Shown here piece by piece: positions 1 to 64,000 of a DNA stretch of 64,000 nt (its first letter is position 1; each line of letters starts with the position of its first letter). The notes beneath the pieces are model-generated. The model had not been told where the DNA came from and ran no database searches. It saw only the letters and a list, made by a program, of their open reading frames with translations. Source of the DNA: Candidatus Saccharimonadota bacterium (GTDB taxonomy: Bacteria > Patescibacteriota > Saccharimonadia > Saccharimonadales > Saccharimonadaceae). Where the stretch lies: positions 109,371-173,370 of the forward strand of contig JAFZSN010000011.1 in assembly GCA_017619315.1 (NCBI GenBank), in the 5' to 3' direction. Made by a program: the position numbers and the translations under genes.

Positions 1-196
1 TGGCGTCGATCAGAGCAAAAGTAACTGGGCACGACTTAACTTTGTCGTGCAAATTCTCTAAAGCATCACAAATACCATCCGAAATTCTCGGGTTAGCTTT
101 AAAAAGATAGTAGGCATAGCGCTCAGCAGTTTTTGGCCCTACGCCAGGAAGCATAGCCAGAGCGTCAATGGCATTCGTCAAAGCTTTTGGCAGCAT
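1..196 (-). CDS. recR: Recombination mediator RecR (5' part only)
   Basis: RecR helps load RecA at single-stranded gaps together with RecO/RecF. Only about the first 65 codons lie inside the window; the gene continues past the left edge. The N-terminal helix-hairpin-helix is clear (LPGVGPKTAERYAYYL, about residues 16-31). The segment where the family's zinc finger begins reads VKSCPVTFALID, so the second cysteine of the usual CxxC pair is Thr. The ATG lies one base past the ybaB stop, so translation is probably coupled to ybaB, the common ybaB-recR order. Confidence 0.9.
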   Translation of the reverse strand, partial: MLPKALTNAIDALAMLPGVGPKTAERYAYYLFKANPRISDGICDALENLHDKVKSCPVTFALIDA

Positions 197-197
197 A

Positions 198-500
198 TTA
201 CATTCCGAGGCCGAGATTGCCAAGACCACCCATCAGTGGCTTCATTTTGTCAGTGGCAATTTCTTGTGCTTTAGCAAAACCGTCACGCATGCAGTTCTCG
301 ATCCAGCGTTCGAGTTCGTGGATATCATCGAGGTCAACTTTTTCGGGGTCGATCTTAACTTTTTTGACTTTAAGTTCACCGTTAATCTGAACGATTACGG
401 CGCCATCGCCAGCTTCAACTTCGACAACTTCGTTTTTGAGTTCTTTTTGAGCTTTACGTAATTGATTCAATAATTTCATTTGGTCCATCTTCTGACCCAT
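198..500 (-). CDS. ybaB: YbaB/EbfC family nucleoid-associated protein
   Basis: A 100-residue protein of the YbaB/EbfC family, small DNA-binding dimers usually encoded beside recR. The N-terminal helix is rich in K/Q/E (LLNQLRKAQKEL), followed by the family pattern VEAGDGAVIVQINGELKVK and a C-terminal helical part. Length matches the family. The ATG is preceded by AAGGAGAATAGT, a good ribosome binding site lying in the last codons of the upstream membrane-protein gene, which stops one base earlier. It precedes recR directly. Confidence 0.92.
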   Translation of the reverse strand: MGQKMDQMKLLNQLRKAQKELKNEVVEVEAGDGAVIVQINGELKVKKVKIDPEKVDLDDIHELERWIENCMRDGFAKAQEIATDKMKPLMGGLGNLGLGM

Positions 501-501
501 A

Positions 502-1947
502 CTATTCTCCTTGATTTACTGTTGCTGTATATAGATATATTATATCAGAATTATCTTTCCTTGGCGAAGTGATTATGCGGTAAAGCGAGTAATTCTCGGG
601 AACTTCCGATCGATCACCCATAACCGCAATCTTCTCGGCAGAAGTATTAACCTTGTTGGAAACCCTGAGGCTGGTTTTGTCCTCCAAGATCTTATAAAAA
701 TCAAAATGATCTTGCACCACGAGTGTTTCGTCTGTGAGATTCTTGCTGATTATCGACAGATTATTGTTGAACGAATCGGCAATGTTCGGGTTGTAGCGGT
801 AACCATAAATATACTGCAAAAGCCCAGAAATAATCATAATCCCAAATAGTAGAGTGATCGGGAAAAGCGCCGAAATTCTAGCATAAGGATTCTCCGGGAA
901 TAGACCATACCACTTTTCAAGCAAGTATTTAATACCGTGAGCGGTCAAGATCGACAAAGGTAGAATAATAAAGATAACGGCATTTGGATTGAACCCAGTG
1001 ATGATAATACAAAAGATTAGGAGCATCGTGGCGATGGAGTTGCGTGAAGCAAAGAATCCCTTAGTGGTCGAAAAGAGGCCAATGAGAGCTAGCGCGAGAG
1101 TCGGCAGGCTAATGAGCGGTGAAAGGAAAACTCCTTCGCTACTATTGTGCCATGAAAACACTGGCGAGAACCCATAGCCGATATTTCGGAAGAAGGATCC
1201 TGTTTCAAAACCGGAGCTAAACAATAGTTCAGAAATAGTATCCGGGCGTTGGAAGATATTAACGCCAAGCAATACAAATCCAGCCAGTATTATTAACCCA
1301 ACTAGGACCAAAGGTAGCTTCGGCAGACTCTTTACCACAAAGCGGAGATGCGGTTGAGCTAGTAGGAACACGACGCAAAGAATTGCAAAATAAATCATAT
1401 AAGGCGTAAACAACGAGAAGAGCATTGCGATGGCAAATACGAAACTATACATTGGTTTTGGACGCTTCTCGCCTTGGATTTTGGACCCGAGCCACAACAA
1501 TAGGGTCGGCCAAAAGACAATCATGATGAGTGGCGTGCCAGACCCGGCTAGGAACAAAAACGGGGTAGACAAAACAATCAGACACGAGGCTATGAGCGAA
1601 ACATTGCTCTTAAACCACCTATTAAGTAGTAATATCAAAAGTAAGCCAAGCACTAGCCCGATAATAATACTCGGCAGTTTAATTGCATAAGCAGTTAGTC
1701 CGAATAGCTTAATCGAAACCTTCTGCAAAGCGTGATATGGCATATCGACCATATTGCCGGTAAATAAATTATCTGGGCTAAGATAATAAGAAGTTGTGGC
1801 GGAATCGATTTCTGCATCCGAAAGCCCGTTCTGCGCGATTAGCGGCAACGAAATAAGCAGCGTAATAAAGGCAACGCCAAGTATAATATAACCAATCAAA
1901 AACCGATAACGGTACAGAAAAAGTTTAGAAATAGTTCTTTTCTTCAC
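502..1947 (-). CDS. Multi-pass membrane protein, GT39/PMT-like glycosyltransferase
   Basis: A 481-residue integral membrane protein with about ten hydrophobic segments and a C-terminal soluble tail. The first extracytoplasmic loop (DAEIDSATTSYYLSPDNL, then MPYHALQKVSIKLFG) resembles the acidic loop and following helix of the ArnT/PMT class of lipid-linked sugar transferases; this is a fold-level guess. Such enzymes move sugars from polyprenyl phosphate to proteins or lipids at the outer face of the membrane. It sits between dnaB and ybaB on the same strand, 15 bases after dnaB; a TATAAT 4 bases before its ATG suggests its own near-leaderless promoter. Confidence 0.6.
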   Translation of the reverse strand: MKKRTISKLFLYRYRFLIGYIILGVAFITLLISLPLIAQNGLSDAEIDSATTSYYLSPDNLFTGNMVDMPYHALQKVSIKLFGLTAYAIKLPSIIIGLVLGLLLILLLNRWFKSNVSLIASCLIVLSTPFLFLAGSGTPLIMIVFWPTLLLWLGSKIQGEKRPKPMYSFVFAIAMLFSLFTPYMIYFAILCVVFLLAQPHLRFVVKSLPKLPLVLVGLIILAGFVLLGVNIFQRPDTISELLFSSGFETGSFFRNIGYGFSPVFSWHNSSEGVFLSPLISLPTLALALIGLFSTTKGFFASRNSIATMLLIFCIIITGFNPNAVIFIILPLSILTAHGIKYLLEKWYGLFPENPYARISALFPITLLFGIMIISGLLQYIYGYRYNPNIADSFNNNLSIISKNLTDETLVVQDHFDFYKILEDKTSLRVSNKVNTSAEKIAVMGDRSEVPENYSLYRIITSPRKDNSDIIYLYTATVNQGE

Positions 1948-1962
1948 ATAAGTATTATACTA

Positions 1963-3327
1963 CTATTCGTGTGTAGCATCAAGTGACATAAAACGTAGAA
2001 GTTCTGGGTGGAAGTATAGCTCAATTTTACCGACGGCGCCATGGCGGTGCTTTGCAACGAGTAGTTCTGTTATATGGGTCTCTTCGTAATTGTCGTCGTT
2101 TTGTTTGTAGTAATCAGGACGGTGCAAGAACATCACAAGGTCGGCATCCTGCTCGATAGAACCAGAATCACGAAGATCCGATAGCACCGGTCTCGGGTCG
2201 TCACGCCCCGTCACATTACGAGAAAGCTGCGCCAACGCAATCACCGGGATACTTAGTTCCCTGGCTAGAATCTTTAGACCACGTGAAACCTCGGTCACCT
2301 CCTGAACCCTATTTCCCTTGTAGCGGTCCGAACCCTGAATAAGCTGCAAATAGTCCACGATCACGACACCGATATCGTGGTCATGCATTGCTCTTCTAGC
2401 TTTATTACGAAGTTCCACGACCGTCATCGAGCTAGTATCGTCAATATAAATCGGTAGCTCGTCCATCTCATCCATCGCATCGCCAATTTTCTGGAATTCC
2501 TCATCCGACAAATTACCAGTTCGCATTTTCCAGTTATCTACACCCGATACATCAGAAATCATTCTGTCCACAATTTCGTTTGCCGCCATCTCCATCGAGA
2601 AGAAGAGTACGCCTTTTTTGTTGATGGTAGCAATATTGTAAGCCAAGTTTTGCGCGAAAGTCGTTTTACCCATTGCTGGGCGGGCGCCGATAATTATAAG
2701 ATCACCTTTCTGAAAACCAGCTGTCTTCTTATCGAGATCACGGAAGCCAGTTTTAAGGCCGCGGAGCGCTCCTTTATTTTTATGCAAATCATCAATGCGA
2801 TCAAAAGCATCCGCGAGTAGTTGATCGATCGGCACATAATCGCTTTTTACGATTTTGTCGGAAACTTCAAACAGTTCACGCTCGGCATGACCAATCAGGT
2901 CATCGGTATTGGCGTCATCTTCATAAGCTTTCCTCACAATCTCGGTGCCAGCCGTAATAAGGCGACGCCTGGTGGAGGCTTTCTCGATAATCTCTGCGTA
3001 AGCTTTAGCGTGGGACGCAACCGGTACAAAATTTGACAAATCAGTAAGATAAGACGCAGAACCAATTTCGGATAATTTCTTCTTGGATTTCAGCTCGGTA
3101 GTGAGCGTCAAAAGATCAATCGGTTTGTGTTTGTCATATAGATCGATAATGGACTCATAAATGATCTGATGTCTTTTTTCATAAAAATCACGAGGTTTCA
3201 AAATCGTCAAAACTTCCGGCAAAACGTCGTTGTCGATTATGATAGCGCCAAGAACAGACTTCTCTGCAACTTCATCGTACGGCGGCATGCGGCCGTCTTT
3301 TTTAGAATGGGTTTCCTCCTCTGTCAT
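1963..3327 (-). CDS. dnaB: Replicative DNA helicase DnaB
   Basis: The 454-residue hexameric helicase that unwinds DNA at the replication fork. The N-terminal DnaB domain starts PYDEVAEKSVLGAIIID; the RecA-like core carries Walker A GARPAMGKTTF, the Walker B region VVIVDYLQLI, and LSDLRDSGSIEQDADLVMFL typical of the C-terminal domain. Length matches the family and no intein is seen. The start at 3327 has GAGGT six bases upstream and lies 26 bases inside the 3' end of dnaX, so the two replication genes overlap and are probably co-translated. Confidence 0.97.
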   Translation of the reverse strand: MTEEETHSKKDGRMPPYDEVAEKSVLGAIIIDNDVLPEVLTILKPRDFYEKRHQIIYESIIDLYDKHKPIDLLTLTTELKSKKKLSEIGSASYLTDLSNFVPVASHAKAYAEIIEKASTRRRLITAGTEIVRKAYEDDANTDDLIGHAERELFEVSDKIVKSDYVPIDQLLADAFDRIDDLHKNKGALRGLKTGFRDLDKKTAGFQKGDLIIIGARPAMGKTTFAQNLAYNIATINKKGVLFFSMEMAANEIVDRMISDVSGVDNWKMRTGNLSDEEFQKIGDAMDEMDELPIYIDDTSSMTVVELRNKARRAMHDHDIGVVIVDYLQLIQGSDRYKGNRVQEVTEVSRGLKILARELSIPVIALAQLSRNVTGRDDPRPVLSDLRDSGSIEQDADLVMFLHRPDYYKQNDDNYEETHITELLVAKHRHGAVGKIELYFHPELLRFMSLDATHE

Positions 3328-4768
3328 TTAATACCTCTCCACCCATTATATCAGATAATCTAGATAGCGTAGCATCATTTTTTGTATCGTTCGGGGAATC
3401 CGTCACGTCATGTATTGTAATTTTTACACCGACGCCAGCCGCTTCCTGTAATATCTTTTTGTTATTTTCGCGTCCGATAATATTTTTCGTAATTTTCTTA
3501 GTGGGATAAATATGTAACGCCTCACCATCAAATGAATGATTCGTGCGGCCTAGCTGCGAGTGAAGAACATCACTTTTCTCCATTACGATGGCTAGAAACT
3601 TTTCCCAGTCAAAACTTACATTCTCGCTGGGCTTGGGTTTCTGGATAGGCTCTTCTTCGGCTATAACTTTTGCGGGTTGACTGACAGGCGCAGCTGGAGC
3701 TTTCGGTTGGGCGGAAGCGAGTTTAGCGCGATCTTTAAAAGAAGGCTTCGCAGCCGGTTGCGCAGAAGCCTGCGCGGCGGGATGCGCTGTAGTTTGCGTA
3801 GCAGCATGCGTCGCCGGCTGCAGAGCGGCTACACTAGTTTTTTTAAGAGCACCGCTGAGTGCTACTAAGAGCTTTGCCTCGGAATAAGGTGCCTTTACGT
3901 TCGGAAGCTCTGCAAGCAGTCCAATTAGATCGGGCTCAGGTGATTCGATAATGGTCGCTATTAATTCATCGGCAATCGTGTCGGCCTTAATACCAGCAGA
4001 TAGAAGCTCTTTAACGATATTAAACACACCACTAGTGTCGCTAGATTTATAAGCAGCAAGAAGAGTTTTGATTTTTTCGTCTTCAGGAAGCCCCATAGCA
4101 TTAATCACCATCTCTTCCGTAATTTCGTCCTGGGACAAAGATGATAATTGGTCAAGCAGCGATAAAGTGTCTCTAAACGAACCGCCACCTCTTTTTATAA
4201 TAATCCTGATGGCGCCGTCGGTGATTTTGATTTTCTCCTTATCGGTAATCTTCTTCAGGTAGTCAAACATCACATCCGGCTCAGCGAGTTTAAAAGTAAA
4301 GCACTGAGCTCTCGACGTGATAGTGACCGGTACTTTGTAGGCGTCCGTCGTCGCCATAATAAAGATTACGTGCTTCGGCGGCTCCTCCAAAGTTTTAAGA
4401 AGCGCGTTGAAGGCTTCCTTGGTCAACATGTGGACTTCGTCAATAATATATACCTTGTATTTACCGCTCGACGGAGCGATCGCAACTTTTTCGCGGAGCT
4501 CCCGAATATTATCAATACCGCGGTTAGACGCGCCATCGATTTCGATGATATCAATATATTCGTCCTCGATATCATATTTAAAACCATTTACTTCGTGGGC
4601 CAAAATCCTCGCCACGCTAGTTTTACCGCATCCCCTCGGACCAATAAAAAGGTAGGCGTGGTTAATTTTATTCTGTTCGAGCGACTTTATGAGCGGCCCA
4701 GTAACCTGTTCCTCACCAACAACATCAGCGAGAGAAAGTGGCCGATATCTTCTATAAAGACTTTTCAT
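3302..4768 (-). CDS. dnaX: DNA polymerase III subunit gamma/tau
   Basis: The clamp-loader ATPase subunit, 488 residues. Walker A GPRGCGKT is at residues 43-50, Walker B IIDEVH near 108-113, and the SRC-type motif SRAQCF follows. Residues 320-380 form an Ala/Pro/Gln/Thr-rich linker before a C-terminal tau-like domain. Oddity: between Walker A and EIDGASNRG, where most DnaX proteins carry a four-cysteine zinc module of about 30 residues, only HEVNGFKYDIEDEYID is found, with no cysteines. It lies 8 bases after the upstream unknown gene and overlaps dnaB. Confidence 0.95.
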   Translation of the reverse strand: MKSLYRRYRPLSLADVVGEEQVTGPLIKSLEQNKINHAYLFIGPRGCGKTSVARILAHEVNGFKYDIEDEYIDIIEIDGASNRGIDNIRELREKVAIAPSSGKYKVYIIDEVHMLTKEAFNALLKTLEEPPKHVIFIMATTDAYKVPVTITSRAQCFTFKLAEPDVMFDYLKKITDKEKIKITDGAIRIIIKRGGGSFRDTLSLLDQLSSLSQDEITEEMVINAMGLPEDEKIKTLLAAYKSSDTSGVFNIVKELLSAGIKADTIADELIATIIESPEPDLIGLLAELPNVKAPYSEAKLLVALSGALKKTSVAALQPATHAATQTTAHPAAQASAQPAAKPSFKDRAKLASAQPKAPAAPVSQPAKVIAEEEPIQKPKPSENVSFDWEKFLAIVMEKSDVLHSQLGRTNHSFDGEALHIYPTKKITKNIIGRENNKKILQEAAGVGVKITIHDVTDSPNDTKNDATLSRLSDIMGGEVLNDRGGNPF

Positions 4769-4776
4769 TCAGCTAA

Positions 4777-5295
4777 TTACAAAGCCGCCTCTACTGCAGC
4801 CCAAGTGGCATCCTCATTGTCAGCCGGGATCACCACCGATACCTGAGCGCCTTCGTGCAAATGGAAATATGTCACCGAAGCATAGAGAATCTGATATTCT
4901 TTCCCAGCGACCTCTACAAAATATTTATCATCGTGATGTGAAAGCGTACCAATTACGGTCTTACGCTCCACTGGACCAATTTGCTTGTACATGAATTTAC
5001 CATCATCGCTAATGGTGAGCTTCATAATGTCGCCCTCAACTAGCTTTGACTTAGATGCGTAGTTTGCCGGGACAGGATAATTCTTACCATCAGGACCAAT
5101 CATAATCTGGCCATCAAAGATCCCTTCGATCACTTTGCCTTCTGGTGTGGACATAACATTATCACTTGGCACAGCGATAGTATCGCCATCGCCCAAAATG
5201 GAAATCAAAAGTTCTTTTGCAGCTGATAAATTAGTCTCTGCTTCTCCAAGCAAACTTCGTAAACGTTTTATTTGTTTTTCTGGTATTTCAGACAT
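4777..5295 (-). CDS. Conserved-looking protein of unknown function, upstream of dnaX
   Basis: A 172-residue soluble protein I do not recognise. The first 35 residues form a charged helix (KQIKRLRSLLGEAETNLSAA), and the rest looks like two small beta-rich modules: GIFDGQIMIGPDGKNYPVP then YFVEVAGKEYQILYASVTYF. No signal peptide, membrane segment or catalytic motif is evident. Two ATGs are adjacent; the second (5295) is chosen because GAGG then stands five bases upstream. It is the first gene of the dnaX-dnaB unit, which hints at a nucleic-acid role, but nothing in the sequence proves it. AT-rich TATAAT-like sequence lies upstream. Confidence 0.7.
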   Translation of the reverse strand: MSEIPEKQIKRLRSLLGEAETNLSAAKELLISILGDGDTIAVPSDNVMSTPEGKVIEGIFDGQIMIGPDGKNYPVPANYASKSKLVEGDIMKLTISDDGKFMYKQIGPVERKTVIGTLSHHDDKYFVEVAGKEYQILYASVTYFHLHEGAQVSVVIPADNEDATWAAVEAAL

Positions 5296-5429
5296 CACCT
5301 CGCATTCCTGTCTAAATATAATATTAATATTATATTATATCCAACGACAAATAAAGTCAATAGAACACAACCAAACTTTTCCACCAAATTAACATCGGTC
5401 AAAGCTAAAATGTTGTAAATTTTACAATA

Positions 5430-6482
5430 CTAGTTATGCTTCCAAAGTCCGGTGTGTTTTTGTCCGTCGTAGACCATGGTCGGGATACCCTTGACCCTTA
5501 ATTCATCCTCGACGATTCTCTGATTTTGGTCTAATTTGTCACTCGTCTCGGGATATCCTGAAATCTTCTCAACCTCCTCAATTTCTGTGTCTTTGAGCCC
5601 AAAGCTTTTTAGCCAGGATTTCAATTTGAGGACTGCTTCGTCGTGATTGTATTCGTCGTTAAATAACGATTGATAGGATCTACCTTCGCTGTTTTCTCCT
5701 ACGAAAACTTTATCGATAATTTGCATTGCTAGCCCAGATTTAACCTGCTCGGCAGCGAACATATATCTCACGATTGTCTCAGAATTCTTAAACTTATAAT
5801 TCCCGTCTCCGTCACGAATTGGGAAAGGCACCAAGCGCACGTTGTAGTCGTCAAAGAACCCGGCCTCCTTTTGGTTGCGATATGAAATCATACAAACAGA
5901 GCAACCCGGGTCAAAGATATCGATAGCAACTGACTTTTCATCCGAAGAAGCGGGCGAAGCGGAAATATAATTAAAACTATAATCCTCAGGATTATAAGTC
6001 CTAAATTTGTCCGGGATCGCTTCAAAGATTTCGCCCCATTCAGTGAACCAGCGTCCAGTCGCTTCGAGTGGGTTCGATGGCTCGACTTCGTCAATCGAGC
6101 AAACCTCGGCGCCCATCGTACAAGCGGAAGGCTTCGTTACATTACAGGAACCAAGCGCCCAGAGCGCGAGCAGCGATTTGATAGCTGTAAGGATTGCCCA
6201 GACGGCAACCACGACAATCACGATCGACAAAACTTCAATAAGAATCGACAAAGGTTTCACCCACTTAGGGTGCTTCAACATAATACGAGAAAGCAGAGTA
6301 TTCTTAACGTCGTCCTTAAAGCCAGTTTCGCATTTTTGTAGGCGCACCTTTTTCCAGAGACAACCCCAAGCTTTCTTCATGGCTTTGAGGTAGGCTTTAC
6401 CAACTTTTGGTTTGAAAATCGAAATAATCGCAACAAAAACACCAATAAGCCCTAGTATTATAAAAGCCGCTATGCACACCAT
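5430..6482 (-). CDS. Membrane protein with extracytoplasmic thioredoxin-like domain
   Basis: A 350-residue protein with one hydrophobic segment at residues 3-22 and a long one at about 78-112, followed by a soluble domain. The motif CSVC at residues 194-197 (IDIFDPGCSVCMISYRNQ) fits a thioredoxin-fold redox site, and VKGIPTMVYDG near the C-terminus supplies the cis-Pro loop expected of DsbA/thioredoxin-like proteins. It probably forms or isomerises disulfides in exported proteins. Extra cysteines at 113, 121 and 128 could be a second redox pair. No DsbB/VKOR partner is visible in the window. Transcribed alone, between dnaX and the class V aminotransferase. Confidence 0.7.
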   Translation of the reverse strand: MVCIAAFIILGLIGVFVAIISIFKPKVGKAYLKAMKKAWGCLWKKVRLQKCETGFKDDVKNTLLSRIMLKHPKWVKPLSILIEVLSIVIVVVAVWAILTAIKSLLALWALGSCNVTKPSACTMGAEVCSIDEVEPSNPLEATGRWFTEWGEIFEAIPDKFRTYNPEDYSFNYISASPASSDEKSVAIDIFDPGCSVCMISYRNQKEAGFFDDYNVRLVPFPIRDGDGNYKFKNSETIVRYMFAAEQVKSGLAMQIIDKVFVGENSEGRSYQSLFNDEYNHDEAVLKLKSWLKSFGLKDTEIEEVEKISGYPETSDKLDQNQRIVEDELRVKGIPTMVYDGQKHTGLWKHN

Positions 6483-6503
6483 AATATTATTATTCTAACA
6501 CAC

Positions 6504-7664
6504 CTAGAGAATGTTATCCATAACTTTTTTGACCTTGGCAATTTGGTCAGGGGTGTTTTGTAGCCCAAGCGAGAATCTGACGAGTGGCGGCAAGCCCAGT
6601 ACGTGGTCGAGATAATAGTGAGCACAGAAATACCCAGTCCGAGCCATGATATTTTCGCGGGATAAAGCCGCACCTAGAAGATGCGAATCAAGCCCATCAA
6701 TGTAAAATGACATTGTGGGGTTCGCTTCTTTGTTTACAAAATGCACCTTATCGGACCCAGATAAATAATCGTAGAGTTCGCGGTATGAACTCTCGAAATT
6801 TTTCCAGGTGGATTTCGGCATTTTGTTAAGCCACTTAATAGCGGCACCGAGCCCTACGATCTCGCCCCAAGCTTGGAGGCCGGCCTCAAATCTCGTATAG
6901 CGATGTTCTTTGCCCTCTGCAGATAGTAGATAAGAATCGAGTTTCACGTCGTCCACCATGCCACCGCCGAGGAAGCCTTGTTCCATCTTGTCCATCAAAG
7001 AATCTTGCCACACGATTACACCAAGGCTCGGCGCGTACATTTTGTGAGCTGAGAAACAAATCGCATCGGCCTCCACACCGTTTACGATATCCGCAGAATG
7101 CGCCATGGCTTGCGCTGCATCGATAATAATAATCCCGCCAGCCTTATGTACAGCTTTTACGAGTTCCTTAATATTTGAGAGTTTGCGACCGTCAAAGTTG
7201 GCGGCGCAGTTCACTACCACCACGGCGTTCTTGAAATCGTAATCAGAAATATTAATCGAGCCGTCATCCTCCCGCTTCATCACTTCGCGCAGCAGTCCAG
7301 TTCGTTTCGAAAATGCAATCGTCGCGAGAAACGGCGAATTGTGTTCTATCTCGCTCGTCATTACTTTGCTAAATAAATCACCTTTAAGTTGAGACAAAAT
7401 CAAATTAATCCCATAAGTAGTATTTAGGGTAAATGACACGGTGTATTTTTTGGATTTTAAACCAACATATTTTAATACTAATTCCCTAGTCTCTTCTACC
7501 TTCTCGTCGGTCTCTACTCCCCATTTATATTTCACTCTTTCGCCACAAGAATTGTGCTCGGTATAATATTTATCAAGGGCGTCGATCACGCACCTTGGTC
7601 GCAGACTCTGGCAGGCAGCGTCAAGGTAAACGTCTCCTTTTTTAAGATAATCAAAATCTTTCAT
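6504..7664 (-). CDS. SufS-like cysteine desulfurase / class V aminotransferase
   Basis: A 386-residue PLP enzyme. The cofactor lysine is in CFSAHKMYAPSLGVIVW (K208) and the upstream DAAQAMAH supplies the PLP aspartate. Near the end RTGYFCAHYYLDHVLGLP holds a cysteine (C347) where SufS/CsdA enzymes have the persulfide cysteine, followed by VRFSLGLQNT, so desulfurase is the best reading. The start is put at 7664 because TATAAT lies six bases upstream (leaderless) and no Shine-Dalgarno sequence is seen. No sufBCD or sufE neighbours; a separate iscS/iscU pair lies at 43.9-45.4 kb. Confidence 0.78.
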   Translation of the reverse strand: MKDFDYLKKGDVYLDAACQSLRPRCVIDALDKYYTEHNSCGERVKYKWGVETDEKVEETRELVLKYVGLKSKKYTVSFTLNTTYGINLILSQLKGDLFSKVMTSEIEHNSPFLATIAFSKRTGLLREVMKREDDGSINISDYDFKNAVVVVNCAANFDGRKLSNIKELVKAVHKAGGIIIIDAAQAMAHSADIVNGVEADAICFSAHKMYAPSLGVIVWQDSLMDKMEQGFLGGGMVDDVKLDSYLLSAEGKEHRYTRFEAGLQAWGEIVGLGAAIKWLNKMPKSTWKNFESSYRELYDYLSGSDKVHFVNKEANPTMSFYIDGLDSHLLGAALSRENIMARTGYFCAHYYLDHVLGLPPLVRFSLGLQNTPDQIAKVKKVMDNIL

Positions 7665-7680
7665 AACGAAATTATATAAC

Positions 7681-7708
7681 AAAAAACACCTGGTGGCCAG
7701 GTGTTTTT
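7681..7708 (-). terminator. Terminator after rplL
   Basis: Perfect hairpin ACACCTGG/CCAGGTGT flanked by A and T runs on both sides, 24 bases past the rplL stop; it could act in both directions. Confidence 0.85.
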
Positions 7709-7731
7709 GCCAATTAGTCAACCTTTATGAT

Positions 7732-8115
7732 TTAAGCGAGCTCAACAGTAGCACCTGCTTCTTCAAGAGCTTTCTTCATTGCTTCAGCGTCAGCTTTTGT
7801 AACTTTCTCTTTCACGGTTGCAGGAGCACCGTCAACGATAGCTTTGGCTTCACCAAGACCAAGGCCAGTAGCCTCTTTAACAGCCTTGATTACAGCGATC
7901 TTCTGAGCGCCAGCGTCTTTCAAAACGACGTCAAATTCGCTTTTGCCTTCATCGGCAGCAGCACCAGCGTCAGCAGCAGGACCAGCAGCAACAGCGACAG
8001 CTGCAGCAGCAGGCTCAATGCCATATTCGTCTTTTAGTACATTTTTAAGTTCGTTTACTTCGAGAACGGTCAACTTAACCAATTCCTCAGCTAGTTTTTT
8101 GATATCAGTAGCCAT
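7732..8115 (-). CDS. rplL: 50S ribosomal protein L7/L12
   Basis: The 127-residue stalk protein that recruits translation factors. It has the N-terminal dimerisation helix ([19 protein letters not shown]), an Ala/Gly-rich hinge at about residues 40-60, and the C-terminal domain with [19 protein letters not shown]. The start at 8115 (MATDIKK) is chosen because AAAGGA stands 7 bases before it; the in-frame ATG at 8130 overlaps that binding site. It follows rplJ by about 30 bases, the usual L10-L12 operon, and ends at a strong hairpin terminator. Confidence 0.97.
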
Positions 8116-8146
8116 AATAGTTCCTTTCATTTAATAATAAACGTTG

Positions 8147-8668
8147 CTAATTAGCGTGAGCTTCAAGCCCAGACACGATTCCAGAGAGACCTCCAGAAAG
8201 TCCAGAGATACTGTCGGTAACCGGCGAAAGAAGCTGTGCCACGACCCCGGCGATAAGTTCGTCTTTGGTCGGCATTTCAGCAAGAGTTTTAACGTCGGCG
8301 TCGGAAAGAGTATTTCCGAGATCGTTAAAACCACCTGCGATGCTTAGTGCTTTGTGAGTTTTAGCAAAGTTAGCCAAAACCTTAGCAGGAGCAACTTCAT
8401 CCTCGTCGGAAATTGCGTAAAGCAATTGTCCGGTCAAACCGGTGGTATCGGTATCTTTGTAGACGGCAATCTGTCCCATAGCTACGCGAACCAAGCGGTT
8501 CTTCACAACCTTGATTTTAACACCAGCTTCCCTAGCAGCTTTTCTAAGCTCCTGGAGTTCAGCCACGGTCAAACCTTGATATTTTGCATAGACGGTAGTC
8601 TTTGCGCCTGTCAAAAGCTCAGTTAAATCAGCAACCAATGTGTTCTTTTTATCCTTTGAAATAGCCAT
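8147..8668 (-). CDS. rplJ: 50S ribosomal protein L10
   Basis: L10, 173 residues, anchors the L7/L12 stalk to the ribosome. The N-terminal part is typical (MAISKDKKNTLVADLTELL, YAKYQGLTVAELQELRKAAR, KIKVVKNRLVRVAM). The C-terminal helix that binds L12 dimers is present (GLSGGLSGIVSGLEAHA). It is the first gene of the rplJ-rplL unit, preceded by a structured leader (8669-8800) with L10-leader features and a strong promoter. Confidence 0.97.
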   Translation of the reverse strand: MAISKDKKNTLVADLTELLTGAKTTVYAKYQGLTVAELQELRKAAREAGVKIKVVKNRLVRVAMGQIAVYKDTDTTGLTGQLLYAISDEDEVAPAKVLANFAKTHKALSIAGGFNDLGNTLSDADVKTLAEMPTKDELIAGVVAQLLSPVTDSISGLSGGLSGIVSGLEAHAN

Positions 8669-8800
8669 AAAAAAGTTCCTTTGGTTTTAATTTAATAATT
8701 TGGTCGACTAATTGTTAAAATTCGTCACCAAATATAATTACAAGATAATTCCTCGGCGACATGATTAAGGATCACTCCCGTCGCTGTCTTTGGTAACTCC
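8669..8800 (-). promoter_or_regulatory. L10 leader (ribosomal protein autoregulatory RNA)
   Basis: The 5' untranslated region of rplJ. A closing stem TTACCAAA/TTTGGTGA encloses ACAGCGAC...GTCGCCGAGG, that is a GCGAC/GTCGC inner stem followed by the CGAGG bulge typical of L10 leaders, where the L10-L12 complex represses its own synthesis. Found by eye from the consensus; not folded or scored. Confidence 0.75.
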
Positions 8801-8804
8801 CCCA

Positions 8805-8833
8805 ATTATATCACGAAAGGAATGAAAAAACAA
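8805..8833 (-). promoter_or_regulatory. Promoter of rplJ-rplL
   Basis: TTGTTT, 17 bases, TATAAT on the minus strand, with transcription expected to start at about 8798. The -35 box begins 8 bases past the stop of the upstream membrane-protein gene. Confidence 0.8.
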
Positions 8834-8840
8834 GGGCTTA

Positions 8841-9404
8841 TTATGACATGTCTTTAGTTGTGGAGAATTGGACAAGAGATCCAACTGCAGTGAGCCCAAT
8901 AATAATCGGCCAATAAAACACCGAAAACTCAATCGAAGGAACCAGCGCCATAAGTATTAACGTAAGTAAATACGCCCCAGCAAGAGAGGTCGAGACGATG
9001 ATTGCCGGCTTCATCAGCATGACGGCAATTGCGGCAGCGATCACGCCAACTACGCCACCAATGGCTAAAGTTTGCACTTCGGTGCCGAAGTATCTCACGG
9101 TCACCATCATTACGAGCGCAAAACAGATCCCGCCGACGCAGAGTTTTTCGATCGAGAATCCTAGCAACCCGAGCAACAAACCGCCGCCAACCGGAAGCAA
9201 GATTTGCCAAAGATTATTCTCGGCGATCTGCGGTACCCATTGATTTAGGGTCGGCAAAAACAGCATCATTAAGTTATAGCCTAAGATAAACCATACTAGG
9301 AAGAATGCGATTTTCTTGATGCGATAACCGCAGAATAAGATAAGAAGCCCGATCACTGCGAAAATGATCAATTCATAGATTTCGAGGCCTCGTAAAGCTT
9401 CCAT
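8841..9404 (-). CDS. Small multi-pass membrane protein, function unknown
   Basis: A 187-residue protein made almost entirely of hydrophobic segments (about seven to eight), with short charged loops (YRIKK, IEKLCVGG, QFSTTKDMS). The even pattern of Gly-rich helices (LPVGGGLLLGLLGFS, IGGVVGVIAAAIAV) resembles DUF4203/TMEM198-like proteins, but the match is loose. The start at 9404 is preferred: TATAAT lies six bases upstream, giving a leaderless message. It lies between the rplA terminator and the rplJ promoter. Confidence 0.55.
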   Translation of the reverse strand: MEALRGLEIYELIIFAVIGLLILFCGYRIKKIAFFLVWFILGYNLMMLFLPTLNQWVPQIAENNLWQILLPVGGGLLLGLLGFSIEKLCVGGICFALVMMVTVRYFGTEVQTLAIGGVVGVIAAAIAVMLMKPAIIVSTSLAGAYLLTLILMALVPSIEFSVFYWPIIIGLTAVGSLVQFSTTKDMS

Positions 9405-9420
9405 GCTTAAATTATAACAC

Positions 9421-9449
9421 AAAAAATCTCCCAGGGCGGGAGACTTTTT
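9421..9449 (-). terminator. Terminator after rplA
   Basis: Hairpin TCTCCC/GGGAGA with a run of T on the minus strand, 12 bases past the rplA stop; A/T runs on both sides make it potentially bidirectional. Confidence 0.85.
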
Positions 9450-9461
9450 GCTCTAAACTAA

Positions 9462-10403
9462 TTAGTTGTAGATGTTCTCGATTTGAATTGAAGGACCCAT
9501 CGTAGTAGTGATAAAGATGGTCTTAATGTAAGAGCCCTTAAGCGATGCTGGTTTTTGAGCCTTCAAAGAATCAAGAAATGCATTGATGTTCTCAACCAAT
9601 TTGTCTTGGCCGAAGGAAACTTTACCAACACCGATGTGGACGATAGCTTGCTTGTCGACACGATACTCAACTTTACCAGCCTTTGAATCCTTGACGGCCT
9701 TCTCAACGTCAGCGGTAACAGTACCAGCCTTTGGATTTGGCATCAATCCTTTAGGACCAAGTAGTCTTGCAAACTTACCAAGCTTTGGCATGTATTGCGG
9801 AGTTGAGATTAGGACGTCGAAATCAACGTTGCCTTTCTCGAGTCTCTTCAAGAATTCTTCATCCTCAGCGATATCGGCACCAGCTGCCTTAGCGGCTTTG
9901 CAGACATCTAGCGGAGCAAATACAGCTACGCGGACAGTCTTACCGTTCCCGTGAGGGAGCACGAGAGTGGTGCGGATGTTTTGATCAGCTTGACGTGGAT
10001 CAACACCGAGTCTGGCGTGAACCTCGACACTTGCATCAAACTTGGTAGGATTGGTATCCATTGCGAGCTTAACGGCTTCGCCTAGATTGTAAAGCTTGCC
10101 CTTCTCGACGAGCTTGTGAGCTTCTTGGTATTTCTTGCCTCTGCGCTCGATTTTTGGTCTAGTAACAGGAGTAGCACCCTTAGCTTTTGGCGCAGCCTCG
10201 GCGGCTTTTCGCTCAACTTTGCGAGCTTGGCGCTCTTCTTCAGCCTTGACCTCTTCGATATGCTTCTTTGATTTCTTGCCTGACTTTGCAAAAGTCTCAG
10301 GAGTTTCTTCTGCTTTGTCAGCGACTTCCTCAGCAGCAGCTTCTTCGACTGGAGCCTCTACGGTAGTCTTTTCTTCTAAGTCTTTGACCTCTTCTTTGGC
10401 CAT
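9462..10403 (-). CDS. rplA: 50S ribosomal protein L1 with charged N-terminal extension
   Basis: L1 binds 23S rRNA in the L1 stalk and in many bacteria represses its own mRNA. The L1 fold runs from about residue 85 (RRGKKYQEAHKLVEKGKLY) to the end, with KFDASVEVHARLGVDPRQ, LLGPKGLMPNPKAGTV and the C-terminal KGSYIKTIFITTTMGPSI. At 313 residues it is about 80 longer than usual, because of an N-terminal tail rich in Glu, Ala and Lys (EEKTTVEAPVEEAAAEEV then KKSKKHIEEVKAEEE), probably disordered. The start at 10403 has AAAGGA upstream. It is separated from rplK by a frameshifted gene. Confidence 0.95.
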   Translation of the reverse strand: MAKEEVKDLEEKTTVEAPVEEAAAEEVADKAEETPETFAKSGKKSKKHIEEVKAEEERQARKVERKAAEAAPKAKGATPVTRPKIERRGKKYQEAHKLVEKGKLYNLGEAVKLAMDTNPTKFDASVEVHARLGVDPRQADQNIRTTLVLPHGNGKTVRVAVFAPLDVCKAAKAAGADIAEDEEFLKRLEKGNVDFDVLISTPQYMPKLGKFARLLGPKGLMPNPKAGTVTADVEKAVKDSKAGKVEYRVDKQAIVHIGVGKVSFGQDKLVENINAFLDSLKAQKPASLKGSYIKTIFITTTMGPSIQIENIYN

Positions 10404-10465
10404 AGTATTCCTTTCTGTGGTAATAACGGGCCGAACCCTCCCACGGTTAATAAAATAGTAAAATT

Positions 10466-10494
10466 ATTATAACAAAAATTCTAAAAAAATTCAA
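10466..10494 (-). promoter_or_regulatory. Promoter of rplA, -35 box fused to the preceding terminator
   Basis: TTGAAT, 17 bases, TATAAT on the minus strand. The -35 box and the following T run are also the T tract of the terminator of the upstream gene. Confidence 0.75.
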
Positions 10495-10514
10495 GGGGCC
10501 CCATAAGGGACCCC
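10481..10514 (-). terminator. Terminator of the frameshifted gene
   Basis: GGGGTCCC-TTAT-GGGGCCCC stem (one G-T pair), followed by TTGAATTTTTTT on the minus strand. Confidence 0.8.
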
Positions 10515-10531
10515 GAGAATAAGGTACTCGA

Positions 10532-10988
10532 CTAGGAATCGAGAAGGCTAAGATATGAAGTTTCATATTTCATAGCACCGCTCGATTCGGGTGACATCGT
10601 CATCTGCATCTTTTTGTAGCCCTTGTGCCTCAGTTCGTATTTGAAATCCAAAACCAAGGCTTTAAGGTCATTGCGGACCTTGCTTTCTTTGTAAAAGCGA
10701 ACACTCATTAAGATGCACTTAATTGAGATGTCGGATTGCCCACACAGATACTCTTTTGCCTTATTCCTGTCGTCGATAGACAAAAATTCAATTTCAGGAA
10801 ATGAGCCCATAGCATCTTTAGTTAAATGAACATAAGGGGGGGATCTTCCGCTCCCTCTTTTCTTCAAGTAACTCTTCGTAGGTCGTTACTATTGTTCGGT
10901 ATTCCAGGCTATAAATATCCCAGCAATTCATAGCCCTATCGAGCAATATTGATCTCTGCGACACCTCATGTTTATAACGTACGCCCAT
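10532..10988 (-). pseudogene. Frameshifted gene of unknown function between rplK and rplA
   Basis: Two overlapping reading frames look like one gene. The first begins at 10988 with GGGAGG upstream (MGVRYKHEVSQRSILL) and stops at 10818; the second continues to 10532 (YVHLTKDAMGSFPEIEFL to SYLSLLDS). They would join as a 151-residue protein if one base were missing from the run of seven G (seven C on the coding strand) at 10836-10842. The product is soluble with charged C-terminal helices; I do not recognise it. It has its own promoter and terminator, so it looks like a unit inserted between rplK and rplA, which are usually adjacent. A sequencing error, recent decay, slippage or a phase-variable tract are all possible. 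Confidence 0.6.
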
Positions 10989-11025
10989 ATTTCGTTTCCT
11001 CCCTTTTCTATGGTGTAGTTTTCTT

Positions 11026-11053
11026 ATCATAGCATAAACGAAACAAAAATCAA
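11026..11053 (-). promoter_or_regulatory. Promoter of the frameshifted gene
   Basis: TTGATT, 16 bases, TATGAT on the minus strand; the -35 box lies in the T tract side of the rplK terminator hairpin. Confidence 0.6.
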
Positions 11054-11073
11054 GCCCAAGCGGCTTGATTTTT
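11045..11073 (-). terminator. Terminator after rplK
   Basis: AATCAAGCC/GGCTTGATT hairpin with a T run on either side, 16 bases past the rplK stop. Confidence 0.85.
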
Positions 11074-11088
11074 AAGATTTACTAGATA

Positions 11089-11517
11089 TTATTCTTCGAC
11101 AGTGACGCCCATTGAACGTGCAGTGCCGGCGACAATTTTGATTGCGCCTTCGATATCAACAGCGTTCAAGAATTCCATCTTTTTCTCGGCAATCTCTTTA
11201 AGTTGATCTTTCGTGATGGTGCCAACCTTATCGGTGTTTGGCTTGCCAGAACCTTTGTCGATCTTGATAGCTTCGCGGATCAAATCATCCACTGGCTGAC
11301 CAAGTGATTTCCAATCAAATGTTCTGTCGTCGTAGACACGAATATGAACGATCACATTCTTGCCCATAAGGTCTTTGGTAGCTTCGTTGAATGGATTAAT
11401 GAAATCCATCATGTTGAGGCCCCACTGACCAAGTGTTGAACCAACCGGAGGACCAGCAGTCGCTCTACCGGCCGGAATTCTAAGTTTAAGATTGCCAATA
11501 ACTTTCTTTTCTGCCAT
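11089..11517 (-). CDS. rplK: 50S ribosomal protein L11
   Basis: L11, 142 residues, forms the base of the ribosomal GTPase centre. The N-terminal domain shows LKLRIPAGRATAGPPVGSTL and GLNMMDFINPFNEAT; the C-terminal RNA-binding domain ends GTARSMGVTVEE. The start at 11517 (MAEKKVIGN) matches family length; the longer in-frame start adds ten unlikely residues. It has its own promoter at 11547-11575, so it need not depend on nusG read-through, and a terminator directly after. Confidence 0.97.
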   Translation of the reverse strand: MAEKKVIGNLKLRIPAGRATAGPPVGSTLGQWGLNMMDFINPFNEATKDLMGKNVIVHIRVYDDRTFDWKSLGQPVDDLIREAIKIDKGSGKPNTDKVGTITKDQLKEIAEKKMEFLNAVDIEGAIKIVAGTARSMGVTVEE

Positions 11518-11546
11518 AAAAAACCTTTCTAGTGCGTAACTTGACA

Positions 11547-11575
11547 ATTATAACAAATAATTAACGAAGAGTCAA
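11547..11575 (-). promoter_or_regulatory. Promoter of rplK
   Basis: TTGACT, 17 bases, TATAAT on the minus strand. The -35 box is inside the distal arm of the inverted repeat at 11567-11652. Confidence 0.8.
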
Positions 11576-11652
11576 TAAAACACTTACCCTCGGTAGCGCT
11601 CCGGGGCGCTAGCCCGAGTCTTACTACCTCGGGTAAGTTTTTATTGACTCTT
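11567..11652 (-). terminator. Large branched inverted repeat between nusG and rplK
   Basis: The outer arms AAGAGTCAATAAAA / TTTTATTGACTCTT continue into CTTACCC...GGGTAAG and GGTAG...CTACC, about 28 paired positions with few mismatches, and enclose a second hairpin AGCGC/GCGCT. It starts 4 bases past the nusG stop and ends in GTTTTATTG on the minus strand, so it probably ends nusG transcription, while its far arm supplies the -35 box of rplK. Confidence 0.65.
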
Positions 11653-11655
11653 TGG

Positions 11656-12204
11656 CTAGTTCAATTGTTTTACTTGTAAAGCATCGAGCTCGACAGGTGT
11701 TTCACGGCCGAACATAGAAACCATGACTTTGAGTTTGCCTTTTGCTGCGTCGATTTCGGAAATCGCGCCATCAAAGCCCTTGAAAGGACCATCAGTGATC
11801 GAGACCACTTCGCCCACTTCATATTTAACTGAGAATTTCGGATCTTCAACGCCCATGCGTTTCTTAATCTTCTTGATTTCCTTTTCGGAAACTGGAGTTG
11901 GCTGCGTGCCAGTGCCGATAAAGCCAGTCACGCCCGGGGTGTTGCGGATGATGTACCAAGTTTCATCCGAAAGCTTCATATCAACCAGTACGTAACCTTG
12001 CAAAATTTTGCGGTCAACGATTTTGCGCTTACCGTTTTTGATTTCGATTTGTTTTTCCTTCGGCACGATTGCCTCGAAAATCTTATCAGCCATTTCAACA
12101 GTGCTAGTACGTTGGTTGATCGAGTCTGCAACCTTGTCTTCGTAACCAGAGTAGGTAGAAATAGCGTACCAGGCCCTAGTGTCATCATATCTGTTTACTG
12201 CCAT
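11656..12204 (-). CDS. nusG: Transcription termination/antitermination protein NusG
   Basis: NusG, 182 residues, binds RNA polymerase and links it to Rho or the ribosome. The NGN domain is clear (RAWYAISTYSGYEDKVADSI, then QGYVLVDMKLSDETWYIIRN and PGVTGFIG), followed by a KOW domain (VVSITDGPFKGFDGAISEID). It is directly downstream of secE (14 bases), the standard secE-nusG pair. The start has GGA upstream. Confidence 0.96.
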   Translation of the reverse strand: MAVNRYDDTRAWYAISTYSGYEDKVADSINQRTSTVEMADKIFEAIVPKEKQIEIKNGKRKIVDRKILQGYVLVDMKLSDETWYIIRNTPGVTGFIGTGTQPTPVSEKEIKKIKKRMGVEDPKFSVKYEVGEVVSITDGPFKGFDGAISEIDAAKGKLKVMVSMFGRETPVELDALQVKQLN

Positions 12205-12217
12205 TTATAGTCCTTTC

Positions 12218-12604
12218 TTATTTATTAAGTATTAGATTAAATAACCACGAGAAGAATAGATCGAGCAAAGTAATTAATATTACGAAAATTGCGGTATAAA
12301 CAATTACTGCTAGCACCATTTTCCAGGTTGTTTTGCGATTTGGCCAGCGAACTTGCCTTAACTCATGCCAAGATTCTTTGAGATATCGGCCAAAATATAC
12401 AAAAGGTCTGAAGAGAATAAATGGTTTCTTTTTGGACCCTTTGTCCTCACCTACCTTCTTGATTTCTTTTTTTAATCTTTCGCGTTTGATTTTATCCTGC
12501 TTTTTGTCTTTAACGACAACTTTCTTTCGAGTAATCGTCGGCTCATCGGCAGACTCTTTTTTGGGAGAGTCATCTTTTGCCTTAATTCTTGTTATTTTCG
12601 CCAT
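12218..12604 (-). CDS. secE: Preprotein translocase subunit SecE with basic N-terminal tail
   Basis: SecE stabilises the SecY channel. The conserved region is at the C-terminus: ESWHELRQVRWPNRKTTW followed by a single membrane helix (VLAVIVYTAIFVILITLL). The first about 70 residues are an extra, very Lys-rich tail (KKVVVKDKKQDKIKRERLKK), longer than in single-helix SecE proteins of about 60 residues. The start at 12604 follows AAAGGAG; the longer start at 12628 overlaps it. Upstream gene of nusG. Confidence 0.92.
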   Translation of the reverse strand: MAKITRIKAKDDSPKKESADEPTITRKKVVVKDKKQDKIKRERLKKEIKKVGEDKGSKKKPFILFRPFVYFGRYLKESWHELRQVRWPNRKTTWKMVLAVIVYTAIFVILITLLDLFFSWLFNLILNK

Positions 12605-12626
12605 TTTACTCCTTTTACTAAGTATC

Positions 12627-12648
12627 AAAAAAGTCTGATACCAGACTT
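12627..12648 (-). terminator. Terminator after the glucan phosphorylase gene
   Basis: AAGTCTG-GTAT-CAGACTT followed by TTTT on the minus strand. It lies downstream of the -10 box at 12655, so it would also be at the very 5' end of the secE transcript. Confidence 0.65.
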
Positions 12649-12654
12649 GTCAAT

Positions 12655-12683
12655 AGTATAGCAAACTTAGGAGCAGAAATCAA
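12655..12683 (-). promoter_or_regulatory. Candidate promoter of secE-nusG
   Basis: TTGATT, 17 bases, TATACT on the minus strand, between the phosphorylase stop and secE. The start point would fall at the edge of the hairpin at 12631-12648, so initiation and termination signals are packed together. Confidence 0.5.
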
Positions 12684-12691
12684 GAGAAATT

Positions 12692-14434
12692 TTATTTCGG
12701 GAACAGGTATTGCAAATAATCGTTCATCATCCTAGTTCCGGAAATAACCGGCAGAAATGCAGTGAGCTGCTTACGGGTCATATATTCAAGATCGAAATCA
12801 TTATCCCAGGTCGAAATCGCATCCTCGAGTTGCTGATAAAGCATATCTAACTCTTCGTCTTCATTCCCACCATTGACGCAGAAATACGCGCTCATCGGAC
12901 CATCCGCTACGCCGCCATCGTGAGTAGAAACTAACAGATTCAAATTTGCTACATCTTTCATCCAGCTGGTTCCGCAAGCTTCGCAGCCTACCACCGGCAC
13001 GTTGATGGAAACATTCGAACCACAAGACAGTCCGTATGCTAAATTCTCATCATAATCAGCAATATAATGCACGTGCTCTCTGAGATAATCGTCATGCTTA
13101 CAGGTTTCAAGCAAGGATTTTAGTTTATTATACATAATATGGTCACCTGGATGCACGCGTCCGGCTATAATATAATGCGCATTTCTGGATTCCAGGATGT
13201 TGCGAAGTCGCACCGGATCCTTAAAAGGCATTTCGGGGCGTTTATAGTCTACGAACCTACGTTTGAAATCAACTATAAAATCGCTATCTCTAAACGAAAG
13301 AATTTGCCCATTTTGATCGGGGCGGTTCTTTAATGTCTTATTCAAGACTTCCCGGCCACTTAGCTTGAGTTGACGAATCGTATCGGAGTCTAGGAGTTCT
13401 AATTTCTCAGTAAAATCTGCTGACGGCAAATTCAGATTATCCAAAACACCGATTCTTTTATACTCATCCATGATTTCGGGGAACACCCATTTGTCCATAT
13501 CGATACCGTTCGTAATGGCTTTGAATTTCACTTTATTCCCGGCGATGTCGCGGTAATTGGCAACCCTAGTATGGAGCTTCGAGACGCCGCTTCTGAGCTC
13601 CGCGATTTCAATCGTGACGGTCGAGAGCTTGATCGATCCATCAGTGAATTTATCTGATAGCCACTTCTTCACGGCCGGTGATTTCAAATTTGGGAAGACG
13701 AATTTTTCAAATTGTGAGTATTTAAACTCTGCTTCGGCCGCCTGCACCAGAGTATGATTCGTATATAATGTGTGTTTACGTGTGTACACGACGGCTTCGT
13801 AAAAATCCATACCGTTACGTGTGAGCTCGTCAAGTCGAGCCAGTGCGGCAAAGAAAGTCGCAACTTCATTAAGCTGCATAATCGCAGGCTTTAATCCAAG
13901 AAGCTTCAAAGCAGCGTAGCCGCCAAAACCAAGCGACACTTCTTGATAAAGGCGATGATCGGAACCACTGAGCCCAGAATAAAGCTCCCCAAAGTTTGGT
14001 TCCGTGACGGAAATGATTCTGGTGCTACCAAGGCGCTTTTCGATCACGTCAAGCGAACAAATAGCCCCGGAACATTTAATGTTGACTTTATCGATAAATT
14101 TATAGCCAAATTTTTTATAATCAACTGGGATATGGTTTTCGATAATTTCGCCGTCTTGTAAGGATTGTTTTGTCTCGGAAGGATAAAAAGGTGTAATTAG
14201 CGCAAAAGGCACACCCATTTTCTCGGCCACGCGCCTAGTGTCAGCAGCAAGCACGCCAAGACCCCCGCCACCACGGATACCGTTTTGCTGATCGTATAGT
14301 TCAATAGTCCAGTAAGTATATGGTCTTTCGGGCGAAATAGCTTTGGTCAAGTGGTTTCGCTCAACCGCATCATAAAAGAGATCGACGTCTTCGATATTTT
14401 CTAGCGGATGATAAAAATATTCTTGCCCATCCAT
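12692..14434 (-). CDS. Alpha-glucan phosphorylase family enzyme (GT35)
   Basis: A 580-residue GT35-type protein, a family that releases glucose 1-phosphate from alpha-1,4-glucans with PLP. GIRGGGGLGVLAADTRRVAEKMG matches the glycine-rich N-terminal segment; NGIDMDKW and the stretch CEACGTSWMKDVANLNLLVS carries the lysine expected to bind PLP, followed by THDGG. It is shorter than E. coli GlgP (about 800 residues) and closer to the short phosphorylase group. Start: TATAAT ten bases upstream, no clear ribosome binding site. Partner activities in the window are GT4, GH57, GH13 and GH97. Confidence 0.8.
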   Translation of the reverse strand: MDGQEYFYHPLENIEDVDLFYDAVERNHLTKAISPERPYTYWTIELYDQQNGIRGGGGLGVLAADTRRVAEKMGVPFALITPFYPSETKQSLQDGEIIENHIPVDYKKFGYKFIDKVNIKCSGAICSLDVIEKRLGSTRIISVTEPNFGELYSGLSGSDHRLYQEVSLGFGGYAALKLLGLKPAIMQLNEVATFFAALARLDELTRNGMDFYEAVVYTRKHTLYTNHTLVQAAEAEFKYSQFEKFVFPNLKSPAVKKWLSDKFTDGSIKLSTVTIEIAELRSGVSKLHTRVANYRDIAGNKVKFKAITNGIDMDKWVFPEIMDEYKRIGVLDNLNLPSADFTEKLELLDSDTIRQLKLSGREVLNKTLKNRPDQNGQILSFRDSDFIVDFKRRFVDYKRPEMPFKDPVRLRNILESRNAHYIIAGRVHPGDHIMYNKLKSLLETCKHDDYLREHVHYIADYDENLAYGLSCGSNVSINVPVVGCEACGTSWMKDVANLNLLVSTHDGGVADGPMSAYFCVNGGNEDEELDMLYQQLEDAISTWDNDFDLEYMTRKQLTAFLPVISGTRMMNDYLQYLFPK

Positions 14435-14463
14435 AACTCTTATGATTATAGCATAAATCTAAT

Positions 14464-15426
14464 TTAGTACCAAAAAGACTTAGGTAGCTTTTCGGCAAGG
14501 CGCATATGAAAGTCCCAATCAAGCCCCTCGAGCTTGGTTGGTTTTTTGGTTTTAAAGTAAGTTTTACGGATATAGTCCGCCGGCATTAATTCGCCAGGGA
14601 TCAGCTTATACTTTTTCCCGAAGTTCAGTCCACGCTTATAATTCTTTGGTGGCAATACCGCAATTGGTAAGAAACTGCAGTTCATCTCCGGGTCTTCAAA
14701 AAGGCTAAGTGCCAGAACCGACATAGTTGGAATAATGTCTTCTTTCTTGTCATAAATTGCCTTAGTCTTAAATACGGTAGCCTGACGGGTAGCAGAAGGT
14801 GCCACGAAAACGACGCCACCTTTCTTTAGGCCATCGTGGGAAATCTTAGTATAGCGATCACGAAACTCCTTTTTTAATCTATTCCCTGCTTCGTAAAGTG
14901 GCGAGCCTTTTTCAAGATTCATTTTCTTCCAGGTTGAAGGGGTGATGGTCGGTGTAATAATGATACCAAGGCGCTTAATTCTCTCAAAATTCGGCGCAAG
15001 TGCCTCATACCACGGCAGATTTACTGGGAAATACATAGGCTTGTCACCCATGACGTCAATCTTCATGGCTAGGATTCTAGCAATTTCACCAAGCGATGGG
15101 TGATTGAAGCCGATAACCAAACCACTCGGTTCATTAATTGGCATCCCCTCATAAGATCCAGGCGTAAATCGGGATAGAACTTTAACCAACTTCTTGCGAG
15201 CCTCTCTGTCGTATTCAGTCTGCGTGCCTTTTTTGCGGGTTGTCCTAAATATATAATTAATGACAGCATTGCATACCTTTCCGACCGGTACCATTTCCTT
15301 ACGCAAATCCTCCGCACCAAGCGAAGTGAGCAAAGAATAATTCTCATGCTGAATCATATCAATAATTTTCTCAGCGGAAAGCTGAGACAATTCTTTTTCA
15401 GAAAAAACGTTTTTCTTTTTACGCAT
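14464..15426 (-). CDS. Unknown protein, possibly acyltransferase-like
   Basis: A 320-residue mostly soluble protein. GLVIGFNHPSLGEIARILAM contains an NHPS..E block that recalls the HX4D/NHXXXXD motif of glycerolipid acyltransferases, and GGVVFVAPSATRQ could be the second block, but the conserved Asp is Glu and the similarity is weak. The N-terminus is a charged helix. The start at 15426 is preferred over 15492 because the longer version would run into tRNA-Gln on the other strand; TATAAT lies ten bases upstream. Same strand as, and 30 bases before, the phosphorylase gene. Confidence 0.5.
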   Translation of the reverse strand: MRKKKNVFSEKELSQLSAEKIIDMIQHENYSLLTSLGAEDLRKEMVPVGKVCNAVINYIFRTTRKKGTQTEYDREARKKLVKVLSRFTPGSYEGMPINEPSGLVIGFNHPSLGEIARILAMKIDVMGDKPMYFPVNLPWYEALAPNFERIKRLGIIITPTITPSTWKKMNLEKGSPLYEAGNRLKKEFRDRYTKISHDGLKKGGVVFVAPSATRQATVFKTKAIYDKKEDIIPTMSVLALSLFEDPEMNCSFLPIAVLPPKNYKRGLNFGKKYKLIPGELMPADYIRKTYFKTKKPTKLEGLDWDFHMRLAEKLPKSFWY

Positions 15427-15478
15427 ATCGTAGTATATTATAGCATTTTTCAGCAAAATGTGATAAAATAATAAAGCT

Positions 15479-15553
15479 TGGGGATTCGCCAAGTGGTAAG
15501 GCAGTGGGTTCTGGTCCCACCATTCGGGGGTTCGAATCCCTCATCCCCAGCCA
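15479..15553 (+). tRNA. tRNA-Gln (anticodon CUG)
   Basis: Cloverleaf read directly: acceptor TGGGGAT/ATCCCCA with discriminator G and encoded CCA (15551-15553), D arm GCCAAGTGGTAAGGC, anticodon stem GTGGG/CCCAC with loop TTCTGGT (CTG), T arm GGGGG-TTCGAAT-CCCTC. The U1-A72 end is usual for glutamine tRNAs. A hairpin terminator follows at 15621. Confidence 0.93.
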
Positions 15554-15620
15554 TGAGAATTATAGCCAGAAGACGAGAAAATGCAAAGCATCTTCTGCGG
15601 TTACGAAAGGAACGAAAAAT

Positions 15621-15644
15621 TCAGAGCTTGCTCTGATATTTTTA
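15621..15644 (+). terminator. Terminator downstream of tRNA-Gln
   Basis: TCAGAGC-TT-GCTCTGA followed by TATTTTT. Around it a longer inverted repeat is visible: AGAAGACGAGAAA near 15563 and TTTCTCGTCTTCT near 15676. Confidence 0.6.
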
Positions 15645-15754
15645 GTTTCTTGAGTAGACGCAAGAAACGTAGTTTCTCGTCTTCTTATCATAATTATCTG
15701 GCTCGCTGGGGATATAGGGATCATACACCCCTCATCCCTCATCACTATCCCCCC

Positions 15755-15783
15755 TTGCACTCAACCATCTTTTAATGTACAAT
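15755..15783 (+). promoter_or_regulatory. Promoter of a candidate small RNA
   Basis: TTGCAC, 17 bases, TACAAT on the plus strand, in a stretch with no long gene. Confidence 0.6.
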
Positions 15784-15789
15784 AAAAAC

Positions 15790-15859
15790 ATAACCAGTGC
15801 AGTTCTAGAATTACACTGGAATGGGTGATCTAGTTCGCTATTCGCGAACTAGATTTTTT
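15790..15859 (+). ncRNA. Candidate small RNA, about 70 nt
   Basis: Starts about seven bases past the -10 box. Two hairpins are visible: CCAGTG...CACTGG (15794-15819) and a strong 11-bp stem ATCTAGTTCGC/GCGAACTAGAT (15828-15854) with a six-T tail, a textbook intrinsic terminator. No known RNA family was recognised; it lacks the SRP, 6S and tmRNA signatures. Confidence 0.45.
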
Positions 15860-15930
15860 CTTCGGCTGCCTCGCCGAAAAGATAGTTTTACGGTGATCTG
15901 TAATCTCCATAATGAAAATCGTACACCCAT
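15838..15930 (-). CDS. Possible 30-residue basic peptide antisense to the small RNA
   Basis: On the minus strand AAAGGAGTGAG is followed at 15930 by an ATG opening a 30-codon frame (starts MGVRFSLWRLQ, about nine Arg/Lys residues) that stops inside the terminator hairpin of the small RNA. The ribosome binding site is good but the frame is short and may be chance. The rest of 15860-16126 holds small palindromes (CACGAGCATAGGCTCGTG near 15993, CCCAGGT...ACCTGGG near 16038) and no other gene that I can see. Confidence 0.25.
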   Translation of the reverse strand: MGVRFSLWRLQITVKLSFRRGSRRKNLVRE

Positions 15931-16126
15931 CTCACTCCTTTCCAAGCTTCTGGCATATCTAGAATAGCTGTTTAATGAAGCTCCACACCCTCACGAGCAT
16001 AGGCTCGTGCTAGACCACACTAAACACCGAAGTCAACCCAGGTTTATAATTAACACCTGGGGAGAATTTTTGCAACCAAAATTTGAAGAAATATTTGCAT
16101 AAGCATAAAGGAACGAAGATCTATGA

Positions 16127-17431
16127 TTATTCGTAGCGCAATGCATCGATCGGGTTCTTCTTGGATGCTTTGCGGGCTGGAAGCGTTCCAGCGAGGAAAG
16201 CGATCAGCATAATAATTGCCACGATTCCAATCATCGTAAGCGGTTCAAAGATCGTAAGAGTGAAGGTCGGGAAATCTTTCAAGAAAGTTTCGTGGGCAAG
16301 GTTACTAGCAACAGTGCCAAGTATTATGGATACGATCACGCCGACAAATGATCCCCAGAAACCAAGCAAAATAGCTTCGGCCGAGAAGCTAAAGAACACT
16401 CGCCCGTTGCTCATGCCAAGGGCTTTGTCAAGACCAATCTCGCGAGTACGTTCTTGGACCGACATAAAGAGAGTATTGATGATACCAATAGAAGCCGCGA
16501 TAAGAGCGATGGCGCCAAAGATATTAAATACAATCAAAATTGCGTCAAAGAAAGTCCGGAACATTCCAACTTCGTCATCCACCGACATGGCTTTAAGACC
16601 AATTTCTTCAAGAGCAGCCTTCACTTCATCTATTTTATCGGGTTCGACATCGGCCGTAGCTTGGTAGCTACGATTAGTCTCGGCTGGCATACCTTCGAAG
16701 TTGATTTCGTTGATACGATTCCAGAGCGAGAGACTTCCACGGCTACCACCCATCGAAAGGATACCAGGAGCCTGAGTGCCGGTCACCTTAACATCTAAGA
16801 TGGTTTGGCATTTGCTGCGCTTAGTTGCGGTGTAGCACTTGAGGTTGCTCGGTACGGCAATTTGGATGGTTTGGTCGACTATTTCAGAAACATCCTCATA
16901 ACCTAGGGCGCGAGCTAAATCTTCATTTACAGCAATTTCGTATGGACCATCATCTTCAGTGCTTGGAGTGCGACCGTTTGACATATCAAACGAAATGCCT
17001 GGCACTACGAGGTTGAGAGCGAGGCGATAGCGTTTGTCGGTGCGATCGCTGGTCACGTAGTCAGCGGTAGAGTTGGCGAGCACGTGGAAGGATTTGATGC
17101 CTTCAATGTCACCGATTTTCTCAATCTGTTCATCTTTAATATAAACCGAAGCGTTGGAACTATCTTTGTCTTCAGTATATTCCTTTACGCCGTTGCTGCC
17201 CAGCAAATCCATCGCGGTGTCATAGGCCTCGGTCGGCATCATTTCGAGATAACCATCGCCACCCATGTTTGAAATTTGCTTGTCCATGAAATCGTTGACG
17301 CCGGCATTAATGGCGGAGTTCAAAATAATCGTAAAACTACCAATAAAGATGGCGAGAATAGTTAGAAAGCTGCGGATCTTGTTGCGCCAAAGGTTGGCGT
17401 TGGCGTCGCGGAGAATATCTAGAGTTTTCAT
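16127..17431 (-). CDS. ABC transporter permease, MacB/FtsX type
   Basis: A 434-residue permease: one N-terminal membrane helix (SFLTILAIFIGSFTIILNSA), a large extracytoplasmic domain (about residues 45-270), and three C-terminal helices, the MacB_PCD plus FtsX layout. RTREIGLDKALGMSNGRVFF is the conserved cytoplasmic loop of the family. These systems are mechanotransmission or export machines for peptides, lipids or lipoproteins. It overlaps the ATPase gene by four bases (ATGA). The 434 residues match the MacB-like two-gene form used in Gram-positive bacteria. Confidence 0.9.
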   Translation of the reverse strand: MKTLDILRDANANLWRNKIRSFLTILAIFIGSFTIILNSAINAGVNDFMDKQISNMGGDGYLEMMPTEAYDTAMDLLGSNGVKEYTEDKDSSNASVYIKDEQIEKIGDIEGIKSFHVLANSTADYVTSDRTDKRYRLALNLVVPGISFDMSNGRTPSTEDDGPYEIAVNEDLARALGYEDVSEIVDQTIQIAVPSNLKCYTATKRSKCQTILDVKVTGTQAPGILSMGGSRGSLSLWNRINEINFEGMPAETNRSYQATADVEPDKIDEVKAALEEIGLKAMSVDDEVGMFRTFFDAILIVFNIFGAIALIAASIGIINTLFMSVQERTREIGLDKALGMSNGRVFFSFSAEAILLGFWGSFVGVIVSIILGTVASNLAHETFLKDFPTFTLTIFEPLTMIGIVAIIMLIAFLAGTLPARKASKKNPIDALRYE

Positions 17432-18135
17432 TTTTTGCCTCCCTTCTTAACTTTTTCATCCGAAACGACGAGACCATCTGCGATGCGGATTTGACGTTTA
17501 CACTTGGCCGCAAGCTCTTCGTCGTGGGTAACAATGATTAACGTAATCCCCTTTTTGCGGTTCAAATCAAAAAGGATTTTCTCGATCTTTTCACCAGTAG
17601 CAGTATCAAGGTTACCGGTCGGCTCATCGGCGAAGATAACCTTTGGATTATTAACGATGGCGCGCGCGATACAAACACGCTGTTTCTGTCCGCCCGAAAG
17701 ATCACTGGCTTTGTTTTTAAACTTATCGTCGAGCTCAACCACTTCAAGCGCTTCCATAGCACGGCGCTTGCGCTCGCGACGGCTAATCCCAGCGATTTTG
17801 AGAGGCAAAATGACATTATTTAATACGGTGTCATTCGCGTTCATAAAAAAGCTCTGGAATACAAAACCAAACTCTTTGTTGCGCAAACGATTTAATTTGC
17901 GGTTTTTAAGCTTGCTGGTATTTCGGCCGTTTAAATATATTTCGCCTTCGGTTGGTTTATCGAGTAAAGCCAAAAGATGCATCAAAGTCGATTTACCGGA
18001 ACCAGATTTACCGACGATTGCGACGGATTCACCGGCCTCGATTTTGAGATCAATGCCTTTTAATGCCTCAAAAATAGTATCATTTTTGCCATAAATCTTC
18101 TTGAGGCCGTTAGTAGATAATAATGCGTTTGTCAT
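17428..18135 (-). CDS. ABC transporter ATP-binding protein, LolD/MacB type
   Basis: A 235-residue ATPase that powers the adjacent permease. Walker A GKSGSGKS (residues 42-49), a Q-loop in FGFVFQSFF, the signature DLSGGQKQRVCIARAI, Walker B VIFADEPTGNLD and the H-loop LIIVTHDEEL are all present. TATAAT is eight bases before the ATG, with no obvious ribosome binding site. Encoded immediately upstream of the permease with a four-base overlap, so the two form one transcription unit. Confidence 0.95.
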   Translation of the reverse strand: MTNALLSTNGLKKIYGKNDTIFEALKGIDLKIEAGESVAIVGKSGSGKSTLMHLLALLDKPTEGEIYLNGRNTSKLKNRKLNRLRNKEFGFVFQSFFMNANDTVLNNVILPLKIAGISRRERKRRAMEALEVVELDDKFKNKASDLSGGQKQRVCIARAIVNNPKVIFADEPTGNLDTATGEKIEKILFDLNRKKGITLIIVTHDEELAAKCKRQIRIADGLVVSDEKVKKGGKK

Positions 18136-18184
18136 AATTTCTAATTATATCCCTTTTTGCGGGGCGCGGCAAGTAAAGGGGCAT

Positions 18185-18218
18185 AAAAAAGAGCCCGCAA
18201 ACTTGCGGGCCTTTTTTT
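18185..18218 (-). terminator. Bidirectional-type terminator after the GH13 gene
   Basis: GCCCGCAA-ACT-TTGCGGGC-like stem with A run and T run on opposite sides; it overlaps the last bases of the GH13 stop codon. Confidence 0.8.
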
Positions 18219-19476
18219 AGACAACGTACTGTAGAAAGTAATTAAGACAAGAATTCTCATCTCTTTCTTGCCGCTCGTACTCAGCCAAAGGTACTGACAC
18301 TCTAGAATTGGCCCTGGAAATAGGGCGCAACTCTTCGAGCGATTCGCCACGCTCGAAGCGCATTTTGGTCTGCGCGTCGAGGCCGACCATCATTTCGTCT
18401 GTGAGCTCTTCCTTGTTTGGATTACTGAGCCCAAGCTCTTCACCCTGATAGATCACGATAGTGCGCGGCTTAATGAACTGCTCACCATTATAAATCCCGT
18501 GCAGGATGTCGATAGCCGTCTTGCCGTCGACGCCAGCCGCAGTTGTAAACCGCGGGCAATCATGCGACTCTATCACATGTGCGAACCCTTCCGGGCACCG
18601 CTCAAAGGCAGCTTTTACCGCAGCGAGATAGTCGTCAAGATTGCGACTAGTAACGGATTGGTCGTCGGTAATACTAAGGGTATTAACCGGCGTGTTGTCC
18701 ATCACAGCGTCCACCGGCGTGTTCTCGTAATAATACTTTACGAGATTACCACTAAGGTCGAGGCATTCCATTAGGAGATACATATTCGCTCTTTGGTCGT
18801 TGAAGACCGAATTGATCACCTTCGCCGCGAGCTTGCGGTGCTCAGCGTCAGCAGTTGCAAATGGGTCAAAGACGTCCGAAGACGGGTCCTTGTTGATGCA
18901 TTGCATCGCATCGAGACGGAACCCCGCGACGCCTTTCTTGGCCCAGTAGTCGACAATGCTCCGGAACTTGATAACGAGTTCGAGATTCGGGCTCTTGTCC
19001 AAACCTTCCGGGAACCAGTTCAAATCGGCCTGATCATCACTGAACAGGTGTAGATAACGGCGACCCTTATAGGGCGCCCATGAAGACTCCCCGTCAAATA
19101 GATTCTTCCAGCCCGGTTTGTCGGCTTTGCTCCAGCAGTAATACTCAGGTTGCGTTTTGAACCACCGATGAATCGTCGATGTGTGATTCAAAACAAGGTC
19201 AAGCAATATGCCGATACCGTAACAATTAGCCACGGCTATCAGCTGCTCAAACTCCTTTAAACTCCCGAAACGAAGATCAATTTCAGTGTAGTCAGCCACA
19301 TCGTAACCATGATCAGACCATGGAGACGTAAAAATCGGGCTGAGCCACAAATAATTGACGCCAAGTCTCGCAAAACGCGGAACGAAGTCAATGACTCTTT
19401 GCAATGCAGAACGGTCATCGCCATCGTATTGCGGATCGAGCCAAGAAATCGGCCATATTTGGTAAATCTTTGTCAT
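18217..19476 (-). CDS. GH13 alpha-amylase/alpha-glucosidase family protein
   Basis: A 419-residue (beta/alpha)8-barrel hydrolase acting on alpha-glucosidic bonds. The four GH13 regions are seen: DLVLNH (region I), GFRLDAM with the nucleophile Asp (II), LLMECLD with the acid Glu (III) and VIESHDCPR (IV). No signal peptide, so it is probably cytoplasmic. It is shorter than oligo-1,6-glucosidases (about 550) and seems to lack most of the C-terminal beta domain. A run AAAAAAGGAGGAATTTTTC supplies the ribosome binding site. Confidence 0.9.
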   Translation of the reverse strand: MTKIYQIWPISWLDPQYDGDDRSALQRVIDFVPRFARLGVNYLWLSPIFTSPWSDHGYDVADYTEIDLRFGSLKEFEQLIAVANCYGIGILLDLVLNHTSTIHRWFKTQPEYYCWSKADKPGWKNLFDGESSWAPYKGRRYLHLFSDDQADLNWFPEGLDKSPNLELVIKFRSIVDYWAKKGVAGFRLDAMQCINKDPSSDVFDPFATADAEHRKLAAKVINSVFNDQRANMYLLMECLDLSGNLVKYYYENTPVDAVMDNTPVNTLSITDDQSVTSRNLDDYLAAVKAAFERCPEGFAHVIESHDCPRFTTAAGVDGKTAIDILHGIYNGEQFIKPRTIVIYQGEELGLSNPNKEELTDEMMVGLDAQTKMRFERGESLEELRPISRANSRVSVPLAEYERQERDENSCLNYFLQYVV

Positions 19477-19664
19477 GCTGAAAAATTCCTCCTTTTTTCT
19501 TTTTTTGTCGCATGATAGTAAAAATGTACTAGGTCATATAATTATAACATAAAATGTATAAAAATCAAGAATAGCCAATATATTCATGTATCTCTGCCTT
19601 TGTTATCGGGCTCCAATTATATATTTTCAACTTCAACTCAGGTTTTTGATATAATATAACCAAT

Positions 19665-20390
19665 ATGGATGGTAAAGTATTCAATCGTGTCGAGAAAAAA
19701 TACCTCATCACGAATTCCGAAAAAAAGAAACTGATGAGTCTGATCAAAAAGCATATGAAGCCGGATAAATACCATGAATCTTTGGTTTATAATATATATT
19801 TCGATAACGATTCTTTTGATTTCATCAACCAGTCAATCGACTGGACCGATTTTAAGGAAAAAGTCCGCGCCAGAAGTTATGGCGGATACGACAGAGTCTT
19901 CTTAGAGATCAAAACGAAGATCCGTGGCAAAGAAAACAATATCGGCTACAAGCGTCGTGTCATGATTGCGCATAGCGATTTTAAGAAACTAATCAAAAAG
20001 AAAGCCTCTGTCGAAGAATTATCTAAGCAAGCCATCGAGACCGGCAACGATATCCAAATTGCTAAGGAAGTAGATTATTTAATTAACTATTTCGATCTAT
20101 CACCAAAAATTCTAGTTATATATAATAGGACGAGCTATAAAGGCGAAAACGATCTTCGTATCACGTTTGATGAAAAATTAAAATACCGTGACCATAATCT
20201 AGAACTAAAAAACAAAAAAAATGATAAAATATATTTTAAGGACGACCGTAATATTATTATGGAGATAAAAGCGGGCGGGGCCTTGCCGCTCTGGTTGGTG
20301 AAGAAACTATCAGAGCTAAAGATCTATCCACAGCGTTTTAGCAAAATAGGCAAGATATATCAAAAAATAAGAAAGGAGCAGAATGTTTAA
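19665..20390 (+). CDS. VTC domain protein (polyphosphate polymerase-like)
   Basis: A 241-residue VTC-fold protein. NRVEKKYLIT near the start, KVRARSYGG, FLEIKTKIRG and the C-terminal IIMEIKAGGALPLWL match the basic tunnel residues of VTC4-type domains, which polymerise phosphate from ATP; bacterial members are only partly characterised. TATAAT lies nine bases upstream of the ATG. It overlaps the next gene (DUF4956) by 8 bases, and a beta-helix protein follows, the recurrent VTC/DUF4956/CotH-or-carbohydrate-binding arrangement. Confidence 0.88.
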   Translation: MDGKVFNRVEKKYLITNSEKKKLMSLIKKHMKPDKYHESLVYNIYFDNDSFDFINQSIDWTDFKEKVRARSYGGYDRVFLEIKTKIRGKENNIGYKRRVMIAHSDFKKLIKKKASVEELSKQAIETGNDIQIAKEVDYLINYFDLSPKILVIYNRTSYKGENDLRITFDEKLKYRDHNLELKNKKNDKIYFKDDRNIIMEIKAGGALPLWLVKKLSELKIYPQRFSKIGKIYQKIRKEQNV

Positions 20391-21054
20391 TACAATATTT
20401 GATAATACCGTGGCCGGGATGAGCATTACTACGGGACTTATCTGTGCTGGCGTGGCGCTAGTTCTCGGTATCGTTATTGCCTTGACTCATATGAAGACCT
20501 CCCAGACCACAAAGGGATTTCTGATTACACTTGCCACTTTACCTTTACTCGTAATGGCGGTCATGATCATGATCAACGGCAACCTTGGCACATCGATCGC
20601 GATTCTTGGTGCGTTCTCGCTCATTCGTTTTCGCTCGATTCAAGGCCGCGCTAAGGATCTCCTTAGTGTATTCTTTGCCATGGCCATCGGCCTCGCCTGC
20701 GGGATGGGCCACATCTTATTCGCTGTCGTGATTACGGCAATTGCTGTCGTGGCAATTCTCTTCTTCTCCTACACCAAATTCCTAGAGCCCAACAAAAAAC
20801 AACGTGTTCTTAAAATCGTTGTTCCAGAAGATTTAGATTACGAGGAAGTATTTGATGATATTTTCAAAAAATACACCACCAAAGCAGAGCTAGTGCGCAT
20901 GAAAACCATGAATATGGGAAGTCTATACAAATTAACCTATGATATTACGATCAGAAAAGGTATCAAAGAAAAAGAATTTCTCGACGAGATTCGCGTCAAG
21001 AATTGCAATCTCAAAGTGTTATTATCTCACCCTTGCCTAGAAGAGGAGATTTAA
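20383..21054 (+). CDS. DUF4956 family membrane protein
   Basis: A 223-residue protein with four membrane helices in the first 130 residues and a cytoplasmic C-terminal domain (VLKIVVPEDLDYEEVFDD onward). The stretch LGAFSLIRFRSIQGRAKDL between helices is the family's most typical segment. DUF4956 proteins are almost always encoded with VTC domain proteins and may move or shape the product across the membrane; their function is not established. AAAGGAG stands just upstream of the ATG. Middle gene of a three-gene unit. Confidence 0.88.
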   Translation: MFNTIFDNTVAGMSITTGLICAGVALVLGIVIALTHMKTSQTTKGFLITLATLPLLVMAVMIMINGNLGTSIAILGAFSLIRFRSIQGRAKDLLSVFFAMAIGLACGMGHILFAVVITAIAVVAILFFSYTKFLEPNKKQRVLKIVVPEDLDYEEVFDDIFKKYTTKAELVRMKTMNMGSLYKLTYDITIRKGIKEKEFLDEIRVKNCNLKVLLSHPCLEEEI

Positions 21055-21056
21055 GC

Positions 21057-22697
21057 ATGGTATCGGGTGAGGATTCAAAAAGTTATCAAATCGATTCGCA
21101 AGATTATACGAGAGCGCGTAGCCATAAAAACCATTCTTTTGATGCCAGGTGGATTGTTCTGTTAGTGGCGCTAGTTGGAGTTTTTGTTCTGGCGATTGTT
21201 TATAATAGTTCTCACTCTGGTATCGATGCGAGTAGAATCGAAACTGGGCTTGATGTTGACAACGGTGACCTCGATATTAATTGGGGAAAATATGCCACAA
21301 CGGACATTAGATTACAAGATTCGGTAAATATCACAGAAGCCGGTATCTATCATATCTCGGGTTCTCTAAGCGGTGGCCAAATAAAGATTTCCGTTAAAGA
21401 GAACGAGCCTGTCAAACTGATTTTGGATAACATCAGCATTAGCAATTCCGATGGCCCAGCCATCATTTGTGAATCTGCCGATGACCTAGTGATTGATTTA
21501 TTTGGAAAAAATGAATTAGAAGACGGCACTAAGTATAGCGTTAACTATGACGAAGATGTAACCGGCACCATCTATAGCAAAGCTGACCTGACTTTTGAGG
21601 GTGATGGTACATTAAATATCACAGCAAATTATCAAGACGGTATCGTGGCAAAAGATGATCTTAAGTTCGTGAGCGGTACTTATGACATTGCAGCGGTTGA
21701 TGACGCAATCCGCGGTCGCGATTCGGTTTATATTAAGGATGGTGATTTCATTTTGTCGGCCGAATCCGATGCTATAAAAACTACCAATGAAGAAAACCCA
21801 CGTAAAGGATTTGTATTAATAGAAAGCGGGAACTTCAACATAACTGCTACGAAGAAAGGCATCAAGGCTATTTCGAGTATTTCGATCGAAGATGGTAATT
21901 TCACGATCGATTCCATTGACGACGCTTTGCACTCAGATAATTATATCGGCATCGCGAACGGTAAAATCGATATCAGCACAGGCGACGACGGTATGCACGC
22001 TGACCGGAAATTAATTATTGAAAATGGTGAAATCACGATTAGCAAATCATACGAAGGCCTGGAAGCGCAAAGCGTCAGCATCAGCGGTGGCACAATCAAC
22101 ATTACTGCTTCTGACGACGGCATTAATGCGGGCGGCGGCACGAATTCTGAAGATCAAACTATCGAACGTAAGGACCCATTTGACGCAGATGAAAACTGCG
22201 AAGTATTAATAACAGATGGCACTATACGCATCAATGCGTCAGGTGACGGAATTGATAGTAACGGTTGGCTATATATTGCTGGCGGCAGTACTATTATTGA
22301 TGGCCCAACAAACGACGGCAATGGAGCCTTGGATTCAGGTATGGGTATCGTGATGAGTGGCGGCGAAGTGCTCGCGATCGGATCGAGTGGCATGGCAGAA
22401 ACAATGAGTACTGCTTCGGCCGTCCCGAGCGTTAGCATATATCTACCCACCACGAAGCCATCAAATACCTTAATTGAGATCAAGGACTCCGATGGTAAGC
22501 TGATTCTTTCTCATACTTCGGCCAAGACATTTAGCCACATCGCGGCGGGAGCTCCAGGGCTCAGCATTGGTGAAGAATACACAATTTATTTCAATGGCGA
22601 GGAATATCAATCATTCTCCGTGACGGGCGTTACAAATACGGTTGGTAATGGCGCCATGAATAATCAATCAGCCCCACAAAGGCCAGGCAGAAGATAA
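21057..22697 (+). CDS. Exported beta-helix protein (Cthe_2159/DUF4353-like)
   Basis: A 546-residue protein with an N-terminal membrane anchor (WIVLLVALVGVFVLAIVY, about residues 32-50) and then a long repetitive parallel beta-helix. Each coil ends in a D-D-G/A turn (DDAIRGRD, DDALHSD, DDGMHAD, DDGINAG, GDGIDSNG), a pattern that can bind calcium, as in the polysaccharide-binding protein Cthe_2159. The tail is a small beta domain. The start at 21057 has GAGGAG upstream and lies two bases after the DUF4956 stop. Probably the surface-exposed member of the VTC module. Confidence 0.75.
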   Translation: MVSGEDSKSYQIDSQDYTRARSHKNHSFDARWIVLLVALVGVFVLAIVYNSSHSGIDASRIETGLDVDNGDLDINWGKYATTDIRLQDSVNITEAGIYHISGSLSGGQIKISVKENEPVKLILDNISISNSDGPAIICESADDLVIDLFGKNELEDGTKYSVNYDEDVTGTIYSKADLTFEGDGTLNITANYQDGIVAKDDLKFVSGTYDIAAVDDAIRGRDSVYIKDGDFILSAESDAIKTTNEENPRKGFVLIESGNFNITATKKGIKAISSISIEDGNFTIDSIDDALHSDNYIGIANGKIDISTGDDGMHADRKLIIENGEITISKSYEGLEAQSVSISGGTINITASDDGINAGGGTNSEDQTIERKDPFDADENCEVLITDGTIRINASGDGIDSNGWLYIAGGSTIIDGPTNDGNGALDSGMGIVMSGGEVLAIGSSGMAETMSTASAVPSVSIYLPTTKPSNTLIEIKDSDGKLILSHTSAKTFSHIAAGAPGLSIGEEYTIYFNGEEYQSFSVTGVTNTVGNGAMNNQSAPQRPGRR

Positions 22698-22764
22698 CTA
22701 ACGCATTATCATGATTTTGGAAAAAACATTATAGTTATGCTATAATGAAAAAAAGGAGGTACTC

Positions 22765-23748
22765 ATGCAATTAATTGTCATATTGCTTTCGACAGTGTCG
22801 GTACTTACATTTTTGTCCGGCGCAATTGTCTATTTTGGCTCAGCCAAGGCTGAGCGTGCGAAATCGGCCTTTTATTTTCTAGCGGCTATTTTTGCAACGA
22901 TATGGATGACCTCAATATCCCTATTCATGGTTGCAACCCCGGAGCAAGCAGAGATTATTAATTGGCGAGTCAACTGGACCTTTATTAGTGCAATTTTCCT
23001 TGATATAGCATTCCTTGGTTATGGGACGTGGCAAATGAAATACGGCAAATATGCTACGTCGTTTTTCTTTATACTGGGCCTCATCATTAGTATTATAATT
23101 GCACTTCATCCGGAGTATCTCTATAGTTCTATTGCCCTAGCCAATACAGGCAACAGTGTTACGATGAATATGAGCCCGCTCTATTTCTGCTATGTTGGAT
23201 TCTTCGGTGCAATTGTCCCGGTCATAGTAGCTTCATTCTTCCATCAATACTTAAAAAAGCGCAACAAAAACAGGAAAAATGGTGAAATAATGACAATGAT
23301 AAGCTTTGGCCTATCGAGCCTAATGGTACTGATTTTTAACCTAATTATGCCACTATTTGGTAATTGGAGTCTAATCTGGATCGGGCCGCTCTCGCTTGCT
23401 TTCACTATCCTCACTGTTTACCATACTATTCTAAGATACAGAATGATTAATCTATCATCGATTTGGCTCCGCATTTTCTCCTACGTAGTTGTAATCTCGA
23501 CGATCGCAATTATTTATATGATCGTCTTTTCAATCGTATTCGCCGCCTTGTTCAGAGGATCAACCCCATCGGTGGAAGTGATTGTGCTGAATTTCATCAT
23601 GATTCTATTCTTCATCGCCTTGATACCAGTCCTAAATGGGCTCACGGCATATATCAAGAATTTAATCAGTGGACAAAATACGAAACAATCCATAGCAAAA
23701 ACTGACAACGACAAGGACAAAAATGGAAGAACAGCCAACGACGCATAA
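22765..23748 (+). CDS. Membrane protein resembling the 7TM sensor region of histidine kinases, no kinase
   Basis: A 327-residue protein with about nine hydrophobic helices. The spacing and polar residues (FWMTSISLF-like third helix, WRVNWTFISAIF, the HP turn ALHPEYLYS, WIGPLSLAFTILTVYHTILRYRM) resemble the histidine-kinase N-terminal 7TM region. There is no H-box or ATPase domain: after the last helix only a short polar tail remains. GGAGG stands 6 bases before the ATG. Its stop lies 26 bases inside the CAP gene, so the two are probably co-expressed. Confidence 0.6.
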   Translation: MQLIVILLSTVSVLTFLSGAIVYFGSAKAERAKSAFYFLAAIFATIWMTSISLFMVATPEQAEIINWRVNWTFISAIFLDIAFLGYGTWQMKYGKYATSFFFILGLIISIIIALHPEYLYSSIALANTGNSVTMNMSPLYFCYVGFFGAIVPVIVASFFHQYLKKRNKNRKNGEIMTMISFGLSSLMVLIFNLIMPLFGNWSLIWIGPLSLAFTILTVYHTILRYRMINLSSIWLRIFSYVVVISTIAIIYMIVFSIVFAALFRGSTPSVEVIVLNFIMILFFIALIPVLNGLTAYIKNLISGQNTKQSIAKTDNDKDKNGRTANDA

Positions 23749-24691
23749 ACACAGTAGGCTTACCATACTTCTATCCATCAACGCTGCTGTGATATTAATA
23801 GTCGGCGTCATGGTGTCTAGTGCCATTAGGTCTGATAGCGACACCAACTTTAGGGTGGTCGACGAGCGGTCCGATACGGTTGAAGAGACGCCGGAAGAAA
23901 TTACATTATTCGAGTCTACGACCAGTTCAGAGAGTAATGCCTCGAATGATATTTACGCTGTAGGCAACGACGATTACGTATCGACTTCCAGTCACGAATT
24001 TGACAATACTCCCGTCAGCCCGAGTGAGTTATGGAATGAAAAAGCCATCACTATCTACGCTACTCCGGATATAGACATTTGTGTGGGCGGTGGTCTCAAG
24101 GATCTTGGTGAAATGTATTGGCAAACCTCCAACTCCAACGTGATTTCCGGTTTTTATGGCTCGGCGCGTACCTGGCTAGGTTATAATAATGAAACTTGTC
24201 GGTACCCAGTCATTAGCGGTCTCGGAGTTACCACAATCACGGCAGGGACATATGACGGCAAACGCAAAGATTCGATAGTGGTTAACGTAATTGCGCCACC
24301 AGTTCAGCAATGGGAGCGTGAAGTACTAACGATAGTGAACCGAATTCGTATCAAAAACAACCTCAACCAACTATCATGGGGTGCCACCTGTGAGGGCGCG
24401 GCACTTGTTAGGGCGAATGAAGCTATGGAGCTTTATGCCCACACGCGGCCAGATGGTTCGGATTGGTCTACGGCTTGCCCAGCACCGAATGACAATGGTG
24501 CTAGTGGAGAAAACTTAGCTATTGGCAACGCTGCGGTTTCGCCAGCTACAACAGTAGCGTTGTGGATGAGTAGCGAAACGCACCGTGCGAATATTTTGAG
24601 TCCGGAATACACAAATCTAGCCGTAGGATTCGTCTTTGATCCAAATTCCACCTACAGAACGTATTGGTCACAATTCTTTAGTACGTATTAA
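23723..24691 (+). CDS. Membrane-anchored CAP (SCP/PR1) domain protein
   Basis: A 322-residue protein: a short cytoplasmic N-terminus, one membrane helix (ILLSINAAVILIVGVMVSSA), a linker rich in Ser/Thr/Glu, a central domain at about 100-195 with two cysteines (DIDICVGG and NETCRYP), and a CAP domain at about 200-322. The CAP pocket residues are visible: YAHTRPDG, GENLAIG, SSETHRANI. Bacterial CAP proteins are extracellular; their activity is mostly unknown. It overlaps the 7TM gene at its start and the convergent serine hydrolase gene by four bases at its end. Confidence 0.85.
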   Translation: MEEQPTTHKHSRLTILLSINAAVILIVGVMVSSAIRSDSDTNFRVVDERSDTVEETPEEITLFESTTSSESNASNDIYAVGNDDYVSTSSHEFDNTPVSPSELWNEKAITIYATPDIDICVGGGLKDLGEMYWQTSNSNVISGFYGSARTWLGYNNETCRYPVISGLGVTTITAGTYDGKRKDSIVVNVIAPPVQQWEREVLTIVNRIRIKNNLNQLSWGATCEGAALVRANEAMELYAHTRPDGSDWSTACPAPNDNGASGENLAIGNAAVSPATTVALWMSSETHRANILSPEYTNLAVGFVFDPNSTYRTYWSQFFSTY

Positions 24692-25629
24692 TCATTGAGT
24701 GAACTATAATAATAATCTTCAATCTGTTTCCCTAGATTGGTGATTTTGGAAAACGGTACTTTATTTGACATCACGACCACGATAAAATGTCTATTAGTTT
24801 CTGGGAACTCCACGATAGCTGCGTCATGATAAATATTCCAATAGCCGCCATCGGGATTATAGTCCCAACCTACTTTATTGTATACATTTGCTTTCGAGAA
24901 ACCACTAGGAAGTCCTTGGCGCCAATTGTAAGTAGTAATTGGCTGCACTAAGAAAGAGTCCTTCATCCTTGCAATTAATTCCTCGTTGGTGATTTCTTCG
25001 TGTTTGTAAAATATCTGCATCATTTTCAAGATGTCGCGAGGATTCGAAATAAGACTACTGATGTCTGAGCCGGCGATATGGTAATCATCGGTAATAATCG
25101 TAGCTAAATCATCGCGCCCAATCATACCCCAAAGTGTCTCGGCGCAAGAGGAGTTCGATTCCCTGATCGCAAGATCTAAACATTCAATGATAGAGTATCC
25201 GGTACTACCAGCGGGACTGTCAGATTGCCATTCCCCGCTTTGGACTTTACGGTAGCCGTCGTATACTACGAATAGTTTATAAAGCGATGCTGTATTATAA
25301 CTCTCATCTGGGTTAAACTCACCGACTATTTCATCTCGATCCAAATCATATATAATCACACTTTTTGGACCACCGACAGAATTAGCCCAATCGTCGATCA
25401 CGGTCTGGAAACTAATCGCAGGCGGCAAAACCGGCTCTGGTTCCGGTTCAGGTTCGGGTTCAGCCTCATAAATAGAAGTATCTGGGTCGGGCGAGGTGTT
25501 ATCATTTATACCCTTGATGATGTAGCACGAGATGAGAGCTCCTGCGAAAACAAAAATAAATAAAAGACTAACGAGGAGTACAATGTTTGTCTTTACGGTC
25601 TTATGCTGATTAGGCGATTTAGAAACCAT
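24688..25629 (-). CDS. Membrane-anchored serine hydrolase, class A beta-lactamase fold
   Basis: A 313-residue exported protein with one N-terminal helix (NIVLLVSLLFIFVFAGALIS), an acidic Glu-Pro repeat linker (55-68) and a penicillin-binding/beta-lactamase-like domain. The SxxK motif is S115-L-Y-K118; RESNSSCAE could be the SxN motif and NKVGWD the KTG-like strand. The Glu166 loop of true class A enzymes is not obvious, so a peptidoglycan-related hydrolase is as likely as a lactamase. GGAG precedes the ATG. Its start overlaps the end of capA by 37 bases. Confidence 0.75.
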   Translation of the reverse strand: MVSKSPNQHKTVKTNIVLLVSLLFIFVFAGALISCYIIKGINDNTSPDPDTSIYEAEPEPEPEPEPVLPPAISFQTVIDDWANSVGGPKSVIIYDLDRDEIVGEFNPDESYNTASLYKLFVVYDGYRKVQSGEWQSDSPAGSTGYSIIECLDLAIRESNSSCAETLWGMIGRDDLATIITDDYHIAGSDISSLISNPRDILKMMQIFYKHEEITNEELIARMKDSFLVQPITTYNWRQGLPSGFSKANVYNKVGWDYNPDGGYWNIYHDAAIVEFPETNRHFIVVVMSNKVPFSKITNLGKQIEDYYYSSLND

Positions 25630-27047
25630 CGTGAAGTCTCCTTGTCTAGTGGTTTAGTTTGCAAGCTTTTATCATAGACTGTGGGGACAACCTTGGTTTG
25701 TAAAAGCTTCCCATTGTAGAAATAGTGAGCCAAAATCAAGCTTCGGGTCGTACCTGGCCACCATGCCTGGTCAAAGAATAGGTTACCGAGGCCATAATAT
25801 ATAGCACCGTTGCCATACAATTCAAATGTCTGTGGTTGATGGGCGGAAGTACCTACCACGAGGTCAGCGCCAAGATCGATCAAATGTCTAAAGAAGCCGA
25901 TTTCGTCACCAGGAACATTTTGCGGATAATCGCAAATTGGGTCCTCGTATTCCGAAGCATAAGCACTACATTCATAGTATTGAACATCGACAATCACGAA
26001 ATCACCCCGTTCTTTCGCGGCATTTATTTCGGCAATTGCGTTTTCTTCGTAGTATTGATTTGCCCCCGGCAAATCACCAAGCGTGGCACCGCCAGTAGAC
26101 TGGTTATAAGCTAGGAAAGTAATATTTGAACCTTTCTCGTTTAGTTGCAGAGGTTTCGCAGCATCATTGGCATCGCTGCCGCCACCGACTGTTTTAATTC
26201 CATTCGCCTTATATGTATCTAATGTCTCTAACGCCGCTGTTGCGCCACAGTCCAGATTATGGTTGCCAGTAAGCTCAACGATGTCTAGGCCAATTGCGAG
26301 CAGTGTATTAATAAAACGTTTGTCGGAGCAAATATTTTCGGAATTTGCATAATCTGTAAACGAAGATTCGTTTGATGTATGAGTGAGGTCAAAGCCAGAA
26401 AGATAGTCAGAGATTCCCTCAGCGAAGTATTCAGCATCACCAACTTGGTATAGCTTCGCATTCATGCCGCGAGAAAGAGCGGTTACGCCAGTTTGTGCAA
26501 ATGTAAGTACCGAATCTTTGGATGGAAAATCCTTACTAAACAAGTCGCTAACAAGAGGTTTTATTTCTTCATCATATTTCTCAGAATCAAATTTTATAGT
26601 TCTAAAAATCCCGCCTTTATCAAACTCGTCAAGATAATAATTGCCATCTACGCTCAGGAGTTTTACTTTCGAATCTAATTCATCAATTGATATATACTTG
26701 TATTCTCCTTCTTCGTACTCGCTAATATCTTCCCTGACGTCATAAAAATCAGCAACCGGAACAAATATATCAACCAAGAATTCGCCCTCGGCGGGTTCGG
26801 GCTTAGTGTCGGACTCGCTAACACTAATATACACGTCTTTGTCTAGGACCAGTTCTTCGGTAAAGGCTCCTTCAAGTTTGAATTTCTCGTCATCCTTCAA
26901 ATCCTCAGCATAATATACTACGCCAGGTATTTTGAAAATACCAGTCTTAGTAAAGAATTGAATGCCAAAAAAAGCCGCAGCAGCTACGACTATAAAACAA
27001 ATTATTAAGATTATAGGCCTACCCTTTTTTCTCGATTTCATCTCCAT
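25593..27047 (-). CDS. CapA family protein (poly-gamma-glutamate capsule type)
   Basis: A 484-residue membrane-anchored protein: one N-terminal helix (PIILIICFIVVAAAAFFGI), a spacer region with acidic patches to about residue 165, then a CapA/PGA_cap metallophosphoesterase-like domain. Typical blocks are FAQTGVTALSRGM, IVELTGNHNLDCG, VVDVQYYECSAYASEYED and VVGTSAHQPQTFELY. CapA proteins take part in capsule or poly-gamma-glutamate export or in envelope maintenance. TATAAT lies six bases before the ATG (leaderless). It is followed by the serine hydrolase gene in an overlapping unit; capB/capC partners are not seen. Confidence 0.85.
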   Translation of the reverse strand: MEMKSRKKGRPIILIICFIVVAAAAFFGIQFFTKTGIFKIPGVVYYAEDLKDDEKFKLEGAFTEELVLDKDVYISVSESDTKPEPAEGEFLVDIFVPVADFYDVREDISEYEEGEYKYISIDELDSKVKLLSVDGNYYLDEFDKGGIFRTIKFDSEKYDEEIKPLVSDLFSKDFPSKDSVLTFAQTGVTALSRGMNAKLYQVGDAEYFAEGISDYLSGFDLTHTSNESSFTDYANSENICSDKRFINTLLAIGLDIVELTGNHNLDCGATAALETLDTYKANGIKTVGGGSDANDAAKPLQLNEKGSNITFLAYNQSTGGATLGDLPGANQYYEENAIAEINAAKERGDFVIVDVQYYECSAYASEYEDPICDYPQNVPGDEIGFFRHLIDLGADLVVGTSAHQPQTFELYGNGAIYYGLGNLFFDQAWWPGTTRSLILAHYFYNGKLLQTKVVPTVYDKSLQTKPLDKETSRWFLNRLISIRP

Positions 27048-27133
27048 AACTTTATTATACTACTTTTTTGGTTTTTAAGAAGTAATATCTTTACTACGCA
27101 CGCATTGAAGCGAAAAAGTGTTATAATATACTT

Positions 27134-29085
27134 ATGTTTTTAAGGCTTAAAAATGACCGGTTAGATAAAGATATTTTCTCGCCAAATGAGAACATTAGAT
27201 TTCATTTTCCATTAAAGCTCATCGATTGTACTATTCAGTCTACAAAGGTGACAAAGAAGTGGTTAAGCCTTCAAGGCTGGGATTTGTTATCTGTAGCCAC
27301 AAACCATCATTTAGTAGCTTCACTCCAGTAAAAGAGTTCAAGAAAAAGAACAAAGGCGATATAGAACTTAAGTGGGGCGAAGATAGGCTCGTGGATAACA
27401 CTTATAACGAGACAGCTTTTTATTTAGTTGAAAACAAAGAGCCAAAGAGATCAATGACTTTTAGAATCAGGGTATTTGATAATGCGGTTGCATTTCGTTA
27501 CGAAATACCGCCCCAGCCGAGTTTTTCTCAGCTGACATTAAAAGAAGAATTGACCGAATTCAATCTAGACCCAGAATCTACTGTTTGGAAAATCCCCGCC
27601 TATCAGCCAGATCGCTATGAATATAATTATGAGCGAATATTGCTAGAGAACTTGAAGGGTTCTGTCCATACGCCATTCACGGCTCTCACGCCGAACGGCG
27701 TATATTTATCTATCCACGAGGCAGCACTTTATAATTACGGATCAATGACCTTAAAACTCGGCAAAGACGAAGTACTGAAAGCCGACATTACTCCGCTCTC
27801 CGATCATACTGTCGCGCACCTTAGGCTTCCCTTCCATACTCCATGGCGCCTCATCATGCTCGCAGATTCCGCCATCGAGCTGACCAAGAACCGCACTATG
27901 TTTGCACTAAATGACCCACCTAAAGGGGATTTTAAATGGGTGGAGACTCTTAAATTTATTGGTATTTGGTGGGCGATGTACGTTGGCGAATGGACTTGGG
28001 CGCCAGGAGAACGCCATGGTGCTACGACTGAGCACGCAAAGGAATATATCGACGCAGCCGTCCGTCTCGGTATCTCGGGACTCTTGATTGAAGGCTGGAA
28101 TGATGGCTGGGAAGGCGATTGGCTCGAAAATGGCATTTTTAACAAATTTACGGTTTCGGCACCCGATTTTGATTTGGAAGAAGTAGCGAGATACGCCAAG
28201 CGGAAAAGAGTCGAAATCGTTGGTCACCACGAAACGGTAGGATTCATCGATAACTACGAGCGACAACTAGAAGAAGCCTATAATTATTATGCTGCAAACG
28301 GCATTCATTACCTTAAGACCGGCTATTCTGGCTCGATGATGCTCATAAAAGGACGTCGCGAATACCATCACTCACAGTTAGGCGTCAAACATTACCAAAA
28401 AACTGTAGAACTAGCCGCAAAGAAACATATTTGCCTAGACATTCACGAACCAATCAAGGGTACCGGCATCGAGAGGACGTGGCCGAATCTTCTCTCCCGT
28501 GAGGGAGCTCGTGGCCAAGAATACGAAGGTGGTGCAATCTCGCCGTCGCACGCTTGCTACTTACCATACACTAGACTATTGTCAGGTGGCATGGATTACA
28601 CTAGCGGCATTTTTGATTTAGCAAACGAGGCTAAACATATTGCGACGACTCTGGCACGCCAACTAGCGTACTTTGTCACGATCTATTCCGGCATGCAAAT
28701 GGCCGCCGATCGCCCATATATCTACGAAGACAAATTCAAAGAAGAATTTGAGTTCATTAAAGTAGTGCCGACTAATTTCGAAAAAACAATTCCCCTTGCC
28801 GGCGAGATCGGAGAGTATTACGTTGTGGCCCGCAAAGATCGCGACAGTAACGATTGGTTTATTGGCGGTATAACAAACGAGAATTCTAGGAGCGTAAAGC
28901 TTAATTTAGATTTTCTGGATGACGGGCGATACAAAGCTAAACTCTATACGGACACCGATAAGTCTCATTACAAAGAAAACCAATTCGCAATTAATAAAGA
29001 AGTCAGGAATCTAAATAAGAACGACAACCTAGATATTTATATGGCGCCTGGCGGTGGGTTTGCTATTTGGCTTAAGAAAACCTAA
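27134..29085 (+). CDS. GH97 glycoside hydrolase with frameshift near the N-terminus
   Basis: GH97 enzymes remove alpha-glucose or alpha-galactose units. The main frame (from about 27199 to 29085) carries the family blocks HTPWRLIML, LLIEGWNDGWEGDW, HHETVGFIDNY and CLDIHEPIKGTGIERTWPN. The N-terminal strand is in a different frame: ATG 27134, with TATAAT six bases upstream, reads to FSPNENIRFHF and then out of register, while LYYSVYKGDKEVVKPSRLG is in the main frame, which has a TAG at 27196. One base seems to be missing at about 27199-27222. No signal peptide is seen. The codon TTG at 27226 has no ribosome binding site and is a poor alternative start. Confidence 0.75.
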
Positions 29086-29598
29086 TTATTCACGAATTGC
29101 TGTAATTATTAATCGATGTGTAGCATCTTTGTCGCCTAAGCTTTCCCCCGCGCAAGTCATTAGGACTAAAGTATCGCGATCCGCTCTCTTCAGTAGTTTG
29201 CTCATATTGATATCAGATTTCGGTGCGACATATTTAGAAACGATTCTATAAACACCATTATTATATACAACTATGTTATTTAGGCTCGCTTGGTTTAGTT
29301 TAGAAAATACGGTTGTAGCATGGCCGATGATTAAAGTTTTATTCTCTGAGCGTTGAAAGCTTCCGGCGATGTAATCCGGAGTTTTTAGCTCACCGTCTAC
29401 AAGAGAAAGCTGTACGACATCAGCTTTTAGGTCAATATCAGGAATCAGTAAGACACTGTCGGCATTTAAAGCTTCTGCGCTGGCGAGAGTATTTGAAGTA
29501 TCAGCAAAAATAACATTCATGGCGATAAAGCCAAACAGAAACACAAAATACACAATGCCAAAAATGTATCTTGAACGAATCCGGTGTCTTAATTCCAC
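29086..29598 (-). CDS. Sortase family transpeptidase
   Basis: A 170-residue sortase with an N-terminal membrane helix (YIFGIVYFVFLFGFIAMNVI). The catalytic triad is visible: H93 (LIIGHATTV), C149 (LVLMTCAGES) and R162 (ATHRLIITA). Sortases join LPXTG-like signals to cell-wall or pilin amines. Its subclass is unclear; at this length it resembles small class D/E enzymes. The start codon is GTG with AAGGAGGAG upstream. I saw no protein in the window with a clear C-terminal sorting signal, so its substrates lie elsewhere. Convergent with GH97. Confidence 0.85.
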   Translation of the reverse strand: MELRHRIRSRYIFGIVYFVFLFGFIAMNVIFADTSNTLASAEALNADSVLLIPDIDLKADVVQLSLVDGELKTPDYIAGSFQRSENKTLIIGHATTVFSKLNQASLNNIVVYNNGVYRIVSKYVAPKSDINMSKLLKRADRDTLVLMTCAGESLGDKDATHRLIITAIRE

Positions 29599-29632
29599 AC
29601 TCTCCTCCTTAATGCTTATTATAGCATAAGTT

Positions 29633-30178
29633 TTATAAACCAGGACTGTATTTTTTTAGTACTTTTTCATGATATTTGTAGTTAGGATCATGCTTGTGGA
29701 CCTCAGCCCAAAAGCTCTTAGAATGATCCATGTGGTTTAAATGCGCAAGTTCGTGGAGGATAACGTAATCGGATAGTTTTGGCGGAAGCTTCATAAGCCC
29801 AATATTTAGAGAAATAGTCTTGTTGCTAGAACAACTTCCCCACCTTGTATTTGCGTGAGACAGGCGACACTTGTCATAAGTATAACCGTATAATTTAGCA
29901 AAATACTCCAGGCGATAAGGCAAGTATTCTTTGGCCTTTTTCATCATGATTTTTTTCTGGTAATCGCGGGCTCTTTGTTCGTTTGGGTTTTTCAAGGGAA
30001 GTTTCTTCCGAATAACGTCTCTATTTGAGTTGAGAAAACGCTTTGCGAGGAAATCAGAAGTATACTTCGGTACTGACATCATTAGTCTACCAGAAGTAGA
30101 CACGGAAAACTTTACCCCACGAGAAAGAGCATTCTTGCGAACGATGACTTCACCAAATTCTTTATCTTTTATAACCAC
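29633..30178 (-). CDS. YgjP/WLM-type metal-dependent peptidase (DUF45)
   Basis: A 181-residue protein of the YgjP family. The zinc motif is HELAHLNHMDHSKSFW (HExxH, with a third His downstream), preceded by RWGSCSSNKTISLNIGLMKL, both typical of the family. No signal peptide, so cytoplasmic. The physiological substrate of this family is not well defined. The start appears to be GTG at 30178, two bases after the stop of the upstream P-loop gene, so the pair is probably one unit. Confidence 0.85.
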   Translation of the reverse strand: MVIKDKEFGEVIVRKNALSRGVKFSVSTSGRLMMSVPKYTSDFLAKRFLNSNRDVIRKKLPLKNPNEQRARDYQKKIMMKKAKEYLPYRLEYFAKLYGYTYDKCRLSHANTRWGSCSSNKTISLNIGLMKLPPKLSDYVILHELAHLNHMDHSKSFWAEVHKHDPNYKYHEKVLKKYSPGL

Positions 30179-30180
30179 GG

Positions 30181-30693
30181 TTATTTCTTAGTCTCGGAGA
30201 GCTCAGCTAGGCCTTTAACGACGTGACGGCATTGTGTTTCAAAAGTATGTTTTCCAGAAAGAATAATCGGCTTCTCTGCCTCGGAAGGAGCTTCCATCTC
30301 GGCGGTTGCATGCTCAAAGATTTCTTTTGCTTTGGCGACATTGCGACAGCGTTTTTTGAGTCTAGCCCTGATAGTGGCGACGTCAGTTTGCACCCACACA
30401 AGAGCAGGCTCGTAGCCATAGTTTCTAAGTAAGTTTCTGATCTGTAGACGGTCTTGTTCTGTATCGATACCGCCTTCGACGACAATCGAAGCCTTTGTTT
30501 TTAAAATTTGTTCTAGGACAATAATAGTAGCCTCTTTTGAGAAACCGTAATCTTCTTCTAATTTGTTTAGGTCGTAATATGCTAAGCCGAATTTTTTCGA
30601 GAATGCTTCTGAAAATGTAGACTTGCCGCAGCAAGGAGCACCGAACACCAACAAGGCTCTTGGTTTTGTCGTTGTATTATTACCTTCCATATA
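30181..30693 (-). CDS. P-loop kinase-like AAA protein
   Basis: A 170-residue P-loop protein. Walker A is VFGAPCCGKSTF; VVEGGIDTEQD may be the Walker B region, and RARLKKRCRN looks like the lid segment of small nucleoside or shikimate-type kinases, so a phosphotransferase is likely though its substrate is unknown. The start at 30693 (MEGNNTT) is chosen because the longer frame lacks a binding site and TACAAT lies nine bases upstream of 30693. It precedes the YgjP-like gene. Confidence 0.7.
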   Translation of the reverse strand, partial: YMEGNNTTTKPRALLVFGAPCCGKSTFSEAFSKKFGLAYYDLNKLEEDYGFSKEATIIVLEQILKTKASIVVEGGIDTEQDRLQIRNLLRNYGYEPALVWVQTDVATIRARLKKRCRNVAKAKEIFEHATAEMEAPSEAEKPIILSGKHTFETQCRHVVKGLAELSETKK

Positions 30694-30752
30694 TAGATTA
30701 TTGTAACACACTATTAATAAAAAAAGCAAAAAACATCGAAGAGCAGAGAAGT

Positions 30753-31763
30753 TTAGTTGTTGACGCCATGATGAGCGGTGAACGAAGAAGCGTCTAGTTT
30801 TGCAAAAATGTAGCCATGTTCTTTACCAAATAGAATAATGTTTTCTACGGCATCAACTGAATATCCTTTGATGTCATGCTGTAGAACAACGGAACTACCG
30901 CCAGGCTTCAGAGCATTAACTACTCGTTCATATACGCCCTCAGGTGTAGTTACGCCTGCCGCATCGCCTGAAGTCACATTCCAGTCAAAATAAGTAAAGC
31001 CACGATTCTCGACTTCACGCGCCAGGTAGCTCATAATACGAGAACCACCGTCGTAACGAGTACTGATGGTGTTTGAGCTACCGCCGGGGAAGCGAATTAG
31101 TTTGGAGGTATATCCAGTAAGATTTTTAACTCTATTCTGTACGGCGGCAAGATCTTCAAAATAGGCATCTGGACTCGAGTAAATACTACTATAGTTGTGA
31201 GAACAGGTATGAAGCGCAACACTATGCCCTTCGTCATACTCTCTCACGACCATATCGTCCGACCCAGCACACGTCACAAAGAAAGTCGCTTTGACATTAT
31301 GCTTTGCCAGAACATCGAGAAGCGCCGAAGTGTATGCTCCAGGGCCATCATCGAAAGTTAAATATATAACACCGGTTGGCTCAAGTACGTTAACCTTTCT
31401 GGTCACTGTAGTGGAATTCCCATGTTCATCCGTCACGATATATTCAATCGAATATTCGCCTACGGTATTCGTATCGACTTCACCGTTTATATCTACTGTG
31501 ACATCAGTACGATCATCGTAAGCAGTTACGCCGTCGTCTTCGAAAGTGGTGCCCAGAGCAACATTTATGTCATCGCCGCCGTTTATAGTTACAGTTGGCG
31601 GCACATCGTCAACCGGCAGAGGAATAAGATGCGCGCTAAGATAGGTATCGCTATTAATATAAGAATTAAAACAAAACAAATAAATATCAGCAAGCAAAAG
31701 TATACCCACAACAACCAAAAATATAATACGCAATGTAAATAGTAAATTATTTCGCCTTGCCAT
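30753..31763 (-). CDS. Polysaccharide deacetylase with Ig-like (DUF5011) domain
   Basis: A 336-residue membrane-anchored NodB-family enzyme. Domains in order: membrane helix at 10-33, a DUF5011/cadherin-like module at about 56-127 (VALGTTFEDDGVTAYDD, TDEHGNSTT), then NodB homology from 133. Catalytic and metal residues: D138-D139 in LTFDDGPG, H185 and H189 in HTCSHNY, RFPGGSSN, and LQHDIKG near the end. It probably removes acetyl groups from peptidoglycan or another surface glycan. The ATG lies only 17 bases after the CCA end of tRNA-Trp on the same strand, so the two may share a transcript. Confidence 0.9.
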   Translation of the reverse strand: MARRNNLLFTLRIIFLVVVGILLLADIYLFCFNSYINSDTYLSAHLIPLPVDDVPPTVTINGGDDINVALGTTFEDDGVTAYDDRTDVTVDINGEVDTNTVGEYSIEYIVTDEHGNSTTVTRKVNVLEPTGVIYLTFDDGPGAYTSALLDVLAKHNVKATFFVTCAGSDDMVVREYDEGHSVALHTCSHNYSSIYSSPDAYFEDLAAVQNRVKNLTGYTSKLIRFPGGSSNTISTRYDGGSRIMSYLAREVENRGFTYFDWNVTSGDAAGVTTPEGVYERVVNALKPGGSSVVLQHDIKGYSVDAVENIILFGKEHGYIFAKLDASSFTAHHGVNN

Positions 31764-31780
31764 ACCGATTAATACTTTAC

Positions 31781-31855
31781 TGGCAGGGATGCTCGGAATC
31801 GAACCAAGATCTACGGTTTTGGAGACCGCTATACTAGCCGTTGTACTACATCCCT
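31781..31855 (-). tRNA. tRNA-Trp (anticodon CCA)
   Basis: On the minus strand: acceptor AGGGATG/CATCCCT, discriminator G, encoded CCA at 31781-31783, anticodon stem GCGGT/ACCGT with loop CTCCAAA, T arm CTTGG-TTCGATT-CCGAG. The deacetylase gene begins 17 bases downstream. Confidence 0.93.
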
Positions 31856-31922
31856 AAATGTCCCAGGGTTATTTTACCACAAAATGGCGACAAATCATAC
31901 TATTTATGCTAAAATATAAAAG

Positions 31923-33149
31923 ATGAAAATACTTATGCTCGGGTGGGAGCTCCCTCCCTATAATAGCGGTGGTCTAGGAGTGGCCTGTCTTAACATGGCA
32001 AAATCCTTAGCGAGCCAAGGGGCAAGTATTGATTTTGTGGTGCCATATTCTGCGGAGCATGAAGACGCTAAATTCATGAATATTTTGTCTGCGACTAGAG
32101 TATCACCTTTTCTCCGCTACGGAAATGGCGCATACGCTTCATCGGAAATCGAGAAGCTATTTATTGAGAATCAAGACGCAGGCGATTGTCAGTCGATTCG
32201 TGATATTCAAAAAGATTATTGTGAGTATGTCGAAGATTATCTAGAGGATCATCATCCCGACGTTGTGCATGCACACGACTGGTTAACTTACGAAGCTGGC
32301 CTAATAGCTAAGCAGAAATATCACATTCCGCTCATCGCGCACGTGCACGCCACCGAATTCGACAGAGCAGGAATGAGGGAAGGCAACCAGCTTATCCATG
32401 AGATCGAATACGAAGGCCTGATGCATGCGGACCGAATATTTGCGGTGTCCGAAACTACCAAACGGATCATACATGAAAAATATCATATTCCCTTGTCAAA
32501 AATTGAAGTTATTTACAACTCGCTAGACTCTCGTTATGAGGAAGATAAATATGAATTCGACGACTCAACCTATAAATACATCGAAAGCCTCAAAGATTCT
32601 GGCTGGACAATCGTTTCGACTGTGAGTAGATTTACAGTCCAAAAAGGTCTCACTCACCTTATGCGCGCAGCCGCTATGGCGATTTCCGAAAACCCTAAAC
32701 TACTATTTATCTTCGCAGGTGATGGCGAAGAAAGAAACGAGTTGATAAAACTATCCGCCGAACTCGACATAACCAAAAATGTCATTTTCACAGGCTTCAT
32801 CCGCGGCAAAAGACTTCGCGACATCTATTCCCTTTCGGACATATTCGTAATGAGCTCAGTCTCGGAGCCATTCGGGCTGACGGCGCTCGAAGCTGCTCAC
32901 CACGGCGACTGTCTTATCCTTACTAAGCAATCTGGTGTTTCGGAAATAATCTGGTCGGCACTAAAATACGACTACTGGGATGAACACAAACTCGCCGAGC
33001 AAATTTTAGCAATTTCAAAACAGCCCGCCCTAAAAAAGGCACTAAAAAGCAGCATCGAACAAGAGTATCATCAAATCTCGTGGGACAAAATTGCTAAAAA
33101 GTGTCTTGAGATCTACAATGATACAGTTGAAAAAAGGAGAAAGAAATAA
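31923..33149 (+). CDS. GT4 family glycosyltransferase, glycogen-synthase-like
   Basis: A 408-residue GT-B enzyme. The N-terminal MLGWELPPYNSGGLGVACL matches the sugar-nucleotide/acceptor loop of glycogen-synthase-like GT4 proteins; VVHAHDWLTYEAG and the C-terminal SSVSEPFGLTALEA (the E-x7-E region) are also typical. With the directly following GH57 gene it fits a GT4-GH57 pair that makes or trims alpha-glucans in the cytoplasm. A TAAAAT box seven bases before the ATG and the absence of a binding site suggest a leaderless message. Confidence 0.88.
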   Translation: MKILMLGWELPPYNSGGLGVACLNMAKSLASQGASIDFVVPYSAEHEDAKFMNILSATRVSPFLRYGNGAYASSEIEKLFIENQDAGDCQSIRDIQKDYCEYVEDYLEDHHPDVVHAHDWLTYEAGLIAKQKYHIPLIAHVHATEFDRAGMREGNQLIHEIEYEGLMHADRIFAVSETTKRIIHEKYHIPLSKIEVIYNSLDSRYEEDKYEFDDSTYKYIESLKDSGWTIVSTVSRFTVQKGLTHLMRAAAMAISENPKLLFIFAGDGEERNELIKLSAELDITKNVIFTGFIRGKRLRDIYSLSDIFVMSSVSEPFGLTALEAAHHGDCLILTKQSGVSEIIWSALKYDYWDEHKLAEQILAISKQPALKKALKSSIEQEYHQISWDKIAKKCLEIYNDTVEKRRKK

Positions 33150-34364
33150 ATGCGCGCAATCTGCCTTTATCTCCACATCCACCAGCCAACTAGGTATCGT
33201 CAGTACTCAATTTTTGACGTTGGAAATAACTCCAATTATTATAACGATCGCATCGACGGTCGCCAGTCCAACGAGAGGATTTTTAAAAAGGTAGCCGAAA
33301 AGAGCTACCGCCCAATGCTAAAGTTGTTAGAATCTAAGGTAAAGCAGAATAAACGATTCAAAGTTTCTTTCTCGATCACCGGCACCTGGCTTGAGCAGGC
33401 CGAAAAATGGGATCCAGAACTAATTTCTGCTATTAAAAGAATGGTAGATACCGGACAAGTGGAAATTGTCGGCGAGACCTACTATCATTCCTTAGCCTTC
33501 TTTTACGATAAAGACGAATTTAACGCACAAGTTAAATTGCACGAAAATAAGGTCAAGGAATTGTTTGGCAAAAAACCAAAAACCTTCCGGAATACCGAGC
33601 TGGCCTATAATGACGGACTAGCCAAATGGGCCGACGAAAAAGGCTACAAAGCTATACTAGCCGAAGGTTGGGGTAAAGTTCTCGGTTGGCGAAGCCCAAA
33701 CCATATTTACCGCCCGATAAATTGCGATCACATTAAACTGCTGCTCAAAAACTATCGTTTATCTGATGACATAGCCTTTAGGTTTAGCAATCGCGCTTGG
33801 GAAGAATGGCCACTCACGGTGCCAAAATATATTGATTGGATCAATATGGACGCCCTCCGCGGCGGTCTCATAAATCTTTTCATGGACTTCGAAACCTTTG
33901 GCGAACACCAATGGAAGGATACTGGAATTTTCGAATTCATGAGTTCGTTCATCGATAAATGGCTTTCGGAATACGAGAACGTCTTCGTTACGACATCAGA
34001 GGCCTGCGATCTATATGAACCTCGAGACGAGATATCGATGCCAGAGACGGTTACGTGGGCGGACACCGAAAGAGATCTGTCGGCGTGGTGCTCAAATTCT
34101 ATGCAAACTTCCGCCACTGAGGCCTTATACGGCATGAAAGAAGATGTCCTAAAATCCGGCGACGAAAGACTGATCGCGGATTGGCGGAATCTCACAACCT
34201 CAGACCACCCATATTCAATGTGTACGAAGTACTGGAATGATGGCGATGTACACGCATATTTTTCCGCCTATGCGTCCCCATATGAATCATATATTTTCTT
34301 CATGAACATACTAAGAGACATGGAATATCGTCTGAATATACAAAAAACGGCAAAAAACCGTTAA
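33150..34364 (+). CDS. GH57 family glycoside hydrolase (alpha-amylase/4-alpha-glucanotransferase type)
   Basis: A 404-residue GH57 protein. The start AICLYLHIHQPTRYRQ is the conserved first block; VEIVGETYYHSLAFFY is the second, FRNTELAYNDG holds the region with the nucleophile-side Glu, and LFMDFETFGEHQW contains the acid Asp. No signal peptide. Its ATG follows the GT4 stop with no gap, so they are coupled. Activity could be alpha-amylase, branching or glucan transfer; the sequence alone does not decide. Confidence 0.9.
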   Translation: MRAICLYLHIHQPTRYRQYSIFDVGNNSNYYNDRIDGRQSNERIFKKVAEKSYRPMLKLLESKVKQNKRFKVSFSITGTWLEQAEKWDPELISAIKRMVDTGQVEIVGETYYHSLAFFYDKDEFNAQVKLHENKVKELFGKKPKTFRNTELAYNDGLAKWADEKGYKAILAEGWGKVLGWRSPNHIYRPINCDHIKLLLKNYRLSDDIAFRFSNRAWEEWPLTVPKYIDWINMDALRGGLINLFMDFETFGEHQWKDTGIFEFMSSFIDKWLSEYENVFVTTSEACDLYEPRDEISMPETVTWADTERDLSAWCSNSMQTSATEALYGMKEDVLKSGDERLIADWRNLTTSDHPYSMCTKYWNDGDVHAYFSAYASPYESYIFFMNILRDMEYRLNIQKTAKNR

Positions 34365-34427
34365 ATACCTTAGTTTTGGTAAAATTACTTGTAAAATAAG
34401 ATTATTCGTGCTATAATAACAGGAATT

Positions 34428-34637
34428 ATGGCAAAAAAGAATAATACGAAGCGAAAATTGGTAGGCCTCGTCTCAGAAGAGTCAGGGGTACGCGCTTACT
34501 ATACTAAGAAAAATACGATGAACACTCCAGATAAGTTGTCTCTTCGTAAGTATGATCCGGTTCTTAGAAAGCATGTCTTATTTGTTGAAACCAAGAAGAA
34601 TCTTGGCCGCAACGAAGTCAAGGAAAAGAAACGCTAA
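34428..34637 (+). CDS. rpmG: 50S ribosomal protein L33
   Basis: A 69-residue L33: KRKLVGLVSEESGVRAYYT, then KLSLRKYDPVLRKHVLF. It has no cysteines, so it is the zinc-free form, and carries a 12-residue tail (GRNEVKEKKR). The message is short-leadered: TATAAT ends ten bases before the ATG with AGGA between. Monocistronic, with a strong terminator at 34650. Confidence 0.93.
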   Translation: MAKKNNTKRKLVGLVSEESGVRAYYTKKNTMNTPDKLSLRKYDPVLRKHVLFVETKKNLGRNEVKEKKR

Positions 34638-34649
34638 GTAGTACACATG

Positions 34650-34677
34650 AAAAACGGGGCCAGGGCGCCCCGTTTTT
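34650..34677 (+). terminator. Terminator after rpmG
   Basis: AAAAACGGGGC...GCCCCGTTTTT hairpin, symmetric. The next 245 bases, to 34921, show no gene, only a weak AGAAC/GTTCT hairpin near 34890 that may end the helicase transcript. Confidence 0.8.
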
Positions 34678-34921
34678 GTAGTTGCTTTTAATATGGTATT
34701 CTGAATTGTGAATTTTTCAAGCAAAAACGCTTATTTTGTTTTGTAGGTAATTAATGGAGATCGAGACCGGCTCTAGTCAGAAACGCGCGAACGCAATTTG
34801 GACATAGAACTAGAAACAAACCTCGCTTGCATAAGTACCTACGACACTAGCATAAAAGCACCACCCCTTCCTACGTATATATAAAGAACAATAGTTCTAC
34901 AACTATATACCATAAAATATA

Positions 34922-37900
34922 TTACAATGCAAGAATGAGTTCGATAAACGAAATAATATTTTTGACGCCGAGTGAATTATTGGGGGCGACAAAAACATCC
35001 GAGTTGTCCATAAACCCGAGCGTAGTAACAAGTGAATAGACTTTCTTCATCAACTCGACTAGCATTGCGCTGTTTTTGTCATCAAAATCATATTCCTTAT
35101 CGTATACTTCACCAGTTTTTTTATCTGGTATCACGAAGAGTATATGGGCTTTTTTGACGGTGTATTTACGGTAGGTAGGAGAATTATTAAGGAGTAGTTT
35201 GTAGAATTCTAGTTGCAGCATATATTTATATAATGAAGCGTGCGATTGCCACTTCTCTTTATGATATCCCGCAGTCTTATAATCATAAATCTCGATTGTT
35301 TTATCGTTTTCATTTATAGTGATATGGTCAATTTTACCTGTTATCGGTACGCCAGAGACCACAATCTTCTCAGAGCTGAAGTTAACCTCGGCCTTGCCTT
35401 GATGCAAAATATCTTTGAAGGTATTAAGCGACACGGTGAGGTTAGTAACACCTTTTTCCTTTAGGCGTTTTTTTAGTTTTGAATCAAGCGCCATCTTATC
35501 AAGTTCATCGAGGTAATATTTGATAGCCTCTTCGTCAGACAAATCATTGTTCGTGACTTGCTCATAAACTTGGTGTACCAAAGTCCCGAAGGCCAACGAT
35601 TCGTCCTGAGCATCGCTCGGAACGCGTAAAACCTCGCGTTTAAAGAATTCTTGCGGACCGGCATAAACAACATCGATAAAGGTAGTGAGCGATGTGGCCG
35701 ACATCCGATACTGCTTCACGCGCTCCTTATAAATAGACCGCATATCGGGGTTAGCGTTATGGTAGACCGAGAGCCAGTTTTTAAGGGTATTTTCGGAAAT
35801 TGAAACCGCGCTTCCATCGTAGAGACATTTCACTTCTTTCGATGGCAAAAATGGGGATATTACCTTTCCGTCTTCGACAAATTCCTGGAAATACTCTAAT
35901 CTATCTGGGTTCTTGCCATTAAAATCGTTTAACGAATTCGTGATATATAGATGTGATTTCGCCCTCGTGAGAGATACGTAAAGGATACGGATTTTTTCGC
36001 CATCAGTTGTTCCAGTGTGACGAATTTGCATTAAGTTTTTTGGTAGAGATAAGGTATTATTATTACCTTTTCCTTTGCCCCACGCGGCGTGATCAGCGGA
36101 AATGATAAACACGTGTTCAAATTCTAGGCCTTTGGCTTTATGCGCTGTCATGATGGATACGGCATCCTCGGAATCTTTATATGGCGAAGTGGTATTAATT
36201 GGCATTTCGGCAGCCTCATAGTCTTCTACCATCGAGACGAGGTCGGCAATCTTGAGACTCTTATCGCCAAAATGTTGCCTGAGCTTACCCCGAAGCGCAG
36301 CGAGGTTTTCGTATAGCGAGAATGCTTCGTATTCGCCTTGTTTTTCGTGGTAGGCTAAGAAAGGCGATTTATAGCCATTCAGCTCAGCGGCGCCGATCAA
36401 ATAGTCCCACATGATTTCAAGCGGCTCAGTAAAAGATTTAGCAACCAGATTGGCTAAGAAGTTAGCAACTTGATTAATCTTTTCATCAGGAGAGGAGATC
36501 AAATATTCAAACACCGATTTCTTATCATTGCGAGCTGCACCGATAATTTTGATAACTTCGAGCATAGGGAGGCCAAAGAAAGGATAGCCGAGCACTTCAA
36601 CCAGAAGTGCGTTATTTGAGCTCTGCTGAGACAATTCATTGATTAACTTAGCCAAAGTAATCAATTGATGGATTTTATTATCTTCAAGTAAATTATTTTG
36701 CATTTCATAAGAAATATTGATCTCGGGGTAAGACTTTAGATATGGGAGTAAAGGTACAAAATATTTTCGCATATAAGAGATAACCGCGATGTCCTTTTGC
36801 GGAACGCCAGATTTAATTAATTCAGAGATCTTCTTGGCGATAAATGAAAACTCAACATCTGAAGACCTAAACTCCAACCGCTCAATTTGGGTAGATTTGG
36901 GGGCGGGCTTATGAGCGACCAACTCTTTGTCAGCGAACCTGTCAGGAGCTTGATTGATGACTTCGCGAGAGAAATCGAGGATTTCCTGAGTGCTACGATA
37001 GTTTTCGACCAGCGGAATAACTTCCGCTCCGTAGTATTCCTGGAAATCGGTCAAATTGGTAGCAGAAGCACCCTGGAATTCGTAAATCGCCTGGTCATCA
37101 TCACCCACCGCCATAATATTTGGCTTTTCATATTCGGTCAATTTCTTGATAATCATAAATTGAGACGGGTTTGTATCCTGGAACTCATCGAGCATGATAT
37201 ATTCGAAACGCTCCGACAAGGTCAAACGGAAACCTTCGTCGGACGAAAGAATCCTGACCGCTTCCTGAATCATATCGTCGTAATCAAATAGCCCATTTTC
37301 CTTCAAATACTCGTCATACTGTTCCATTACGGATGAAATACTGAGGAGTTTCTTGTTGGCAACGGTATCTTTGAGGCGATAATTCCCTTTTTCGTCCTTT
37401 TCGAAATATGCGTTACGCCAGGCTGTGAGAGGTGTCACTTTCTCCGAAGACTCAGCTTCACAAATCGCTGTTTTAAGATCGCGGGATATTCCGGCGATTG
37501 AACGCTCGATTCGCTCTGTGATGGTCGGAGCATCAGTGTAATCTTTCAAGAGTTCATAAATTGGACCATAGGCATTATCATAAGACTCGCGGAATTTACC
37601 TGCGACTACGTTCTTAAGTAGTGGCGAAATAGCACCAGACAATACTTTAGAGTCTTCCATATTGGTTTCGGCAATTTTCTTAAGATCGGCTGAAGATAAT
37701 CCGGCAGACTTAGCGGAAGAAATTACGCTTATGATATTCTTAACATTGTCGCCGTGTAAAATATCTAAGGCAGGTAAATTATCGCGAATGGTTTTTACAA
37801 TCTTAAATTGTGTTACTTCATCAATCGGGCTATCAAGCTGGCGGTCATATTTGTCGGAATAATTCTTATAGAGAGATAAAACGTCAGTCCCGAAAGCGTG

Positions 37901-38149
37901 ATAAGTAGAAACCTGCACCTTAGCCCCTTCAGCGCCGACAATGGTCTTAAGACGCTCGCGCATATTCGAAGCCCCAGACTCAGTAAAAGTAATACACAAA
38001 ATATTTTCAGGATTAGTGTCGGTGTTTTTTAAAATATAGGCGACTTTTTCTGAAAGAAGCTGAGTCTTGCCGGTGCCAGGCCCAGCCAATACCAAAAGTG
38101 GCCCATCCAGATATTCTACTGCTCGTTTTTGATTACTATTTAGTCCCAT
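34922..38149 (-). CDS. UvrD/PcrA-type DNA helicase fused to a PD-(D/E)XK nuclease
   Basis: A 1075-residue superfamily 1A helicase. Walker A LVLAGPGTGKTQLL (residues 19-32), Walker B YIMLDEFQDTNPSQ, motif III AVGDDDQAIYEFQGA and later motifs AHKAKGLEFEHVF and LYVSLTRAKSHLY are present. The last about 250 residues match a RecB/Cas4-like nuclease: LAFGTLVHQVYEQV, GKIDHITINE and IYDYKTAGYHKEKW supply the acidic residues and Lys. It could do AddA/RecB-like end processing in one chain. Its ATG overlaps gpsA by 14 bases, forming a unit with the next two upstream genes. Confidence 0.92.
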   Translation of the reverse strand: MGLNSNQKRAVEYLDGPLLVLAGPGTGKTQLLSEKVAYILKNTDTNPENILCITFTESGASNMRERLKTIVGAEGAKVQVSTYHAFGTDVLSLYKNYSDKYDRQLDSPIDEVTQFKIVKTIRDNLPALDILHGDNVKNIISVISSAKSAGLSSADLKKIAETNMEDSKVLSGAISPLLKNVVAGKFRESYDNAYGPIYELLKDYTDAPTITERIERSIAGISRDLKTAICEAESSEKVTPLTAWRNAYFEKDEKGNYRLKDTVANKKLLSISSVMEQYDEYLKENGLFDYDDMIQEAVRILSSDEGFRLTLSERFEYIMLDEFQDTNPSQFMIIKKLTEYEKPNIMAVGDDDQAIYEFQGASATNLTDFQEYYGAEVIPLVENYRSTQEILDFSREVINQAPDRFADKELVAHKPAPKSTQIERLEFRSSDVEFSFIAKKISELIKSGVPQKDIAVISYMRKYFVPLLPYLKSYPEINISYEMQNNLLEDNKIHQLITLAKLINELSQQSSNNALLVEVLGYPFFGLPMLEVIKIIGAARNDKKSVFEYLISSPDEKINQVANFLANLVAKSFTEPLEIMWDYLIGAAELNGYKSPFLAYHEKQGEYEAFSLYENLAALRGKLRQHFGDKSLKIADLVSMVEDYEAAEMPINTTSPYKDSEDAVSIMTAHKAKGLEFEHVFIISADHAAWGKGKGNNNTLSLPKNLMQIRHTGTTDGEKIRILYVSLTRAKSHLYITNSLNDFNGKNPDRLEYFQEFVEDGKVISPFLPSKEVKCLYDGSAVSISENTLKNWLSVYHNANPDMRSIYKERVKQYRMSATSLTTFIDVVYAGPQEFFKREVLRVPSDAQDESLAFGTLVHQVYEQVTNNDLSDEEAIKYYLDELDKMALDSKLKKRLKEKGVTNLTVSLNTFKDILHQGKAEVNFSSEKIVVSGVPITGKIDHITINENDKTIEIYDYKTAGYHKEKWQSHASLYKYMLQLEFYKLLLNNSPTYRKYTVKKAHILFVIPDKKTGEVYDKEYDFDDKNSAMLVELMKKVYSLVTTLGFMDNSDVFVAPNNSLGVKNIISFIELILAL

Positions 38150-38927
38150 TTGATACTTTTTTGATTATATCTTTTAGTATAGCAGCATCCTCTGGTATTT
38201 CAAGCTCACCTTCTTTAATGGATTGGATAGTGGAAAGCCCTTCCAGAGTGTCGCGCGTCTTGTAATTCGGGTCGTCGCGAAGATTGACGCCGAATTGATA
38301 GTTCCGCGAAGGCGTGTCACAAGTGAGCATAAGGTCGCCAACGCCGCAGGCGAGATCGACGGTGTCTGGGTTAGAGGCGTTTAAAGTTAGGATAGATTTA
38401 AGTTCGCGATATACTTCTGTAATGTATTTCCGCCACAAAGGAGCACCGTGGTCTAGACCGAGCAGCCCAGCACCGATTGCGTAAACGTTTTTGAGTGACC
38501 CGCACATCAGAACGCCATTAAAATCATCGGTGTAATCAAAGGATAAATAATTAGCAGAAAACAGATCGATCACCCTATGATCTGTTGCCGTTAGTTTAGT
38601 TTTTCTTTCGAGGACGATATCTTTGGCAAATCCGGGCCCAGAGATTAGCATTTTGTCACTGAACCCGTCGAAAACGCTACATGAAAGAATTCCTTTTGTG
38701 GCAATAATGAGAGGGAGATCTTTTGGTAGAAGCGGCAAAACATGCTCGATGGTATTAGAAGGAACAACAAGCAGGATATAGCTCGCCCCGGACAAGGTTT
38801 TTGAGATATCGCTTTCGCGAAGCTTCGGATCATAATACGAGACACTGTATCCTTTGACCGAAAGAATTTCACCAAGCGCAGACCCATAGGCCCCTGCGCC
38901 GATCACTGCAATTTTGTCTGCGTTCAC
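38136..38927 (-). CDS. gpsA: Short NAD(P)-dependent glycerol-3-phosphate dehydrogenase
   Basis: A 263-residue GpsA-like enzyme making sn-glycerol 3-phosphate from dihydroxyacetone phosphate for lipid synthesis. The Rossmann motif GAGAYGSALG is at 10-19; LVVPSNTIEHVLP, the block GPGFAKDI, and CGSLKNVYAIGAGLLGL with the catalytic lysine follow, then CGVGDLMLTCDTPSRN. It is about 65 residues shorter than E. coli GpsA, mainly in the nucleotide domain and C-terminus. It overlaps its neighbours at both ends (ATGA with the 341-aa gene). Confidence 0.88.
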   Translation of the reverse strand: MNADKIAVIGAGAYGSALGEILSVKGYSVSYYDPKLRESDISKTLSGASYILLVVPSNTIEHVLPLLPKDLPLIIATKGILSCSVFDGFSDKMLISGPGFAKDIVLERKTKLTATDHRVIDLFSANYLSFDYTDDFNGVLMCGSLKNVYAIGAGLLGLDHGAPLWRKYITEVYRELKSILTLNASNPDTVDLACGVGDLMLTCDTPSRNYQFGVNLRDDPNYKTRDTLEGLSTIQSIKEGELEIPEDAAILKDIIKKVSNGTK

Positions 38928-39949
38928 TGGTCTGATTCCTCGGAGTCTATTTGAGTTTGGTAAGTTGAAGCAGAAGAAGTTTTGAACGTGGCTTTTTCGA
39001 GGTCCTCATCGCTAAGAGTTGTTGAAACGAAGGCTTCAAATGTAAACACATCATCAGGATACATACCTTCAGCATAAAGTGAAGAAGTGTCAAGAATTTG
39101 TCCGTCTTCACCAATGGCAGAAACGATAATACGAATTGATTGCCTCTCGTTCGTTTTATTCTTAATAGAAACTTTGACAATTTTATGGTCAAGGTCCATA
39201 GTTTCACTCTTTTGAACTCCAAGAAACTCAATTTCGGCGGCATTATTAATGGTTTCCTTTGTGACAGACTCATTTTTTTCCGTAGTTATATCAGAGAAGA
39301 CACTAGGGCTTCCACTACTCGCAAAACGAGTATCATTGGATGCGCTAGAGTCGCTTGAATCACTGGAATTGTCATGTGGGACTACTTTAATTAAGATAAT
39401 CGCAACGACAACCGCAACGGATACAAATGCGATGATGGCAAATAAGATTTGGGACAGCTTCTTGTGAGTCTTTTTTTGTCCCTTTGGAGTAATGTTGGTA
39501 GCATTGTTTCTTTCGGCAGCAATTGTGGTATCAGTAACGCAATTTTGTGTTTCGAGCTCTCTGGTGGTAATTTCCCCGGTTGGCTCAACGACTGGCCTGG
39601 GACGTGTGGGTGTAGGGACTCTGACCGGGCGACCATGCATTGGAGCTTTTCGCACCGGACGCCTTCTGATGTCCATCCCGAGTGAACGTCGTCTATTCTG
39701 GGTTTCGGGCAAGCTTCGCAGTGGCCTTCTGGCCGCCCTTCTTTCGACCGTTGGGGTAGTTGCGGGTCTCGTAGTGATAGGTTGAGTTTTCGCCGCAGAA
39801 TTTTCAAATGCAGCGCTTTCTACCGGTTTGTTGTCAGCCAGTTCGTTATCGGATTGGTTTTTAAGAGCATCAAAAGGATCGGAAGCAGACTCTTTCTCCT
39901 GTTTCTTTCGCATTAAGGGGTTCGTCGTCAATGGCTTCTTTTGATCCAT
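38924..39949 (-). CDS. Single-pass membrane protein, proline/arginine-rich inside, small exported domain
   Basis: A 341-residue protein of unknown function. Residues 1-165 are polar and basic with many Pro, Arg and Thr (RRRPVRKAPMHGRPVRVPT), probably disordered in the cytoplasm. One membrane helix follows (ILFAIIAFVSVAVVVAIILI, about 168-188), then a Ser/Asp-rich linker and an extracytoplasmic domain at about 230-325 (KIVKVSIKNKTNERQSIRI) like DUF4352/FxLYD beta domains. It is first in the unit with gpsA and the helicase; the link between them is not clear. Confidence 0.6.
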   Translation of the reverse strand: MDQKKPLTTNPLMRKKQEKESASDPFDALKNQSDNELADNKPVESAAFENSAAKTQPITTRPATTPTVERRAARRPLRSLPETQNRRRSLGMDIRRRPVRKAPMHGRPVRVPTPTRPRPVVEPTGEITTRELETQNCVTDTTIAAERNNATNITPKGQKKTHKKLSQILFAIIAFVSVAVVVAIILIKVVPHDNSSDSSDSSASNDTRFASSGSPSVFSDITTEKNESVTKETINNAAEIEFLGVQKSETMDLDHKIVKVSIKNKTNERQSIRIIVSAIGEDGQILDTSSLYAEGMYPDDVFTFEAFVSTTLSDEDLEKATFKTSSASTYQTQIDSEESDQ

Positions 39950-40054
39950 AAGTATTATTTCTCCTCTATATTTACTAATATAATTTTATCACAAACTGCT
40001 TATGCAGTAAATCGACAAGTTTTACACAATTTCAAAAATTAAACATAAAAAGTC

Positions 40055-40083
40055 TTGAAATACCATATATAGTGTTATATTAT
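40055..40083 (+). promoter_or_regulatory. Promoter of nrdD-nrdG
   Basis: TTGAAA, 17 bases, TATTAT, followed by a leader of about 105 bases and AAGGAGG before the nrdD ATG. Confidence 0.7.
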
Positions 40084-40108
40084 ATTCATAAGGCACTAAA
40101 TGTAGGGT
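40060..40108 (+). promoter_or_regulatory. Tandem NrdR-box-like sites over the nrdD promoter
   Basis: ATACCATATATAGTGT (40060-40075) agrees with the NrdR palindrome ACACTATATATAGTGT at 14 of 16 positions and lies between -35 and -10. A weaker copy, GCACTAAATGTAGGGT (40093-40108), agrees at 12 of 16 and lies 33 bases on, about three helical turns, as NrdR pairs usually do. Confidence 0.65.
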
Positions 40109-40193
40109 AGCACAAGCATTACCATTAAGTTATCCTAAAAAGGTCATAGAAATAACAAATTGAACTAGAAAACACATTAAGGAGGTATATTTC

Positions 40194-42389
40194 ATGTTCA
40201 AAAGAATAGTAAAGCGGGATGGGAAAATCGTAAAATTCGATCCAGAAAAAATTACCGATGCCATCGCCAAAGCCGGACTCGCTACTGAAGAATTCAAATA
40301 TGATAGAGCCAAAACTCTAGCTGATAAAGTTTTAAAACGTGCGGAAGAAACCATTACGGTCCGTACTCCTAACGTCGAGCAAATTCAAGACATCGTCGAG
40401 GAAGTATTGATGGAGTCTTCATTTAAGAAGACCGCAAGAGAATACATCAGATATCGTCAGGAACGTTCTCGCCGACGCGAAGCTAAGTCTGATCTCATGA
40501 TGATTTATCGCACTATTTCTCACGCCGATGCAAGTGAAGACTCAGACATTAAACGTTCAAATGCTAACGTCGACGGCAACTCCGCAATGGGCAAGATGCT
40601 TCAATTCGGCGCTGAAGGCTCAAAGGTTTTCGCGAAAACACTACTGATTCGCCCCGACATCGCAGCCGCCCATGATAATGGTGACATTCATATCCACGAC
40701 CTTGATTTTTACGCTACTGGCACTTTGACTTGCTGCCAGTCCGATCCATTTGTGCTGTTCGAAAATGGCGGTTTTAACACCGGCCACGGTCACCTCCGTA
40801 CCCCGAACTCAATTGGATCATACGGCGCCTTAGCTGCAATCGTCTTGCAGGCGAACCAGAACGAGCAGCACGGTGGCCAGTCTATCCCTAACTTTGACTA
40901 TGCCATGGCCCCAGGCGTTAATAAGTCATTCAGGAAGGCTCTTAAGAGAAATCTCGCCAAATACAATAAATTCACCGGCAAGAAGCTAGATCTAGAAGTT
41001 AAAGATAGTTATGACTATGGTGAAGACGACAAATTGAAGAAAGCGAAATGGCCAAAAGAGGTCATCGAGGCGTCAAACGAAGACGTCGAGCGCGAAACTT
41101 TGCAAGCTATGGAAGGCTTCGTCCACAACCTAAATACCATGCACTCCCGTGCTGGTGCACAGGTGCCATTTACTTCAATTAACTTCGGTACCGACACGAC
41201 TCCAGCTGGCCGCTTAGTTTCGAAGAATCTCCTGATTGCGACCGAAAACGGCCTCGGCAAAGGCGAAACGCCAATCTTCCCGATATCAATTTTCAAAGTC
41301 AAATCAGGTATAAACTACGAGCCAGATGACCCGAACTACGACCTCTTCAAGAAGTCGATGGAAGTTTCTGCCAAGCGCCTCTTCCCTAACTTCTGTTTCA
41401 TCGATGCACCATTTAATTTGCAGTACTACAAACCAGGCGACTATCGCACCGAGATCGCAACCATGGGTTGCCGCACCAGGGTATTTGGCTCAATCTTCCC
41501 AGAATCTGACGGTATCGTCACGAGCCGTGGCAACTTGTCATTCACCACAATCAACCTAGTCAGAATTGGTATTAAACACGGTATCTGTCTCAAAGAAAGA
41601 AAAGAAGGCGACTGGGATGGATTCTACCGTGAATTAGACGAAAAAATGGATCTAGTTAAAGACGAATTACTCGAGAGGTTTGAATTCCAAGCCAACCAAC
41701 ACGTTCGCAACTTCCCATTCCTAATGGGCCAAGGCAACTGGTTTGGTAGCGAGAAATTAGGTCCTAACGACACTTTGCGTGAAGTCATTAAGCATGGTAC
41801 TTTATCAATCGGCTTTATCGGCCTCGCCGAGACGTTGGTCGCGATGACCGGCAAACACCACGGTGAAGACGAGGATTCCCGCGAACTCGGTCTTGATATC
41901 ATCACTTATATGCGAGAGAAATGTGACAAGTATAGCAAGAAATATAAACTAAACTTCTCCCTTCTAGCTACTCCGGCTGAAGGTATCGCTGGCCGCTTCA
42001 CTAAGATGGATCGTCGCGAATTTGGCAAAATCAAGGGTGTAACTGATCGTGAATTCTACACCAACTCATTCCACGTACCAGTCTATTATCCGATTTCCGC
42101 CTTTGACAAGATCGAAATTGAAGCGCCTTACCACGAACTCTGTAACGCAGGCCACATCACCTACATTGAGCTAGATGGTGATCCATCCCAAAATATCGCA
42201 GCATTTGAGGCAGTGATTCGCAAAATGCACGACGCTGGCATTGGCTATGGCTCAGTGAACCACCCAGTAGACCGTGACCCTGTTTGTGGTTTTTCTGGAG
42301 TTATCACTGGCGACAGATGCCCGCACTGCGGTAGACTAGAAGGTGATTTACCATTTGAAAAAGTCAGTAGTTGTGCTAAAGGAGAATAA
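40194..42389 (+). CDS. nrdD: Anaerobic ribonucleoside-triphosphate reductase NrdD, lacking the glycyl-radical end
   Basis: Class III RNR, 731 residues, reducing NTPs to dNTPs without oxygen. The ATP-cone is at 1-90; the paired cysteines are C180-C181 (TLTCCQSDP) and the thiyl cysteine C426 (TMGCRTRV). The C-terminal zinc site is imperfect: D695-P-V-C698 and C709-P-H-C712. After it the protein ends within 19 residues (EGDLPFEKVSSCAKGE), so the R-x-x-GY glycyl-radical motif and the following 25-30 residues found in known NrdD proteins are absent. No frameshift restores them. AAGGAGG precedes the ATG; nrdG follows with no gap (stop and start overlap). Confidence 0.92.
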   Translation: MFKRIVKRDGKIVKFDPEKITDAIAKAGLATEEFKYDRAKTLADKVLKRAEETITVRTPNVEQIQDIVEEVLMESSFKKTAREYIRYRQERSRRREAKSDLMMIYRTISHADASEDSDIKRSNANVDGNSAMGKMLQFGAEGSKVFAKTLLIRPDIAAAHDNGDIHIHDLDFYATGTLTCCQSDPFVLFENGGFNTGHGHLRTPNSIGSYGALAAIVLQANQNEQHGGQSIPNFDYAMAPGVNKSFRKALKRNLAKYNKFTGKKLDLEVKDSYDYGEDDKLKKAKWPKEVIEASNEDVERETLQAMEGFVHNLNTMHSRAGAQVPFTSINFGTDTTPAGRLVSKNLLIATENGLGKGETPIFPISIFKVKSGINYEPDDPNYDLFKKSMEVSAKRLFPNFCFIDAPFNLQYYKPGDYRTEIATMGCRTRVFGSIFPESDGIVTSRGNLSFTTINLVRIGIKHGICLKERKEGDWDGFYRELDEKMDLVKDELLERFEFQANQHVRNFPFLMGQGNWFGSEKLGPNDTLREVIKHGTLSIGFIGLAETLVAMTGKHHGEDEDSRELGLDIITYMREKCDKYSKKYKLNFSLLATPAEGIAGRFTKMDRREFGKIKGVTDREFYTNSFHVPVYYPISAFDKIEIEAPYHELCNAGHITYIELDGDPSQNIAAFEAVIRKMHDAGIGYGSVNHPVDRDPVCGFSGVITGDRCPHCGRLEGDLPFEKVSSCAKGE

Positions 42390-42940
42390 TGACCGATTGG
42401 CACAAATTAGCGCTCGAAAAAATCGCAAAGCAAGAAGAATTGCCAGAAGATAAAATCAGGCTATCTGGCCCGATCGAGCATGATAGTATCGTAAATGGCG
42501 ATGGCTTAAGGGCGGTCCTCTGGACCCAGGGCTGCCCCAACCATTGCCCCGGCTGCCAAAACCCCGAAACCTGGGATTACTGCGGCGGCATGGTTGTCCC
42601 GATCGACGACGTATTAAAACAATTATCTGAGCTGAAGGGCCAAACTGGTCTGACATTCTGTGGTGGTGAGCCATTTGTCCAACCAAAACAATGTAAAATC
42701 ATCGCAGATTACGTCCGAAAAGAACTAGGCTGGGACGTTTGGAGCTTCTCGGGCTTTACCTATGAAATCATTAAAGAATATGGCAAAGAACCATGGGAAT
42801 TCCTTAAATCCCTCGATGCAATTATTGACGGGCCTTTCATCCTGAAGCAAAGGGACCTCAGCCTTCGTTTTAGGGGTTCTAAGAATCAAAGGCTAATCAA
42901 GCTAGAATACGGTACCGGTAAAATCTTAAGTATAGAATAA
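42389..42940 (+). CDS. nrdG: Anaerobic RNR activating protein NrdG
   Basis: A 183-residue radical SAM enzyme that makes the glycyl radical on NrdD. The 4Fe-4S motif CPNHCPGCQNPETW (CX3CX2C) is intact, followed by LTFCGGEPFVQP (GGE motif), and SLDAIIDGPF near the C-terminus. Length and motifs are normal. It overlaps the nrdD stop (TAATG) and has AAAGGAG inside the end of nrdD. Its intact state contrasts with the missing target glycine in the neighbouring NrdD. Confidence 0.93.
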   Translation: MTDWHKLALEKIAKQEELPEDKIRLSGPIEHDSIVNGDGLRAVLWTQGCPNHCPGCQNPETWDYCGGMVVPIDDVLKQLSELKGQTGLTFCGGEPFVQPKQCKIIADYVRKELGWDVWSFSGFTYEIIKEYGKEPWEFLKSLDAIIDGPFILKQRDLSLRFRGSKNQRLIKLEYGTGKILSIE

Positions 42941-42973
42941 AAAAATCCCCCCGATCAAACGGGGGTGATTTTT
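42939..42973 (+). terminator. Shared terminator of nrdDG and the convergent gene
   Basis: AAAAATC-CCCCCG...CGGGGGTGATTTTT, with A and T runs on both sides between two convergent genes. Confidence 0.85.
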
Positions 42974-43820
42974 AGAATTCACGTTTTTTGCGTCTTGCTT
43001 TTTTAATTCTAGTCACAATAAATGCGACGAGCGCAGCGATTGTAAGAACCACAAGGATCATGAACCAAACCGGGCAGATGATTACCTGCTTTTCAGTTGT
43101 AGATACCTTGCCATCAAAGTGTATCGTTTGATTGACGGTTACAACACCGATAGAAGGCAAATTACCAATCTCACGGCTTGTATTGTAGGTTGTATCAGGC
43201 ATAACAAGTTCGCCGAATTGGCCTTGCTGTTCATCTTTTGGATAAATTACGTCACCGGTAAAGAAATTCGTGACCTTGAGGACGATTGTAGCAGTTTGAT
43301 GAATATTACCCTTGTTCTGAAGCTTTGCTGTAACGGTAATTGGAGGAACAGCAGTGAATCCTGGGACGTTGTTTTCTAGGATCTCACCATCTTTGACGGT
43401 ATCACCAGAAACAGTCCCATAGATAAGGCTAGCCATCTCGAAGACGTTTTGGACAGAAAAGCCATCATTTTTGCCACCGTCATTATTACTCGATACATTA
43501 AGAGAAGCGTACTGGCCACCAGCAGCAGCATCCGAAGGGGTAGCGATTGTGAATTTGACTTTCTTGGTACCATTAGGCGCAATGGTACCCGTAGGCTCTT
43601 CGATCTTGATCCAATCCACGATCTCATTGCTTTTATTCTTGGTTTGTAAATCAGCCGTATAATCCTCGCCAACCACACTATATGGCGAAACGGTAACTTT
43701 GTAATTAAAGTCTGCCTTGGCATCGGCCGGATTCACGATTGTGATGTAGCCTTCATATGTCTCACCAGGATTCAAATCAACCTGTTGATTCATAGGCATT
43801 ATAGTGAATGCGTTTTCCAT
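42972..43820 (-). CDS. DUF916-like cell-surface protein with C-terminal anchor, no signal peptide
   Basis: A 282-residue protein: one or two beta-sandwich domains (LNPGETYEGYITIVNPAD, KVKFTIATPSDAAAGGQYAS, then TVTAKLQNKGNIHQTATIVL) and a C-terminal membrane helix (WFMILVVLTIAALVAFIVT) with a basic tail. This is the DUF916/DUF3324 layout of WxL-binding surface proteins. It starts at what looks like the mature N-terminus (ENAFTIMPMNQQVD): there is no hydrophobic export signal, an in-frame TAA lies 13 bases before the ATG, and the iscS promoter occupies the region upstream. The 5' end may have been lost. Confidence 0.65.
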   Translation of the reverse strand: MENAFTIMPMNQQVDLNPGETYEGYITIVNPADAKADFNYKVTVSPYSVVGEDYTADLQTKNKSNEIVDWIKIEEPTGTIAPNGTKKVKFTIATPSDAAAGGQYASLNVSSNNDGGKNDGFSVQNVFEMASLIYGTVSGDTVKDGEILENNVPGFTAVPPITVTAKLQNKGNIHQTATIVLKVTNFFTGDVIYPKDEQQGQFGELVMPDTTYNTSREIGNLPSIGVVTVNQTIHFDGKVSTTEKQVIICPVWFMILVVLTIAALVAFIVTRIKKARRKKREF

Positions 43821-43878
43821 AATACTTTTATCTTAGCAGTTAAAAAAGATTTAGGCAAGAGGTGATATAATTAATAAA

Positions 43879-44952
43879 ATGGTCTATTTAGATTACGCTG
43901 CAACCAGCCCGCTTCTACACGAGGCAATTAAAGCTATGCGCGAAGCAGAGCAGAGATTTTTTGCGAACGCATCGGCGTTACACACGCCAGGCCACCTTTC
44001 CCTAAACAAAATAGAAGAGACGCGTGAGCTCCTCGCGCAGTTGATCAATGCCGAGCCTGACGAGATTATTTTTACGTCTGGCGCGTCAGAATCCAATAAT
44101 ACGGTTATTCGTACTTTTGAAGGACACAAAATTATTACTTCGCCCCTGGAACATCATTCTATTATCGAGTCGGCAAAAGCCCTCGGCGGCAAGAAGACTC
44201 CTGCGCTATACTCTTATATGCTAGCAAATAACGAAATCGGCGAGTTTTTGCCTATAAAAGACATCGTAAAAAAGGCACGTAAAGAAGGCGGCTTTGTCCA
44301 CTCCGATCTCACCCAGGTACTCGGTAAGCTACCGATCGATGTTAAAGCTTTAGACCTAGATTACGCAACATTCAGCGCGCATAAAATCGGCGGCCCAATA
44401 GGCGTCGGCGCGCTTTATGTGAGAAATGGTGCACCGTTTAAACCCCTCGTCATCGGTGGGAACCAGGAGAAAAAACGTCGCGGTACGACGTATAATACGG
44501 TCGGAATTATTGGTTTTGGTGCTGCTCTGAAATACGCCGACGAGCATAAAACATGGGAAATATACGATACGAAAATCCGCGCGCTTCGCGACAAGCTTGC
44601 AAGGCGCATTTTAAAAGAAATCCCGGGCAGTAGCCTAAATACTGACCTCAAGAATTCCCTGCCAAATATATTAAACGCCTCATTTGAGGCAGCCGAAGGC
44701 GAGTCGATCCAGTTATATCTAGACGCTGAAGGCATTATCGTGTCCACCGGCTCCGCCTGCGCCTCTGGCGATATTAAGCCGAGCCATGTCTTGATGGCGA
44801 AAACCGGCGATGCCGAAGTCGCACACTCATCCATTCGCTTCTCATTTGGCTTAGATAACACGGAGAAGGACGTTGATAGAGTTATGGAAGTTTTACCAGG
44901 GGTTATCGATCGTTTACAAAAAATCAGCACCCTAGAAAGGAAAAAGAAATGA
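43879..44952 (+). CDS. iscS: Cysteine desulfurase, NifS/IscS family
   Basis: A 357-residue PLP enzyme that takes sulfur from cysteine for Fe-S clusters and tRNA thiolation. LDYAATSPL opens the protein; IFTSGASESNN, FSAHKIGGPIG (PLP on K169) and STGSACASGD (catalytic C294 in the flexible loop) are all present. TATAAT lies seven bases before the ATG, so the message is leaderless. The stop overlaps the scaffold gene by four bases (ATGA). Symbol given for the family; the NifS versus IscS distinction is not resolved. Confidence 0.92.
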   Translation: MVYLDYAATSPLLHEAIKAMREAEQRFFANASALHTPGHLSLNKIEETRELLAQLINAEPDEIIFTSGASESNNTVIRTFEGHKIITSPLEHHSIIESAKALGGKKTPALYSYMLANNEIGEFLPIKDIVKKARKEGGFVHSDLTQVLGKLPIDVKALDLDYATFSAHKIGGPIGVGALYVRNGAPFKPLVIGGNQEKKRRGTTYNTVGIIGFGAALKYADEHKTWEIYDTKIRALRDKLARRILKEIPGSSLNTDLKNSLPNILNASFEAAEGESIQLYLDAEGIIVSTGSACASGDIKPSHVLMAKTGDAEVAHSSIRFSFGLDNTEKDVDRVMEVLPGVIDRLQKISTLERKKK

Positions 44953-45350
44953 ACGAAGGACAAGATTGGGTTTATTCGGATATTGTCAAAGACCACTTTT
45001 TAAACCCGCGTAATTTCCTCTTTGGCGACGAGTCGAAATTTAAATACGATGCGGTAGGCCTAGTAGGTAACCCTATCTGTGGTGACCAAATGAAAATGTA
45101 TATCAGGGTCAAAGACGACAAAATAATTGATCTACGTTGGAAGACCTACGGTTGCGCCTCAGCTATCGCCTCAACCTCGGCATTGTCAGAACTCGCAAAA
45201 GGTAAAACCCTAGATGAGGCCATGAAAATCACTGCCAAAGATATCGACAACTATCTCGGTAACCTACCGAAGCACAAATTCCACTGTTCCATCCTCGGCC
45301 ACGAAGCTCTCGAAGATGCAATCAAAAATTACCGCTCAAATAGTAAATAA
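44949..45350 (+). CDS. iscU: Iron-sulfur cluster scaffold, IscU/NifU N-terminal family
   Basis: A 133-residue scaffold that assembles Fe-S clusters with sulfur from the desulfurase encoded just upstream. Cluster ligands are conserved: C44 and D46 in NPICGDQM, C69 in YGCASAIA and C113 in FHCSILG. The N-terminus YSDIVKDHFLNPRN is typical. The IscU motif LPPVK is replaced by LPKHK, closer to SufU-like or archaeal forms. It overlaps iscS by four bases and has AAAGGAAAAAG upstream. Confidence 0.9.
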   Translation: MNEGQDWVYSDIVKDHFLNPRNFLFGDESKFKYDAVGLVGNPICGDQMKMYIRVKDDKIIDLRWKTYGCASAIASTSALSELAKGKTLDEAMKITAKDIDNYLGNLPKHKFHCSILGHEALEDAIKNYRSNSK

Positions 45351-45353
45351 GGA

Positions 45354-45378
45354 TCAATCTGGGGCCTAGCCAGATTGA
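45354..45378 (+). promoter_or_regulatory. Perfect inverted repeat overlapping the -35 box
   Basis: TCAATCTGG, seven bases, CCAGATTGA. The right arm runs into TTGACA of the promoter at 45375. It could be an operator, or the hairpin that ends iscU transcription (no T run follows). Confidence 0.5.
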
Positions 45379-45403
45379 CAGATATGAGAATATATGATAT
45401 AAT
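45375..45403 (+). promoter_or_regulatory. Consensus sigma70 promoter
   Basis: TTGACA, exactly 17 bases, TATAAT: a full match at both boxes, with transcription expected near 45410. Confidence 0.85.
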
Positions 45404-45409
45404 GATAAA

Positions 45410-45590
45410 ATTAATTGAGGGAGACCTTGGACATTAATTTTTTATGCTGGATTAGATACTCTTAGGTAGCGTCGAGCAAATCTATAAGGTTTTGTTCAAC
45501 GCTGCCTAAGAGCAGTGTCTCGACGTGGGGATAATCCCCTTAATTCAACAAGGACGTCGACTTTCCCTGCGGGGAGGAAAGGAGCACAAG
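45410..45590 (+). promoter_or_regulatory. Structured 180-nt leader of the gene at 45591
   Basis: Three stems are visible by eye: CTCTTAGG-T-AGCGT / ACGCT-G-CCTAAGAG (about 45469-45512) with a further stem inside its loop; CGACGT / ACGTCG (about 45520-45560) enclosing GGGGATAATCCCC; and TTTCC / GGAAA (about 45562-45580) next to the ribosome binding site GGAAAGGAG. The last could hide the binding site. I do not recognise it as a known riboswitch. Confidence 0.55.
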
Positions 45591-46190
45591 ATGCTGTATA
45601 CTAACAAGGGTCTCAAGGTAATTTCTAGGGAGATGAAATTTGGCGCCGTTAAAGGAGTCGCCATTGGCGAGTACGGACGCGGACGTCACGAAATCTTCCT
45701 GCCAACGCCTAAGTCCTTTAAAGAAGAGGAAGAAATCAAAGAGTTCAGCCCTAATTTAACGATCGGTAAAAGCCAGTCAGGGCGGCCACGCATTCACGCG
45801 GAAAAGAGTGACGATTTATATCTCATTCTCAGTTCCGAAAGGAGATACACGCGCCGTGGGGATGGCTACATTAAGGCACCGAAAAACCAGGAAATCGAGA
45901 TGATAACTCGCGGGAACGGTGCAGATGGAGCGGCTGGACGTATCGGCAGCTGGGACGTTGTTGTCGTAAAAGCAACAGATGGCGACGTCTTCAGGGTTAC
46001 CTGGGGTGGATCAGGATACGGTATCGATGCTACGTTCTACGTGGTGTCGGGCGGCAAGGTTTACGTCGCCGATCAACCCGATGTCGAAGACCTGTATGAG
46101 AACCTTGGGGTCGAAGCACCTTTTACGCTCAAATATGACGAGCAGGAAGGCCGCCTCGTGATTGACCCCGAAGAGTGGAGGGTAATCTAA
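45591..46190 (+). CDS. Unknown protein with structured leader
   Basis: A 199-residue soluble protein of no family I know. The N-terminal part is basic (KGLKVISREMKFGAVKG); the middle has an Arg-rich turn (SSERRYTRRGDGY); the C-terminal half looks like a beta-rich domain with glycine turns (GNGADGAAGRIGSWDVVVV, VTWGGSGYGIDATFY). No signal peptide or membrane helix. The ATG at 45591 has AAAGGAG six bases upstream; an earlier in-frame start lies in the structured leader and is rejected. The promoter is unusually strong for this window, so the protein may be abundant. A terminator follows directly. Confidence 0.6.
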   Translation: MLYTNKGLKVISREMKFGAVKGVAIGEYGRGRHEIFLPTPKSFKEEEEIKEFSPNLTIGKSQSGRPRIHAEKSDDLYLILSSERRYTRRGDGYIKAPKNQEIEMITRGNGADGAAGRIGSWDVVVVKATDGDVFRVTWGGSGYGIDATFYVVSGGKVYVADQPDVEDLYENLGVEAPFTLKYDEQEGRLVIDPEEWRVI

Positions 46191-46197
46191 CCAGCAC

Positions 46198-46230
46198 ACC
46201 CCTGGACAAATAGTCCAGGGGTATTTTTTT
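46198..46230 (+). terminator. Terminator of the 45591 gene
   Basis: ACCCCTGGAC...GTCCAGGGGT followed by seven T. Confidence 0.88.
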
Positions 46231-46269
46231 GGAAAGCTTCAGATTGTAATTGTGTTAGAATAAAATTAT

Positions 46270-46677
46270 ATGGAAAAGACATTCGATTTTTTAAAAAACC
46301 ACACCAAAGTAAACTTCGTCTCAACGATTGACGGCGACAAGCCTAGCTGTCGTCCGTTTGGGGATCCAGTCCTATTTAATGGGCATTTATATGCAATGAC
46401 AAACGCTAACAAAAATGTAGCCAAGCAAATCGATAAGAACAACAACGTCTGCATAGTCGCGTATGATGGCGAAGATTGGATTCGGATTAGCTGCCAAATG
46501 ATAGACGAAAGCAGCAATGTTGAAGCGAAGAAAGCAATTATCGCGGAATTTGAATGGGCAGAGCAAGCTGGGTATACTCTTGATAACCCGGATTTTATTG
46601 TTTACCGTATAGCAAACGGCAAATCAACAATTTACGACGAAGCTGGCAATATATTAGCAGAAGAAACGCTCCCATAG
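46270..46677 (+). CDS. Pyridoxamine 5'-phosphate oxidase-like FMN-binding protein
   Basis: A 135-residue split-barrel flavin-binding protein. FVSTIDGDKPSCRPFGDP and KNVAKQIDKNNNVCIVAYD follow the pattern of small PNPOx-like proteins that bind FMN or F420 and reduce small molecules; the true PdxH substrate residues are not evident. A TAGAAT box ends eight bases before the ATG and there is no binding site. It stands alone between two strong accessory units. Confidence 0.8.
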   Translation: MEKTFDFLKNHTKVNFVSTIDGDKPSCRPFGDPVLFNGHLYAMTNANKNVAKQIDKNNNVCIVAYDGEDWIRISCQMIDESSNVEAKKAIIAEFEWAEQAGYTLDNPDFIVYRIANGKSTIYDEAGNILAEETLP

Positions 46678-46687
46678 AGTAGATAGA

Positions 46688-46716
46688 TTGACAAAAATAA
46701 GCATGTGTGGTATAAT
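46688..46716 (+). promoter_or_regulatory. Consensus sigma70 promoter
   Basis: TTGACA, exactly 17 bases, TATAAT: the second full-consensus promoter in this accessory stretch. The leader of about 70 bases has a hairpin GACAGCTT/AAGTTGTC (one G-T pair). Confidence 0.85.
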
Positions 46717-46792
46717 AGTAAGAATAGTTATAGAGGTGACAGCTTAACTAGTAGATTAAAAAGTTGTCGACATACTAAAGGAGGGCATGAGT

Positions 46793-47449
46793 ATGAAAAT
46801 AATCGAAACCCGGGGAGAAAACCTGGAAAGCACTGTGTATTTACTGTTAGCGGCCCGCGCACGCGGCGAGCATGTATATGCTGAATTCAATAGGCATGTA
46901 CTGTGCTCTGATGATGTAACTATGGACTCAGCTTACATTGCTGTTATAGGCTGTACCAAAGCAGAATATGATGAGCAAATCAGACGAGAAAGAGAAAATT
47001 GGAAAAAGATAGAGGAGGAACGCGAAATCAGGGAGCAGCGCTACAGAGAAAAGGTTAAAGCCGATCGTGCTGCGAAGGGTCCAAGCGAGATCACGGCCGA
47101 ATTAGTCGTGGCAGGTCTCAAATTCATTGCGGAGCATCTAAGGAGCAGCCATGATGAACTGCTCGAAGGGCTGCTCAGTCTTGGGTGTAATTTTACACTC
47201 CAAGATATCAGGGAGCAATTCCCGGAGTGCGAGAGTGTAAGGCTGTTTGACGGGATGAAGCGAGCAGACGTATCCTGTGGGGCATCCATAATAGTGAATG
47301 TTAGGGACTCGGAGTTTGGAAGAAGTTACGGCGAAGACCGCTTCTTTAGTGTCGATGACGAAATATCAGCCTATCACTTCGTGAGAAAAAGAGGGGACAA
47401 GAAATACACGAAGGATAAGGTTGACGTCATGGTAGCGACAACTAATTAA
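46793..47449 (+). CDS. Unknown protein with central charged helix
   Basis: A 218-residue soluble protein I do not recognise. Residues 1-60 look alpha/beta (KIIETRGENLESTVYLLLAA), residues 60-100 form a long Arg/Glu-rich helix or coiled coil (RRERENWKKIEEEREIREQ), and the C-terminal 120 residues form a separate domain (LVVAGLKFIAEHLR, CGASIIVNVRDSEFG). The start at 46793 is preferred over 46787 because AAGGAGGG is then eight bases away. It sits behind a consensus promoter and ahead of a strong terminator as a single-gene unit, like the gene at 45591. Confidence 0.6.
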   Translation: MKIIETRGENLESTVYLLLAARARGEHVYAEFNRHVLCSDDVTMDSAYIAVIGCTKAEYDEQIRRERENWKKIEEEREIREQRYREKVKADRAAKGPSEITAELVVAGLKFIAEHLRSSHDELLEGLLSLGCNFTLQDIREQFPECESVRLFDGMKRADVSCGASIIVNVRDSEFGRSYGEDRFFSVDDEISAYHFVRKRGDKKYTKDKVDVMVATTN

Positions 47450-47454
47450 TGAAT

Positions 47455-47501
47455 CCCCCCGACTTCCACACAGCCAGTGTGGGTAGAGTCGGGGGCTTTT
47501 T
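47455..47501 (+). terminator. Terminator of the 46793 gene
   Basis: CCCCCGACT...AGTCGGGGG with an inner CACAC.../GTGTG hairpin, followed by CTTTTT. Confidence 0.85.
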
Positions 47502-47580
47502 GTGGATAATTTGTCAAACTATCACCAAGCCGCCGATTGTATTATAATAATATAAATACTAATTATTAAAAAGGTTAACC

Positions 47581-48213
47581 ATGAGCGAATACCTAAAAAT
47601 GTCCAACATAAAAGCAAATATCAAAGAATTCGAGCAGATCGATAAATACGATATCGCTGTTGCTGACGTGATGGCAGATTATGCGGACAAGACGGCTTTT
47701 GAGCAAGATGTAATGCGAGACATCATAATCAACGAAAGAATCACAAAGGATTTTATCGAGAATGAAGAAAAGCGTTTATCGAATCATAACAAAATATTAT
47801 CTAGCGAGAAGATAAAGGAATACTTCGAGCACGACTTTAACAATGGTATGAATTGCGGAGGTTTTGCCCTTGGAATATTTGGCTGCATTTTCACACATAC
47901 CAAAAGCCTGGAAGAGGCGACGAAATTATTGCTGGAAAAATTCCCTTTTGTGAGGCTGCAAGATGATGAAGAAATAGGCCCGGACGAGTACCGTGTGCTA
48001 TATCGTCATCAAGAAGGAGGATTTTCGCACCATTTTGTTAAAGAAGAAGGTGGAAAGTTGATAGAAAAAGACGGCAGTGGTCCAGTGAAAGATTTTGAAG
48101 AATGGCCAGATAATTTAAAAGATGCACCCGAAGTTACACTTATAGTAAATCGTAACCACAACATAGAGCAATATGATGAAGATGGACACAAAACGTGGAC
48201 ATTCGGGATATAG
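47581..48213 (+). CDS. Unknown protein with papain-like Cys/His pattern
   Basis: A 210-residue soluble protein. After an N-terminal helical region, NNGMNCGGFALGIFG places a cysteine at the start of a helix, and GGFSHHFVKEEGGKLIEKDG supplies His followed by a possible Asp/Asn, the order found in NCxxxAL...H...G-type putative cysteine proteases (NlpC/papain-like). This is pattern reading only. TATAAT-like sequence lies about 30 bases upstream; the site AAAAAGG precedes the ATG. It is AT-rich compared with the two genes before it. A terminator lies at 48325. Confidence 0.5.
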   Translation: MSEYLKMSNIKANIKEFEQIDKYDIAVADVMADYADKTAFEQDVMRDIIINERITKDFIENEEKRLSNHNKILSSEKIKEYFEHDFNNGMNCGGFALGIFGCIFTHTKSLEEATKLLLEKFPFVRLQDDEEIGPDEYRVLYRHQEGGFSHHFVKEEGGKLIEKDGSGPVKDFEEWPDNLKDAPEVTLIVNRNHNIEQYDEDGHKTWTFGI

Positions 48214-48324
48214 CATAAATAGATTGGGGTTGCCGAGGTTTTTGTCGGCCTCTTTAAAAGAGTTACATGATGCTTGTGGGTTCGTAGAGATCAACAGTGA
48301 CCGCTAGTCGCTTTTAAAAATAGA

Positions 48325-48357
48325 CCCCGCCTAATCATTATGGCGGGGTATATTTTT
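48325..48357 (+). terminator. Intrinsic terminator in the 47581-48490 gap
   Basis: CCCCGCC...GGCGGGG followed by TATATTTTT. The rest of the 275-base gap (48214-48489) shows no gene. Confidence 0.8.
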
Positions 48358-48489
48358 GCTAGGAACTTAACAGTCAATTATCAATAAAAAATCGGCTTTA
48401 AGTGCTGATTTAGATACGTTATGTTGGAGCTTAATTAATCAGGCTTTGCAGACTATAAAGAAGCTAGCTAAAAATGATATAATATAGAT

Positions 48490-49071
48490 ATGATTGGTGG
48501 ATTATCGTTTCCCAAAAACGCAACCGAAGAAGAGCGACAAATAGACTGGCAATCAATAGTTGAAATATCAGATAAAGATTTTGGTTTTAATAATCTAAAG
48601 CCGAAAAGTGACAAGACTAGATTTAACGTACGTTGTATATTGCAAAATAGAAATGGCGAAATCTGTGTTATTAAATCTGAAAAGTTTGGCTACGTACAAA
48701 TCCCGGGTGGCGGTATAGAAAATGAAGAAGCTATCGTAGACGCTTTACGCAGAGAAGTCCAAGAAGAAACAGGTTTTTTGATTATGGATATAAAACCTAT
48801 TGGCTATATCTTAGAAAGACGCGAAGATGTTCGAAATAAATACGATTGGGGTAAAGCTATTTCTTATGTTTTTAGCGCTTCCCCTGAGAAAGAAATAGGG
48901 ACAAATTATACAGAATACGAAAACACAGAAGGTTTTAGGCCGATTTGGATGACGTTAGATGATTTTATTGCTGAAAAAGAAAAATTAGGAAACAAATCTA
49001 CCAGCTATAGTGGCCGCTTTTCAGATAAGCGTGATTTAGAAATCACAAAGTATATTAGGAATAACACATAG
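48490..49071 (+). CDS. Nudix hydrolase
   Basis: A 193-residue Nudix-fold enzyme that cleaves nucleoside diphosphate derivatives. The Nudix box spans about residues 77-99: GGGIENEEAIVDAL then RREVQEETGF, matching GX5EX7REUXEEXGU. Residues 1-40 are an extra N-terminal segment (GGLSFPKNATEEERQIDW), and a C-terminal tail follows the fold. The substrate cannot be told. TATAAT lies six bases before the ATG (leaderless), with TG before the box as in an extended -10. Confidence 0.88.
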   Translation: MIGGLSFPKNATEEERQIDWQSIVEISDKDFGFNNLKPKSDKTRFNVRCILQNRNGEICVIKSEKFGYVQIPGGGIENEEAIVDALRREVQEETGFLIMDIKPIGYILERREDVRNKYDWGKAISYVFSASPEKEIGTNYTEYENTEGFRPIWMTLDDFIAEKEKLGNKSTSYSGRFSDKRDLEITKYIRNNT

Positions 49072-49115
49072 GACAAAATTTTAAGGATTTAACAGACAAA
49101 TAATTCTATAAAAAA

Positions 49116-49192
49116 TGGTGGACCCAGCAGGGCTTGAACCTGCGACCTTACGAATGTGAATCGTACGCTCTAGCCAACTGAGCTATGGGTCC
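49116..49192 (-). tRNA. tRNA-Val (anticodon CAC)
   Basis: Minus strand: acceptor GGACCCA/TGGGTCC, discriminator A, encoded CCA at 49116-49118, D arm GCTCAGTTGGCTAGAGC, anticodon stem TACGA/TCGTA with loop TTCACAT (CAC), T arm GCAGG-TTCAAGC-CCTGC. Confidence 0.92.
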
Positions 49193-49214
49193 ATAAATGT
49201 GCTATAATTATAAC

Positions 49215-50264
49215 ATGAATCTAGAAAAATTTAAACAAGAGTTATCAGATATAGAATCGTTCCTGGCACAGCCAGACGCTTATAATTCACCAGATTTTGC
49301 CGCAAAAAGCAAGCGCGCTAGTATTTTACGCGAAATCATCGAACACGGTGACAAAATAGAGCAATTAAAGCAAAATCTTACCGAAGCAGAAGCATTGACC
49401 GAAGACCCAGAGCTTGGCGAAATCGCAAAAGAAGATATCAAGACCATCAAAAAAGAACTAGAAGTAACCGAGGCAGAATTAGAAGAGCTCTTGATCCCGC
49501 GCGACCCCGAAGACGACAAGCCAGCCATCATCGAAATCCGCGCTGGTGCCGGAGGCGACGAAGCTTCCCTGTTCGCTGGCGAATTATTCCGTATGTATCA
49601 AAAATACGCTGAAGCGCATGATTTAAAATCAGAATTGATCAGCAAAAACGAAAACGAAGCTGGCGGCATGAAGGAAATTATTTTTAAGATTACCGGAGAT
49701 AACGCCTATGGTCAGCTCAAATTCGAAGGTGGCGTTCATCGTGTTCAGCGAGTTCCTGTCACCGAATCTCAGGGCCGTATCCATACTTCAACAGTTACAG
49801 TCGCCGTTCTCCCTGAAGCAGCCGAACAAGACCTCGAAATCAACCCCGAGGATCTCCGCATTGATATCTATCGCTCAGGCGGCCACGGTGGCCAGGGCGT
49901 AAACACCACCGACTCTGCTGTTAGGATCACGCATTTACCTACTGGGATCGTAGTTGCGATGCAAGATGAGCGCTCTCAGCAACAAAACCGCATCAAAGCC
50001 ATGAACGTCCTAAGAACTAGGCTCCTAGAGCGCAAGAAAGAAGAAGAACTAAAGAACGCCAGCGAAGCGCGTAAGTCCCTCATTGGCACCGGTGACCGCT
50101 CCGAGAAAATACGTACCTACAACTTCCCGCAAGACCGCGTCACGGACCACCGCATCCATTATTCTCGTTCCAACATCCCAGCGGTTATGGACGGCGATAT
50201 TGACGACATCATCCACGAATTAGTAATGCAAGAGCGGAACCTCACCAAAGAAGCAGATGCCTAG
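49215..50264 (+). CDS. prfA: Peptide chain release factor 1
   Basis: RF1, 350 residues, ends translation at UAA and UAG. The codon-reading tripeptide is in [18 protein letters not shown] (PxT, so RF1 and not RF2), and the catalytic GGQ is in [16 protein letters not shown]. Length and layout are normal. The start at 49215 has TATAAT six bases upstream, so the message is leaderless; the longer in-frame start would lie in the promoter. The stop overlaps prmC by eight bases, as is common. Confidence 0.96.
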
Positions 50265-50922
50265 TAACGAAAGAATACCAGAAGCATATAGGACAGGTTA
50301 CCAAGATTTTTATGGTCGCGAGTTCAAAGTAACTCCTGACGTTTTGATTCCCCGCCCCGAGACGGAGCAAATCATTGACCAGGTCTTAATTCTAGCCGGG
50401 AAGCCATATCTTCCCGGCGTCAAGCCAACAGAAAGAGAACTAAGCAAAAATCCGATCATTCTAGACGTTGGCACCGGATCAGGCTGTATTGCCATCACGA
50501 TCAAAAAAGAGCTAGAAAACTCAAAAGTCTACGCATCAGATATCTCAAAAGAGGCCCTAAATATCGCCAAAGAAAACGCCAAGAATCATCAAGCAGATAT
50601 AACGTTCGTAGAGTCAGATCTACTTAAAAATATAGACATCACCCCAGAAGTACTAATCGCAAATCTCCCTTATGTTGACCCAGGATGGGACTGGCTAGAT
50701 AAAGATTCCCTTTCGCACGAGCCAGCCCTAGCCTTATATGCCGACGACCATGGGTTGAAACTAATTAAAGACTTAATAAAAGAGGCCAGCTCCAGGAAGG
50801 TTAAATATCTTATCCTGGAGTCCGACCCCTGTCAGCACGAAGAAATCGAAGCCTTCGCTGAAAGCCACGACTACAAATTATACGAGGAACGTGGCTTCAT
50901 CCAAACATTTAAATACGACTAA
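50257..50922 (+). CDS. prmC: Release factor glutamine methyltransferase PrmC/HemK
   Basis: PrmC methylates the Gln of the GGQ loop of release factors using SAM. It is 221 residues, shorter than the usual about 280 because the N-terminal helical domain is nearly absent. [29 protein letters not shown] (SAM site) and [12 protein letters not shown] are seen; the catalytic NPPY is NLPY here. It overlaps prfA by eight bases, its substrate gene. Confidence 0.92.
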
Positions 50923-50925
50923 GAA

Positions 50926-52146
50926 CTATTTCTTATAAGCACCAAGCGTGACGTTGATGGCGATTTCCTGACCTTCACGGATGATAGTGAGTTGTACGGT
51001 ATCACCAGGTTTATATTCGCCAATTAAGTCAGATACGGTCCCAGCAGCGCCAACTTTAACACCATTTACAGCAGTGATAATATCTTTGTCTTTAACACCA
51101 GCTTCAGCCGCCGGGGAGCCATTCATGACTGCAGAATGGAGTGATTGACTATAGATATACTCACCAGTAGAAACTGGAAGGTTGTAAGCCTTGGCAACGT
51201 CAGGAGTAATCTGGGTCGAGTAAACACCAAGATATGCCCTCTCGGCTTTACCGGTCTCAACCAATTGACCCAGCATGCCTTTAACAGACGAAATCGGAAT
51301 AGCAAACCCAACGTTCTCAGCGGAAGAAGAAGTAGCGGTATTGATACCAATAACTTCACCAGCCGCATTAACGAGAGGTCCACCCGAGTTTCCGGAGTTA
51401 ATCGCAGCGTCAGTTTGGATCATGTCAGTCAAAGTTTCAACATTGGTGCCACTACCGTCAGAAGCAGTCACTGAGCGTCCGGTACCCGAAATAATACCAG
51501 CGGTAACAGTGTTTTGGTATTCACCTAGAGCGTTGCCGATGGCTATCACCTGCTGGCCAACGCTAATAGTTTTTGAATCACCAAGCGTTGCTGGAGTTAG
51601 ATCAGATACTCCCTTAATCTTGAGATAAGCAATATCATCAAGCGGGTCAACGGCTACGACTTCAACGTCTTCGTACTGAGTGCCATCATCAAGTATTACA
51701 ATAACTTTATTCGCACCGTTAATAACGTGTTTATTGGTTATTACATAGCCGTCAGCGGTAGCAATTACACCAGTACCAGCAGCTGATGAGGCATAGTCTT
51801 GCCCAAAGTAATTTTTGGTGGTCGTAGAAGTAATAATGGAGACCACGCTCTTCGATACTTTCTCGGCAATGTCAGCAATTGAGCCATCAGTAAAGTTAGC
51901 CGAATTACCATCAGTCCCACTATTTAAGAAAGTAATTGGAGTAGATGCCTTCTGGAAGCCAATCCAACCAAGAGCTAAGCCGCCAACACCAAGCACCAAA
52001 GCAAGTGATGAAATAGCGATAGCGACTTTTGAGTTGCCTCCCGTAGAACGAGAATTATCAGAATCCTTATGAGATTTCTCGGTCTGAGGCAGTTCCTCAT
52101 CGATTTTTTTTGCTTCAACAATTTTGCCCTTTTCTTGATTGTCCAT
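50926..52146 (-). CDS. HtrA/DegP family serine protease with PDZ domain
   Basis: A 406-residue membrane-anchored protease for surveillance of exported proteins. The cytoplasmic N-terminus (KGKIVEAKKIDEELPQTEK) is followed by a helix at about 40-65, then a trypsin-like domain with the triad His in VITNKHVINGA, Asp in DPLDDIAYLKI and Ser in NSGNSGGPLVN, and one PDZ domain (AAEAGVKDKDIITAVNG). It follows the membrane-protein gene at 52155 by 8 bases on the same strand. GGAGGA precedes the ATG. Confidence 0.95.
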   Translation of the reverse strand: MDNQEKGKIVEAKKIDEELPQTEKSHKDSDNSRSTGGNSKVAIAISSLALVLGVGGLALGWIGFQKASTPITFLNSGTDGNSANFTDGSIADIAEKVSKSVVSIITSTTTKNYFGQDYASSAAGTGVIATADGYVITNKHVINGANKVIVILDDGTQYEDVEVVAVDPLDDIAYLKIKGVSDLTPATLGDSKTISVGQQVIAIGNALGEYQNTVTAGIISGTGRSVTASDGSGTNVETLTDMIQTDAAINSGNSGGPLVNAAGEVIGINTATSSSAENVGFAIPISSVKGMLGQLVETGKAERAYLGVYSTQITPDVAKAYNLPVSTGEYIYSQSLHSAVMNGSPAAEAGVKDKDIITAVNGVKVGAAGTVSDLIGEYKPGDTVQLTIIREGQEIAINVTLGAYKK

Positions 52147-52154
52147 TTTCCTCC

Positions 52155-52937
52155 TTATATATTAAATATTGGGTTGCTGAAAAATATCACTATAATACCA
52201 ATTAATAATATACCAAACAGAACTGGACCTGAAATATGCTTAAAACGAAAATCATCTTGGTACTTAATCATGGCTTGCCGCGCATAGTTGTAAACGAATG
52301 CGAAAATAGTCATTATAATCGCAACTTGTGGGATACGAATACCAGTGTTACCAAAAGTATAAAGAATACTCCAAGTGCTACAAATCCAAGCAGTTTCAGC
52401 AAAAACCAAGCCACAAACAAGGGTGGTTAATCTGAAATCCTTGTCGCTACTCTGGATTAAGACGTGTCGGCTAGCGGCGTAGCCTACCAAGAACTCTAAT
52501 AATACGAATACGATAGAATTAAGATTTGCAGTCATAATTGAAACGGCCGAAGTTCCAAGAAACACTGCAATAAGAGATTGTGCGAGAGTAGCGTTCTCGG
52601 AGGAAAGCGGTTTGATAAAGATAAGCCAGATACAATAGAACCCAGCCAAAATAAAATCTACAGGGAGAAACGACATTCCGGCATAATAAGTCAGAAGGAC
52701 GATACTAAAACCAACAATAAGATCGACGAGATTTGACTTAATGTTAAGCCACAAATAGCGAAATCTCACCGCGAACACGCGCCATTTCGAAACTAAGACC
52801 AAGAGAAGCCCGAGCACAGGGCTACCCGAAAGCACAGTAATAATCACGGAACCAATGCCGAGAAGTATATTCAAGAAAAGATGAACGAGTGAGCTCGCAA
52901 TGTTCCTAGATTTTCTCGCCAAAATATAATCAGCCAT
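52155..52937 (-). CDS. Multi-pass membrane protein, function unknown
   Basis: A 260-residue protein with about eight hydrophobic helices and few charged loops (KSRNIASS at the start, QSSDKDFR and KYQDDFRFKH between helices). No known transporter motif is visible. TATAAT ends seven bases before the ATG (leaderless). It is encoded just upstream of the HtrA-like protease on the same strand, so it may share its envelope-stress role; this is inference from position only. Confidence 0.5.
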   Translation of the reverse strand: MADYILARKSRNIASSLVHLFLNILLGIGSVIITVLSGSPVLGLLLVLVSKWRVFAVRFRYLWLNIKSNLVDLIVGFSIVLLTYYAGMSFLPVDFILAGFYCIWLIFIKPLSSENATLAQSLIAVFLGTSAVSIMTANLNSIVFVLLEFLVGYAASRHVLIQSSDKDFRLTTLVCGLVFAETAWICSTWSILYTFGNTGIRIPQVAIIMTIFAFVYNYARQAMIKYQDDFRFKHISGPVLFGILLIGIIVIFFSNPIFNI

Positions 52938-53023
52938 ATATAGTATTATATCAAATTTTTGTGAGAAAAGATAAATAAACTATAGGCGCTTTAAGACGGG
53001 GTAAATGTGCTATAATAAATGAC

Positions 53024-53692
53024 ATGGAACCTACTTTTTTTCAGAAGCATCCATTACTTAAAGATTTCCTTAGTCTAGGGGGATTCATCGTTTTGATCGT
53101 ACTGCTTACGGTCTTTTTGAATACTTTTATCTATAGGTCGTATAACGTAGTCGGTGGCAGCATGGAAAACACCCTCCACCAAGATGACCGCGTGATCGTC
53201 AATCGCGCCGCAGTCTCGTGGGCACACTTCTTAGGCCAAGATTATGTACCGGATCGTGGCCAAGTCATCGTGTTCTTAAATGAAGACGAAGAGGCTGTAA
53301 AGAAGTACAAAGAAGAGGGCGTCGAAAATCCAATGACTTGCTCAATTCCTTCAAACGTTAGTGACCAATATATTATCAAGAGAGTCATTGCTTTCCCAGG
53401 CGAAAGAGTCACCGTAAAAGACGGTATTATGACAATCTATAACGACGAGCATCCAGATGGCTTTGTTTATGACACAGAGTGGCGTAAATCTGAAACCGAT
53501 GGGCCCAAAGAGTACACTTCTGGCGAAATTGATATTACTGTCCCGTCGGGCGAATTATTCGTTTCTGGCGATAATCGTGAAGGCTCAAATTCCTGGGATT
53601 CCCGTAACGGCCTCGGCACAATTCCTTACTGCCGAATTATCGGCCCAGTTATCTTTAGGCTCTTCCCATTTGATAAGCTAAGATTTTTCTAA
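53024..53692 (+). CDS. lepB: Signal peptidase I
   Basis: A 222-residue type I signal peptidase that cuts signal peptides after export. One N-terminal helix (FIVLIVLLTVFLNTFIY) leads to the catalytic serine S46 (GGSMENTLHQDDRVIVN) and lysine K119 (YIIKRVIAFPGE), and box E is FVSGDNREGSNSWDSR. TATAAT ends seven bases before the ATG (leaderless). Single gene, convergent with rmuC. Confidence 0.95.
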   Translation: MEPTFFQKHPLLKDFLSLGGFIVLIVLLTVFLNTFIYRSYNVVGGSMENTLHQDDRVIVNRAAVSWAHFLGQDYVPDRGQVIVFLNEDEEAVKKYKEEGVENPMTCSIPSNVSDQYIIKRVIAFPGERVTVKDGIMTIYNDEHPDGFVYDTEWRKSETDGPKEYTSGEIDITVPSGELFVSGDNREGSNSWDSRNGLGTIPYCRIIGPVIFRLFPFDKLRFF

Positions 53693-53699
53693 TATAATT

Positions 53700-54863
53700 T
53701 TATACTTCACCAATTAATTTGACCGATTCAGCTTCGGGGAGCTCTTCAACGTTTTTTAGTTTCCTCTCGATTTGACGGGAGGTTGTTTTAGCGGATTCAA
53801 TCTTATTCGCGGACTCTTGAAGCTTCTTTTGTACACCTTCGAGGAGATCAGAGAATTTACCAAACTGGGTCTTGACGGCGCCCAGCGTCTGCCACACTTC
53901 AGCAGAACGTTTTTCGATCGCCACAGTTTTAAAGCCCATTAAAAGACCGTTTAGGGCAACGGGTAAAGTGGACGGACTAGTTATTGAGACATGATATTTT
54001 TGGCGAATCTCATCCGAAAGCCCAGGAATACGGAGTATCTCAGCATACAAGGATTCGGTCGGCACAAACATCATCCCAAAATCAGTAGTCATCGGCGGAT
54101 CAAGGTATTTAGAAGAAATCTTCTTAGCTTGTTCCTTCACGTCGTTCGCGAGAGCTTTCGAAAACTTATCAATTTCAGCTTTATCGCCCTTATCGTAGGC
54201 CGCAAGAAGCCTAGAATAGTTCTCAATCGGGAATTTTGAATCAATTGGAAGATAAATAATATTCTCCGCATCTTTACCGGGCATACGGATTGCAAATTCA
54301 ACCCGATCAGAACTACCCTTCTTAGTGATGGCGTTTTCTTCATACTGAGACTTGTTCAGGATATCCTCAATGATAGCACCGAGCTGTACTTCACCGTAAA
54401 TACCACGAGTTTTGACGCCCTCCATAACCTTCTTGAGATCACCAACGCCAGTAGCGAGGTTTTTCATTTCCCCGAGACCCTGGTAAACCTGAGTAAGCTG
54501 AGCGGAAATGGATTTAAAGCTTTCGTTAAAGCGTTTTTCTACTGAAGCCTTAAGTTTCTCATCGACGGTCTCGCGCATTTCTTCAAGCTTCTTTTCATTC
54601 CCTGTTCGAAGTTGCTCGATACTTTTTGCATTACTGTTTTGCATTCTTTCGAGATTTTCTGAAATCTCTTTGCGGTTCTCGCGGAAATTGCGGTCAATCG
54701 CCGGATTAATCTTTGAAACTTCACCCTCAACACGAATCAAGCGCTCTTCCATTGCCTTGTAATCAAGTCCTGGCTTGTTAGAACTTTTTTTCAAGAAAAG
54801 AACGATCACTGCAACGAGCAATACAATTATAATTACCCCCATTACCATAAACACTATATCCAT
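53700..54863 (-). CDS. rmuC: DNA recombination protein RmuC
   Basis: A 387-residue RmuC-family protein, linked to limiting inversions and possibly a nuclease related to restriction endonuclease folds. An N-terminal membrane helix (VIIIVLLVAVIVLFL) is followed by a long coiled coil (about residues 40-125), then the RmuC domain: RGIYGEVQLGAIIEDIL, DSKFPIENYSRL, FVPTESLYAEIL. TATAAT ends six bases before the ATG (leaderless). Typical length for the family. Confidence 0.93.
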   Translation of the reverse strand: MDIVFMVMGVIIIVLLVAVIVLFLKKSSNKPGLDYKAMEERLIRVEGEVSKINPAIDRNFRENRKEISENLERMQNSNAKSIEQLRTGNEKKLEEMRETVDEKLKASVEKRFNESFKSISAQLTQVYQGLGEMKNLATGVGDLKKVMEGVKTRGIYGEVQLGAIIEDILNKSQYEENAITKKGSSDRVEFAIRMPGKDAENIIYLPIDSKFPIENYSRLLAAYDKGDKAEIDKFSKALANDVKEQAKKISSKYLDPPMTTDFGMMFVPTESLYAEILRIPGLSDEIRQKYHVSITSPSTLPVALNGLLMGFKTVAIEKRSAEVWQTLGAVKTQFGKFSDLLEGVQKKLQESANKIESAKTTSRQIERKLKNVEELPEAESVKLIGEV

Positions 54864-54896
54864 ATGGTTATTATACCACAGATAAAACCGATAAAA

Positions 54897-57800
54897 CTAA
54901 TTAGGGATGACCATCTTGCTTCGGAAGGTCGAAATTACACTAGCATCTGCATTCGGATTAGCCATGTACCAGTTGTAAATCTGGGCAGTCGTCCTGAGGT
55001 AACCCATCATATAAACAAACTTCAAATTATTGGTGGAATCTTTTTGCTTATAATATCTGGTTCTGTCGAAAAGCCCAGAAAGGTGCGTGAGAGAGTATTC
55101 CTCATATCTAGCTTCGTCGGGAACGCCGAGTAGACCCTCGAGAATATAAGCTACAGTACCAGTCCTATCGGCTCCCACTCTACAGTGGAAATAAATATTT
55201 TTATTAGCATTTACGTCTTTCATAATATCAGTAACTGCATCCCAGGCTTTCATGTAATTACTGCCAGCAGTGAGATCAACGTCGAAATCGTAATGAACGA
55301 CACTATCCTGTTTGTACTCAGAAAGCTTAGTGTCACCAGAAAGCTCGTTGCTATCGCTAAGGTCGTACTCTTTATTAATGCCAAGGTTGGTTAGCTCAGT
55401 AGCGTTGCTAGCGGTAGACCAAAGTCTTTCGCCGCGGAACAGTTTGCCATAGGCAAGAGTGCCATTTACAGTATTACCGCCCTCAATATAGACCGCTGGT
55501 AGACCACCAAGATCACGAGTATTCCTAATTTGGCCGGTATCAACCAGACGCCTACCGTTAGGTGAAGTTGCAGTCACGTAGCCATATACAGTATTGTCCC
55601 CGTCCTTTACCCAATAATATGTCTGCCCAGGGATCATATTGTGAATCACGCCAGTTTCAGCCTTTGCGTAAGAGACTTGAGAGCCAAGAGTGTGATTAGT
55701 TAAATCATATAAATAAACATTTAGCGGAGCCTTGATGCCAGTGTCATAAGCATCAGGCTTCGAGCAGTCGACATTGCCACTATCCCAGGTAGTCGGGTTA
55801 GGAGTAGTTGTTTTTGCGTCACCGTAGCTTGGGACCAAACAATCATTGGTTTCGAAGTTATTTTTAAGTGTAGACCAGTAGTCTGCTTCGGATAGCTCAG
55901 AGGTGTCGCCCCAAGTAGAACTATTAATTGGTGTGTTTTGGTTAAACGTAGTTAAGTTTACCGGACTTTGCGCCCAATTATTTATGATAGTCTGGTATCC
56001 GCGTACTGCATTATTCGATACATTAAACGAAACAGGGGTGTCAGAAGGGGTATAAGTATAATGTGCGACATAAGTCTTGTCGCCAGTCGGCACCGTTGAA
56101 GATGAGACCTGAACAGCGGGTGTTACAGACTCGTCATACCAACCATCAAAAGTGAATTGATTATTAAGTGGTGTCGGTGTCGGGAGTGAACCAAGTGAAC
56201 TACCAACTGGAACGGTGATACTATTTGGATTTACAGAACCACCATTTGCATTAAGATTAATAATATAATCCGTCTTATGGCCAAGCCTGACATACATATC
56301 AGTCATAATACCAACGAACGGACGCTGTGCAGTGCCAGTAGATGAGGCGCCCATGCCAAACCATACTTCAGTATCAAAGTAGAATCTTGTGACGCCAGTT
56401 ATATCCTGGAATGGAACGAGCTCACCATTATTAATAGAATAGTATATATAAGTATGGTCTGCCCCGTTAACATTTTCAGTGCGGCGTATAACCCTTACCG
56501 TCTTAGTTTCTGGGTAAGTAAAGGCTTCCGTATTGCCATTGTCGCCATACCATTTTTGCGTCAACTCAATTTGGGTTGCGCTATTCGTATAGCGACGGAA
56601 GACGAAACCGGGATAATTATTTGCCTTAATCTCCTGTTTAGAGTTCACGAATGTAGCTTGGTTACCGTTAGCCGAAGGATCATATTCCACGATTGTAAAA
56701 CCAACTTCGAAATCTTTATCATAGTTCTCTTCAATAAACAGTTGTTTGTCAGTATCAAGATAGGCTTTCGAGTTTTCAGGGTGAGTACAGTACGTGCCTG
56801 TAACCTTGCCCGAACCAAACGTACAAGCATTCTTCTCCGACCAAACAATCGGGAAGGAGGAGGTGTTCTCGACCCATTTAGCGTAAAATGTCGTGTCGGA
56901 ATTGATTACGGTCTCAGGGGTGACTTCTTCATACAAAGTAGCATCTTTGTACCAACCAAAGAACTCGTAGTTTGCTCTAGAAGTTGTCGGCAAAGTTCCA
57001 ATCGGATCGCCCTCATCAACGCGTACAGGATTTACGCTGCTACCACCATTAGCCTCAAAGGTGACTAAATGATCAATTGTAGGTTCGGGAGTTACCTCAA
57101 CACTGAGAGTCTTAGTAAGGTGTGAATCATTACCTGTCAAAATTATACTCGTAGTTCCAGCCGCAACACCCGTAATAACCCCAGTAGAAGAATCGATGGA
57201 GGCAATATTTGAGTTGCCAGAACTAAATGAATATCCTTCAAGCTCAGCAGTATTAGTAACGATAACTCTAATTTCCCCTCCCACAGAAAGCGTCAAATCG
57301 TTATTGGAAATAATAGCTTGAGTCACATCCAGCTTCCAATGCGCATAGTAAGTCTTATCGTCGTCAGGGATCGTAGCAGATGTTACTAAAGTGCCACCAG
57401 TAGCTTCGGTGTACCAGCCCTGGAACACATGGCCCGTATAAGTCGGATCAGGCGAAGGATAATCTGGGCCAAGCGCGTTGCCAGCTGGCATAGTAACACT
57501 ACTTACAGGAGAGCCACTTTGGGGATCAAAGGAGATGGTAAATGTATCGCTTGTGGTGACGACCCTGACATTAATCGTCTTCGTCGCATCCGAATCTACA
57601 CCCCGCATCGTAATAGTGGTATAGCCAGCAGATATACCGGTGACTACACCAGTGGTTGAATCAACTGTGGCCTTAGAAGTGTCGTTTGATGCAAATGTAT
57701 ATCCTTCGAGTTCAGCTGCATTCGTAACCACGATCGAAGCAGTATTTCCCTCAACTACGACAACGCTCGAGTTAGCAATTTCGGCAAGAGCTACAGACTT

Positions 57801-60800
57801 CTTCCACTGTGCATAATATGTTGTACTACTATCAGGAACAGTTGAACTAGTTACCAGGGTACCACCAGTCTCGCTCGTATACCAACCTTGGAAGACATGA
57901 TCAGCGTATACTGGATCAGTAGAAGGATAATTGGTCCCAAGCGAATCGCCGTCTTCAATATATCTAATAAGCGAGGCACCGTTATTTTGCGGATTAAAGG
58001 TAATGGTATGAATCGGAGTAGGAGAATATGGCTCGATCATGCTAGAAGGAAGCTCAATTACAGGACGCGGTGCATTTTTGCTACCATTGATTGTGGTAGT
58101 CACCGAATTAATATTTACTGCCGTGGTGTGGATTCTTCTACCGCCTGTTTCGCCATCATTAACTTTTTGAATCCAAACGCCATCCTCAAGCAGAGTGTTT
58201 GCGTAGTTGGTCTTTTCCATGAGATAGTCGCACATCTTATTCTTTAACCCAGTTACACCACCACAAGCATTTTGGACCTCGAGTAGAGTCGGATACCGAG
58301 CAATTTTGCCATCGTCTTGCGGAATAATATCCGTCCTCCTCCATTCATTTGCATCAGGAAGAAGTGTAAGACCAGACGGATAGCTCATACTGACGTCAAA
58401 CATATTCTTATACCAAATAAGAGACGTTTTGCCGTTGTTTGTTGCGAGATAATAGAATCTTTCGGTTTCTTCATCGAATGTATTATCAGCATTTATATCG
58501 CAGGTATAAGCAAAACCAGGTGACTTTGTGGTAGAATTTGGAATTTTACCATAGGTAATAATATCGCCAGTTTGATAATTATTATTAGCGCGACACCCAG
58601 ATGAAGTTCGATCGCAGGTCTCAGTATGGAGTGTAGTCGCTATCTTACAAACATAAGTGGTCTCGATCCAGTTCGCATAGAACTGAGTCTCTTCCATAAT
58701 CGGAGTTGTAGGGGTAAGTTTAGTGCCAGTGCCATTTGAGCCGGTATACCAGCCCTCAAGTGTGTAGTGTTCCTTAATGGAGATTGGTAAAGTACCGACT
58801 GCAGTGCCAACACCAATATTCATTGCAGGAATAGGAGAGCCATCACCGGCATCAAAGTAAATCGGCACCAACTGATCAGAGACCATAACGTCAATCGTCA
58901 TAGTAAAACCAGATTCTACACCGGTCATAGTAATAGTTGTAGAACCAATACCCACACCAGTGACTTCGCCAGTATCAGGATCAACTGTAGCAACAGAAGT
59001 ATCGTTCGAAGTAAATGTATACTCCTCGAGCTCATCTGGATTAGTAACCACGATAGACTCAGTGCCATTGACGGCAATACGAAGATCGGTGCTTTCAAAG
59101 AATGCCTGAAGCACAGATTTAACCCAATGAGCCCAATAATCTTCATCACTATGGGGTACAGTACTTGCACTAATCTCAGTGCCACCCTCTTGTTCGGTGT
59201 ACCAGCCTCTAAATACCCAGCCTGATCTATTGACGGTAGGTAGCTCGCCCAAAGAATAGCCATCCATCACCATAGTGGAGACTGACGGTGGAGTTCCACC
59301 GTTGCTATAGAATATCAAATTATGAACCCTGCTAGTGTCAATATCACCAAGTCGAATATACATATTGCTAAATGTAGCCTGAATGTAGCGTTTTGCGTTA
59401 GTACAAACACCCTGAGTTTCATTACCAGTACAGTCATCAGCAGGATAACCGCCGATCCAGGCGTTAAGAGCGAAAGGCTGATCGAAGTTCGATATATTTT
59501 GGATTAATTCAAGCGGACCATTGTTGAAGCTCACATAAATAACACCATCAATTCTTAATACACTGATGTCGGTGATAGTGTTTGCGGCTCTAATTTTGTC
59601 TCTATTGTTCTCGCTATCTGACCCGTGGCCAGAAGTACTCCTAACTTGAATATTGTCGCCACTACGCCGAACGATCATACCAGGCGCTTTCCCATCATAT
59701 GGGGATACGGTGGCATCAGTAGCTAATTTGTCAGAAACAAATGTCTGTTGCGAATCTTGAGTGTTATTCTGTTCCGCTGGATCGTAATGATCAATCGTCA
59801 AATGAACCTCATAGTCTTTGGTATAATTATCTGCACTATATAGCCCAATTCCAGTATCAATAAACTTATCATTGTGGTATCTCGTACATTCTGAACCAGT
59901 GATATTTCCACTCGTTGCACCGTTGAAATTACAGGCCCCCATTTGACTCCACACTACCGGGAAAGGATCTTTAAGCCAAATAGCATAAAGAGTAATATTG
60001 CTCCCATCTACAGTCTGATCGATAGGATAATTGTCGCTAGCAGCATAAGTTGTACCCGAGCACACATCACCCTCTGTAGTAGAATTGTAAGTTGGCTGCA
60101 CATCGCACCAGCCGCCAAATGATTTATCGGCACGGATAGGCTCCATGTTACTAAGCTTCGCATAACTCTGAGCCGTAGGACTACCACCCTCGATCGAAAG
60201 TGTCTGCGGATTTGGCGACGGCATATTTGACACAGCCTCCTGCGTGTTTGCGTCGTAATAGACGTTGTATTCGACCATATTACCAAGTGCGGCGACAACG
60301 AAAGCATACTCATATTCGCCAGGCGGCATTTCTTTGTTCACCTTCACCCCAAATGAAACGGTGTAATTATTGTTGACAGTATTCGCTGCATTTGTTTTGT
60401 CAAGCAGCGTACCGGCCTCATCGGGTATTGGTAAGAAATTAGTATTGAGTACGACGGAATTCTGCGACGATATGTACTGGCTAGGTTTATAGCCAAACAT
60501 ATTGTTATAGCTAGGATCCGTCCTAAACGTTTGTTCGGTAATTGAGCTACCAATCGAGGAGATAACGGCATCGCCATTAACGAGATATGTAGAATCCTCC
60601 GAAGCAATCGTAAGATTGTATCCCGTATAATTGTCTGTATGCACGCCAATCTCTAGATCAGACGTTTTCCCGAAACTGTTGCCCGGGAGAGTAAGCTCCA
60701 AAGATTCAGAGCTTAGAGTCATGGAGATAGTGCTTTCCTTAGCGACAGCACTAACTTCAGAGGATAAAAATATAAAAGAACCTATAAATAGAAAAACAGA

Positions 60801-60878
60801 CGAAAAGGCGACAAGGCTCTTCGTAGATATACCGAACCTAAACAACCTGCGAAAACACATCGTTGCTTTTTCCTCCAT
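54897..60878 (-). CDS. Giant secreted protein: InlB-type and BIG2 repeats, two beta-sandwich modules, C-terminal tyrosine phosphatase domain
   Basis: A 1993-residue exported protein. Approximate order: signal peptide 21-45; beta domain 46-200; Listeria/Bacteroides (InlB B-type) repeats such as GHVFQGWYTEATGGTLV at about 204-303, 520-590, 670-740, 950-1030, 1120-1190, 1270-1340 and 1530-1610; BIG2-like modules (ATVDPDTGEVTGVGIGST, KATVDSTTGVVTGISAG) between them; lectin-like sandwich modules at 306-516 and 1343-1531 (VVWSQMGACNF / IVWSEKNACTF, clear duplicates); a cysteine-containing domain at 739-949. The end (about 1780-1993) is a Y_phosphatase3-like domain: NTRDLGG near 1789 and the CX5R loop HCRVGADRTGT near 1896. 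No LPXTG signal. Probably an adhesin-enzyme. Confidence 0.82.
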   Translation of the reverse strand: MEEKATMCFRRLFRFGISTKSLVAFSSVFLFIGSFIFLSSEVSAVAKESTISMTLSSESLELTLPGNSFGKTSDLEIGVHTDNYTGYNLTIASEDSTYLVNGDAVISSIGSSITEQTFRTDPSYNNMFGYKPSQYISSQNSVVLNTNFLPIPDEAGTLLDKTNAANTVNNNYTVSFGVKVNKEMPPGEYEYAFVVAALGNMVEYNVYYDANTQEAVSNMPSPNPQTLSIEGGSPTAQSYAKLSNMEPIRADKSFGGWCDVQPTYNSTTEGDVCSGTTYAASDNYPIDQTVDGSNITLYAIWLKDPFPVVWSQMGACNFNGATSGNITGSECTRYHNDKFIDTGIGLYSADNYTKDYEVHLTIDHYDPAEQNNTQDSQQTFVSDKLATDATVSPYDGKAPGMIVRRSGDNIQVRSTSGHGSDSENNRDKIRAANTITDISVLRIDGVIYVSFNNGPLELIQNISNFDQPFALNAWIGGYPADDCTGNETQGVCTNAKRYIQATFSNMYIRLGDIDTSRVHNLIFYSNGGTPPSVSTMVMDGYSLGELPTVNRSGWVFRGWYTEQEGGTEISASTVPHSDEDYWAHWVKSVLQAFFESTDLRIAVNGTESIVVTNPDELEEYTFTSNDTSVATVDPDTGEVTGVGIGSTTITMTGVESGFTMTIDVMVSDQLVPIYFDAGDGSPIPAMNIGVGTAVGTLPISIKEHYTLEGWYTGSNGTGTKLTPTTPIMEETQFYANWIETTYVCKIATTLHTETCDRTSSGCRANNNYQTGDIITYGKIPNSTTKSPGFAYTCDINADNTFDEETERFYYLATNNGKTSLIWYKNMFDVSMSYPSGLTLLPDANEWRRTDIIPQDDGKIARYPTLLEVQNACGGVTGLKNKMCDYLMEKTNYANTLLEDGVWIQKVNDGETGGRRIHTTAVNINSVTTTINGSKNAPRPVIELPSSMIEPYSPTPIHTITFNPQNNGASLIRYIEDGDSLGTNYPSTDPVYADHVFQGWYTSETGGTLVTSSTVPDSSTTYYAQWKKSVALAEIANSSVVVVEGNTASIVVTNAAELEGYTFASNDTSKATVDSTTGVVTGISAGYTTITMRGVDSDATKTINVRVVTTSDTFTISFDPQSGSPVSSVTMPAGNALGPDYPSPDPTYTGHVFQGWYTEATGGTLVTSATIPDDDKTYYAHWKLDVTQAIISNNDLTLSVGGEIRVIVTNTAELEGYSFSSGNSNIASIDSSTGVITGVAAGTTSIILTGNDSHLTKTLSVEVTPEPTIDHLVTFEANGGSSVNPVRVDEGDPIGTLPTTSRANYEFFGWYKDATLYEEVTPETVINSDTTFYAKWVENTSSFPIVWSEKNACTFGSGKVTGTYCTHPENSKAYLDTDKQLFIEENYDKDFEVGFTIVEYDPSANGNQATFVNSKQEIKANNYPGFVFRRYTNSATQIELTQKWYGDNGNTEAFTYPETKTVRVIRRTENVNGADHTYIYYSINNGELVPFQDITGVTRFYFDTEVWFGMGASSTGTAQRPFVGIMTDMYVRLGHKTDYIINLNANGGSVNPNSITVPVGSSLGSLPTPTPLNNQFTFDGWYDESVTPAVQVSSSTVPTGDKTYVAHYTYTPSDTPVSFNVSNNAVRGYQTIINNWAQSPVNLTTFNQNTPINSSTWGDTSELSEADYWSTLKNNFETNDCLVPSYGDAKTTTPNPTTWDSGNVDCSKPDAYDTGIKAPLNVYLYDLTNHTLGSQVSYAKAETGVIHNMIPGQTYYWVKDGDNTVYGYVTATSPNGRRLVDTGQIRNTRDLGGLPAVYIEGGNTVNGTLAYGKLFRGERLWSTASNATELTNLGINKEYDLSDSNELSGDTKLSEYKQDSVVHYDFDVDLTAGSNYMKAWDAVTDIMKDVNANKNIYFHCRVGADRTGTVAYILEGLLGVPDEARYEEYSLTHLSGLFDRTRYYKQKDSTNNLKFVYMMGYLRTTAQIYNWYMANPNADASVISTFRSKMVIPN

Positions 60879-60977
60879 AACTCTATTTATATATAACCAT
60901 TATAAGTCTGCGCGAGATATTCTGCAAGTGCTTAAATACCTTTTATTTTAAATAAAAATGTGCTATAATAAACCCAC

Positions 60978-61053
60978 GCCGTGATAGCTCAGCTGGTAGA
61001 GCAGCCGCCTTGTAAGCGGCAGGTCGTCGGTTCAAGTCCGACTCGCGGCTCCA
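60978..61053 (+). tRNA. tRNA-Thr (anticodon UGU)
   Basis: Acceptor GCCGTGA/TCGCGGC, discriminator T, encoded CCA at 61051-61053, D arm GCTCAGCTGGTAGAGC, anticodon stem GCCGC/GCGGC with loop CTTGTAA (TGT), T arm GTCGG-TTCAAGT-CCGAC. TATAAT lies at 60964, about 9 bases before the mature 5' end. Confidence 0.94.
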
Positions 61054-61071
61054 CGAGGAAAATCAAAAAAT

Positions 61072-61096
61072 TGAGCACCTAGTGCTCATATTTTTT
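61072..61096 (+). terminator. Terminator after tRNA-Thr
   Basis: TGAGCAC-CTA-GTGCTCA followed by TATTTTTT. Confidence 0.85.
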
Positions 61097-61103
61097 GTTT
61101 TCC

Positions 61104-61265
61104 GAGTGGAGCAAGAGTACGAAGTACTCGCGGCTCCTTAACTTTCGGAAAGAAAAGCTATTTTCGAGTGGAGCAAGAGTGCTACAGCACTCGCGGCTCC
61201 TTACTATTCTGTCGCGTATTTTTGTTTTCCGAGTGGAGCAAGAGTGCTACAGCACTCGCGGCTCC
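61104..61265 (+). repeat. Three regularly spaced 34-35-nt hairpin repeats
   Basis: Copies at 61104-61137, 61166-61200 and 61231-61265, separated by 28 and 30 bases. All share GAGTGGAGCAAGAGT...ACTCGCGGCTCC; the central stem is GAGTAC-GAA-GTACTC in copy 1 and GAGTGC-TACA-GCACTC in copies 2 and 3, so paired bases change together. An outer GGAGC/GCTCC stem is constant. Copies 1 and 3 are also preceded by TTTTTGTTTTCC. The last 12 bases equal the 3' end of the nearby tRNA-Thr. Confidence 0.75.
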
Positions 61266-61289
61266 ACGACTTTCGGAAGGGTTAGATTT

Positions 61290-61826
61290 TTAGTAATTCT
61301 TCGCCTGAACTTCAAAATACGCCTGCGGATGATTGCAAACCGGGCAAACCTCCGGAGCTTCTTTTCCGATCACGATATGCCCACAATTACGACAAACCCA
61401 AATCGCATCACCGTCTTTAGAAAATACTTTCTTTTCCTTGACGTTTTCGAGCAACTTGCGATATCTTTCTTCGTGGTGTTTTTCGATCTCAGCCACACCT
61501 TCAAATTTCTGGGCCAATTCTTCAAAACCTTCCTCGCGCGCAGTCTCGGCAAAACCTTTATACATATCGGTCCATTCGTAGTTTTCACCCTGCGCTGCAG
61601 CTTCAAGATTAACTTCGGTTGGCTCTACAGAACCCTCGTGAAGCTCTTTGTACCACATTTTAGCGTGCTCTTTCTCGTTGTCGGCTGTCTCTAAGAAAAT
61701 AGCAGCAATCTGTTCATAGCCATCTTTCTTAGCCTGAGAAGCATAAAAAGTATATTTATTTCTAGCTTCAGACTCACCGGCCAAAGCCTTCTTTAGATTT
61801 TCCTCGGTTTTTGTACCTTTATACAT
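61290..61826 (-). CDS. Rubrerythrin
   Basis: A 178-residue peroxide-reducing di-iron protein used by anaerobes. The ferritin-like domain shows the iron-ligand Glu/His pattern ([35 protein letters not shown]), and a C-terminal rubredoxin domain has two CxxC pairs ([18 protein letters not shown]). The start at 61826 has AAAGGAG seven bases before it; the longer in-frame start overlaps that site. It follows the SDR gene on the same strand by 23 bases, so the two may be co-transcribed. The hairpin repeats lie just past its stop. Confidence 0.95.
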
Positions 61827-61849
61827 ACTTGCTCCTTTCATTTATTAAA

Positions 61850-62611
61850 TTAAACAGCAGTGTATCCACCATCAACCGGCATGATTAGCCCAGTAACGTA
61901 CGAAGCCTCTTTTGAAGCGAGGAATACCACGGCGGCGTCCAGCTCGCCCGGTTTACCATACCTTTGCATCGGCACATGTGTCTTAGCGAACTCCTGGAAT
62001 CGGTCGGTATCAAGCACCGCCTTGGTGAGCTCGGTCTCGAAGTATCCTGGACAAATCGCATTACAAGTAATTCCCTCTGTTGCGAGTTCAGCCGCCACAG
62101 CACGCGTGAAATTAACTACAGCGCCTTTTGACGCATGATAGGCGACAGTATGAATTTCGGTGTTGCCGACTAGTCCATACATCGAAGCGATATTGATAAT
62201 GCGGCCATAATTATTCTTTTTCATGATGTTAGCAAAGGCGCGAGTCATCTTAAAGACACTCGTCTCATCTGTGGCGATAGTAAAATCCCATTCTTCGTCA
62301 GTCATCTCGAGAACACCCTTATCTTTCGATGCCCCAGCACAGTTAAGCAAAATATCTACTCTACCCAAATCCTTTTCGACAGATTCCGCAACATTATTAA
62401 TGTTATCGGTATCAGTCACATCACATTTATAGATAAAAACAGCAGGAGAACCAGCCTCCTCCAACTTAGGTTTAAATTCCTCTAGTCTTTCGATTCTGCG
62501 TGCCAAAATAGCGAGCTTAGCACCTTGTCTAGCAAGAGCCAAGGCCATTTGCTGCCCAAGCCCCGAAGAGGCGCCTGTTACAACGGCAACTTGATTTTTT
62601 AAGTCAAACAT
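61850..62611 (-). CDS. Short-chain dehydrogenase/reductase, FabG-like
   Basis: A 253-residue NAD(P)-dependent oxidoreductase. The cofactor motif is VVTGASSGLGQQ (TGxxxGxG), NCAG marks the active-site strand, the catalytic Ser is in NIASMYG and Tyr-Lys in YHASKGAVVNF; NAICPGYFETEL and the end VTGLIMPVDGGYTAV are typical. The sequence resembles gluconate 5-dehydrogenase and FabG-type enzymes, so the substrate is not fixed. AAAGGAG precedes the ATG; TATAAT lies about 20 bases upstream. Confidence 0.92.
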   Translation of the reverse strand: MFDLKNQVAVVTGASSGLGQQMALALARQGAKLAILARRIERLEEFKPKLEEAGSPAVFIYKCDVTDTDNINNVAESVEKDLGRVDILLNCAGASKDKGVLEMTDEEWDFTIATDETSVFKMTRAFANIMKKNNYGRIINIASMYGLVGNTEIHTVAYHASKGAVVNFTRAVAAELATEGITCNAICPGYFETELTKAVLDTDRFQEFAKTHVPMQRYGKPGELDAAVVFLASKEASYVTGLIMPVDGGYTAV

Positions 62612-62660
62612 AAACTCCTTTCTGATTCAATTATAACAATAAAAAGCCAAAAAATAAACG

Positions 62661-62698
62661 AAAAAGAAAACTAGCAGCCATTAATGACTGCTAGTTTC
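62661..62698 (-). terminator. Terminator between the tRNA fragment and the SDR gene
   Basis: GAAACTAGCAG...CTGCTAGTTTTC followed by TTTTT on the minus strand. It would end transcripts coming from the recombinase or the tRNA-Thr fragment. Confidence 0.75.
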
Positions 62699-62711
62699 AA
62701 GATTATACATC

Positions 62712-62756
62712 TGGAGCCGCGAACGAGACTTGAACTCGTGACCTCATCCTTACCAT
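62712..62756 (-). other. 3' half of a tRNA-Thr(GGU), probable attachment site
   Basis: Reading the minus strand from 62756: anticodon loop ATGGTAA (GGT), stem GGATG, variable AGGTC, T arm ACGAG-TTCAAGT-CTCGT, acceptor TCGCGGC, T, CCA. The matching 5' half (CATCC stem, D arm, GCCGCGA) is absent; the sequence before the loop is different. The segment upstream has an inverted copy, CCTTACC (minus strand, near 62790), facing GGTAAGG of the loop. A tyrosine recombinase gene lies 250 bases away. A TATAAT at about 62930 could drive a transcript across this stretch. Nothing else is seen between 62757 and 63003. Confidence 0.75.
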
Positions 62757-63003
62757 GATAGCACCTAGCCAATTGCTAGTTCTATAAGGTAAGGTACGAG
62801 ATTGCAGTTCAATACCGCTCGACGACTCAACGTCAACTTACCGCTATTGGTTTTGTAATCTTTACCGAAAGCTTAAGATTCGCACCTGTAAACTACGAAT
62901 CCTTTTTATTAAACTTCCTACACTAATTATACCATAGAAAACGAAAAAAATTCCAAATTCCATTAAAAATCAGCCCACTTTTGACTGATTTTAGTAGGCT
63001 GCA

Positions 63004-63909
63004 TTATGCGACCGCAATAGTAGTATGTTTGGCCATATGAATCGCTTTGAGATCCTCGTCGACAACATGAGTATAAGTCATTGTAGTTTGGATACTCTCA
63101 TGGCCGAGAAACTCCTTAACGTAGACAATATTAGTATTATTGCGAAGTAGATCCGTGGCGAACGAGTGCCTCAATGTGTGCGGATGAACTGACTTGCGTA
63201 AACCTGCTTTTTCAGCACTATTCTTAACTACCATTTGGACGACTTCATTTGAGATCCTGGCATATTTATTCTTTTCCGAAACAAACAGCGCCGGACAATT
63301 ATCGTTCCGTAAGGCCATATACTCATCAATGTATTTATGGGTTTCGTCATCCATAAAACAAAGACGCGATTTATTGCCCTTTCCGATAATAGTGAATGTA
63401 TTATCCCCTGGCTTAATCTGACAGGCATTAATTGCGCACAGCTCACCATTGCGAACACCGGAACTAAAAAGCAACGAAAGCATAGCGCGATTACGATACC
63501 TTTTGAATTTCGAGTAGCCGGGAGATTTCTTAAATGTAGCTTGGATCAACTTCTTAACTTCATCTACCTCAAGAAAATCGACGACCGTTGCATCCCTTTT
63601 TGGAATCCCGATCAACTCGTGGTTAATAACTGGATAACCCTTTAATTGGAGATGCTTAACAACGACGCGCAATTTAATGATGTAACCGCGGACCGTGTTG
63701 GGCTTCTTATTTTTGGATAGCCAATCTTTCCACCTACGAATCTTGTCAAAATCTAATTCGGACATCATGATATCCTCGCCGAAAAACTCAAGGAGTAGCC
63801 TGAGAGCTAAACCATGCATTTCTTCGGTACGATCCGACTGATTCTTATATACTATTTGTTCCACCCTAAACAGCTCGAAAGCCTCAGTTAATGAAATATC
63901 TGGCTTCAT
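63004..63909 (-). CDS. Tyrosine recombinase/integrase (Xer-like)
   Basis: A 301-residue site-specific recombinase. The N-terminal SAM-like core-binding domain spans about 1-100. Catalytic residues in this numbering: R153 (SSGVRNGEL), a lysine in IGKGNKSRL, H244 and R247 (HPHTLRHSFAT), H270 (FLGHESIQTT) and nucleophile Y279 (TMTYTHV). The start at 63909 has AAAGGAC six bases upstream. It resembles XerC/D in size, so chromosome-dimer resolution is an alternative, but its place beside a partial tRNA suggests an element integrase. Confidence 0.9.
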   Translation of the reverse strand: MKPDISLTEAFELFRVEQIVYKNQSDRTEEMHGLALRLLLEFFGEDIMMSELDFDKIRRWKDWLSKNKKPNTVRGYIIKLRVVVKHLQLKGYPVINHELIGIPKRDATVVDFLEVDEVKKLIQATFKKSPGYSKFKRYRNRAMLSLLFSSGVRNGELCAINACQIKPGDNTFTIIGKGNKSRLCFMDDETHKYIDEYMALRNDNCPALFVSEKNKYARISNEVVQMVVKNSAEKAGLRKSVHPHTLRHSFATDLLRNNTNIVYVKEFLGHESIQTTMTYTHVVDEDLKAIHMAKHTTIAVA

Positions 63910-64000
63910 TATTGTCCTTTCTGCTAGGCGAAGCCAGTCTCTCAAACTAACTGCGGCTAGCGTTAGTTCCTAATTGATGAGATAACAACCAAGACAGATA

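Follow-up and report, generated by a model that had tools for sequence, protein, structure and literature searches.

A class III ribonucleotide reductase of gut Saccharibacteria that is very probably divided into a catalytic and a small radical subunit

The locus raises the question of how an NrdD, the catalytic subunit of class III ribonucleotide reductase (RNR), could work when its chain ends ahead of the glycyl-radical loop. In the window, which is the whole stretch of 64,000 nt analysed, the nrdD gene (40194..42389, plus strand) codes for 731 aa with an ATP-cone, a core, and a zinc motif, without the loop. The ATP-cone is at residues 4-92 (PF03477, E 1.3e-21), and PF13597 is matched over 2-529 of its 562 positions (E 6.3e-179). 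C180/C181 and the thiyl Cys426 (within MGCRTR) are all present in this NrdD core homolog, and the stop codon follows 19 residues after C712, the last zinc-site cysteine. The closest solved structure is that of P. copri NrdD, over residues 1-714. About where the window protein stops (FEKVSSCAKGE-stop, 42354..42389, plus strand), full-length relatives run on with FERLRRITGYLVG, the FER of which was aligned by eye with FEK. A six-frame search showed no R-x-x-GY between 42201 and 43100, and the longer loop pattern R-x-x-GY-x..W/F-N/M was absent from all six frames of the window. The nrdG gene (42389..42940, plus strand) overlaps the nrdD stop by one base, and its Shine-Dalgarno sequence AAAGGAG (42378-42384, plus strand) doubles as the last nrdD codons. 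It codes for a radical SAM activase with CPNHCPGC at residue 49 and scores 126.3 bits against TIGR02491, just above the cut-off of 126.1. An earlier note on this DNA had reported the cone, the cysteines, the early stop, no other frame supplying the glycine motif, and an nrdG starting at once, and all of this was borne out. No match at the gathering threshold was obtained in an Rfam scan of 39900-43900. Because an R-x-x-GY loop is missing from the C-terminus of its own chain, the window NrdD was classified as the catalytic part of a variant enzyme with two subunits.

Two matches were recognized when the window's own genome was searched with the NrdD profile: the window gene and, on a different contig (C4), a free-standing ORF that matches PF13597 at 532-562 of 562. 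The genome thus encodes an NrdD-type glycyl loop, and the small R-x-x-GY ORF for which the earlier note had proposed a genome search was found. This small gene is located at about 84730-85167 of contig C4 on the complement strand (L002:1414-1851, minus strand) and encodes 153 aa from the first ATG, or 145 aa from a conserved start at codon 9. Its C-terminal part is FERLRRITGYLVGTLDRWNDAKKAEEKARVKH followed by 28 residues, and Gly94 is expected to be the radical site. The two proteins tile PRK07111 (NCBIfam), the window NrdD at 1-709 and the small protein at 708-744 of 746. With a probability of roughly 0.87, the window NrdD and the 145-aa radical subunit encoded elsewhere in the genome form a two-subunit class III RNR, which is very probably real and functional. 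Gene content, co-occurrence, shared promoter boxes, selection, phylogeny, and predicted fold are the basis of this model, from which we infer binding, radical formation in trans, catalysis, and the role of the cone. Among the options left by the earlier note, that of a glycine from a separate small protein is strongly supported by the loop ORF, co-occurrence in 42 of 43 genomes, the shared boxes, and purifying selection.

The first about 85 residues of the small protein are predicted by two AlphaFold models to fold as an ATP-cone (best Foldseek E-values 0.013 and 0.16), i.e., the predicted fold of residues 1-85 is that of the domain in NrdR, NrdA, NrdD, and some NrdB. Unlike in those domains, Pfam found no ATP-cone in any of 35 small-protein members among the best 25 of 32 families. 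Likewise, the N-terminal half has no sequence-profile match to PF03477, and HHalign of this domain with the NrdD ATP-cone gave a probability of 3.9. The KRDG stretch of the NrdD cones of the genus is YRNP-like in the small protein (by eye). Residues 1-85 are, by folds, a putative ATP-cone, while the glycyl loop was modelled at low confidence, with pLDDT blocks mostly of 38-68. One further ATP-cone ORF of 154 aa is present in the window's genome, and its length and cone make it look like NrdR.

The class sample comprised 294 genomes, and 110 of them match the NrdD profile; three of these matches (G090, broken; G268, partial; G220, weak) were classed neither as full-length nor as truncated. Of the 76 genomes in the genus of the window, counting its own, 43 have a truncated nrdD, 32 a full-length one, and 1 none. 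The 43 truncated genes, each from a different species and one of them (G234) counted from two contigs, stop at position 529 or 530 of the 562-position profile. When the NrdD proteins of Saccharibacteria were aligned, as had been proposed, all 22 C-termini fetched from the 43 genomes ended after ..CPHCGRLEG.., and full-length tails were present in others. The small gene occurs in 42 of the 43 genomes, with 70-100% identity, and only G274 (92% complete, 50 contigs) is without it. Among the 32 full-length genomes of the genus, 11 have a diverged small gene (52-60%) and 21 have none. In genus g8, the small gene accompanies 10 of 13 full-length nrdD genes, and it is present in none of the other 19 full-length genomes of the family. 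No genome in the class sample has the small gene without nrdD. Truncated NrdD and small protein belong to a group of tiny gut Saccharibacteria. A weak match in G055 lies inside a recombinase-like ORF (by eye) and was taken as chance.

The alternative that survives best is that the small protein is a mere repair part for oxygen-cleaved NrdD and that truncated NrdD uses another residue, for example, a C-terminal cysteine. Full-length nrdD and the small gene do occur together, as expected for a spare part, in the 11 full-length genomes of the genus and in the 10 of g8, and C-x-C ends many truncated NrdD proteins. However, the small gene comes and goes among tailed NrdD and yet accompanies nearly all tail-less ones, and C727 and CxC are not conserved within the truncated clade, G221 and G154 being without cysteine there, so this alternative is improbable. 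C727, proposed before as a substitute for a missing zinc ligand, sits in the variable NrdD end, which also carries the Shine-Dalgarno sequence of nrdG. The zinc motif itself, D695-P-V-C698 ... C709-P-H-C712 (42276..42329, plus strand), has Asp and three Cys in place of four Cys, and the earlier note took it for a site one cysteine short. That reading of damage is not supported, because DPVC is present in 54/54 relatives having the NHPVD motif, 32 full-length (the Asp being in all 32 counted) and 22 truncated; the 11 fetched loci without NHPVD (eight of another NrdD subtype, G033, and G049 and G240, which had been read in a wrong frame) were left out of this count. Judged from these alignments, the Asp is a subfamily trait. 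As a separate observation, the C-x-C or additional cysteines at the end of many truncated NrdD proteins (42354-42389 in the window; L175-L194) lie beside the nrdG Shine-Dalgarno sequence, and such ends could be a redox tail or chance.

Tandem NrdR-like boxes are located upstream of nrdD at 40060..40108 (plus strand), ATACCATATATAGTGT at 40060-40075 and GCACTAAATGTAGGGT at 40093-40108, 33 bp from start to start, and a promoter-like TTGAAA-17-TATTAT (40055-40083, plus strand, by eye) underlies them. The arrangement upstream of the small gene on contig C4 resembles this one. In general, tandem boxes close to ACACTATATATAGTGT, a consensus picked after the window had been looked at, stand with a spacing of 32-33 bp upstream of both nrdD and small genes. 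A box pair scoring at least 20/32 precedes 78/78 close and 20/20 diverged small genes that were assessable; 3 of the 101 small-gene loci (81 close, 20 diverged) were dropped, L099 and L135 having no assigned start and one having a short upstream region. Box pairs also precede 22/22 truncated nrdD genes (scores 22-26) and 32/32 full-length ones (scores 23-29, one with a spacing of 30). Only 7 of 480 control upstream windows reached 20, with a maximum of 21, and six small genes with a score of 20 or 21 are in the range of these best controls. Before 57 overlapping windows were dropped, 59/551 controls scored at least 20, since the promoter of the small gene itself fell within some of them. The boxes noticed earlier before nrdD thus have counterparts before the small gene.

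The next alternative, still less probable, is a decaying nrdD and a dead enzyme, with deoxynucleosides imported and the small gene left as a relic. The Saccharibacteria concerned have small genomes and are probably host-dependent, which would suit such decay, and an essential element is missing from NrdD in cis. Against it, long nrdD frames are open without stops in 42/43 truncated genomes and the 43rd spans two contigs, and the small gene is kept alongside and is under purifying selection. The median dN/dS in the truncated group is 0.03 for the loop (417 pairs) and 0.12 for the N-terminal domain (67 pairs), in pairs limited to dS 0.3-1.5, where dS is near saturation. Box pairs upstream of both genes also speak against decay, as does the result for class I/II RNR genes, which the earlier note had suggested looking for: no large subunit was found in the 76 genomes of the genus, the window's included.

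A glycyl radical enzyme other than NrdD is very improbable as the partner of the small protein. Although GrcA-like proteins are known for pyruvate formate-lyase (PFL; passages of PMC8683613), the loop matches NrdD, with NRDD found by Pfam in 35/35 members, and the PFL loop PF01228 was matched neither up to E 1 nor among the best 25 of 32 families. PFL-like enzymes were found in 2 of 100 genomes of the genus (64 of the 100 having a completeness of 90% or more and a contamination of 5% or less); in these two, nrdD is full-length and the small gene is absent. The protein is small, stands alone, and carries a glycyl-radical loop like GrcA/YfiD, but not a PFL-homologous one; it may be likened to GrcA in action and was not filed as a member of that family. 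An assembly deletion or frameshift at the nrdD end, conceivable in a draft genome of 11 contigs, is hardly credible because 43 genomes of the genus, one per species, share the same end, the 22 fetched being one clade, and nrdG follows with its Shine-Dalgarno sequence within the last nrdD codons. A longer nrdD in a related genome, named in the earlier note as the sign of such a deletion, does exist in other lineages of the genus, but the species with the truncated form, many in number, make up a single clade.

In a tree built from 54 NrdD cores, all 22 truncated proteins group together as a clade (100/99) that lies within the full-length ones. Closest to this clade are G167 with G184 and then G152, which all carry full-length nrdD and the small gene; on the simplest reading, therefore, the small gene is older than the truncation. 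Most simply again, a GrcA-like spare part came first, beside full-length NrdD, and became obligate after one clade lost its tail. Presence of the small gene among tailed NrdD changes repeatedly, with 11 changes in all needed by the labels, gain or loss alike, and it could have been acquired several times, e.g., from phages, the direction not being fixed by the tree. At matched NrdD distance, the small proteins of truncated genomes differ from those of the nearest relatives by 44% (45 pairs) and those of full-length species pairs from each other by 28% (12 pairs), pairs that are not independent of one another. It is as if the small protein was remodelled when it became essential.

In the proposed two-subunit enzyme, the window NrdD would supply the ATP-cone, the substrate and effector sites, the thiyl Cys426, and the zinc motif, and the small protein the glycyl-radical loop. 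NrdG would make the radical on Gly94, and the loop would enter the NrdD barrel to lie beside Cys426, like the C-terminal domain of an ordinary NrdD. The predicted ATP-cone fold probably docks the small subunit or couples it to nucleotide control. One RNR made of two polypeptides is also seen in the split NrdJa/NrdJb, which is class II and has no glycyl radical. The ATP-cone, core, thiyl cysteine, zinc motif, NrdG partner, and NrdD-type loop sequence are shared with known class III enzymes (P. copri 8p23, S. thermophilus 9d3x, T4 1h78, and T. maritima 4u3e); unlike in these, the glycyl loop here is on a second polypeptide from another locus. In the class III RNRs compared, the radical glycine sits on the catalytic chain as far as the source passages describe it, and passages of PMC11226230 place the glycyl domain of P. 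copri NrdD (676-739, with Gly711) in the same chain.

As a small stand-alone glycyl-loop protein, the subunit resembles GrcA/YfiD of E. coli and Y06I of phage T4, with supply in trans inferred here; the parallel is close, as phage-encoded copies exist of both kinds, T4 Y06I (passages of PMC8683613) and the small protein. It differs from them in its NrdD-type loop, its N-terminus of predicted ATP-cone fold, and a target enzyme without its own tail. According to the same passages, GrcA/YfiD and Y06I serve PFL, the sole validated pair as of 2021, and spare parts for other glycyl radical enzymes were stated speculation. According to passages of PMC12338860, an E. coli PflB whose radical glycine has been substituted needs GrcA or native PflB for formate to be produced, which may be a precedent, by analogy, for radical supply in trans. 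No NrdD spare part or split NrdD was found in open-access literature by title, abstract start, or passage, among the matches listed. The enzyme would be a concrete case for the question of spare parts beyond PFL posed in passages of PMC8683613. In a naturally divided enzyme, the radical half could be made, labelled, activated, and exchanged separately, and the reach of NrdG to the glycine, entry of the loop into the barrel, and gating by the ATP-cone would become testable. It would also be visible how a dispensable spare part evolved into an obligate subunit.

A scan of viral contigs with the diverged small protein revealed 11 loci. Three phage contigs (L235, L236, and L237) encode the same cone-loop protein as the small protein; its neighbours include the large terminase in L235 and L237, and a NinG-like ORF in L237, and the L236 ORFs are the same as those of L237. 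The viral scans together gave 109 loci, overlapping contigs included; they were seeded with stand-alone loops, so these counts give no phage prevalence, and apart from L235-L237 the viral nature of contigs is the collection's label. The loop is in a short frame in 99/109 loci (44-216 aa stop to stop, four running off the DNA examined), in an NrdD with its own loop in 8/109, and in no frame in 2/109; L343, at first seen as short, is a cut-off end piece from a normal NrdD. A tail-less NrdD core is also present in 7 of the 99 short-loop loci (L258, L270, L292, L308, L313, L331, and L344), and no NrdD core was found within the DNA examined in the other 92. In Eggerthella phage EL753P1, nrdD ends before the loop, and some 500 bp downstream there is a loop-like stretch split between two reading frames. 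All six loop proteins scanned against PHROGs match best to the tail of an NrdD family, and none to a family of stand-alone loops. An N-terminal domain unlike the cone, e.g., MKVTVIGGKIPQEEIDAYIEH.., is common by eye to the phage loop proteins of L285, L301, L325, L331, L339, L340, L342, and L344.

In the phylum, 87 of 379 genomes match NrdD. Outside the class, 40 loci were inspected, 35 picked for a separate loop match, four for in-frame stops, plus G600. In 36 of these 40, most of them thus picked for a separate loop, nrdD is split into adjacent genes: it ends after the zinc motif, and the loop is a short ORF at or just past this end, in a varying relative frame. The separate loop reads ..RxxCEVYSRVVGYxRPVxQWNxGKQAEF.. 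or has a GYHRP form. We take the nrdD of these 36 loci to be of another subtype, T. maritima-like by motif. Outside the 36, G550 has a full nrdD and a spare loop ORF, and G307 and G435 were not assigned. G600 (L366) has a truncated nrdD and no loop ORF found within the DNA examined, and may likewise receive its loop in trans. Copies in phages and Patescibacteria together suggest that stand-alone loops are widespread, missed because the genes are short. A wider reading, to which we give slightly less than even odds as a whole, is that glycyl loops of class III RNRs are a whole class of exchangeable radical subunits. Under it, the loops would replace the NrdD tail in Patescibacteria, as adjacent genes or in trans; stand-alone loops of phages would re-arm or take over the host anaerobic RNR; and in Saccharibacteria, a degenerate second ATP-cone would control entry of the radical subunit into the enzyme.

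Some loci of Patescibacteria have further features. Loop ORFs that resemble each other and have an additional N-terminus rich in CxxC adjoin full-length nrdD in L347 (G550) and truncated nrdD in L156 (G594), a second spare-part-to-subunit pair. In L361 (G581:C1:80500-84200), a glutaredoxin-like domain (CPKC, by eye) is fused to the separate glycyl-loop ORF, which suggests that one small subunit delivers both the radical and the reductant. The nrdD frames of G512, G447, G497, G399, G483, and G351 are 1025-1557 aa long and match the profile in pieces, and these interruptions are probably inteins.
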